The translations under genes and the position numbers were made by a program. 38,428 bases of DNA from Candidatus Blautia equi. GTDB lineage: Bacteria; Bacillota; Clostridia; Lachnospirales; Lachnospiraceae. How positions within the stretch are numbered: position 1 is the stretch's first letter; every line of letters starts with the position of its first letter. Below are positions 1-38,428 of this stretch, piece after piece. Location: the NCBI GenBank assembly GCA_018064695.1, contig JAGHUU010000118.1:1-38428 (forward strand). Reading direction: 5' to 3'. The notes beneath the pieces are model-generated. The model saw only the letters and a program-made list of their open reading frames with translations. It was not told where the DNA came from and did not search any database.

Positions 1-65
1 ATACAATATACACTGCAATGTCGAAAATAAAAGAAATAAAAATATAAATATTCAGAAAATAAGTG

Positions 66-94
66 TTGACAAATGGAATAATCTGATATATACT
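66..94 (+). promoter_or_regulatory. sigma-A type promoter with no obvious downstream CDS
   Basis: TTGACA (66-71), 17-bp spacer, TATACT (89-94). Confidence 0.55.
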
Positions 95-309
95 TAGCTC
101 ATCAAAACAAAACAAGATAAAAAACAAAAACCCAATTCAAGAAGAAAGAAAAAACTTCTTAGAAAACGGAGGACGGACCGATGGCATAGTCAGATCCCAT
201 CAAAAACCAAATCTAAACAGGAGGTACAGTCCAAAATACTAATTAAGATTCACCCCATAATTTAAGAAAGGTACTGGTGTAGACAATGAAATTACAGGAA
301 ATTCATTGA

Positions 310-350
310 GAGGCCTATTCGAAACCCGAATTCGAATAGGCCTCCTTTTT
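310..350. terminator. Rho-independent, probably bidirectional terminator
   Basis: 14-bp perfect stem GAGGCCTATTCGAA/TTCGAATAGGCCTC followed by CTTTTT; 3' of the MATE gene on the minus strand. Confidence 0.85.
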
Positions 351-356
351 ATTGTT

Positions 357-1706
357 TTATTTCTTTTTTCTGATATATGGATTCAGCCAGAAAGCCAGCA
401 ATAGTTCTATATCCATCAATACCCACATAACTGGTTCGCAGACGATGACGGCGTTGTAACCGAATTTTGGAATAAAGAAAATGACAAACAGGATCTTTCC
501 GATCAGTTCCATGACGCTGGAGATAACAGGGAGAATTTTCTGACCGATTGCCTGAAGGGCGGTTCTTGTCGCATTCAGAAGACCGAGGATCGCCATACAG
601 GGAACTACGAAGCGGAGATATCGTGTTCCATTTTGAAGAATCACTGCTTCGTCAGAGCCGGAGATCAGTCGGATCATGGTTGGGGCAATGAAAGTAACCA
701 GGACTCCAAGAATGCAGAAAAGGATCACGTTATAGATATAGGCGATCTTCATTCCTTTTCGGATTCGGTCTGCCTGATTGGCACCGAAGTTCTGTGATAC
801 AAAAGTGTTTACCGCCTGCATCATGCCAATGCTGAACATCATAAATACAGAGAAAAGCTTTCGTGCCGCGACGTGTCCGGCTACGACGAGGTATCCCAGA
901 CTGTTGATTCCGGACTGCAAAATAGCAGTTCCGGACTGTACGATACAGGACATAAGTCCCATGGAAATACCCTGGGAGACCATTTCTTTATATAGAGCCG
1001 GGTCGTATTTAAAATGTTCTTTCTCCGGAATGAGAAGAGGTACTTTTTTCAGAATATAAATAATACAGCAAATGACAGAAATCACCTGAGCGATCACGGT
1101 TGCAATGGCAGCACCGCGGATTCCCATTTTAAACACAAGGATGAAGAGCAGATCCAGACCGATGTTGGAGATGGAAGAGATCATCAGGAAGATCAGAGGC
1201 ATGACACTGTTTCCGATGGCACGCATGAGTCCGGAGCAGAGATTATATGCCAGAGAGACTGCGAAAAATAATACGATGGTGGAAACATAGGCATAAGCTT
1301 CCGGGAGTACGGTCTCCTCTGTTTTCAGAAATCTCAGGAATGGATTCAGGGAAGCATATGCGATGATCGTAACAAGCAGCGAGGTTACAAGGGCAATGAC
1401 CAGTGCGGCAGCGGTTGTTTTTTTCAACTGTTTGTGGGCGCCGGTTCCAAAATTTCGGGCGGTAACGATGGCAAGTCCGGAACCCATACCATTTGTGAAT
1501 CCCAGGAACAGATCATATACCGCAGCAGCAGATCCCATAGCTGCCAGAGAGGTCTCCCCAAGGGTATGACCGATGATAATTGTATCTACGGTACTATATA
1601 ACTGCTGAAATATAAGAGAAAAGAATACGGGGATAGCAAATCTTATTAAAGCCGGAAGAATCTTTCCATCCAGAAAGTTCACCTGCATTTTTCGTGCTGC
1701 TGCCAT
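357..1706 (-). CDS. MATE family efflux transporter
   Basis: 449-aa multi-TM ORF; MATE-like N-terminus (PALIRFAIPVFFSLIFQQLYSTVDTIIIG); RBS AAAGGAG upstream. Confidence 0.93.
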   Translation of the reverse strand: MAAARKMQVNFLDGKILPALIRFAIPVFFSLIFQQLYSTVDTIIIGHTLGETSLAAMGSAAAVYDLFLGFTNGMGSGLAIVTARNFGTGAHKQLKKTTAAALVIALVTSLLVTIIAYASLNPFLRFLKTEETVLPEAYAYVSTIVLFFAVSLAYNLCSGLMRAIGNSVMPLIFLMISSISNIGLDLLFILVFKMGIRGAAIATVIAQVISVICCIIYILKKVPLLIPEKEHFKYDPALYKEMVSQGISMGLMSCIVQSGTAILQSGINSLGYLVVAGHVAARKLFSVFMMFSIGMMQAVNTFVSQNFGANQADRIRKGMKIAYIYNVILFCILGVLVTFIAPTMIRLISGSDEAVILQNGTRYLRFVVPCMAILGLLNATRTALQAIGQKILPVISSVMELIGKILFVIFFIPKFGYNAVIVCEPVMWVLMDIELLLAFWLNPYIRKKK

Positions 1707-1846
1707 GCTTTTTGTCTCCTTTGTTATATGAGATTTTACATAATATAAATACCAGAATTATTCATAACCTACGCATGATGAGTTTGGCAAGGTTTTTTGA
1801 ACCTTTGGGGAATCCGAAAAAAAATTATATTTTTTTGATAAACCTA

Positions 1847-1875
1847 TTGACATAGTAGGATTATGGGTATATGAT
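1847..1875 (+). promoter_or_regulatory. promoter of the leader peptide / sulfur amino-acid ABC operon
   Basis: TTGACA (1847-1852), 17-bp spacer, TATGAT (1870-1875). Confidence 0.7.
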
Positions 1876-1912
1876 ACAACCATCAAATCCAACGGAAAGG
1901 GACGTGAAAGCA

Positions 1913-2038
1913 ATGAATACACAGAGAATCTATATTGCAAATCATCACATGTGTTGTTGTCGAATGTTTATCTCCCGGGCACAGAATATGGCCAGGTGTT
2001 TCGACATGCATTGTTTTTCACCTGTTTATTGCAGATAA
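1913..2038 (+). CDS. Cys-rich leader peptide, 41 aa: MNTQRIYIANHHMCCCRMFISRAQNMARCFDMHCFSPVYCR
   Basis: ATG with upstream GGAAAGGGA; contains TGT TGT TGT run (1952-1960) and 6 Cys in 41 residues; located between promoter and terminator. Confidence 0.7.
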   Translation: MNTQRIYIANHHMCCCRMFISRAQNMARCFDMHCFSPVYCR

Positions 2039-2090
2039 CATACTGTAATGCCATTTGCCCGGGAGTTTAAAACCCTCGGGCTTTTATTTT
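1972..2090 (+). promoter_or_regulatory. transcription attenuator: antiterminator (1972-1981 with 2056-2065) versus terminator (2057-2081 + T-rich tail)
   Basis: CTCCCGGGCA and TGCCCGGGAG are perfectly complementary over 10 nt; GCCCGGG...CCTCGGGC followed by TTTTATTTT forms the competing terminator hairpin. Confidence 0.72.
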
Positions 2091-2145
2091 GCCCGATCAG
2101 CTTCAGGACAAAAACTTAAACAGGAAAAAAGAGGAGAAAAAAATT

Positions 2146-3786
2146 ATGAAAGCAAATTTACTTAAGAGAACAGGAAGCATTTTTACCGCAGCAGCACTTG
2201 CAGGAACCTTATTCAGCATTCAGCCTGCAGCAGCAGACGATGGATTCAGAACCTTAGAGGAGATTCAGGAAAGCGGAACCGTAAACATCGGCGTTTTCTC
2301 AGACAAGAGCCCATTCGGATATGTGGATGAAAACGGAGATTATCAGGGCTATGACGTATACCTGGCAGAGAGACTCGGTGCTGATCTTGGTGTAGAGATC
2401 AATTATGTATCTACAGAAGCGGCAAACCGTATCGAGTATCTCCAGACCGGAAAAGTAGATATCATTCTTGCAAACTTTACCGTAACTGAAGAGAGAGCCC
2501 AGGAAGTAGACTTCGCTCTTCCATACATGAACGTAGCACTTGGTGTGGTTTCTCCTGAGGATGCAGTGCTTACATCCCTCGATGAGGTTGGAGCAGATGA
2601 CCAGATCATCGTTATCTCCGGTACCACAGCTGAGACTTATCTCACCAAAAACTACCCGGATATCAAACTTCAGAAATATGACGCTTACGCAGAAGCTAAA
2701 ACCGCTTTTGAAAACGGAAACGGAATCGCGTGGGCAAACGATAATACAGAGGTAATCGCATTCGCTATCGAAAATGAAGGCTTTGAGGTTGGTATCCCAT
2801 CCCTTGGAAGTGCCGATACCATTGCACCGGCAGTAACAAAGGGAAATGAGAGCCTTCTTACCTGGCTGAACGATGAGCTGGTTTCCCTCGGTGAGGAGCA
2901 GTTCTTCCACGCAGATTATGAGGCAACTCTTCTTGATACCTACGGTGCTGATTACGAGGACACCCTGGTAGTAGAAGGCGGAAAAGTAATCGGCGAAGAG
3001 AGTGCTGAGGAAGCTTCCGAAACAGCAGCCCTTGAAATTAAAGAAGGAAACGGCGAGACCATCAAGATCGCAGCTTCCCCTATCCCACACGCAGAGATCC
3101 TTGAGAAAGCAGCAGAGATTCTTGCTGAACACGGATACGTACTTGATATCGTGGAATTTGAAGACTATGTACAGCCAAACCTCGTAGTTGAGTCCGGCGA
3201 GTTTGATGCCAACTATGTAGAGCATGTACCATATCTGAACAGCTTCAACGAGGAGCAGGGAACCCATCTTGTTGATGCAGGCCAGATCCACTATGAGCCA
3301 TTTGGCATCTACCCTGGAAAGAAAGCAGACCTTGCCGATATCGCAGTGGGCGACAGAATTGCAGTTCCAAACGACACCACCAACGAAGCCAGAGCACTTC
3401 TCCTTCTCCAGGACAATGGTCTTCTGAAGCTTGCCGACGACGCCGGACTTACCGCAACCGTAAATGATATTGAAGAAAATCCATACGACATTGAGTTTGT
3501 AGAGCTTGAGGCAGCACAGGTAGCAAGAGTGATCAATGAAGTTGAGTATGTAGTACTGAACGGTAACTACGCTCTGGAAGCCGGCTTCTCTGTAGGAAAA
3601 GATTCCATCGCTTATGAGGCAAGCGATTCCATCGCAGCAAAAACCTATGTAAACATCATCGTAGTATACGAAGGACATGAGAACGATGACAAGATTCAGG
3701 CTCTGGTATCTGTACTGAGATCCGATGAGATCAAGAACTCTATCGAAGAGACCTATGACGGAGCAGTAGTTTTCTTTGAAAAATAA
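2146..3786 (+). CDS. fused substrate-binding protein: N-terminal polar amino-acid SBP (SBP_bac_3-like) + C-terminal MetQ/NlpA-like domain
   Basis: ATG at 2146 after GAGGAG; N-half GTVNIGVFSDKSPFGYVDENGDYQGYDVYLAERLGADLG; C-half KIAASPIPHAEILEKAAEILAEHGYVLDIVEFEDYVQPNLVVESGEFDANYVEHVPYL is MetQ-like. Confidence 0.9.
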   Translation: MKANLLKRTGSIFTAAALAGTLFSIQPAAADDGFRTLEEIQESGTVNIGVFSDKSPFGYVDENGDYQGYDVYLAERLGADLGVEINYVSTEAANRIEYLQTGKVDIILANFTVTEERAQEVDFALPYMNVALGVVSPEDAVLTSLDEVGADDQIIVISGTTAETYLTKNYPDIKLQKYDAYAEAKTAFENGNGIAWANDNTEVIAFAIENEGFEVGIPSLGSADTIAPAVTKGNESLLTWLNDELVSLGEEQFFHADYEATLLDTYGADYEDTLVVEGGKVIGEESAEEASETAALEIKEGNGETIKIAASPIPHAEILEKAAEILAEHGYVLDIVEFEDYVQPNLVVESGEFDANYVEHVPYLNSFNEEQGTHLVDAGQIHYEPFGIYPGKKADLADIAVGDRIAVPNDTTNEARALLLLQDNGLLKLADDAGLTATVNDIEENPYDIEFVELEAAQVARVINEVEYVVLNGNYALEAGFSVGKDSIAYEASDSIAAKTYVNIIVVYEGHENDDKIQALVSVLRSDEIKNSIEETYDGAVVFFEK

Positions 3787-3811
3787 AAACAGCAGAGTAT
3801 AGAAAAGAAGA

Positions 3812-3837
3812 GAAGGAGGACGGGATGGTCCTCCTTC
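3812..3837 (+). promoter_or_regulatory. intercistronic stem-loop between SBP and ATPase genes
   Basis: GAAGGAGGAC/GTCCTCCTTC perfect 10-bp stem, 6-nt loop, no following T-run. Confidence 0.65.
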
Positions 3838-3858
3838 TGCCATACGGAGAGAAAAATT

Positions 3859-4875
3859 ATGAGCGAGATCGAGATTCGACATCTGACAAAAAAATTTGAA
3901 GTGAATAAGCACTGGATCACTGCCCTTGAGGATGTAAATCTGTCTATAGAATCCGGGGACATCTACGGCGTGATCGGAATGTCCGGAGCCGGAAAAAGCA
4001 CTTTGGTTAGATCCATCAACTTTCTGGAAAAGCCAACGGAAGGACAGGTCCTCATAGAAGGAACCGATCTCGCAGAATTATCCGGAAGGGAGCTCCGAAA
4101 AAAGAGAAGTGAGATTGGAATGATCTTTCAGGGCTTTAACCTTCTGGAACAGAAAAATGTCATAGATAATGTGTGTTTTCCGCTGGAGATCGCCGGCGTG
4201 AAAAAGAAAGAAGCCAGCGCGCGCGCCATAGAGTTATTAAAGATGGTTCAGCTGGAGGAGAAGGAGCGTGCATATCCATCCCAGTTATCCGGCGGACAAA
4301 AGCAGAGAGTGGCTATTGCCAGAGCCCTGGCAACCAGCCCAAAGATCCTGCTCTGTGATGAGGCCACCAGCGCGCTGGATCCGCAGACAACGGAATCTAT
4401 TCTAAAGCTTTTAAAGGAGATCAACGAGAAGCTTGGAATCACCATTGTGATCATCACCCATCAGATGTCTGTAGTGACCAGCATCTGTACAAAGGTTGCC
4501 ATTATTGACAGCGGCAGACTGGTGGAAGAAGGCTCTGTGGAAAAAATATTTGAATCCCCTTCCTCCGATGCGGCAAAAGAGCTGTTATCCGGAGTAAAAC
4601 GCCAGGCTTCTTCTCTGGAGATATTGCCGGCTTACAGAGTAATCCGAATTGTTTTCTCGGAAAATTCAGCTTATGAACCGGTGCTCTCCAATGTGATCCT
4701 GAAATTTGGTGTGCCGGTGAACATCCTGAAGGCGGATACAAAAAATGTGAACGGCAAGGCAAAAGGCGAGATGCTCCTGGGGCTTCCGGATGACCCGGAA
4801 GTGCAGGAACAGATCATTGCCTATCTGAAAGAAAGAGAACTGATCGTGTCGGAGGTGAAAGATTATGCTGGATGA
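3859..4875 (+). CDS. metN: methionine-type ABC transporter ATP-binding protein with C-terminal NIL-like domain
   Basis: Walker A GMSGAGKST, signature LSGGQKQRVAIARAL, LLCDEATSALDP; C-terminal ~90-aa extension. Confidence 0.9.
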   Translation: MSEIEIRHLTKKFEVNKHWITALEDVNLSIESGDIYGVIGMSGAGKSTLVRSINFLEKPTEGQVLIEGTDLAELSGRELRKKRSEIGMIFQGFNLLEQKNVIDNVCFPLEIAGVKKKEASARAIELLKMVQLEEKERAYPSQLSGGQKQRVAIARALATSPKILLCDEATSALDPQTTESILKLLKEINEKLGITIVIITHQMSVVTSICTKVAIIDSGRLVEEGSVEKIFESPSSDAAKELLSGVKRQASSLEILPAYRVIRIVFSENSAYEPVLSNVILKFGVPVNILKADTKNVNGKAKGEMLLGLPDDPEVQEQIIAYLKERELIVSEVKDYAG

Positions 4876-5527
4876 AAAAGTGATTCTTATGCTCCTTGAG
4901 GGTATCAGGGATACTTTATATATGACGCTGTTTTCTACCTTTGCCGGATATGTCCTTGGATTACCGCTCGGAATAATTCTGAATGTGACCCGGGCAGACG
5001 GCCTGAAACCGAACAGAGTGATCTATCGGATCCTGGATATTACCTGCAATATTGTCAGAAGTATTCCTTTCCTGATCCTTCTGATCCTGCTGATCCCGTT
5101 TACCCGTGCACTGGTGGGACAGAGCTATGGATCAACGGCAACAATCGTTCCGCTTGTGATCTGCGCAGCACCTTACATTGCAAGAGTGGTGGAATCCTCC
5201 CTGAATGAAGTGGATGCCGGAGTCATCGAAGCGGCAAAATCCATGGGAGCCAGTGATTTCCAGATCATCCGCAAGGTGCTTCTGGTGGAGGCAAAGACAT
5301 CCCTGCTTACCGGTATGACCATCACAACCGGCCTTCTTCTTGGCTATTCCGCAATGTCCGGAACCGTGGGCGGCGGTGGACTGGGTGATATCGCCGTGCG
5401 TTATGGATATTACAGATGGCAGACGGATATTATGATCGTGACTGTTATCCTTCTGATCCTGATCTTCCAGATCATCCAGAATGTGGGGATGAAGATCGCA
5501 AATCTTCTGGATCACAGAAAACGTTAG
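4865..5527 (+). CDS. metI: methionine-type ABC transporter permease
   Basis: IVRSIPFLILLILLIPFTRALVG... EAAKSMGASDFQIIRKVLLVEA; overlaps metN stop. Confidence 0.9.
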   Translation: MLDEKVILMLLEGIRDTLYMTLFSTFAGYVLGLPLGIILNVTRADGLKPNRVIYRILDITCNIVRSIPFLILLILLIPFTRALVGQSYGSTATIVPLVICAAPYIARVVESSLNEVDAGVIEAAKSMGASDFQIIRKVLLVEAKTSLLTGMTITTGLLLGYSAMSGTVGGGGLGDIAVRYGYYRWQTDIMIVTVILLILIFQIIQNVGMKIANLLDHRKR

Positions 5528-5547
5528 ACAGATTGGAGAATTAAGAT

Positions 5548-6207
5548 ATGAATGTGGAAGTTATGAGAGAGTATCTTCCTCTTTACTGGCGGGCACTTCT
5601 GCTGACACTGAAGGTGGGCTGGATTGGCGTACTGCTGGCTTTTCTGTTCGGGCTCATCTGTGCGGTGACCATTCACCTTGGCATTCCTGTTCTGAGACGC
5701 CTGTTTAAGATTTATATTGAACTGTTCCGAAATACCCCTCTTCTGGTTCAGCTGTTCTTTATGTATTTTGCGCTCCCGAAGATCGGTATTCGCATCTCGC
5801 CGGAAGTATGCGGCAGTCTGGGCCTGGGCCTTCTTGGCGGGGCTTACATGGCAGAGACCTTCCGAAGCGGACTGGAGGGGATTCCTGCCATCCAGGAGGA
5901 GAGCGCTGCAAGCCTTGGAATGAACCGGCTGCAGATCTTCTGCTATGTGATACTCCCTCAGACTATTTCCGTCAGTATCCCCGGTATTCTTGCAAATGTG
6001 ATCTTTCTTCTGAAGGAGACCAGCGTTTTTTCTGTGATCAGCCTTATGGATCTTATGTTTACCGCAAAAGACCTGATTGGAATGTATGCGAAGACCATAG
6101 AATGTCTGACCCTTCTGGTTATTTTTTATTTAATCATGCTGCTCCCTGTTTCCATACTGGGAAGCTGGCTGGAGAGGAGGGTGCGTTATGCAGAGTTTGG
6201 GGATTGA
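5548..6207 (+). CDS. amino acid ABC transporter permease (HisM family)
   Basis: YIELFRNTPLLVQLFFMYFALP; EESAASLGMNRLQIFCYVILPQ. Confidence 0.9.
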   Translation: MNVEVMREYLPLYWRALLLTLKVGWIGVLLAFLFGLICAVTIHLGIPVLRRLFKIYIELFRNTPLLVQLFFMYFALPKIGIRISPEVCGSLGLGLLGGAYMAETFRSGLEGIPAIQEESAASLGMNRLQIFCYVILPQTISVSIPGILANVIFLLKETSVFSVISLMDLMFTAKDLIGMYAKTIECLTLLVIFYLIMLLPVSILGSWLERRVRYAEFGD

Positions 6208-6862
6208 TGTACTCTTTAAGGGAAAGAATTTTATCCGCCTCATGGGTGGTTTATGGGTGGCTGTCCGAATCAGTCTGATTTCTGTGGTCATCAGCATTGT
6301 GCTTGGTCTTCTCATCGGCATGCTTATGACTTCTGGCAATAAAATCCTGAAGGCTGTATTTCGCATCTATCTGGAAATCGTGAGAATCATGCCTCAGATG
6401 GTACTGCTGTTTCTTGTCTATTTTGGCACCACGAGGGTGTTTGGCTGGGATCTGGAGGCGGAAACCTCGGCTATCTTTGTGTTCTCCTTCTGGGGAACGG
6501 CCGAGATGGCGGATCTGGTTCGCGGTGCGCTGATCAGCATTCCGTCGATCCAGTATGAAAGCGCCAGAGCTCTCGGTATGAAGGAGAGTCAGGTCTTCCT
6601 GCTGGTCATTCTTCCGCAGGCCGTGCGCCGTCTGATCCCGCTTTCCATAAACCTGATCACCAGAATGATCAAGACCACCAGTCTTGTGATGATGATCGGT
6701 ATTGTGGAAGTGCTGAAGGTGGCGCAGCAGATCATAGAGGCAAACAGAAAGGCTTCTCCAAACGCGGCCTTTGGCCTCTTTGGAACGGTTTTTCTTCTGT
6801 ATTTTATTATTTGCTGGCCGGTAAGCAGGCTTGCAGCATATCTTGAAAAAAGGTGGGCATAA
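6188..6862 (+). CDS. amino acid ABC transporter permease (HisM family), second subunit
   Basis: YLEIVRIMPQMVLLFLVYFG; YESARALGMKESQVFLLVILPQ; overlaps preceding gene. Confidence 0.9.
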   Translation: MQSLGIDVLFKGKNFIRLMGGLWVAVRISLISVVISIVLGLLIGMLMTSGNKILKAVFRIYLEIVRIMPQMVLLFLVYFGTTRVFGWDLEAETSAIFVFSFWGTAEMADLVRGALISIPSIQYESARALGMKESQVFLLVILPQAVRRLIPLSINLITRMIKTTSLVMMIGIVEVLKVAQQIIEANRKASPNAAFGLFGTVFLLYFIICWPVSRLAAYLEKRWA

Positions 6863-6864
6863 CT

Positions 6865-7614
6865 ATGAATCAGGAATTACTGGAAATCAGACATCTGCAT
6901 AAATCCTACGGGGAGCACACGATCATTAAGGATTTGAATCTGACGGTTCATAAAGGGGAAGTTATTGTGGTGATCGGCCCATCCGGATGCGGAAAGAGTA
7001 CCCTCCTTCGCTGCATCAATGCCCTGGAACCCATTCAGGACGGCCAGATCTGCATAGGCGGAGAGTCTATTCATAAAGATGATAAAAATATTTCTGAAAA
7101 ACGACAGAAGATAGGTATGGTTTTCCAGAGCTATGAGCTCTTTCCTCATAAGACCATCCTGGATAATATCACTCTGGCACCTGTGAAGGTTCAGAAACGC
7201 AAACGTGCGGAGGCGGAAAAAGAAGCCATTGAGCTGCTGGGAAAGGTAGGTCTCTCCGGAAGAAAAGACGACTATCCAAGACAGCTCTCCGGCGGCCAGA
7301 AGCAGAGAGTTGCTATCGTAAGAGCCCTGTGCATGCACCCGGAGATCCTTCTGCTGGATGAGATCACGGCCGCACTCGACCCGGAGATGGTGCGAGAAGT
7401 TCTGGAGGTGGTGCTTGACCTTGCAAAAAATGGAAGCACCATGATCATTGTCACCCACGAGATGGCCTTCGCCAAAGCAATCGCCGACAGGGTGATCTTC
7501 CTGGACCAGGGCGAGATCGTGGAGGAGAGCACCAATCCAAAACGCTTCTTCGAAAACCCGGAAACCGACAGAGCTAAGAAGTTTCTGGATAACTTTCAGT
7601 ATGAGAAGAATTAA
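6865..7614 (+). CDS. polar amino acid ABC transporter ATP-binding protein (GlnQ/TcyN-like)
   Basis: GPSGCGKSTLLRCINALE, LSGGQKQRVAIVRALCM, LLLDEITAALDPEMV; ATG 6865 after AAAGGTGGG. Confidence 0.92.
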   Translation: MNQELLEIRHLHKSYGEHTIIKDLNLTVHKGEVIVVIGPSGCGKSTLLRCINALEPIQDGQICIGGESIHKDDKNISEKRQKIGMVFQSYELFPHKTILDNITLAPVKVQKRKRAEAEKEAIELLGKVGLSGRKDDYPRQLSGGQKQRVAIVRALCMHPEILLLDEITAALDPEMVREVLEVVLDLAKNGSTMIIVTHEMAFAKAIADRVIFLDQGEIVEESTNPKRFFENPETDRAKKFLDNFQYEKN

Positions 7615-7628
7615 CAGAGATATATTTA

Positions 7629-7669
7629 GAGGGCTATTCGATTTCTCTTTCGAATAGCCCTCGTTTTTT
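7629..7669. terminator. Rho-independent terminator of the ABC import operon
   Basis: GAGGGCTATTCGA/TCGAATAGCCCTC perfect 13-bp stem followed by GTTTTTT. Confidence 0.88.
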
Positions 7670-7720
7670 CACTTCTTTTCACTTCAGAACAGATATGGTT
7701 ATGCCTATGGTCAATAAGCG

Positions 7721-8302
7721 TTATACTACTTCAAATATCAGAATCCTCTCCCTCGGATTATCTCCCTCAAAGAGGTCCCGGCAATCGATCTCGTCGGAGA
7801 ACATGAGCTCGTCGCGGGACATAAGGTATGCCACGTATTCATCCGACGGATAATAGAAAAACAGCAGCATTTCTCTTGGTTCCTCGTAATAAGAATCCAG
7901 GATACGGGCCAGTGCTTTTTCCAATATCTCCACGGAGAAAGGGTTAAAGAAAAAGCAGCGGTCCACCTCTGTTGGGACCGGGTAGGTCTCCGCATTGGTC
8001 TGGTAGAATTCCGTTTTTCTTCCGGATACCGCCATCTGCTGATTTTCCATGACGGCGGCAAAGATCCTGTCGTTATATTCAATTCCGATGGACCTGCATC
8101 TGGTCTGATAGGACATATAGAAATCCACGCGTCCCTTTCCGCAGCCATAATCCAGAAGCACGTTGCTTTTCCCAATCAGTTCACTGTTCGCCAGACGTTC
8201 CAGCACATTGTAAGGCGTTGGCTCATAGGGATACCGATACTGGTCCGATCCGGAGTCGTCCCTTCCCGATGTGCGAATCTTTAATAGTCTGTCCCACTGC
8301 AT
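7721..8302 (-). CDS. class I SAM-dependent methyltransferase-like protein
   Basis: VLLDYGCGKGRVDFYMSYQ (motif I), IGIEYNDRIF; likely start MQWDRLL. Confidence 0.75.
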   Translation of the reverse strand: MQWDRLLKIRTSGRDDSGSDQYRYPYEPTPYNVLERLANSELIGKSNVLLDYGCGKGRVDFYMSYQTRCRSIGIEYNDRIFAAVMENQQMAVSGRKTEFYQTNAETYPVPTEVDRCFFFNPFSVEILEKALARILDSYYEEPREMLLFFYYPSDEYVAYLMSRDELMFSDEIDCRDLFEGDNPRERILIFEVV

Positions 8303-8324
8303 AATATATTCTCCAATCTGCCTA

Positions 8325-10130
8325 TCAGCCTGTCTGCGTCCGATACAGACCGGCGTATTGTCCGTTCTTTGCCATGAGTTCTTCATGGGTTCCCATCTCT
8401 TTGATCTTACCGCGGTCCAGAAGAATGATAAGATTTGAATCCCGGATGGTAGAGAGACGATGTGCGATGATGAAGGAGGTTCGGCCCTCTGTCATGGCCA
8501 GCATCGCTCTTCGGATCTTCTGCTCCGTTACGGTATCCACGGAGCTGGTGGCTTCATCCAGAATGAGGATAGGCGCATCCGCCAGCATTGCTCTTGCAAT
8601 GGTAATGAGCTGGCGCTCGCCCTGGCTCAGCACGTTGCCGCCACCGCCCAGGACTGTATCGTAGCCTTTTGGAAGGCGGCAGATCATCTCATGGGCACCG
8701 GCTGCCTTTGCGGCATCCTCCACCATTTCTCTGGTGGCTTCCGGGTGGCCGTAGCAGATATTGTCGTGAACGCTCATATGAAACAGCGCAGTATCCTGCA
8801 GTACGATGCCAAAGGCATCTCTTAAATCTCTTCTTCTGTAATCCCTGATATCTTTGCCATCCAGAAGAACCTGTCCATCCGCCACATCGTAAAATCTCGG
8901 CAGAAGATTGATGATGGTTGTTTTTCCCGCACCGGTCTCGCCTACAATAGCCACCTTGGTGCCGGCCTTCACCTCCAGGTTCAGTCCATCCAGGATCAGC
9001 CGCTCCGGGGTATAGCCGAAGGACACATTTTTAAACGTGAGATTTCCTTCGAATTTGTCACATGGAACCGCATCCTCAGAATCCGCAGGCTCGCTCTCCT
9101 CATCAAAGATGACAAAGATTCGCTCCGCACCTGCCACGGCAGTCTGGAAAGTATTGTAAATGTTGGCGATATCTGAAAATGGTCTGGAAAGCTGTCTGCT
9201 GTAGAGCACAAAGCTGGATACCATGCTGAGAGGAATCAGCCCCTTTGCCGCCATAATTCCGCTGACCGCTGCTACAGAGAGAAAGCTGAGGTTGTTGATG
9301 ACATTCATAAGCGGCATCAGAAATCCGGACCAGATAAGAGCCATGGTCCCCACTCTTCTGAGCTCCTCATTCTCCCGCTCGAACCGCTGATACATGGCTT
9401 CCTCTCTTCCGTAGGCTTTCACCATGGAGAGACCGGAGATGCCCTCCTCAATTTCGCCGTTCATGCGGCCTAAGAATTCCTGCTGTCGGCGGAACATCTT
9501 TCTGGTCTGTCCCGTGATGGCTTTTGTGAGCAGAAACACCAGAACTACCGATACCAGTGAGATCAGCGTCAGCACAACATTCAGGGATAGCATGATGGAC
9601 AAAACACCCACGATGGTAAATCCCAGCATCAGAAGCTGTGACAGGGAATCGGAGATTGTGGTGCTGATATTATCTACGTCGTTGGTCAAACGGCTCATGA
9701 GGTCGCCGTGGGTATTCTGATCAAAATAGGCGAGGGGCAGCTTTTTCATCTTCTCAAAGAGGACTTTTCTGATATGGGCAACCACCCTCTGTCCAAGTCC
9801 TGCCATCAGGTACTGCTGCATAAATCTGGAAAACCAGTCGCAGAGATATACGCCTGCTAATAACGCAAGAAAATAATAAGCTTTGTTTCCGGTATCGATC
9901 TGATCGATAGCTTTTCCTATAAAAAACGGAGATAAAATGGCGGAAACCGATGCCAGGCCGGAGAACATGAGGATCCAGCCCAGGCCTCTTTCACTGTCGC
10001 CTGTCAGTTCCCAGAGTCTTCGGAGGGTGCCCTTCATGTTTTTCGGTTTTACCGCAGCCTGCAGTCTTCCTGCCGCGCCTGCGCCAAAGCCCGGTCGTCC
10101 CATCTGGGGCGGCTGCTGTTTTTCAGCCAT
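8325..10130 (-). CDS. ABC transporter, fused permease/ATPase (heterodimer subunit)
   Basis: TM domain + GETGAGKTTIINLL, LSQGERQLITIARAMLADAPILILDEATSSVD. Confidence 0.93.
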   Translation of the reverse strand: MAEKQQPPQMGRPGFGAGAAGRLQAAVKPKNMKGTLRRLWELTGDSERGLGWILMFSGLASVSAILSPFFIGKAIDQIDTGNKAYYFLALLAGVYLCDWFSRFMQQYLMAGLGQRVVAHIRKVLFEKMKKLPLAYFDQNTHGDLMSRLTNDVDNISTTISDSLSQLLMLGFTIVGVLSIMLSLNVVLTLISLVSVVLVFLLTKAITGQTRKMFRRQQEFLGRMNGEIEEGISGLSMVKAYGREEAMYQRFERENEELRRVGTMALIWSGFLMPLMNVINNLSFLSVAAVSGIMAAKGLIPLSMVSSFVLYSRQLSRPFSDIANIYNTFQTAVAGAERIFVIFDEESEPADSEDAVPCDKFEGNLTFKNVSFGYTPERLILDGLNLEVKAGTKVAIVGETGAGKTTIINLLPRFYDVADGQVLLDGKDIRDYRRRDLRDAFGIVLQDTALFHMSVHDNICYGHPEATREMVEDAAKAAGAHEMICRLPKGYDTVLGGGGNVLSQGERQLITIARAMLADAPILILDEATSSVDTVTEQKIRRAMLAMTEGRTSFIIAHRLSTIRDSNLIILLDRGKIKEMGTHEELMAKNGQYAGLYRTQTG

Positions 10131-11838
10131 TGTCCTCACCTCCGATCTGAGATCTAAAGATATCCTGATAAAGACGGCAGTTTTCCATCAGCTCCTCGTG
10201 GCTTCCGTAGCCCACTGCCCGTCCGTTTTCCATACATAAAATGTGGTCTGCTCTTCGAACCGTGGAGATCCTCTGGCTGATAAGCAGCACAGTCATATCT
10301 TTTGAATGCTCCCGGAGACCTTTTAAAACCTTTGCCTCTGTGTAGGCATCCAGCGCACTGGTGCAGTCATCCAGGATCAGGATCTTTGGATGGCGGAGCA
10401 GTGCCCGGGCCAGAGAAAGTCGCTGCTTCTGACCGCCGGATAGGTTCACACCGCCCTGCCCAAGCAGAGTGTCATAGCCTTTTTCCTGGCGCTGGATGAA
10501 TTCCTCCGCACAGGCAGCCTCTGCGGCGCGTTTTACTTCCTCTTCGGAGGCATCTTCCTTGCCCCAGCGAAGGTTGTAGCCTATGGTTCCGGAGAAGAGA
10601 AGCGCTTTTTGAGGCACCACTGCAATGGCTTCCCTTAAGGCGTGCTCCTCCATAAGATTCACGTTCACACCGTCAATGAGCAGTTCTCCCGCACTGACAT
10701 CATAGAAGCGCGGCACCAGATTGATGAGGGTGGTCTTTCCGGAACCGGTAGCACCAATAATGCCTATGGTCTCCCCTGCGTGGATCTCCAGATTCATGTC
10801 CATGACGGAAGGGCGGCCGGCACCTGCATAGGTAAAGCTCACATCTTTAAAACAGATATCTCCCACAATTTCCTTCACCAGGGGATCTGCGGCACTTTTC
10901 TGCGCAGGCTCCTCCTCAAGTACTTCCTGAATACGGTCTGCGGAAGCTGTGGCGCGCACGGCCATATTTAAAATGTTGGACACCATGCCAAGGGCAAAAA
11001 GCACCTGGGTCATGTAGTTGACGGACGCCATAACTTTACCGATGGGGATGGTTCCTTTGTATCCTGAAAGGAGAAGAAGGAACACGATACCCAGGTTCAC
11101 CGTAAGGTTGATAAGTGGACCGAAGACAGCCATCACTCTGGTTGCAGACATGCCTGCCGCTGCCAGATCATCCGCTGCGCTGTCAAATTTTTCCTGCTCC
11201 TGGTCCTCACCGCCAAAGGCTTTCACCACGCGGATGGAGCTTAGGAACTCCCGGCTCACATCGTTGATCCGGTCCAGTTTTTTCTGCAATCTCTGGAATC
11301 TTGGGTACCCCAGCTTCATATTTCCTGCGATCAGGCAGGCCGCAATGGCCAGGATCACCACCATGACCGGAATCAGCTGTGGTGTCTGGATGATGATCAT
11401 CAGGATGGCGCCCACACAGGTGATCGGGGCTTTGACCATGATGCGCATGCATCCGTTGATAAAGTTCTGCATCTGTGTCACATCGTTTGTGATGCGGGTA
11501 ATGAGAGATGCCGGCTGCAGGCGGTCGATATTTTCAAAAGACAGGGTCTGAATCTTTCTGTATAAGTCGCTTCGAATCTCCATGCCTATGAGCTGGGAGG
11601 TTTTGCTGGCATAGATATTACGCATTACTGCGCCAATGGCTCCAAGAAATGCTATGCCAAGCATCCAGACGCCGTATTTCAGAATCAGCTGTACATCCTC
11701 CTGCTTTACGCCCCGGTCAACGATCCAGGACATCATCATGGGCTGCAGCAGATCCGCGCCGGATTCCACGGACAGGAAGAAGATGGCTGTGAGAAACATC
11801 CACAGATGACTTCTCACCCTCTGTATCATTAATTTCAT
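10123..11838 (-). CDS. ABC transporter, fused permease/ATPase (heterodimer subunit)
   Basis: GATGSGKTTLINLVPRFYDV, LSGGQKQRLSLARALLRHPKILILDDCTSALD (non-canonical D after Walker B: one degenerate catalytic site). Confidence 0.93.
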   Translation of the reverse strand: MKLMIQRVRSHLWMFLTAIFFLSVESGADLLQPMMMSWIVDRGVKQEDVQLILKYGVWMLGIAFLGAIGAVMRNIYASKTSQLIGMEIRSDLYRKIQTLSFENIDRLQPASLITRITNDVTQMQNFINGCMRIMVKAPITCVGAILMIIIQTPQLIPVMVVILAIAACLIAGNMKLGYPRFQRLQKKLDRINDVSREFLSSIRVVKAFGGEDQEQEKFDSAADDLAAAGMSATRVMAVFGPLINLTVNLGIVFLLLLSGYKGTIPIGKVMASVNYMTQVLFALGMVSNILNMAVRATASADRIQEVLEEEPAQKSAADPLVKEIVGDICFKDVSFTYAGAGRPSVMDMNLEIHAGETIGIIGATGSGKTTLINLVPRFYDVSAGELLIDGVNVNLMEEHALREAIAVVPQKALLFSGTIGYNLRWGKEDASEEEVKRAAEAACAEEFIQRQEKGYDTLLGQGGVNLSGGQKQRLSLARALLRHPKILILDDCTSALDAYTEAKVLKGLREHSKDMTVLLISQRISTVRRADHILCMENGRAVGYGSHEELMENCRLYQDIFRSQIGGEDNG

Positions 11839-11858
11839 TTTTATAGCCTCATTTCAAA

Positions 11859-11886
11859 AATACCCCCGGCCGAATTTCAGCCGGGG
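11859..11886 (-). terminator. terminator downstream of aldo/keto reductase
   Basis: CCCCGGC...GCCGGGG stem with TATTTTTG on the minus strand. Confidence 0.7.
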
Positions 11887-11923
11887 ATTCCCTTGTCAGA
11901 CAATGCTGTTTTCTATCTGATAA

Positions 11924-12931
11924 TTATTCACCGAAATCGGCAGCTACTTTTTTCAGCATCTCGCGGATTGGCAGATGGTATGGGCATCTGGTCTCGCAGG
12001 CACCGCACTCTACGCAGGCGGAAGCTTTTACAGGCAGGGTGCTGTAGCGGTCTTTTGCCCAGTTTCCAAGGTCGTATCTCTGGAGATAGCCTGCAAACAG
12101 GAATGCGCCAGGAATGTTAATGCCTACGGTACAAGGTGCACAGTAGTTGCATCTGCGGCAGAAGTTTGTTCCAAGTGCGTCACGCACCTTCTGGAAACCT
12201 GATTTCTCCTCCTCGGTGAAAGCGGAGGTGTCGCAGCATGCTGCAATATTCTGCTCGATCTCTTTCTCCTCAGCCATGCCTGGAATTACTACGCTGACTG
12301 CCGGGTTTGCACAGATATAGCGAAGTGCCAGAGTGGCATCCTCAATGGCACCGCCTGCCAGTGGTTTCATGGCTACAAAGCCGATGTTCTTCTCTGCACA
12401 TTTTTTAATGAGTTCCTCGCCCTGGCTCTCCACGATGTTGTATGGGAACATGATGGTCTCCACCCAGTCCAGAGAAAGGGCTTTTTCAAAGACCTCTGTG
12501 GAATGTGCGGTGATACCGATGTGGCCGATCTTTCCGGCTGCTTTCGCTTCCATAAGGGCCTCAAGCGCGCCGCCCTCTGCCAGTACCTGGTTCAGCTGAT
12601 CCATGCTTGGGTTGTGAACCTGATAGAGGTCAATGTAGTTGGTGCGAAGATTGCCAAGACTGATGTCAATGTCCTTAGCCATAGCCTCTTTGGTGCGGGA
12701 CATACTCTTGGTTGCAAGAATAAATTTGTCACGGATGCCCTCCAGCGCATAGCCCAGGTAGGACTCGCTGACGGTATAGCCTCTGGCTGTGTCAATATAG
12801 TTCACGCCCTCTTCCATCAGGCGCTGCATAAGCTTCTTTGTTCCCTCAGCATCGATCTTCTGAATCGGAATTCCACCAAATCCAATTCTGGAGATCTGAA
12901 GTCCGGTCTTTCCAAGCGTAGTATACTGCAT
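11924..12931 (-). CDS. aldo/keto reductase with C-terminal 4Fe-4S ferredoxin-type domain
   Basis: MQYTTLGKTGLQISRIGFGGIPIQ, YIDTARGY; CRRCNYCAPC and CVECGACETRCPYHLPI clusters. Confidence 0.92.
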   Translation of the reverse strand: MQYTTLGKTGLQISRIGFGGIPIQKIDAEGTKKLMQRLMEEGVNYIDTARGYTVSESYLGYALEGIRDKFILATKSMSRTKEAMAKDIDISLGNLRTNYIDLYQVHNPSMDQLNQVLAEGGALEALMEAKAAGKIGHIGITAHSTEVFEKALSLDWVETIMFPYNIVESQGEELIKKCAEKNIGFVAMKPLAGGAIEDATLALRYICANPAVSVVIPGMAEEKEIEQNIAACCDTSAFTEEEKSGFQKVRDALGTNFCRRCNYCAPCTVGINIPGAFLFAGYLQRYDLGNWAKDRYSTLPVKASACVECGACETRCPYHLPIREMLKKVAADFGE

Positions 12932-13119
12932 ATATTTTTCCTCGCGTTTCTTTTACTTTCCGCTCCGCGCACTCTCCACGATGCACATCACTTCCTCCAT
13001 GCTATCACGATTTTGGTTGTTTTACAATTTATTCTTTACCTATAATCGAAGCAGGTCAGCGGTGAAAGGAAGCGGACTTAACATCCCTTTGCTATATTTC
13101 CGGCATCCTGGCGGGGTTA

Positions 13120-13395
13120 TGCCATCGGAAAACGCAAAAACGCTTCTAGATGGCAGGGGCTTTGCCATCTGAATTGTTGGTTTCTTACTTGGATGGTACA
13201 TTTTCAGCTAGGTTTACCATCTATAATCAAATCTCATGAATCCAATGGCACGAAATTACCATCCGATAGCGCGTAGGCTTCTTCCAATGGCAAAAATCAG
13301 CAGAAAATTGCCATCCGATTTCCAAAAAGATTTTCAGATGGCAACCCCCCGCTAAACACTACCATCTGACAACGGAGAAGCATGTGTGGATGGCA
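13120..13395. repeat. array of six ~36-bp inverted-repeat units TRCCATC-N~22-GATGGYA
   Basis: Units at 13120-13155, 13163-13198, 13215-13250, 13257-13292, 13309-13343, 13360-13395; spacers 7,16,6,16,16 nt. Confidence 0.85.
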
Positions 13396-13421
13396 AAGCA
13401 ATCGCACCGCGCTGAACGATA

Positions 13422-13450
13422 ATGACAATTCAGAGACAAAACTGTATAAT
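13422..13450 (+). promoter_or_regulatory. candidate promoter of the kinase-NfeD-FloA operon
   Basis: ATGACA/TGACAA near 13422, TATAAT at 13445-13450, ~16-17-bp spacing. Confidence 0.55.
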
Positions 13451-13515
13451 ACAGATAATACCTGTTTTTTTCGCAAAGAGAATGCGATATCTTTACACTA
13501 CGAGGTGAAGACAAG

Positions 13516-14250
13516 ATGACAACGAGTTTGATCCTGAGTTTGCTGGCGGCGGTGGTGCTTACGCTTTGTATTCTGGTGATTCTGATCCAGTATCTGAGAG
13601 TGAAGCGCAGCTACGAGGCAATACTGACAAGCTATGAAAATCTGGAACAACTGAACAGTACCATGCGGGCCCAGCGGCACGACTATCTGAACCATCTGCA
13701 GGTGGTATACGGGTTGGTGGAGCTGGAAGAGTATGAGGAGCTTAGAAGCTATCTGGAACCTGTCTACAAGGACATGATGAAGACCGGAAAAGCGCTGAAG
13801 ACTTCCATACCTGCCTTAAACGCCCTCATCAGCGCCAAGAGCGCCGAGGCAGAGCGGGCGGACATCGATATGTATATCGAGACGAAATCAGATCTTAAAG
13901 ATCTTGGCATTCCGGACTGGGAGCTGTGCAAGGTTCTTTCCAACATCATCGACAACGGCATCACGGCCCTGGAAGAGAGGGAATCGGATAAGAAAATGTG
14001 GGTGGACATCCACGAGACAGAAGATTCCTACCGGTTTGAGATCGCCAATAACGGACCGATGATCGATGAAAAATGGAAGAAAGAGATTTTCAGGCAGGGT
14101 GTAACAAGTAAAAAAGAACAGGGACATGGAATGGGACTCTTTATTGTAAGCAATGTCTTAAAAGCCCATCTGGGCGAGCTGGAGCTGGAATCCGGTGAGG
14201 CAGAGACCAGATTTCGCATTACATTTCCCAAAAACAGAAAGGAGCTGTAA
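13516..14250 (+). CDS. GHKL sensor histidine kinase (Spo0B-like dimerisation helix, single N-terminal TM)
   Basis: RAQRHDYLNHLQVVYGL (H-box), NIIDNGITALE (N-box), GHGMGLFIVSNVLKAH (G-box). Confidence 0.88.
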   Translation: MTTSLILSLLAAVVLTLCILVILIQYLRVKRSYEAILTSYENLEQLNSTMRAQRHDYLNHLQVVYGLVELEEYEELRSYLEPVYKDMMKTGKALKTSIPALNALISAKSAEAERADIDMYIETKSDLKDLGIPDWELCKVLSNIIDNGITALEERESDKKMWVDIHETEDSYRFEIANNGPMIDEKWKKEIFRQGVTSKKEQGHGMGLFIVSNVLKAHLGELELESGEAETRFRITFPKNRKEL

Positions 14251-14724
14251 ATGGAGACAATCACTATTATAGGAATCGTTCTCCTGCTGGCGGGCTTTGT
14301 CCTGGCCGGGTGTGAGATGATCCTTCCGGGCTTCGGTGTTCCGGGAGTTTTATCCCTCATCAGTTTCACAGCAGGAATCTATCTGAGCGCAGCCTCCCTG
14401 GAGCAGGCACTTATGATGATCGTAGTGATCCTGGTGATCCTGGCGGTGATGCTGACCATTGTGATCGTATTTTTCCATTCCTCCAAGGTAAAATCCCCCA
14501 TCAAACTGGAGGAGGAGCTTGGAAAAAAAGAGAGCTTTATCAATTCCGAGGACCTGGCTTACCTGATCGGCAAAAAGGGCATCACCACTTCCGTATTAAG
14601 ACCAACCGGCAAGTGCGAGATCGACGGTGTTCTTCTGGAGGTCAGAAGCGAGCAGGGATTCATTGAGATCGGAAAAGAAGTTACGGTAATTAAAATTCAG
14701 GGAAATACTATTTTGGTAAGATAA
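14251..14724 (+). CDS. NfeD family membrane protein
   Basis: TM helices + C-terminal OB-like GKKGITTSVLRPTGKCEIDGVLLEVRSEQGFIEIGKEVTVIKIQGNTILVR; adjacent to floA. Confidence 0.85.
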   Translation: METITIIGIVLLLAGFVLAGCEMILPGFGVPGVLSLISFTAGIYLSAASLEQALMMIVVILVILAVMLTIVIVFFHSSKVKSPIKLEEELGKKESFINSEDLAYLIGKKGITTSVLRPTGKCEIDGVLLEVRSEQGFIEIGKEVTVIKIQGNTILVR

Positions 14725-14742
14725 TAACAGGAGGTTTTGATT

Positions 14743-15717
14743 ATGATTTGGGAAACAGCACTTATCGGCGTTATCTTAGTAGCATTGATCATCTTTTTTG
14801 CAACCGTTCCGGTGGGACTTTGGATCTCCGCCACAGCAGCAGGAATCAAGATCAGCATCTTCAACCTGATCGGTATGAAGCTCCGCCGTGTAAAACCTGA
14901 GAAGATCGTTATGGCTCTTATAAAAGCTACAAAAGCCGGCCTGAACGTGAAGGTAAACCAGCTTGAGGCCCATTATCTGGCAGGCGGCGATGTGGACAGC
15001 GTGGTAAACGCACTGATCGCAGCTGAGAGAGCAGGCATTGCCCTTTCCTTTGAGAAAACATCCGCCATCGACCTGGCAGGACGTGACGTATTTGAAGCAG
15101 TAAAAATGAGTGTAACCCCTAAAGTTATTGAGACAGACCGCGTATCCGCAGTGGCAAAGGATGGTATTGAGCTTCTGGTAAAAGCCCGTGTGACTGTACG
15201 TACCAATATTGAGAGACTCATCGGTGGTGCCGGTGAGGAGACTGTCATTGCCCGTATCGGTGAGGGTATTGTAACAACGGTAGGTTCCTCTGAGACCCAC
15301 AGCGCAGTTCTGGAGAACCCGGATAACATCTCCAAGCTGATCCTGGAAAAAGGTCTGGATGCAGGTACCGCATACGAGATCATCTCCGTGGACATTGCAG
15401 ATATCGACGTAGGACGAAACGTAGGCGCAAACCTGTTAAGCCTGCAGGCTGAGGCTGAGAAAGTCATTGCTCAGGCAAAAGCTGAGGAGAGACGTGCAAT
15501 GGCAGTTGCTGTTGAGCAGGAGATGAGAGCAGAGGTAGTAAAAGCCGAGGCAGAGGTTCCGCGTGCCATGGCAGAGGCCCTTAGAAACGGAAACGTAGGC
15601 GTTATGGACTACTATAAACTGCAGAACGTGGCAGCCGACACCGAGATGAAGAAGAACATCGGTTCCGGCGCATCCGCTTACGCTGATACCAAGGGCAGAG
15701 AGAAAAGCATTCAGTAA
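14743..15717 (+). CDS. floA: flotillin-like protein FloA
   Basis: [69 protein letters not shown]. Confidence 0.93.
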
Positions 15718-15770
15718 TACGATCCTTAGAGATCGGAAAAAGAAACTTTCAGCAGAGGAAGGCGCGATTC

Positions 15771-16511
15771 ATGATCAAGGTAATGCTTGTTGAGGATGAG
15801 GAAAAGATCAGGCATATTTTAAAGAAGATGATCGAAAAAGTGGAAGGCTTTCAGGTGACGGCAGAGGCAGAGTCCTTTGCCGCAGCCATCTCTCAGTTTT
15901 CGGTGGAGAGGCCTGATGTGGTTTTTGTGGATGTGGACTTAAACGGCGACAGCGGACTGGAGTGTGCCAAAGTGATGGTAAATCTGGATCCAAAGTTAAA
16001 AGTGATCTTTGCCACCGCCCACAGCGAATATATGGCCAACGCCTTTGAGATCTATGCCTTTGATTATTTGGTGAAGCCTTTTGATATGGAGCGTCTCCAC
16101 AGAACGCTTCGAAGGATCCAGGCAGCAGGCGATGTGCAGGACTCCGGGCGCGCAGCAGTGGTTTCTCACTCTGACAGGGAAAAAGAAAACGGAAGACTGA
16201 TGATCAAAGGAAAAGAGCAGATCCTCTTTGTGGATAAAAAGGATATTGCATTTGTGGAGCATGCGGAGAGCACTACATTGGTGGTGACGCAGAAAGAGAC
16301 CTATAAGTGCAGCACCTCCTTATCCGAACTGGAGCAGAAGCTCACCGGCGATTTCATGCGCAGCCACCGATCCTACATCATCAACACCTCCATGATCTCC
16401 AAAATGGAGCCTTACGGAAGATGGACCTATGTGGTACATTTTAACGGAATCAAAGAAACCGCCCTCATCACTTCCCAGAAGTATGAGGAGCTGAAGAATC
16501 TCTATTTATAA
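15771..16511 (+). CDS. LytTR family response regulator
   Basis: Receiver MIKVMLVEDEEKIR...VFVDVDLNGDSGLE...DYLVKPF; LytTR FMRSHRSYIINTSMISKM. Confidence 0.92.
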   Translation: MIKVMLVEDEEKIRHILKKMIEKVEGFQVTAEAESFAAAISQFSVERPDVVFVDVDLNGDSGLECAKVMVNLDPKLKVIFATAHSEYMANAFEIYAFDYLVKPFDMERLHRTLRRIQAAGDVQDSGRAAVVSHSDREKENGRLMIKGKEQILFVDKKDIAFVEHAESTTLVVTQKETYKCSTSLSELEQKLTGDFMRSHRSYIINTSMISKMEPYGRWTYVVHFNGIKETALITSQKYEELKNLYL

Positions 16512-16525
16512 TGAAAACGATCAAA

Positions 16526-16561
16526 GACTACGGAAAAAATATCCGTAGTCTTTTTCTTTTT
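16526..16561 (+). terminator. Rho-independent terminator
   Basis: GACTACGGA/TCCGTAGTC stem followed by TTTTTCTTTTT. Confidence 0.88.
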
Positions 16562-16639
16562 CAGGTCGCCCGGCGGGAGACTTGATTCTATATTTTATAT
16601 GCTATAATATGACTATAGAAACAAAGGAGGTAACAGGCA

Positions 16640-17593
16640 ATGGAAAAATGGAAGGATGGTATATGGGGACTTGTGACAGCGGATGCACTGGGTGTTCCGG
16701 TGGAGTTCAGAAGCCGCATGCAGATGGAGAAAGATTCTGTTATAGATATGAGAGAGTACGGCACCCATTCTCAGCCAAAAGGAACCTGGTCGGATGACAG
16801 CAGCATGGTTTTTGCAGCCATGGATAGTATCATCCGGAAGAAAGGTATTGATTATAAGGACATCATGACAGCCTTTCAGAGCTGGGTGTACGATGCGGAA
16901 TATACCCCACACGGTACCGTTTTTGATATAGGAAATGCCACTTTTCAGGCGATCCGCAGATTTAAGAGCGGGGATACTCCCCTCAGCTGCGGCGGCATTG
17001 AGGAGCGCGATAACGGAAACGGCTCTCTTATGAGGATCCTTCCGGTATGTCTGTACCTCATTGACAGGGAGAAGAAGTGCTGCATGTCCGCAGATGAAGA
17101 GGTGCAGACCATTCACAACGCATCTGCCCTGACCCACGCGCATCTGAGAAGCATGATGGGCTGCGGCCTGTTTTACTTCTGCGTGAAGGCTCTTGTGGAG
17201 GAAAAAGAAAATGTAAAAGAGCGACTGCAGCGCGGTCTTGATGCGGGCTTCTCTTATTATCGCAGAGATTTCAGAAATTATAAGGAGCTTTCCAACTACG
17301 ACAGACTCACAGATCTGGACAAATTTGAGAAGACCCCTGCGGGAGAGATCAGAGGCAGCGGATATGTGGTGGCAACCCTGGAGGCAGCCATCTGGTGCCT
17401 GCTCACCACAGGTTCTTATAAAGAAGCCACACTGAAGGCTGTGAATCTTGGAGAGGATACCGATACGGTAGGCGCGGTGACCGGTGCCCTGGCAGGCTTA
17501 TACTATGGAGCGGAGGACATTCCGGCAGAGTGGATCGAGGTCCTTGCCAGAAAAGAATGGATTCAGGGACTGATCGATCAGATCATAGAATAG
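16640..17593 (+). CDS. ADP-ribosylglycohydrolase family protein
   Basis: GLVTADALGVPVEFRSR, GTWSDDSSMVFAAMDSI, NGNGSLMRILPV, LGEDTDTVGAVTGALAGLYYG. Confidence 0.9.
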   Translation: MEKWKDGIWGLVTADALGVPVEFRSRMQMEKDSVIDMREYGTHSQPKGTWSDDSSMVFAAMDSIIRKKGIDYKDIMTAFQSWVYDAEYTPHGTVFDIGNATFQAIRRFKSGDTPLSCGGIEERDNGNGSLMRILPVCLYLIDREKKCCMSADEEVQTIHNASALTHAHLRSMMGCGLFYFCVKALVEEKENVKERLQRGLDAGFSYYRRDFRNYKELSNYDRLTDLDKFEKTPAGEIRGSGYVVATLEAAIWCLLTTGSYKEATLKAVNLGEDTDTVGAVTGALAGLYYGAEDIPAEWIEVLARKEWIQGLIDQIIE

Positions 17594-17598
17594 AAGCT

Positions 17599-18600
17599 TT
17601 ATACCCGTTTCATAACCTGAGACAAAGAGCGTAATCCCTCTGTAGCTCCATAGCTTTCCACCGTGCAGGAGGCTGCGGCGCAGGCGAAGCGGCAGGCTTC
17701 GATGGAGGTGAAGCCGTGGGAAAGTCCGTACAGAAAGCCTGCGGCAAAACAGTCGCCGGCTCCGGTGGAATCCACAGCGTGGATGCCCGGAACGGCAGGA
17801 ATCCTGAGTATGCGGTATCCGGCATCTGACGATTCATGTATTTCCGGAGGCAGATGAATGGCGGTATGAGCAGAATGCGCTGCTTCACAGAAAACGCATC
17901 CCTTTTTTCCGGTTTTGATCACTGTGTGAGCAGCTCCGGCGTCAACCAGAAGTTTTGCGTTTTTTACCGGATCAGTTTCTCCAGTGAGCATCGCAGCTTC
18001 CTCCGCGTTTGGCAGCAGGTAATCCACATAGGGAAGAATACCGGTGAGATCAGAGAGGGTCTCACCTTTTTTAGGCTTTGTCATATCCATCACCAGGGTG
18101 CGCCCCGGTGTTTCTTTTATTTTACGGCAGATACGCTCCATGGCGGGAATATCCAGTGCGTGGGAGACAAAGAGACTTGCAAAGCTTATGATTTCCCCGG
18201 CATGGGTAAGATGGGGAAGAATATCCTTCTCGGACAGCTTTCGAAGGCTGCTCTTTGGATTGGTGAGGAAGCGTCTCTCCCCGGCGGAATCTACAAGAAC
18301 AATGTTCATGCCGGTATCCAGCCCTTCCCGGACAGTGATGCCATGAAGGGAAAGTCCCCGGGAAGCCAGATGATCCAGAATCTTCTGCCCTGCCTCATCT
18401 TTACCAAGAAGTGTGATGAGCTCCGGCATCTCTCCAAGCCTGGAAAGAGCAATGGTTTCATTCAGTGCGTCCCCTCCAAAGGTCATGCGGATACTGTCCA
18501 TGGCCTGGGAGCCGTTCTCATATAAATGCTTAGCATCCACCGGTCCCGCCAGAATATCTAAAATGGCGGCACCGATGATGGTGATCTTTTTATTCTTCAT
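17599..18600 (-). CDS. PfkB family carbohydrate kinase
   Basis: ITIIGAAILDILAGPV; GIHAVDSTGAGDCFAAGFLYGL; start ATG 18600 overlaps SNF2 stop. Confidence 0.88.
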   Translation of the reverse strand: MKNKKITIIGAAILDILAGPVDAKHLYENGSQAMDSIRMTFGGDALNETIALSRLGEMPELITLLGKDEAGQKILDHLASRGLSLHGITVREGLDTGMNIVLVDSAGERRFLTNPKSSLRKLSEKDILPHLTHAGEIISFASLFVSHALDIPAMERICRKIKETPGRTLVMDMTKPKKGETLSDLTGILPYVDYLLPNAEEAAMLTGETDPVKNAKLLVDAGAAHTVIKTGKKGCVFCEAAHSAHTAIHLPPEIHESSDAGYRILRIPAVPGIHAVDSTGAGDCFAAGFLYGLSHGFTSIEACRFACAAASCTVESYGATEGLRSLSQVMKRV

Positions 18601-21343
18601 TCTCTGCCAAAGCCCCCTTAGCAGCCAGCTCTTCCTCCAGGGCCTTTCGCTCCTGAATATGCTGAATCTCCTCCTGGATGATATCGCCCATGCTCTTTTC
18701 ATCCAGATCCAGGGTCTCTGTTCCGGAGACAGAGTGATCCGCAAAAGCATCAAAGTAAGTCTGCTTCTGCTCCAGAATATCCATGATGCGCTCGTCGATG
18801 GTATCCTCGCAGAGCAGTCTGTAGACCAGCACGTTTCTGGACTGTCCCATGCGGTAAGCGCGGGAGATGGCCTGATGCTCCACGGACGGTTTTAACTGAG
18901 GCTCACAGAGGATGACCACGCTGGCGGACTGGATGTTGAGACCGGTTCCGCCGGACTGGATCTGCGCCAGCAGCACGGAGCCTGCAGGTGCCTGGTCAAA
19001 TTCATCAATAATTTCCTGCCGGCGCTGAGGCGGCACGGAACCGTTGATGGGCTGGGAGCAGCGGTCACCTAAGTATTCGCGGATGCGCTCAATGGTGTTC
19101 AGGAAGAAGGAGAAGACGATGATCTTCCGGCCCTCTTCCTCCGCCTCTTTGATGATCTCCATCATACGCTGGGCCTTGCAGGAATCTTTAAGATCCTTAG
19201 AGGCATTCCAGGATACCTGCCGGATTCCCGGAAAATTCTTGGCATAGACATGGGCCTCGTAGACGATCCGCTCTTTTAAGGAAAGGCTCACCCACTCTCT
19301 GTTTTCAATGAGCTCAGGGAGCTCGCTTAATACATCTTCTCTTTTTCTTCTATAATATACCGGGGCAATGGCCTCGCGGAACTGCGGTGCGGAAACCAGA
19401 TAAGCCATCTTTCTGACTTTGTTTGCCACCTCAGGATTCAGGATATCGATGAGAGAGATCATCTCATCCACCTTATTTTCCAGAGCGGTTCCTGTCATAA
19501 ACAGCATGCGCTCGGCGTGGGCGCTTAAGGCTTTCACATTCTGAGTCCTTCTGGCCTCCGGATTCTTAATATAATGGGCCTCATCCACAATGAGCAGTGA
19601 GAATTTAAAATCTTCCTCCAGCTCCATAAAGCCTGTGGTCTCAAAGGTGGTAACTGCCACACCGCCGGTCTTAAGCCAGGAGCGCAGAGCACGTTTGCGG
19701 TCGCCGCCATGGATGCGGGTGACCCGAAGCTTGCTCTTTTCCCCCACTTCCTTGCACCAGTTAGGCAGAACGCTGGCCGGACACACAACTACAAAATGCT
19801 TTGCACCGGTATTTCTTAAGGATACCATGGTGGCGATGGCCTGGATGGTCTTTCCAAGACCCATCTCATCGCCAAGCAGGATATTTCCCTGGTGAAGGGC
19901 GTATTTGACACCCCACTCCTGGTAGCGGCGCAGGCTGCAGTTTAAGCCGTCCGGGAATAGGCTTTCCTCCTGTACCTCCCTTGCCAGATCCTCCGGAAGA
20001 CCGTAGATCTGGTCATCATTTCCAAGAAGCCCCGGAACCAGTTCCTCCAGGATGCTGATGTAATGAACTGTGTTTTTCTCAAAATCCTCCCAGGCTTCCT
20101 CCTCCGATGCGTCCACCAGCTTTGCAGCCTCCGAAAGCCGGTTTACTTCTCCGGCAAACTCACTGCTCAGTGTATCCACAAAGAAGGCGTAGGCATCTGC
20201 GACACGCTGCTTTCGCTCATCAGGATAGAAGAGCCAGAAGAATTCGTTTTCATATTGATTCAGCGCATTCTCCGCTCTTGTGATAGCGGAGGCGTAAGGT
20301 TTTCTGAGACTTTCCATCTCAGAGGCCAGCGCTTTTCTTTTTTTATAGAGAAGGATCTCCTTCACAAGGCTGCCTGCTTCCGGTGTTTTATCATCGGCGT
20401 TCAGCTTTAAATGCAGGCCTTTTTTAGCCGCCTCCGCATAGGTCTCCGCCCTCTGTTTGATCAGGAAGGATGCGTCCCAGCTGATTCCCTGGATGGATTC
20501 CAGCTGATATCTGGTGGCGGTGAAAATATCCGCCATGGTGTCAAAGCCGTTGTCGTGAAGGGTCTTTACTCTGATGCCGCTCTTGTCGCGGTTCAGCTCA
20601 TCCACAGAAATATCTTTTAAAAGCTCCAGAAGCTTCACCGCAATGCAGCGCTCTGCCGCCTCCTCTATGGTTTTGCAGTTTTTATCCAGAGCATCTGCCG
20701 GACCGGAGATGCCCACTTTAAGAGCCGCCACTTTTTCCCGAAGCTCTGCAATTTCAGGAATGGCACCCTTCTGCTTCAGAAATGCGCCGTCGGTATTCTC
20801 GGCCGTCAGGCGGAAGAGGTCTTTGTCGGATTCAAATTTCTGCCAGGCCTCTGCCTCGGAAACCTGTTCTATCTTTTTCAGAAGCTGGGTGAAATTGCCG
20901 ATGATTCTGGCATAGTCGGTGTTGGTCAGCTCCATCAGCATGAGGTAGGCTGCCTCTGCCCGCTGTTTTCTCTCCTTGCCGGTGAAAAGCCACTGGAATC
21001 CGCTCTGTCCGGGGGCCAGATCCATGAGGGCTGTCTTCACACCCTTATCCAGCTCCTTCAGCTCCTGCCCCTTGGCGGAGACCGGACTGCTGAGATTGCA
21101 GGAATAGAGGGTACGGATCAGCTCCCCCATCTGGGCGCGGGCGTTCTCTTTTTCCTCCTGCATAAGGAGCTCTTCCCTGCAAAGGCGCAGAAAGGCGCCG
21201 CTCTCAGCCAGAGCGTGGAGTTTTTCTCTGGCAGAGGTGTAATATCCCTCGGTGCTTCTCACGATCTTTGAGAGCTGCTGGGATAATTTCCGGTATTTGT
21301 CTGTAAGTTCTTTTGCCTCCTGGCTGGAGAAAAGTCTTGCCAT
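18590..21343 (-). CDS. SNF2-family DEAD/DEAH-box helicase with duplicated N-terminal module
   Basis: ILLGDEMGLGKTIQAIA, LLIVDEAHYIKNP, LFMTGTALENKVDE, LLAQIQSGGTGLNIQSASVVILCEP, QAISRAYRMGQ. Confidence 0.92.
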   Translation of the reverse strand: MARLFSSQEAKELTDKYRKLSQQLSKIVRSTEGYYTSAREKLHALAESGAFLRLCREELLMQEEKENARAQMGELIRTLYSCNLSSPVSAKGQELKELDKGVKTALMDLAPGQSGFQWLFTGKERKQRAEAAYLMLMELTNTDYARIIGNFTQLLKKIEQVSEAEAWQKFESDKDLFRLTAENTDGAFLKQKGAIPEIAELREKVAALKVGISGPADALDKNCKTIEEAAERCIAVKLLELLKDISVDELNRDKSGIRVKTLHDNGFDTMADIFTATRYQLESIQGISWDASFLIKQRAETYAEAAKKGLHLKLNADDKTPEAGSLVKEILLYKKRKALASEMESLRKPYASAITRAENALNQYENEFFWLFYPDERKQRVADAYAFFVDTLSSEFAGEVNRLSEAAKLVDASEEEAWEDFEKNTVHYISILEELVPGLLGNDDQIYGLPEDLAREVQEESLFPDGLNCSLRRYQEWGVKYALHQGNILLGDEMGLGKTIQAIATMVSLRNTGAKHFVVVCPASVLPNWCKEVGEKSKLRVTRIHGGDRKRALRSWLKTGGVAVTTFETTGFMELEEDFKFSLLIVDEAHYIKNPEARRTQNVKALSAHAERMLFMTGTALENKVDEMISLIDILNPEVANKVRKMAYLVSAPQFREAIAPVYYRRKREDVLSELPELIENREWVSLSLKERIVYEAHVYAKNFPGIRQVSWNASKDLKDSCKAQRMMEIIKEAEEEGRKIIVFSFFLNTIERIREYLGDRCSQPINGSVPPQRRQEIIDEFDQAPAGSVLLAQIQSGGTGLNIQSASVVILCEPQLKPSVEHQAISRAYRMGQSRNVLVYRLLCEDTIDERIMDILEQKQTYFDAFADHSVSGTETLDLDEKSMGDIIQEEIQHIQERKALEEELAAKGALAENEE

Positions 21344-21462
21344 GGTGTACCTCGCTTTTATAGTCATATAAACTTATTGTACAGAAAAAACAGACAGTTG
21401 AAAACAAAAACATATGTCTGATATAATCTGAGCGGAAATTTTTGAACAATGGGGGTCTGAAG

Positions 21463-22293
21463 ATGGCAGAAAAATTATTATTTTTGGATCTGGATGGAAC
21501 AGTGATCTGGCCCGGAAGCTTTGAGATGCCGGAGTCGACGGAGAGAGCGATCGCTAAGGCCAGAGCCAACGGACATAAAGCGATCATCTGTACAGGAAGA
21601 AACATGGGCGCTATCCGCCCGGTTTTAAAATATGGTTTTGATGGGATCATCGCCAGCGCCGGCGGTGTGATCCAGCTTGGGGACGAGGTACTTTCCGACA
21701 CACCTATGCCGGAGGATGAGACGAAGGAGGCCATTCGTGTTCTCCGGGAAAACGGCGTGGCTATTACGGTGGAGACCTATGATTACATGTTCCTGGATGA
21801 GAAGATCTATGAGATCGTGGGACGCGCTGCCTCTTCCACGGAAAACTCCGAGCTGGTGCGCCTTCGTAAGCAGTCGGATGAGCAGCTGCACTGCCGTCCT
21901 CTGTCGGAGTACCGTGGGGAGCCGGTCTATAAGATCCTGCTTCTATGGGAGGAGGAATCCCAGATCGAAGTCCCGGAAAAGGTTCTGGGAGACCGGTATT
22001 TCTTTGTAAAGCACGTAAGAGATGAGAACGGACTTCTGAACGGAGAGCTCATAAACCGCAGAGTGGGAAAAGGAAAAGCGCTCAGGCAGGTTACGGAATA
22101 CCTGCAGAAGGATATCGCCGACACCATCGGCTTGGGCGACAGTATGAATGACTACGAGCTGATTGCAGCCGCGGGCTACAGCGTCTGTATGGGAAACGGA
22201 CCGGAGGCACTGAAAAAGCTTTCGGACTATGTATGCCCGGATCAGGCAGATGACGGGCTGGCTGAGGCTTTTCTGAAACTGGGACTGATCTGA
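21463..22293 (+). CDS. HAD superfamily (Cof-type) phosphatase
   Basis: KLLFLDLDGTVIWPG, IICTGRNMGAIRP, GKALRQVTEYL, IGLGDSMNDYELIAAAGYSVCMGNG. Confidence 0.92.
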   Translation: MAEKLLFLDLDGTVIWPGSFEMPESTERAIAKARANGHKAIICTGRNMGAIRPVLKYGFDGIIASAGGVIQLGDEVLSDTPMPEDETKEAIRVLRENGVAITVETYDYMFLDEKIYEIVGRAASSTENSELVRLRKQSDEQLHCRPLSEYRGEPVYKILLLWEEESQIEVPEKVLGDRYFFVKHVRDENGLLNGELINRRVGKGKALRQVTEYLQKDIADTIGLGDSMNDYELIAAAGYSVCMGNGPEALKKLSDYVCPDQADDGLAEAFLKLGLI

Positions 22294-22339
22294 TGAAAAT
22301 ATTCTATTTCCATAGTTTGTATTCATGTAAATGCTTTAC

Positions 22340-22398
22340 TTGATTAAAGAGCTTGAACTGTGATATAATCAACCTTACGGTAACATGCCAGTATATCA
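22340..22398 (+). promoter_or_regulatory. gntR promoter plus candidate GntR operator
   Basis: TTGATT 22340-22345, 18 bp, TATAAT 22364-22369; operator-like TAACATGCCAGTATATCA 22381-22398. Confidence 0.55.
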
Positions 22399-22413
22399 GT
22401 TGAGGAAAAAACA

Positions 22414-23115
22414 ATGGCTAAGAAATCAATACAGGAACTGGTTTACGATGAACTGAAAAGAAATATTATCTCTCTTCATCTGAAACCGGGTCAGGCTATG
22501 AGCACCCAGGAGATCGCCACCAAGTTAAATGTGAGCCGCACACCGGTCCGGGAAGCATTTCTCCAGCTCCAGTCAGAAAATCTCATCACCATGATCCCCC
22601 AGAAGGAGACAGTGGTTTCAAAAATCAACAGAAGTTATATAGAGCAGGAAAAGTTCATCCGGGAATGCCTGGAGATGGGCGTGATAGATATCTTTCTGAA
22701 AAAGAGAAGCAGCAGTGATATCCGCAGAATGGCAGAATTTGTGGAAGCACAGAAGAGATTCGTGGCGGAAAAAGATCCGGTAGGGTTTGTAGAGGCCGAC
22801 GACCTGTTCCACAAGGTGCTCTTTGAGGCCACCGGGCAGGAGATGGCCTGGGATACTATTTCCGGAAAGAACGGTCACTATAAACGCTTCCGAATCCTTT
22901 TTGTACAGACAAATGACGTGGCAGAGAGCTCCGTGCGTCAGCACGCGGAGATCGTCCGTCTGCTGGAACAGGGGGAGGACGATCTGGTGAGAAATGCGCT
23001 TAAGGCACATATCCAGAGACTGGATATCGATAACTCTGAGGTTATCCGGAGCTATGCAGACTACTTTGAATCCGAGGATGAGAATCCGCAGGAGAGAAGG
23101 ATCGGTACTTTATAA
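22414..23115 (+). CDS. GntR family transcriptional regulator (FCD type)
   Basis: LKPGQAMSTQEIATKLNVSRTPVREAFLQLQSENLI wHTH; C-terminal FCD-like helices. Confidence 0.92.
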   Translation: MAKKSIQELVYDELKRNIISLHLKPGQAMSTQEIATKLNVSRTPVREAFLQLQSENLITMIPQKETVVSKINRSYIEQEKFIRECLEMGVIDIFLKKRSSSDIRRMAEFVEAQKRFVAEKDPVGFVEADDLFHKVLFEATGQEMAWDTISGKNGHYKRFRILFVQTNDVAESSVRQHAEIVRLLEQGEDDLVRNALKAHIQRLDIDNSEVIRSYADYFESEDENPQERRIGTL

Positions 23116-23150
23116 GAAGTTTTTGTTTATAAAACAGAATATGTAATGGG

Positions 23151-23195
23151 AAGATGTTATGGATCATCGGCAGAAGATCTATAGCATCTTTTTTT
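23151..23195 (+). terminator. terminator of gntR
   Basis: AAGATGTTATGGATC/GATCTATAGCATCTT stem followed by TTTTT. Confidence 0.75.
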
Positions 23196-23287
23196 GTGCA
23201 TTTTATAAAAAAACGGCTGAATAAAACTGTGAAGAAAGTATAGCCTGTTAAAAAGTGACTAAAATTTGTTTGAAAAGATTAGATATT

Positions 23288-23332
23288 TTGACAATATTGA
23301 CGCTAACATGCTAGTATGTTAATATGTCAGTA
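23288..23332 (+). promoter_or_regulatory. TRAP operon promoter with overlapping GntR-type operator(s)
   Basis: TTGACA 23288-23293, TAGTAT 23312-23317; near-palindrome TAACATGCTAGTATGTTA 23304-23321, second related TTAATATGTCAGTA. Confidence 0.6.
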
Positions 23333-23368
23333 CAACAAATAAATTATTTTTCCAAGGAGGAAAACACT

Positions 23369-24349
23369 ATGAAAAAAAGATTTGCAGCACTTTTATCTCT
23401 TGCTATGGCAGCATCCGTATTCACCGGCGCTATGGCTGTACAGGCAGACACCACTCTGAAAGTTAACACCGCACTCAGCGAGACCGACCCACTGTTCCTT
23501 GCTCTTACCGAAGTTTTTGAGAAAACTGTAGAAGAGAAGACCAACGGTGAGGTTCAGGTAGAGATCTACTCCGGTTCCCAGTTAGGAACTGATGAGGACG
23601 TTCTTGAGCAGGCTATCGTAGGCGCAGGCGTAGGCGTTATCACCGACCCAGGCCGTCTCAGCAACTATGTATACGATATCGGTGTACTTCAGGCTCCATA
23701 CATCGCTGACAGCTATGAGGATGCTCTTACCTTATTCGAGACCGAGACCTACAAAGGTCTTAAAGAGCAGGTTGAGAACTGTGGATTCCAGATCCTTTCC
23801 TTCAACTACTTCCAGGGCGAGAGAGAGCTCTTCACCAAAAATCCGGTTGCTACCCCAGACGATCTGAAAGGACAGAGAATTCGTTCTTCAGGATCCCAGG
23901 TTGTAACCAGCACTCTTGAGGCTATGGGCGCTAACACTTCCGTACTTGCATGGTCCGAGGCTTATCAGGCACTTCAGCAGCAGGTTATCGAGGGTGTTGA
24001 GGTTCACCTTTCCGCAGCAGTTGGTTCTTCCATGCAGGAGGTTACCAAATACCTTGCATTCACCGGACATCAGCAGCTTCTTACCGGTCTTGTAATTTCC
24101 CAGAGCTGGTTCGACAAACTTACCGACGAGCAGAAACAGATTCTTCAGGATGCTTCCTTCGAGGCTGGTAAAACTGCATCTGAGAACGTTATCGCAAGAA
24201 ACGACGAGTACCTTCAGACTCTGACCGAGGGTGGTATCGAGGTTATCGAGTGCGACAAAGAGGCTTTCAAAGCAGCTTGTGATTCCGTATATGACGTTCT
24301 GAAATATACCGAGATCAAAGAGGCTCTTGACGCTGAGCTTGGACGCTAA
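23369..24349 (+). CDS. TRAP transporter substrate-binding protein (DctP family)
   Basis: VNTALSETDPLFLALTEVFEKTVEEKTNGEVQVEIYSGSQLGTDEDVLEQ; DLKGQRIRSSGSQVV; RBS AGGAGG. Confidence 0.92.
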   Translation: MKKRFAALLSLAMAASVFTGAMAVQADTTLKVNTALSETDPLFLALTEVFEKTVEEKTNGEVQVEIYSGSQLGTDEDVLEQAIVGAGVGVITDPGRLSNYVYDIGVLQAPYIADSYEDALTLFETETYKGLKEQVENCGFQILSFNYFQGERELFTKNPVATPDDLKGQRIRSSGSQVVTSTLEAMGANTSVLAWSEAYQALQQQVIEGVEVHLSAAVGSSMQEVTKYLAFTGHQQLLTGLVISQSWFDKLTDEQKQILQDASFEAGKTASENVIARNDEYLQTLTEGGIEVIECDKEAFKAACDSVYDVLKYTEIKEALDAELGR

Positions 24350-24401
24350 TTAAAAGTTTTACAGATATTAAAGAAACAGAAAGAGGTTTAGGAGGTCACC
24401 T

Positions 24402-24917
24402 ATGTTAAAAACATTGGAGAACGGACTGAATAAAGTGGAAACATTTATCGTCTGCCTCGGCCTCATGGTTCTTATCTTTACAGTATTTGCAGCCGCTGTT
24501 CTGAGATTCTTCGGTATCGACATGTCCATGTCCACCGACCTTGCTCAGTTAGTATTTGCCTGGGTCAGCTTCATTGGAGCTGACCTGGCTATGCGTAAAG
24601 ATAAGCATATGGGTGTCGATATGCTGATCGAGAAATTCCCGCTTCCGGTCATCAACGCAATTTACCTTTTCAACTATATCCTGATCTTAGGCTTCCTGGT
24701 ATTCGCAGTTCGTTACGGTATCAACCTTTGTATCGTAAACTCCGCAAGAAAATACCAGACTCTTTACATCAGCTACTCCTATGCAACCGCAAGCTGCCCT
24801 GTAGGATGCGGTCTGATGTGCATCTCCGCTGTGAAACACATTGTTCAGTATGTGAAGAACATCATGAACCATGATTACACCAGCATTATGAAAAAAGAGG
24901 AGGAGCCGGCATTATGA
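24402..24917 (+). CDS. TRAP transporter small permease (DctQ)
   Basis: LAQLVFAWVSFIGADLAMRKDKHMGVDMLIE. Confidence 0.9.
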   Translation: MLKTLENGLNKVETFIVCLGLMVLIFTVFAAAVLRFFGIDMSMSTDLAQLVFAWVSFIGADLAMRKDKHMGVDMLIEKFPLPVINAIYLFNYILILGFLVFAVRYGINLCIVNSARKYQTLYISYSYATASCPVGCGLMCISAVKHIVQYVKNIMNHDYTSIMKKEEEPAL

Positions 24918-26194
24918 TTATTCTTGGAATTACTTTCGTAGTACTCTTGGCAATCGGACTTCCTGTAGCATTTACAGTAGGTATTTCCGCATTATCCTTC
25001 TTTATTACCGAGCAGGTTCCTGTACAGATCGTTGTACAGAAGATGGTAAGCAGTACCCAGTCATTCTCTCTTCTTGCAGTACCTTTCTTCGTACTTGCAG
25101 GTAACCTGATGAACGAGACCGGTATTACTTCCCGTCTGATCAAATTCTGTAACCTTGTAACCGGTCACATGAGAGGCGGTCTCGCACAGGTATCCGTATT
25201 ACTTTCCTGTCTGATGGGTGGTATTTCCGGTTCCGCTACAGCTGATGCAGCTATGGAGAGCCGTATTCTTGGACCTGACATGGAGAAACGTGGTTACTCC
25301 AGAGGCTTCACCGCAGCGATCCTTGCTATGGGTGGTCTTATCACTTCCACCATTCCACCATCACTTGGTCTGATCCTTTACGGTGTTACCGGTGAGGTTT
25401 CCATCGGACGTCTGTTCCTTGCAGGTCTTGTTCCTGGAATCCTTATGACCGTAGTTCTGATGGGCGCTGTAGCTATCATCTCCAAAAAACGTGATTACAA
25501 ACCTGAGCATGAGAAATTCCCAAGCTTTGGTGAAGTAATGAAGGGACTGATTGAGAACATCTGGGCTCTTATGTTCCCAATCATTCTGATCGTTGGTATC
25601 CGTTTTGGTATCTTCACTCCATCTGAGGCAGGAGCTTTCGCAGTAGTTTACGCTCTGATCGTTGGATTATTCATCTATCGCGAGCTTACCCTTAAGAAAC
25701 TCATTGAGTGTCTTTCCACTACTGCTGTTGACCTTGCGGTTATCATGTTCATCATCATCTGCTCCAATGCATTTGGTTATGCAATCGTTACCGGTCAGCT
25801 TCCACAGACTCTGGCAAGAGCTATCACCTCCGTATCCGAGAACAAATACGTCATCCTTCTGATCGTAATGCTCTTCGTATTCTTCGTAGGTATGTTCATG
25901 GAGGCAACTGCAAACGTACTTCTTCTTACACCAATCTTCCTGCCGATCATCACTTCCTATGGATTTGATCCGGTACACTTTGGTGTAATGTATATGATCC
26001 TCATCACCATGGGTGGTATGACTCCTCCAATCGGTGTTACCATGTACACCACATGTTCTATTCTTGGATGTTCCATTCCGGTATATACAAAAGAGGCTAT
26101 GCCATTCATCCTTTCCATTATTCTGCTTCTGGTTATCCTGGCTGCATTCCCGCAGCTGGTACTGTTCCTGCCAAATCTGGTATACGGAGCTTAA
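24914..26194 (+). CDS. TRAP transporter large permease (DctM)
   Basis: LSCLMGGISGSATADAAMESRIL, GLITSTIPPSLGLILYGV; ATG overlaps dctQ stop. Confidence 0.93.
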   Translation: MIILGITFVVLLAIGLPVAFTVGISALSFFITEQVPVQIVVQKMVSSTQSFSLLAVPFFVLAGNLMNETGITSRLIKFCNLVTGHMRGGLAQVSVLLSCLMGGISGSATADAAMESRILGPDMEKRGYSRGFTAAILAMGGLITSTIPPSLGLILYGVTGEVSIGRLFLAGLVPGILMTVVLMGAVAIISKKRDYKPEHEKFPSFGEVMKGLIENIWALMFPIILIVGIRFGIFTPSEAGAFAVVYALIVGLFIYRELTLKKLIECLSTTAVDLAVIMFIIICSNAFGYAIVTGQLPQTLARAITSVSENKYVILLIVMLFVFFVGMFMEATANVLLLTPIFLPIITSYGFDPVHFGVMYMILITMGGMTPPIGVTMYTTCSILGCSIPVYTKEAMPFILSIILLLVILAAFPQLVLFLPNLVYGA

Positions 26195-26230
26195 TGCAGA
26201 ATACTGAAACTCAACTAAGGAGAAACTGAA

Positions 26231-27241
26231 ATGAGAGTATCTTTTGACGAACTTAAGAGTGAGATCAAGCGCGTGTTCGTGAAAAACGGAATGAGCGATG
26301 AGAAAGCTGATTTCTGTGCGCAGATCCACACCGAGTCCACCTATGATGGAATTTATTCACACGGCGTAAACCGTGTATCCCGCTTCGTTGATTACATCCA
26401 GAAGGGATGGGTAGACATTAATGCAGAGCCTGTAGTTGAAAAAGACCTTGGCGCTGTAAAAGTCATCAACGGAAATATGGGACCTGGAATCCTCAATGCT
26501 TTCTACGCTGCTGACCAGGCTATGGAGATGGCAGACAAATTCGGCATTGGTATGGTAGGTCTCAGAAATACTACACACTGGATGCGCGGCGGCACATACG
26601 GAAAATATGCTGCTGAAAAAGGTTATGTGGCAATCATGTGGACCAACACCGAAGCATGTATGCCGCCATGGGGCGCAAAAGAGTGCCGTCTTGGAAATAA
26701 CCCATTTGTAATGGCATGCCCTGGCGAAGAGGGCGGTCCTGTAATGCTTATGGACATGGCTATCAGTCAGTATGCATACGGAAAACTTCAGGTTACCAGA
26801 CTTGCAGGCAAACAGCTGCCATTCCCTGGCGGTTTTGATAAGGACGGAAATGTTACCTCTGATCCTGGTGCCATTGAAGAGTCCATGAGAATCATGCCGA
26901 TCGGTTACTGGAAAGGCTCCGCATTCTCCTTCATGCTGGATATTCTTGGTTCTGTTCTTTCCGATGGTATCGGAGCAGCAGACCTGAATGCAGCTACCAA
27001 GGGATCCTGCGGCGGATGCTCCCAGATTCTCATCGTTGTAGATCCATCTAAGATCACAGATGGAGCTAAGATGAGAGACACCGTAAAACGTGCCATCGAA
27101 TACATCAAGGGAGCTGAGCCTGATGAGCACAACTCCAGCATTCATGCACCTGGCGAGGGAAGCGAGAGATTCCACAAAGAGCATGATGAGAAAGGTATCT
27201 TCGTAGACGATACCGTATGGGAAGAGATTAAAGCCCTTTAA
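26231..27241 (+). CDS. yiaK: Ldh/MDH-2 family oxidoreductase, YiaK-like (2,3-diketo-L-gulonate reductase type)
   Basis: SHGVNRVSRFVDYIQ, GMVGLRNTTHWMRGGTYGKYAAEKGYVAIMWTN, MPPWGAKECRLGNNP, RIMPIGYWKGSAFSFMLDILGSVLSDG. Confidence 0.88.
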   Translation: MRVSFDELKSEIKRVFVKNGMSDEKADFCAQIHTESTYDGIYSHGVNRVSRFVDYIQKGWVDINAEPVVEKDLGAVKVINGNMGPGILNAFYAADQAMEMADKFGIGMVGLRNTTHWMRGGTYGKYAAEKGYVAIMWTNTEACMPPWGAKECRLGNNPFVMACPGEEGGPVMLMDMAISQYAYGKLQVTRLAGKQLPFPGGFDKDGNVTSDPGAIEESMRIMPIGYWKGSAFSFMLDILGSVLSDGIGAADLNAATKGSCGGCSQILIVVDPSKITDGAKMRDTVKRAIEYIKGAEPDEHNSSIHAPGEGSERFHKEHDEKGIFVDDTVWEEIKAL

Positions 27242-27267
27242 TCGAATATAGTTTACTTGTTGTGAGG

Positions 27268-27313
27268 CACCGATTATTTTCTGTTCTTCCGGATAGGATA
27301 TAATCGGTGTTTC
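27268..27313 (+). terminator. stem-loop / weak terminator between yiaK and yhcH
   Basis: CACCGATTAT (27268-27277) / ATAATCGGTG (27300-27309), followed by only TTTCG. Confidence 0.5.
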
Positions 27314-27325
27314 GCACTCTGACGA

Positions 27326-27341
27326 TTTTATATTGTGAAAA
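27326..27341. promoter_or_regulatory. candidate IclR-family operator upstream of yhcH
   Basis: TTTTATATTGTGAAAA matches operators near iclR/eda (shared ATTRTGAAA half-site). Confidence 0.5.
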
Positions 27342-27353
27342 GGAGTAAAAGAG

Positions 27354-27812
27354 ATGATTATTGATCAGATCAGCAACATGTCCCGCTATATGAGCTCACA
27401 TAAAAATATTGCCACCGCACTTCAGTTCATCGCAGATCACGCAAATGATCCTGAACTGCAGGACGGAACCTACCCGATCGTTCCTGATGAGGTGATCGTT
27501 CACGTTGTGACCAAAGATACCCACGCACGTGAGGCTGCTAAGATGGAGATCCATAAAAAATTTATGGACATCCACTACATCATCCGCGGTGCTGAGAGAT
27601 GTGCTGTTGCAGTTCTGCCTCCTATGGAGGAGATCGACTACAGCGATGAGACCGACAACGGTTTCTGGGACTGCGAGGATACCTTCAATGTGAGAATCGG
27701 CGAGGGCGAGTTCTACGCAGTATGGCCTCTGGAGCCTCACTGCCCACTGTGCAACGCAGGCGAGAGCGAGGAGAACGTCCGCAAATTTATTGTTAAGGTA
27801 AAAGTGGATTGA
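27354..27812 (+). CDS. YhcH/YjgK/YiaL family protein
   Basis: KFMDIHYIIRGAERCAV, EGEFYAVWPLEPHCPLC; RBS AAGGAG. Confidence 0.9.
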   Translation: MIIDQISNMSRYMSSHKNIATALQFIADHANDPELQDGTYPIVPDEVIVHVVTKDTHAREAAKMEIHKKFMDIHYIIRGAERCAVAVLPPMEEIDYSDETDNGFWDCEDTFNVRIGEGEFYAVWPLEPHCPLCNAGESEENVRKFIVKVKVD

Positions 27813-27819
27813 TCTATGA

Positions 27820-27899
27820 AATAAAGTGAGACAGGGGGACAGGGACCTGGTCCAATTTTTCTGAATCAAAAATGGACCAGGTCCCTGTCTCACTTTATT
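27820..27899. repeat. long imperfect palindrome (REP/MITE-like), probable bidirectional terminator
   Basis: AATAAAGTGAGACAG[GGGGACAG]GGACCTGGTCCA...TGGACCAGGTCCCTGTCTCACTTTATT; between convergent yhcH and iclR. Confidence 0.8.
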
Positions 27900-28656
27900 A
27901 AAAGCTGATTCTTGAAAGCTGTCTCTTCACGCTTAATACAAGGTGGGAGAGCTCGCGGATGCGCTCGTCCGACATGCGGTTGATAGGAGCGGAGATGGAG
28001 AAGGCAAAGCGGGGCTGGCCGTCGGAGGAGGTGAGGGCGGCTGCAATACAGCGGACACCGTACTCGTTTTCCTCATCATCCAGCGCGTAGCCCTGGCGGC
28101 GGACTTCATCAAGCTTCTGAATGAAGGAGCTGTAATCTGTGATGGTATGCTCTGTGAGGGGGCGGATCTCGCTGTTGTCCCAGATCTGTTTGACCTGGGT
28201 GAGATCCATATCGGCTGCCAGAGCTTTTCCAACGCCGGAGCAGTACACAGGGATGCGGCTGCCCACGCGGGAGACCATGCGGATGGTGTTGGTGAAAGAT
28301 TCTTCTTTATGAATATAGACAGCGTCTGTGCCCTCCAGCTGGACCAGATGGACGGTCTCACCGGATTCGTGGCAGAGCTGTTTTAAATATGGGCGGATGA
28401 TCTCCAGAATATCCATGCGCTCAAGAAGGCGGTTGGACATTTCCAGAAGCTTCAGGGTCAAGTCATATTTCTGTGTGTCCGGATCCTGTCTGACATATCC
28501 CATATAGATGAGGGAGCTTAAGATGCGGTGCACGGTGCTTTTATTTAATTCCAGGCGGGTGGTGAGATCGGAGAGGGCCAGGGGGCCGTCCTCGGATAAG
28601 ATCTCCAGCGCGTCAAAAAGCCTGTCTGCTACCTGGATGGGGTTCTTGCTTTCCAT
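27898..28656 (-). CDS. IclR family transcriptional regulator
   Basis: PIQVADRLFDALEILSEDGPLALSDLTTRLELNKSTVHRILSSLIYMGYVRQD; likely start MESKNPIQ. Confidence 0.92.
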   Translation of the reverse strand: MESKNPIQVADRLFDALEILSEDGPLALSDLTTRLELNKSTVHRILSSLIYMGYVRQDPDTQKYDLTLKLLEMSNRLLERMDILEIIRPYLKQLCHESGETVHLVQLEGTDAVYIHKEESFTNTIRMVSRVGSRIPVYCSGVGKALAADMDLTQVKQIWDNSEIRPLTEHTITDYSSFIQKLDEVRRQGYALDDEENEYGVRCIAAALTSSDGQPRFAFSISAPINRMSDERIRELSHLVLSVKRQLSRISF

Positions 28657-28702
28657 AAAAGGGTTCCTCTTTTCCGGTTTCTGTTTTTGGTGATTATAGC
28701 AT

Positions 28703-28740
28703 GTTTCACATTGTGAAACAACGCCTTGTATTATGAAAAG
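28703..28740. promoter_or_regulatory. candidate IclR operators (iclR-proximal)
   Basis: GTTTCACATTGTGAAAC perfect palindrome around one central base, 28703-28719; related CTTGTATTATGAAAAG 28725-28740. Confidence 0.6.
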
Positions 28741-28764
28741 TGCCAAAAAACAAACGTAATATTC

Positions 28765-28792
28765 TTGACATTTTTTCGACATATAGTATAAT
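28765..28792 (+). promoter_or_regulatory. promoter of aldolase/kinase operon
   Basis: TTGACA 28765-28770, 16 bp, TATAAT 28787-28792. Confidence 0.7.
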
Positions 28793-28825
28793 CCATAACA
28801 AGAGGTTTTATAATATAGAACTGCG

Positions 28826-28871
28826 TTCCATATTATGAAACAAATAGTGTTAATATATCACATTATGAAAA
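28826..28871. promoter_or_regulatory. candidate IclR operators downstream of the promoter
   Basis: TTCCATATTATGAAAC 28826-28841 and TATCACATTATGAAAA 28856-28871, centres 30 bp apart. Confidence 0.55.
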
Positions 28872-28888
28872 AACGGAGGAAAAAGGTT

Positions 28889-29527
28889 ATGAACAAGGTT
28901 TTAGAGCAGCTTTCCAGCTATGGTGTAGTACCTGTAGTTGTGTTAAACGATGCTAAAGATGCTGAGCCACTGGCTAAAGCAATGGTAGAGGGAGGACTTC
29001 CTGTAGCAGAGGTTACTTTCCGTACAGATGCAGCAGAAGAGTCCATCCGCATTATGGCAGAGAAATATCCTGAGATGATCGTAGGTGCAGGTACCGTTCT
29101 TACCATCGACCAGGTTGACCGTGCAGTAGCAGCAGGCGCTAAATTCATCGTAAGCCCTGGCTTTGACCCTGAGATCGTTGATTACTGTCTGTCCAAAGGC
29201 ATCTGTGTTACCCCTGGTATCATCACTCCATCCGAGCTTGCTCAGGCTGTAAAACGCGGCCTTGAGGTAGTTAAATTCTTCCCGGCTGAGCAGTTTGGCG
29301 GACTTGCTACTATCAAAGCTCTTGCAGCTCCATATACCCAGGTTAAGTTCATGCCTACCGGCGGAATCAGCGCTAAGAACATCAAAGATTATCTTGGATT
29401 CAACAAGATCATCGCATGCGGCGGAAGCTGGATGGTGAAAGGCGACCTTGTAAAAGCAGGCGAGTTTGATAAGATCAAAGACATGTGTGCAGAGGCAGTT
29501 GCACTGGTAAAAGAGATTAGAGGATAA
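28889..29527 (+). CDS. eda: bifunctional KHG/KDPG aldolase
   Basis: GAGTVLTIDQVDRAVAAGAKFIVSPGFDPEIVDYC, VKFFPAEQFGG, FMPTGGISAKNIKDYL. Confidence 0.93.
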   Translation: MNKVLEQLSSYGVVPVVVLNDAKDAEPLAKAMVEGGLPVAEVTFRTDAAEESIRIMAEKYPEMIVGAGTVLTIDQVDRAVAAGAKFIVSPGFDPEIVDYCLSKGICVTPGIITPSELAQAVKRGLEVVKFFPAEQFGGLATIKALAAPYTQVKFMPTGGISAKNIKDYLGFNKIIACGGSWMVKGDLVKAGEFDKIKDMCAEAVALVKEIRG

Positions 29528-29566
29528 TCTACTGACGATTTCGTATAAACTGGAGGAATTTATATC

Positions 29567-30664
29567 ATGAATTTAAATTTAAGACCAAAAGAAGAGTGTA
29601 TGTTTGATGCTGTATCCCTTGGAGAGGTTATGCTTCGTCTTGATCCGGGCGAAGGCCGTATCCGTACCGCAAGATCCTTCCGCGCATGGGAAGGCGGCGG
29701 AGAGTACAACGTAGTTCGCGGCCTCAGAAGATGCTTCGGACTTAAGACCGCTGTTATCACCGCTTTCGCTGATAACGAAGTAGGTATGCTGATGGAAGAC
29801 TTCATCCTTCAGGGCGGCGTTGATACCTCCCTCATCAAATGGATGAAGACCGACGGTATCGGACGCGTTTGCCGTAACGGTATCAACTTTACTGAGAGAG
29901 GCTTCGGTATCCGTGGTGCAGTTGGATGCTCCGACCGTGCAAACACCGCTATCTCCAAAGCTACCCCAGAGGACTTCGATTTTGATTACATCTTTGGAAC
30001 CCTCGGCGTAAGATGGCTTCACACCGGCGGTATCTACGCAGCTCTTTCCGAGCAGGCATGTGAGACCGTTCTTGCAGCTATCAAGACCGCTAAGAAATAC
30101 GGCACCATCGTATCTTACGACCTGAACTACCGTCCATCCATGTGGAGCGCAATCGGCGGAAAAGAAAAAGCTCAGGAAGTTAATAAAGAGATCGCTAAAT
30201 ATGTAGACGTTATGATCGGTAACGAGGAAGACTTCACCGCATGCCTTGGCTTCGAGATCGAGGGCAACGATGAGAACCTGAAAGAGCTGAACCTTGACGG
30301 ATACAAGAAGATGATCAACGAGGCAGCTAAGACCTATCCTAACTTCAAGGCAGTAGCTACCACTCTTCGTGAGGTTAAGACCGCTACCGTTAACGACTGG
30401 AGCGCAATCTGCTGGGCAGACGGCGAGATCTACAAAGCAAAAGACTACAAGGGTCTTGAGATCATGGACCGTGTAGGCGGCGGCGATTCCTTCGCATCCG
30501 GTCTTGTATACGGCCTTATGACCACCGGCGATGCAGAGCTGGCAGTTAACTACGGTGCAGCTCACGGCGCACTTGCTATGACCACACCTGGTGATACCAC
30601 CATGGCAAGCAAGAAAGAAGTAGAAGCTATCATGGGCGGCGCTGGTGCTCGTGTACAGAGATAA
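29567..30664 (+). CDS. kdgK: PfkB family sugar kinase, likely 2-keto-3-deoxygluconate kinase
   Basis: DAVSLGEVMLRLDPGEGRI, IVSYDLNYRPSMW, DRVGGGDSFASGLVYGL; next to KDPG aldolase. Confidence 0.87.
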   Translation: MNLNLRPKEECMFDAVSLGEVMLRLDPGEGRIRTARSFRAWEGGGEYNVVRGLRRCFGLKTAVITAFADNEVGMLMEDFILQGGVDTSLIKWMKTDGIGRVCRNGINFTERGFGIRGAVGCSDRANTAISKATPEDFDFDYIFGTLGVRWLHTGGIYAALSEQACETVLAAIKTAKKYGTIVSYDLNYRPSMWSAIGGKEKAQEVNKEIAKYVDVMIGNEEDFTACLGFEIEGNDENLKELNLDGYKKMINEAAKTYPNFKAVATTLREVKTATVNDWSAICWADGEIYKAKDYKGLEIMDRVGGGDSFASGLVYGLMTTGDAELAVNYGAAHGALAMTTPGDTTMASKKEVEAIMGGAGARVQR

Positions 30665-30700
30665 TCGTTTTATAATAGATTTCTATTTATAAATACGCAG

Positions 30701-30737
30701 AAAAGCTGTTGTGCGGAAACGTACGGCAGCTTTTTTC
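30701..30737 (+). terminator. terminator of eda-kdgK operon
   Basis: AAAAGCTGTTGTGCG-gaaa-CGTACGGCAGCTTTTTT. Confidence 0.8.
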
Positions 30738-30842
30738 TTTCATAGGAAATTGATCTTATTTTCGCTGCTGTTTGCCGTATTTTTCATCTTCTGCTATAAT
30801 AGGGGAAATATGCTTGTTGCTTTGATCAGAGGAGAGAATAAA

Positions 30843-31268
30843 ATGGCATTACTGAATATTTCCATTCAGGAGCTTACGCAGCTCATGGAGGAGAACAGAA
30901 GAAATTTTGAACGGCTTCTGCAGCTGCTGGAAGAGAGCGGCGCGGATGTGGAGAAATATAAAATCCCTGCCGGGAACGACGGGGAAGAAGAAGCAGATCT
31001 TTCAATACATATAAGTCCCACAAATATGACAGCAGATGGACGCAGAAAATGGGATCTTCTGGAGACCATGCTGGAGGAAGAGATCGAGGACTACCGGGAA
31101 AATGCAGAGGAGCTGCAGTCCATGAAGTATCTCTGCCGCACGGAAGACGAATATGCGGACATGGCACAGGAAGTGCAGGCATCAAAGGACCTGATCAATG
31201 GACTTCATAAGGCCATTGAGGGATTACAGAGAAGAGACCAGATCAGACGAGGAGAGAGTGTGAAATGA
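30843..31268 (+). CDS. hypothetical coiled-coil-like protein (141 aa)
   Basis: ATG 30843 after AGAGGAGAG; overlaps downstream ATG (ATGA). Confidence 0.7.
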   Translation: MALLNISIQELTQLMEENRRNFERLLQLLEESGADVEKYKIPAGNDGEEEADLSIHISPTNMTADGRRKWDLLETMLEEEIEDYRENAEELQSMKYLCRTEDEYADMAQEVQASKDLINGLHKAIEGLQRRDQIRRGESVK

Positions 31269-31864
31269 GAAAACGATTATTTGAGTCAGAAGACCATTTT
31301 ATGGTGCGTGTAAAGCGTGAGGAGATCCTGGCAAAAACCGGCGTGAAAAAAAGCCTTTTTGAGACAGACCAGCACTATGAGGAGCGGGCTAAAAAGGAAT
31401 ACCGCGATAAGACTGCGGGCATTGAAAAGAAGCTTTTTGAATCCAGGGAGCATTTTGAACTGAGACAGGAGGCCGCCATCACTGAAAAATCCACCGGTAT
31501 CGAGAGACATCCGGGTGAGGAGTACGATGACTATGTGGAGAGAGCTGAGCGTGAAGCTCTCTGCCGTAAGCACCATCTGTTAGCAGGTGCCCACGGACAC
31601 CATCTGGGAGGAATCTCCGAGGCTGAGCACAGAAAGAATCAGATCCACGCCATGGAGGAGATGACCAATGTGGGCAAAAAGCTCCTGGAATCTGAGGATC
31701 ACTATTATCACAGACTTCGCACAGAAGCCCTGGCAGTTCTTGGAAAAACCACGAAAAAAGCATTGGAATCTAAAAAATCCTTTATCATCAGAAGCAGAAT
31801 TGAGGCATTGAAACACGATCCGGAGCTGGTGGAGAGACTGGGACTGGATAAATGGGAGGAATAA
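31265..31864 (+). CDS. hypothetical protein made of ~26-aa K-x-L-F-E-S-x-x-H-F/Y repeats
   Basis: Internal repeats KRLFESEDHF, KSLFETDQHY, KKLFESREHF, ...GEEYDDY, KKLLESEDHY, KKALESKKSF. Confidence 0.8.
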   Translation: MRKRLFESEDHFMVRVKREEILAKTGVKKSLFETDQHYEERAKKEYRDKTAGIEKKLFESREHFELRQEAAITEKSTGIERHPGEEYDDYVERAEREALCRKHHLLAGAHGHHLGGISEAEHRKNQIHAMEEMTNVGKKLLESEDHYYHRLRTEALAVLGKTTKKALESKKSFIIRSRIEALKHDPELVERLGLDKWEE

Positions 31865-31871
31865 GAGAAAG

Positions 31872-32462
31872 ATGGAAGCACTGGAACTTATGACAAGCAG
31901 ACGAAGCACCAGAAAATTTCAGCAGAGACCCCTTGAGGCGAAGAAGCTGGATATGATCCTTAAGGCAGGACGCCATGCCCCAAGCGGCGGCAACTGCCAG
32001 ACTACCCACTTTCTGGTAATTCAGAACAAAGAGGTTCTGGACAAACTCACAGTGATGGTGCGGGAGGCTTTTGCAAAAATGGAGGAGACTCCGGGGATGT
32101 ACAAATCCATCGTGAATTCCATTCGCCTCTCCAAAGGCGGAAAATATGTGTTCCACTATGATCCTTCCGTGCTGATCGTGACTGCAAATCTTAAGGAGTA
32201 CGGAAACAACATTGCGGACTGCTCCTGCGCGCTGGAAAATATGATGCTGGAAGCCAACGCCCTGGAGCTTGGCAGCTGCTGGATCAACCAGCTGAAATGG
32301 CTGAACGAGGAACCTACGGTTCTTGCTTATCTGCAGAGCCTGGGCCTTAAGGAAGGCGAGAGAGTCTACGGCGCTCTGGCTGTTGGATATGCAGATACAA
32401 AGGATGGCCTGCCGGCCAGAAATCCACTGCCCAGAACAGGCAATGAAGTGACATATATATAA
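31872..32462 (+). CDS. nitroreductase family protein
   Basis: LELMTSRRSTRKFQQRPLEAKKLDMILKAGRHAPSGGNCQTTHFLVI. Confidence 0.92.
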   Translation: MEALELMTSRRSTRKFQQRPLEAKKLDMILKAGRHAPSGGNCQTTHFLVIQNKEVLDKLTVMVREAFAKMEETPGMYKSIVNSIRLSKGGKYVFHYDPSVLIVTANLKEYGNNIADCSCALENMMLEANALELGSCWINQLKWLNEEPTVLAYLQSLGLKEGERVYGALAVGYADTKDGLPARNPLPRTGNEVTYI

Positions 32463-32535
32463 GTGGGACAAGGGGACAGGGAACTGGTTCAATTTTGCGA
32501 GCAAAATGAACCAGGTCCCTGTCCCCTTGTCACAC
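32463..32535. repeat. second copy of the long GGGGACAGG palindrome (REP/MITE-like), probable bidirectional terminator
   Basis: GTGGGACAAGGGGACAGGGAACTGGTTCAATTTTGC-ga-GCAAAATGAACCAGGTCCCTGTCCCCTTGTCACAC. Confidence 0.85.
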
Positions 32536-32547
32536 CCGGCGGTGGAA

Positions 32548-33288
32548 TTACTGTAAGTAACGTGCCTTCAGGTCCAGAAGGGTGGCCTGGATGGCGGTGT
32601 TTTTCTTTTCGTTCAGAAGATTGTTCTTCACGGAGGCAGCTACATCTGCAAATGCAGGGGTGCTTGCTTCGTTCTTTGCATAGACTTTGATGAGGTGGTA
32701 GCCGAACTGGGTCTTAACAGGTGCGGTCACCTCGCCTACAGCTGCTGCAAAGGCAGCTTCGTCAAACTCTTTTACCATCTGACCGTGACCGAACTCGCCA
32801 AGGTCTCCGCCGCGTTCTTTGGATGGGCAGCTGGAGTATCTGGAAGCGGCATCCTCAAAGGAGATGGCACCGCTGTTCAGTTCTGCAAGGATCTCGTTCG
32901 CCTTAGCTTCATCGTCTACAAGGATGTGCTTAGCGCCTACGGTCTCACCCTTAGCGAAGCGAGCCTGGTTGGCTTCAAAGTATTTCTGTGCATCCTCATC
33001 GGTGACGGAAACGGCATTTACGATCTTCTCAATGGCCATCTGAGCCAGAATATCGCCCTTGATGGATTCCAGAGTCTCCTTGAACTCGTCGGTCTCATCG
33101 ATCTTTTCATCCAGAGCAAGCTTTGTCATCAGTCTGGTGTTGATGATCTGATCCAGAACCTGTTTCTTAAAATATGGATTGGAAGCATATGCCTGCTGTT
33201 CCATAGGAAGCTTTTCCATGTATTTATTGAATTCAGCCTCGGTAATAGGGGTACCGGCTACAGTAGCCAGAATCTTTTCTTCACTCAT
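32548..33288 (-). CDS. parvulin-type (PpiC) peptidylprolyl isomerase without signal peptide
   Basis: VGAKHILVDDEAKANEILAELNSGAISFEDAASRYSSCPSKERGGDLGEFGHGQMVKEFDEAAF...TQFGYHLIKV. Confidence 0.92.
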   Translation of the reverse strand: MSEEKILATVAGTPITEAEFNKYMEKLPMEQQAYASNPYFKKQVLDQIINTRLMTKLALDEKIDETDEFKETLESIKGDILAQMAIEKIVNAVSVTDEDAQKYFEANQARFAKGETVGAKHILVDDEAKANEILAELNSGAISFEDAASRYSSCPSKERGGDLGEFGHGQMVKEFDEAAFAAAVGEVTAPVKTQFGYHLIKVYAKNEASTPAFADVAASVKNNLLNEKKNTAIQATLLDLKARYLQ

Positions 33289-33420
33289 GATCATTCTCCT
33301 TATTTCTTTAAAAATAAACCTGTATCAGTATATACGCTGGGAGGATATTTTGCAACCGGAATGCATTTTATGATATACTGGGGAGTAGTATGTTTTGGCT
33401 TTATGAAGAAGGAGATTTTT

Positions 33421-33686
33421 ATGTTTCAGGATAAAGTAGTGGTTGTGACCGGCGGGGCACATGGAATTGGAAAATGTGTGGCTGAGGAGTTTCAGTATGC
33501 GCTGGCGGTTGGTGTGACAGCACCATTCTAAGCGGAAGAGTGGGAAACCCGATGGACATTGCCAACATGATCCTGTTTCTCTGCTCGGACAAAGCCGGCT
33601 TTATCACAGGAGAGAATATCTGCATCGACGGCGGCATGACCAGACAGATGATCTACCACGGCGAGTACGGATGGACCCTGGAATAA
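33421..33686 (+). pseudogene. internally deleted short-chain dehydrogenase/reductase remnant
   Basis: N-terminus [24 protein letters not shown] joined out of frame to C-terminus [55 protein letters not shown]. Confidence 0.88.
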
Positions 33687-33699
33687 CGGAGGATAGAAG

Positions 33700-33969
33700 A
33701 TGTTTGGAATAGAAAAGCTATTGGATTTTGGAAAAAAGAACAGCGATCTGGAAAATATTCTGGTGAGCCTCAATGCCAACGCATCCAACAATTATAAGGA
33801 TGCGGCCCAGGATAATTACAGAGAACTGCTGGAGTTGTTTGAGGAGCTGAAAAAGGCGGGAAAGCTGAAAGCAAAGCAGATCGCCTACTATCAGGAAATT
33901 CTGGATTTCTGGGCACCCCAGATGAAGAACTATACTCATTTTGACCAGAAAGCGGAGTGGGATAAATGA
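33700..33969 (+). CDS. hypothetical small protein (89 aa)
   Basis: ATG after GGAGGATAGAAG; overlaps HD gene start. Confidence 0.65.
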   Translation: MFGIEKLLDFGKKNSDLENILVSLNANASNNYKDAAQDNYRELLELFEELKKAGKLKAKQIAYYQEILDFWAPQMKNYTHFDQKAEWDK

Positions 33970-34733
33970 TGGATGCAAAAAAAGTGTTTCTGGATTACGC
34001 TTCCCGGTTTGACAGCGGGAATGGAATGATCCATCTGAAGATCGTCCACACCCTGGAGGTGGTGAAGGTCATGGACCGTCTGACGGAGATGATGGGGCTG
34101 GACGGGGAAATGCGGGAGCTGGCCCATCTCTGTGCCATGTTTCACGACATCGGCCGGTTTGAGCAGGTGAAGCGGTACGGCACATTTCTGGATCACCTGA
34201 GCGAGGACCATGCTACACTTGGGTGCAGGGTTCTGAGGGAGGAGAAGCTTCTTAACGAGCTCACGAAGAGACAGCAGCAGATGCTGCTTACAGCCATTGA
34301 AAATCATAATAAATATGCCATCGAAGAAGGTCTGGATGAGGAGACCTTGCTGCTTGCCAGACTCATCCGGGATGCGGATAAGAGCGATATCTTCCGGGTA
34401 TTTGCCTGCGAGGATATGGTGGATACCATGGGAGAAACTATTGAAGAGGTGGAGCAGGAGACCATTACAGACTGTGTCTACGACTGCATCTTTGCCCACC
34501 GATGTGTGGAAAAGACCATCCGGCGCACCGGCCTGGACAAATGGGTGGGCTTTCTGGCATTCTTCTTTGATATGAATTTCCCTGAAACCATGGAACTGCT
34601 CCAGGGAAACAGCTATTACAGAAAACAATTTGACGAAGCACATTTCACAAACCCGGAGACCCGCCGGAAAGTGGCGGAGATTCTGGACGAGGTGGAACGA
34701 TACATTGCAGAGCGCCGGGGACAGTGTGATTGA
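33966..34733 (+). CDS. HD-domain phosphohydrolase
   Basis: HLKIVHTLEVVKVMDRL, LAHLCAMFHDIGRFEQ, AIENHNKY, IRDADKSDIFRV. Confidence 0.88.
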   Translation: MMDAKKVFLDYASRFDSGNGMIHLKIVHTLEVVKVMDRLTEMMGLDGEMRELAHLCAMFHDIGRFEQVKRYGTFLDHLSEDHATLGCRVLREEKLLNELTKRQQQMLLTAIENHNKYAIEEGLDEETLLLARLIRDADKSDIFRVFACEDMVDTMGETIEEVEQETITDCVYDCIFAHRCVEKTIRRTGLDKWVGFLAFFFDMNFPETMELLQGNSYYRKQFDEAHFTNPETRRKVAEILDEVERYIAERRGQCD

Positions 34734-34887
34734 GACAGAGATCGGAACCGGCTGTGTGGATGTGCCGGCCTGCTATAGATTCTGCAAAGAGAACGGGATC
34801 ATCCAGATCATCGACCAGGACGGATTTGAAGGAGACTCACTGGACGCAGTGGACCGCCTGGGAAAACTGCTTGGCGGATTATCATAA
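34724..34887 (+). pseudogene. C-terminal remnant of a sugar-phosphate isomerase/epimerase-like TIM-barrel protein
   Basis: Frame reads VIETEIGTGCVDVPACYRFCKENGIIQIIDQDGFEGDSLDAVDRLGKLLGGLS* without a start or N-terminal portion. Confidence 0.55.
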
Positions 34888-34900
34888 GAAAAGAACAGCG

Positions 34901-34929
34901 ATGGGGACAGATTTCTGTTCCCATTTTTT
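34901..34929 (+). terminator. GGGGACAG-type palindromic terminator
   Basis: ATGGGGACAG-ATTT-CTGTTCCCAT-TTTTT. Confidence 0.75.
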
Positions 34930-35058
34930 ATTGTTGACGGAAAAATCACGAAATTTACGAAAAAGGAAAACTGTGGGGTTACAGTGCTCATTTTATGTTA
35001 TAATGAACCCAAATTTGCAATTTTTTAACAGACAAACACTCTGATAAGGAGGAAAAGA

Positions 35059-37275
35059 ATGCATAAAAGAATCAGAAAGCTGACAACGCTTCTGCTTTCC
35101 GGAGCTATGGCTGCAGGTACTGTGGCCGGCGGAAGTCTGCCGATGCTCACAGGATATGTGGTAAGTGCGGAGGAGAGCACAAAGACCCTTTTTGACATCA
35201 GCTTTGACAACGGTTCCACCGAAGGCTTTGCCATCTATATGGAAGGCGGCGACAGCAGCCTCTCCAACCGGAACGGGGAGATGGAAGTCACCATCCGCAA
35301 ATGCGGAACCCTGAACTACGCCAACCAGATCTACTGGGACGGTTTTGAACTGCTTCAGGGCTGTGATTATATCCTGAGCTTTGATATTCACGGTGACCTG
35401 GCCCGCAAGGTGGATTACCGCATCCAGATGAACGGCGGAAACTACCGCGGATACGTGGACCGAAGCGTGGATGTGAAGGAAGAGGCCCAACACGTGGAAG
35501 TGCAGTTTACCATGGGCGCTGATACAGATCCTGCCCCTCGCCTCTGCTTCAATATGGGCAAATATAACGGCATGGACGAGGAGCCGGGCGAGCATCATAT
35601 TTATCTGGACAACGTAAAGCTGACTCTGCTGAACGCAGGCGCAGTGCAGGAGACAGAGCCTGAACCGCTGCCGACCCTGGTGAGTGTGAACCAGGTGGGC
35701 TACCGTCCGGGAGATGAGAAGATTGCCGTAGCTACTGCGGAGGCAGCCGGCGCGGAATTCAATATTGTGAATGAGAACGGGGAAGTGGTATATACAGGCA
35801 TGTTTGATGTGGCCTTTGGAGACAAAGCCACTCAGAGAGATGTCTGCCACGGTGATTTCTCTGATCTCACAGAGGATGGCACCTACACCATCATGGTGGG
35901 AGACGACATCCAGTCAGAGCCATTCAGTATCGGGGAGGCTGTGTACGAGCAGCTCTTCAAAGATACATTTAAGATGATGTACTTACAGCGCTGCGGCGTG
36001 GAGCTTACGGAGGAATATGCAGGAATCTATGCACATCCGGCCTGCCACACCACAGAGGCCACTGTTTATGGAACCGATGAGAAGAAAGAAGTAAACGGCG
36101 GCTGGCACGATGCCGGCGACTTCGGCCGATACTCCGTAACCGCAGCTAAGACAGCAGCGGACCTTCTCCTTGCATACGAAGCAAATATGGACGATCCACT
36201 GATCGCTTCCGATGATCTGGGACTTCCGGAGAGCGGAAACGGCATCCCGGATATTCTGGATGAAGTGAGATTTGAGCTGGACTGGTTCCTCAAAATGCAG
36301 GATGAAGCCACCGGCGGCGTATACCATAAGGTATCCTGCTACAACTTCCCGGGAACTGTAATGCCGCAGAATGAGACCAACGAGCTGGTGCTTGCACCGA
36401 TCGCAGCAACTTCTACTGCTGACTTTGCCGCTATCATGGCCAAGGCTGCTGTGGATTATGCAGAGATCGATGCCGCTTTTTCCGAAACCTGTCTGGACGC
36501 AGCCATGAAGGCATGGGATTACCTGCAGAATAACCCGCACAAGGGCTTCACCAACCCGCCGGAGATCTCCACCGGAGAGTACGGCGACGGTTCTGCAAAG
36601 GATGAGATCTACTGGGCTGCAGTGGAGCTTTATCTGGCAGGCCAGGCACTTGGAAGAGAGACCATCGATGCGGATGCCATTCCATCTGAGACCAGCCCGG
36701 AGCTTGGCTGGGTGGAGATTGGAGGCTACGGACTTTATGATCTTGCAACCGCAGAGGTTTCCGGTGATAAGATTGAAAAACACGCAGAGGCTGCTAAGAA
36801 GAAGCTTCTGGATAAAGCCAATGATCTGAAGAAGCTCTCCGAGAGCGACGGATATTTTGTGACACTTGGAACCTGGGGTTATTACTGGGGCTCCAACATG
36901 GGTGTGGCAAACAACGGTATGCTGCTCCTCTTTGCGGAGAAGCTTACAGGAGATGCATCCTACAGAACCACAGCTGAGAAACAGCTGGATTACCTGCTGG
37001 GCGTGAACGGAATGGCCTTCAGCCATGTTTCCGGATTCGGAAGCAATTCCATGAAGGATCCGCACCACAGACCATCCCAGTATATGCAGCAGGCAGTACC
37101 GGGAATGCTCTCCGGTGGACCAAACGCAGGAAGAGAGGACCCATACGCAGCACAGGTGCTGAAGGGAGTAAAAGCCCCGGCTCTCTGCTACGTGGATAAT
37201 CAGCAGAGCTATTCTACCAATGAGGTAGCCATCTACTGGAACTCCCCACTGGTATATCTGATAGCGGGTATTTAA
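35059..37275 (+). CDS. secreted glycoside hydrolase family 9 (cellulase-like) with N-terminal carbohydrate-binding-like and Ig-like domains
   Basis: Signal peptide; VSVNQVGYRPGDEKIA (CelD_N-type); NGGWHDAGDFGRYSVTAAKTAADLL; GVNGMAFSHVSGFGSNSMKDPHHRPSQ; DNQQSYSTNEVAIYWNSPLVYLIA. Confidence 0.92.
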   Translation: MHKRIRKLTTLLLSGAMAAGTVAGGSLPMLTGYVVSAEESTKTLFDISFDNGSTEGFAIYMEGGDSSLSNRNGEMEVTIRKCGTLNYANQIYWDGFELLQGCDYILSFDIHGDLARKVDYRIQMNGGNYRGYVDRSVDVKEEAQHVEVQFTMGADTDPAPRLCFNMGKYNGMDEEPGEHHIYLDNVKLTLLNAGAVQETEPEPLPTLVSVNQVGYRPGDEKIAVATAEAAGAEFNIVNENGEVVYTGMFDVAFGDKATQRDVCHGDFSDLTEDGTYTIMVGDDIQSEPFSIGEAVYEQLFKDTFKMMYLQRCGVELTEEYAGIYAHPACHTTEATVYGTDEKKEVNGGWHDAGDFGRYSVTAAKTAADLLLAYEANMDDPLIASDDLGLPESGNGIPDILDEVRFELDWFLKMQDEATGGVYHKVSCYNFPGTVMPQNETNELVLAPIAATSTADFAAIMAKAAVDYAEIDAAFSETCLDAAMKAWDYLQNNPHKGFTNPPEISTGEYGDGSAKDEIYWAAVELYLAGQALGRETIDADAIPSETSPELGWVEIGGYGLYDLATAEVSGDKIEKHAEAAKKKLLDKANDLKKLSESDGYFVTLGTWGYYWGSNMGVANNGMLLLFAEKLTGDASYRTTAEKQLDYLLGVNGMAFSHVSGFGSNSMKDPHHRPSQYMQQAVPGMLSGGPNAGREDPYAAQVLKGVKAPALCYVDNQQSYSTNEVAIYWNSPLVYLIAGI

Positions 37276-37300
37276 TAAACATAATATAAAGAGGAGGATC

Positions 37301-38428
37301 ATGATGAAAACGAAACTGAAAAAAAGTCTGCTTTGTCTTTTCGCGCTGTTCGTTCTTCTGGCAGCAGCTGTACCTGCTTTTGCAGCAACCCCGGCTAAGG
37401 TGCCGCTCAGCAGCATCAGCAGCTCTGCATATAATAAGATCACCATCAAATGGGCAAAGACATCAGGCGCAACTGACTATTATGTCTACTACAAGGAAGC
37501 CGGAACAAGCGGCTGGAAGAAACTGACAAAAGTGGGATCCACTGTGACGAGCTACACCCACACAGCATCTTCTGCTTATCCGATCGTAGTTGGAAAGAAT
37601 TATCAGTATACTGTCAAAGCTTACAATTCCGGCAGTAAGACCTACGGAACCTATGATACCAACGGTCTCACTGCTAAGACTGTGCCGAATACCGTTACCA
37701 ATATGACTGCAAGTCTGGACACCACAAAGACCAAGGTCGTTGTGAAATGGGATAAGGCCGGCGGCAGTGATAAATATTATGTATATCGCAGATCCACACT
37801 GAATAACAAGTGGACAAACCTTGGATCTACCACAGGAACTACTTTTACAGACAGTAATCCTTGTAAGGGAGAGAATAATCAGTATACTGTTAAATCCTGT
37901 TATTCTGCTACCAAGGCTTATGGTGCATATGAGGCAGGACCGAAGGTTCTTATGAGTGCCACACCGGCTACTCCTGTTGTAAATCCTGTAAGCTATGACC
38001 CTTCCGGTAATACGGTCACTGTTACATGGAAAGCAGCACAGTATGCATCTAAATATCGTGTTTATTACAAAGAAGACGGAGGAAGCTGGATCAATCTTGC
38101 AGATGTGACAGGAACTTCCTACAGCGCAAAGTTACCTATTGAAAAAACAAAAGATTACTATTTCACTGTAAAAGCATACAACAGCCCATCCAAACTCTGG
38201 GGCTCTTACCAGAAACCGGGCGCTTTGCTTGCAGGAACCAAACCAACCCCAACACCAACCAAGGCTCCGACAGCAACACCGAAACCAACGGCTACCGCAA
38301 CACCAAAGCCAACGGCAACCCCGACTAAAGCGCCAACAGCGACACCAAAGCCAACAGCAACCCCAACTAAGTCGCCAACCGCGACCCCAACTACCACAGC
38401 AACCCCAACAACAAAGCCACCGGCAACG
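37301..38428 (+). CDS. secreted protein with three FN3-like domains and a Thr/Pro-rich linker; truncated by the window edge
   Basis: RBS GAGGAGG; signal peptide [30 protein letters not shown]; repeats of YYVYYKEAG...[10 protein letters not shown]; open to 38428 and not in the supplied ORF track. Confidence 0.85.
38244..38428 (+). repeat. low-complexity coding repeat ([14 protein letters not shown])
   Basis: Tandem degenerate ACCCCAACNAAGGCNCCNACAGCNACACCNAAACCAACGGC units encoding a Pro/Thr linker. Confidence 0.85.

Follow-up and report, generated by a model that had tools for sequence, protein, structure and literature searches.

Helically spaced arrays of alternating half-sites between genes in Candidatus Blautia equi and other bacterial genomes

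Upstream of a co-directional gene set that includes a sensor kinase and flotillin genes, Candidatus Blautia equi carries a compact run of short inverted repeats, which raises the question of whether these repeats are operators dedicated to that operon or members of a family that is spread more widely over the chromosome. The locus lies in a stretch of 38,428 bp (contig JAGHUU010000118.1 of assembly GCA_018064695.1), hereafter the window, and the genome it belongs to (G000) is a MAG of 2.1 Mb and 82% completeness.

Anatomy and setting of the array

The array occupies 276 bp (13120-13395) of the intergenic space 12932-13515, which is bordered by an aldo/keto reductase gene on one side and by the kinase-NfeD-FloA-LytTR set on the other. 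It consists of 12 half-sites, TRCCATY in forward and RATGGYA in reverse orientation, which alternate strictly. The features are as follows.

13120..13395, no strand: whole array, six 35-36-bp inverted-repeat units with 12 half-sites, unit period 42-43 or 51-52 bp
13120..13155, no strand: unit 1, TGCCATC-N22-GATGGCA
13163..13198, no strand: unit 2, TGCCATC-N22-GATGGTA
13215..13250, no strand: unit 3, TACCATC-N22-AATGGCA
13257..13292, no strand: unit 4, TACCATC-N22-AATGGCA
13309..13343, no strand: unit 5, TGCCATC-N21-GATGGCA
13360..13395, no strand: unit 6, TACCATC-N22-GATGGCA
11924..12931, minus strand: aldo/keto reductase with 4Fe-4S domain, divergent, context only
13422..13450, plus strand: predicted sigma-70-type promoter, ATGACA-N17-TATAAT, a consensus match only (11/12), 27 bp past the array
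13516..14250, plus strand: SPOB_a/HATPase_c sensor kinase, context only, link to the array unsupported
14251-14724: NfeD, follows the kinase, context only
14737-15717: FloA, follows NfeD, context only
15771-16511: LytTR response regulator, follows FloA, context only

The 7-mer half-sites start at 13120, 13149, 13163, 13192, 13215, 13244, 13257, 13286, 13309, 13337, 13360, and 13389, alternately forward and reverse, with steps of 29, 14, 29, 23, 29, 13, 29, 23, 28, 23, and 29 bp, and the unit periods correspond to 4 or 5 helical turns. An alternating chain with these spacings reaches 12 half-sites in the real window, compared to a longest chain of 2 in 500 first-order Markov shuffles. The strict alternation described in an earlier note on this DNA is thus borne out, as are its unit-start differences of 43, 52, 42, 52, and 51 bp, which were reproduced exactly, its view that the array is not coding, and its placing of the array end ~27 bp ahead of a candidate -35. 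Other details needed adjustment: the within-unit distance of 28 bp (27 in unit 5) describes the same geometry counted from an 8-mer and becomes 29 (28 in unit 5) between 7-mers, and the proposed half-site consensus is right overall, except that two of the six right halves read AATGGCA and not GATGG, the left half of unit 3 reads TACCATCTAT, and position 8 can be G. The arms are indeed conserved, but the interiors, which the note had taken as not conserved, are not wholly unrelated, with a mean pairwise match of 8.9/22 versus 6.7 ± 0.44 in shuffles. The conserved part of a unit comprises the 7-bp word plus a weak T at -1 and a weak A at +9, and the interiors are variable. As separate observations on this region, the genes at 13516-16511 form an AgrC/AgrA-like pair enclosing flotillin genes, and an ADP-ribosylglycohydrolase gene (16640-17593) directly follows the LytTR regulator.

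Distribution, alternative words, and conservation

A genome-wide motif search, which had been suggested as a check, recovered two further arrays in the window's own genome, i.e., three in all with no fourth found, again with unit periods of 42-43 or 51-52 bp; the remaining single matches were isolated.

C19:9613-9868: second array, with a short gene on one side and an amidohydrolase gene on the other
C138:1437-1745: third array, flanked by convergent genes, of which one encodes an HD-domain protein

Genus mates held isolated units only, with no array, and a motif-free search of 400 kb from three of them yielded no array either. Orthologues of the HD gene beside the C138 array (29 loci) had no array of any word next to them; the other neighbour differs there, and hence no clean empty site is available. 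In a sample of 392 genomes from the window's order, the TRCCATC-type pattern was found only in the window's own genome, which indicates that the arrays are sporadic.

More widely, 85,462 species genomes were scanned (records of or near the window's genome omitted) with the first half-site fixed as TGCCATC, a setting that misses species with other words. RUG427 (uncultured Clostridiales) and UMB00020 ("uncultured eubacterium 1-6"), both of them MAGs, had many arrays, and the rest of the scan gave isolated matches plus a few unrelated repeats. The two-half-site pattern was counted 119 times in RUG427 and 130 times in UMB00020, compared to 0 for a reversed-pattern control, and the alternating chains contained up to 38 half-sites with a spacing of 29/23 or 29/22; within both genomes, interiors are shared between arrays. 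Arrays are carried also by G194, a relative of UMB00020, which was the only exception among the ~97 relatives searched around each of the two genomes. RUG427 and UMB00020 have overlapping neighbour lists, which share nothing with those drawn for the window's genome, so we suspect that the two belong to a different order. Viral contigs gave single chance-like matches without chains of this kind, plasmids gave no match to the array pattern, and a literature search on such arrays found nothing relevant. Scan hits in Thermoanaerobaculia (L057, L104, and L106) and Minicystis (L101) were set aside as ordinary palindromic or tandem repeats with other spacing; the repeat in the Thermoanaerobaculia MAG is a different one, the palindrome TGCCATCGATGGCA, which occurs in clusters with a spacing of 21-22 bp. 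Two details at individual loci may be recorded: an array of UMB00020 (L051, 5951-6810) contains additional AATGGCA sites at a distance of 10 bp past a half-site, which matches one turn of the helix, and an array of RUG427 adjoins a gene (L062, 1964-2887) whose product, read by eye, resembles a cytosine-5 DNA methyltransferase with an N-terminal ribbon-helix-helix-like stretch.

The geometry is not tied to one word. Sampled relatives were searched without a preset motif, for any 5-mer that recurs at alternating intervals, with ~20 kb covered per genome for most, so that absence of arrays there means little. This search found intergenic arrays of the same architecture, with a period of ~53 bp, built from other words: GCATGC in G088 (intervals 30/23; 71 and 73 triple matches genome-wide), TACGTR in G116 (32/21; one array only), and inverted RACCGTAY in G118 (32/21; one array only). 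GCATGC triple matches were absent from 144 relatives, and chains of at least six did not occur (0) in 1.6 Mb of first-order shuffled DNA. Of two GCATGC arrays on G088:C1 (L240, 9-359 and 8205-8685), one adjoins a dnaN-like gene and the other is flanked by mnmE-like and mnmG-like genes; the replication origin may be close. A common frame, xRCNNNY, was aligned by eye across the words and not retained, as four words are too few to claim it. Also rejected as unrelated, their periods or origins being different, were an AT-rich minisatellite (L273), a His-rich coding repeat (L236), an in-frame protein repeat (L313, 4534-4742; a perfect 51-bp repeat in the gene of a small Ala/Gly/Cys-rich protein), and a tandem 48-bp repeat of the GC-rich hairpin GGGCTGCCTGCGGCAGCCC (L294, 3045-3155), which is unlike the arrays described here.

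Conservation could be compared cleanly between orthologues at a single locus, where L196 (G194) and L203 (UMB00020) are syntenic, with flanks of 81-89% DNA identity, an array in the same intergenic space, and different unit numbers. Half-sites defined in one species mismatch in the other at 2.6-3.2% of positions, compared to 21-27% in the rest of the array; at this locus the sign of the difference is not in doubt. Over all BLAST-anchored comparisons the figures were 3-9% and 29-36%, and the size of this difference is an upper estimate because the anchoring favours conserved words.

Spacing and base composition follow a shared pattern as well. In four genomes, half-sites on the same strand recur at discrete distances of 42-43, 51-53, and 103-104 bp, i.e., at whole helical turns with tolerance of added turns, as would be expected of a helically phased cooperative binding array. 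The AT fraction of the central four bases was higher in the long than in the short interval in all six data sets, which represent four words (0.75/0.47, 0.75/0.24, 0.69/0.40, 0.80/0.52, 1.00/0.62, and 1.00/0.25), and 26 bp (2.5 turns) separate the two kinds of centre. As the units of any one genome are related, and partly tandem or dispersed duplicates, counts are not independent and the support for the AT pattern comes from agreement among genomes. The arrays are always intergenic, between convergent (~10), tandem (~9), or divergent (4) genes when loci away from contig edges are counted. Flanking genes, named from reading the translations, vary from array to array in every genome (e.g., AraC genes, transporters, mnmE/mnmG-like genes, and the vicinity of a dnaN-like gene), and across seven genomes no shared neighbour recurred beyond common transporters and regulators.

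A putative array-binding protein and the rival explanations

The window array is probably a member of a dispersed, species-specific intergenic family that a putative protein binds cooperatively, with a chromosomal and not an operon role. Each array consists of short, strictly alternating words; measured between outer edges, the long interval spans ~35 bp and the short interval ~17 bp, a geometry that makes the repeat five helical turns (in the window array also four). We hypothesize that the half-sites are occupied by a putative protein, probably dimeric or oligomeric, that recognises their sequence specifically and builds up along the array in a cooperative manner, and that the DNA may be bent one way, with AT-rich centres in the long intervals and GC-richer centres in the short intervals 2.5 turns off. 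Such an assembly would organise or mark the chromosome (e.g., as a domain boundary or in supercoil management, segregation, or silencing) and would not act as a switch for one operon. The quantised spacings, and half-sites conserved over a diverged background, agree with the earlier suggestion that a dimeric or oligomerising regulator binds helically phased sites. On the DNA side, the anatomy of the arrays, their dispersal and intergenic location, the differential conservation of half-sites and spacing, and the use of other words at the same geometry in other species are observed; the protein, its cooperativity, the bending, and the chromosomal role are inferred. If a single protein family reads these arrays, gut Clostridia would possess a chromosome-organising system that is invisible to gene-based annotation and whose recognition words differ among related species at constant spacing. 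The arrays also offer handles: a pull-down can use the word, a phasing test can use the spacing, and residues that set specificity can be mapped by comparing sister species that have other words. More tentatively, bacteria might have a class of satellite-like arrays, not described before, in which the geometry (alternating sites, a 51-53-bp repeat, AT-rich and GC-richer dyads) is kept across taxa while the word switches by species. This would look like co-evolution between a fast-evolving DNA-binding protein and its sites on the chromosome, in a bacterial counterpart of centromeric or heterochromatic satellites.

The chief rival, which we regard as unlikely, is that the arrays are clusters of REPIN/BIME-like miniature mobile repeats, whose half-sites would be ends recognised by a transposase and whose arrays would arise from repeated insertion or duplication. 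Much of the pattern agrees with this: the arrays are dispersed, extragenic, and species-specific, with conserved inverted ends and variable middles, as REPINs combine conserved inverted ends with a spacer (PMC3116915); interiors common to several arrays occur in RUG427 and UMB00020; unit number changes between species; and several arrays lie between unidirectional or convergent genes, where REPs are mainly located (PMC3733652). However, both intervals vary by no more than ±1 bp over dozens of units, changes in spacing come as whole helical turns gained or lost, half-sites are still conserved at an old syntenic locus, and the words have 7 bp instead of the 16 bp of palindromic REPs. The Y1 transposase domain PF01797 was not found (0 copies) in two array-bearing genomes, those of the window and RUG427, both incomplete MAGs; counts that pool RAYT and IS200 gave 2-5 copies in UMB00020, G194, G088, G116, and G118 (incomplete genomes) and 2-14 copies in genus mates of the window's genome where no array was found.

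It is quite improbable that the array comprises operators for a regulator that serves the kinase-NfeD-FloA-LytTR operon alone, whether the LytTR protein, to whose system the earlier note saw a possible relation, or another. The array does stop 27 bp upstream of a good predicted promoter for this operon, but the two other arrays of the same genome lie beside unrelated genes, one of them between convergent genes, and arrays elsewhere occur without such an operon. Moreover, a kinase match was found in four of the 60 genus genomes, the window's own included, and no array lies upstream of the kinase homologues (47-49% identity) in the other three, an absence that the note itself had named as telling against the link and that also removes orthology of the operon as an explanation. 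LytTR sites are direct repeats and not alternating inverted half-sites, and on sequence grounds LytTR control of the window array is not supported. With no recurring neighbour family and with convergent, tandem, and divergent settings all represented, a dedicated promoter regulator appears unlikely in general.

The note's other suggestion was a chain of RNA hairpins; that transcripts of the arrays function in this form, with a 7-bp stem and a loop of ~22 nt, has very little probability in our judgement. The plus strand folds better than shuffles (z = -4.0), and two positions among the inner pairs of RUG427 have a slight excess of matching bases (p ~0.03-0.07), but the R/Y pair is broken on the plus strand in three of the six window units, partner half-sites have little or no consistent pairing covariation, no curated RNA family in Rfam matches the arrays, and helical quantisation of the spacers has no RNA rationale. 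A neutral minisatellite that expanded through slippage or unequal crossing-over and binds no factor would account for unit numbers that vary between species and for recent tandem duplication in some arrays, but is highly improbable given that interiors diverge while half-sites stay conserved and that one period and geometry have been reached with different words.

Comparison with known systems

The putative protein-bound arrays resemble several known systems in part. CRISPR loci likewise have a conserved word at regular distances, with intervals that vary; here the word has 7 bp, its orientation alternates, there are two interval lengths, and direct repeats of ~23-40 bp with unique spacers are lacking, which upholds the earlier conclusion that the array is not CRISPR-like. 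The sequence TGCCATCTGAA is superficially similar to the neisserial DNA uptake sequence, but the core of the present sites is only TRCCATC, and in their compact arrays they alternate strictly and keep a fixed spacing. Transcription-factor operators in cooperative arrays and partition-site repeats also consist of helix-phased short words in strict orientation, whereas the present arrays occupy many chromosomal loci, without a fixed neighbour gene, and are not promoter-specific. There is also a likeness to REP/BIME and REPIN elements (PMC3733652, PMC3116915), with which the present arrays share many dispersed extragenic copies, inverted and clustered organisation, species-specific sequence, and frequent location between convergent or unidirectional genes. 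They differ in that the words are of 6-8 bp and non-palindromic or short palindromic, in place of 16-60-bp palindromes or an imperfect palindromic REP core of ~20-60 bp, that both intervals are fixed to helical turns, and that the GTAG/CGTC end tag is absent, by inspection, from the TRCCATC/GATGGYA units. We file the arrays as a variant of dispersed extragenic inverted-repeat arrays.
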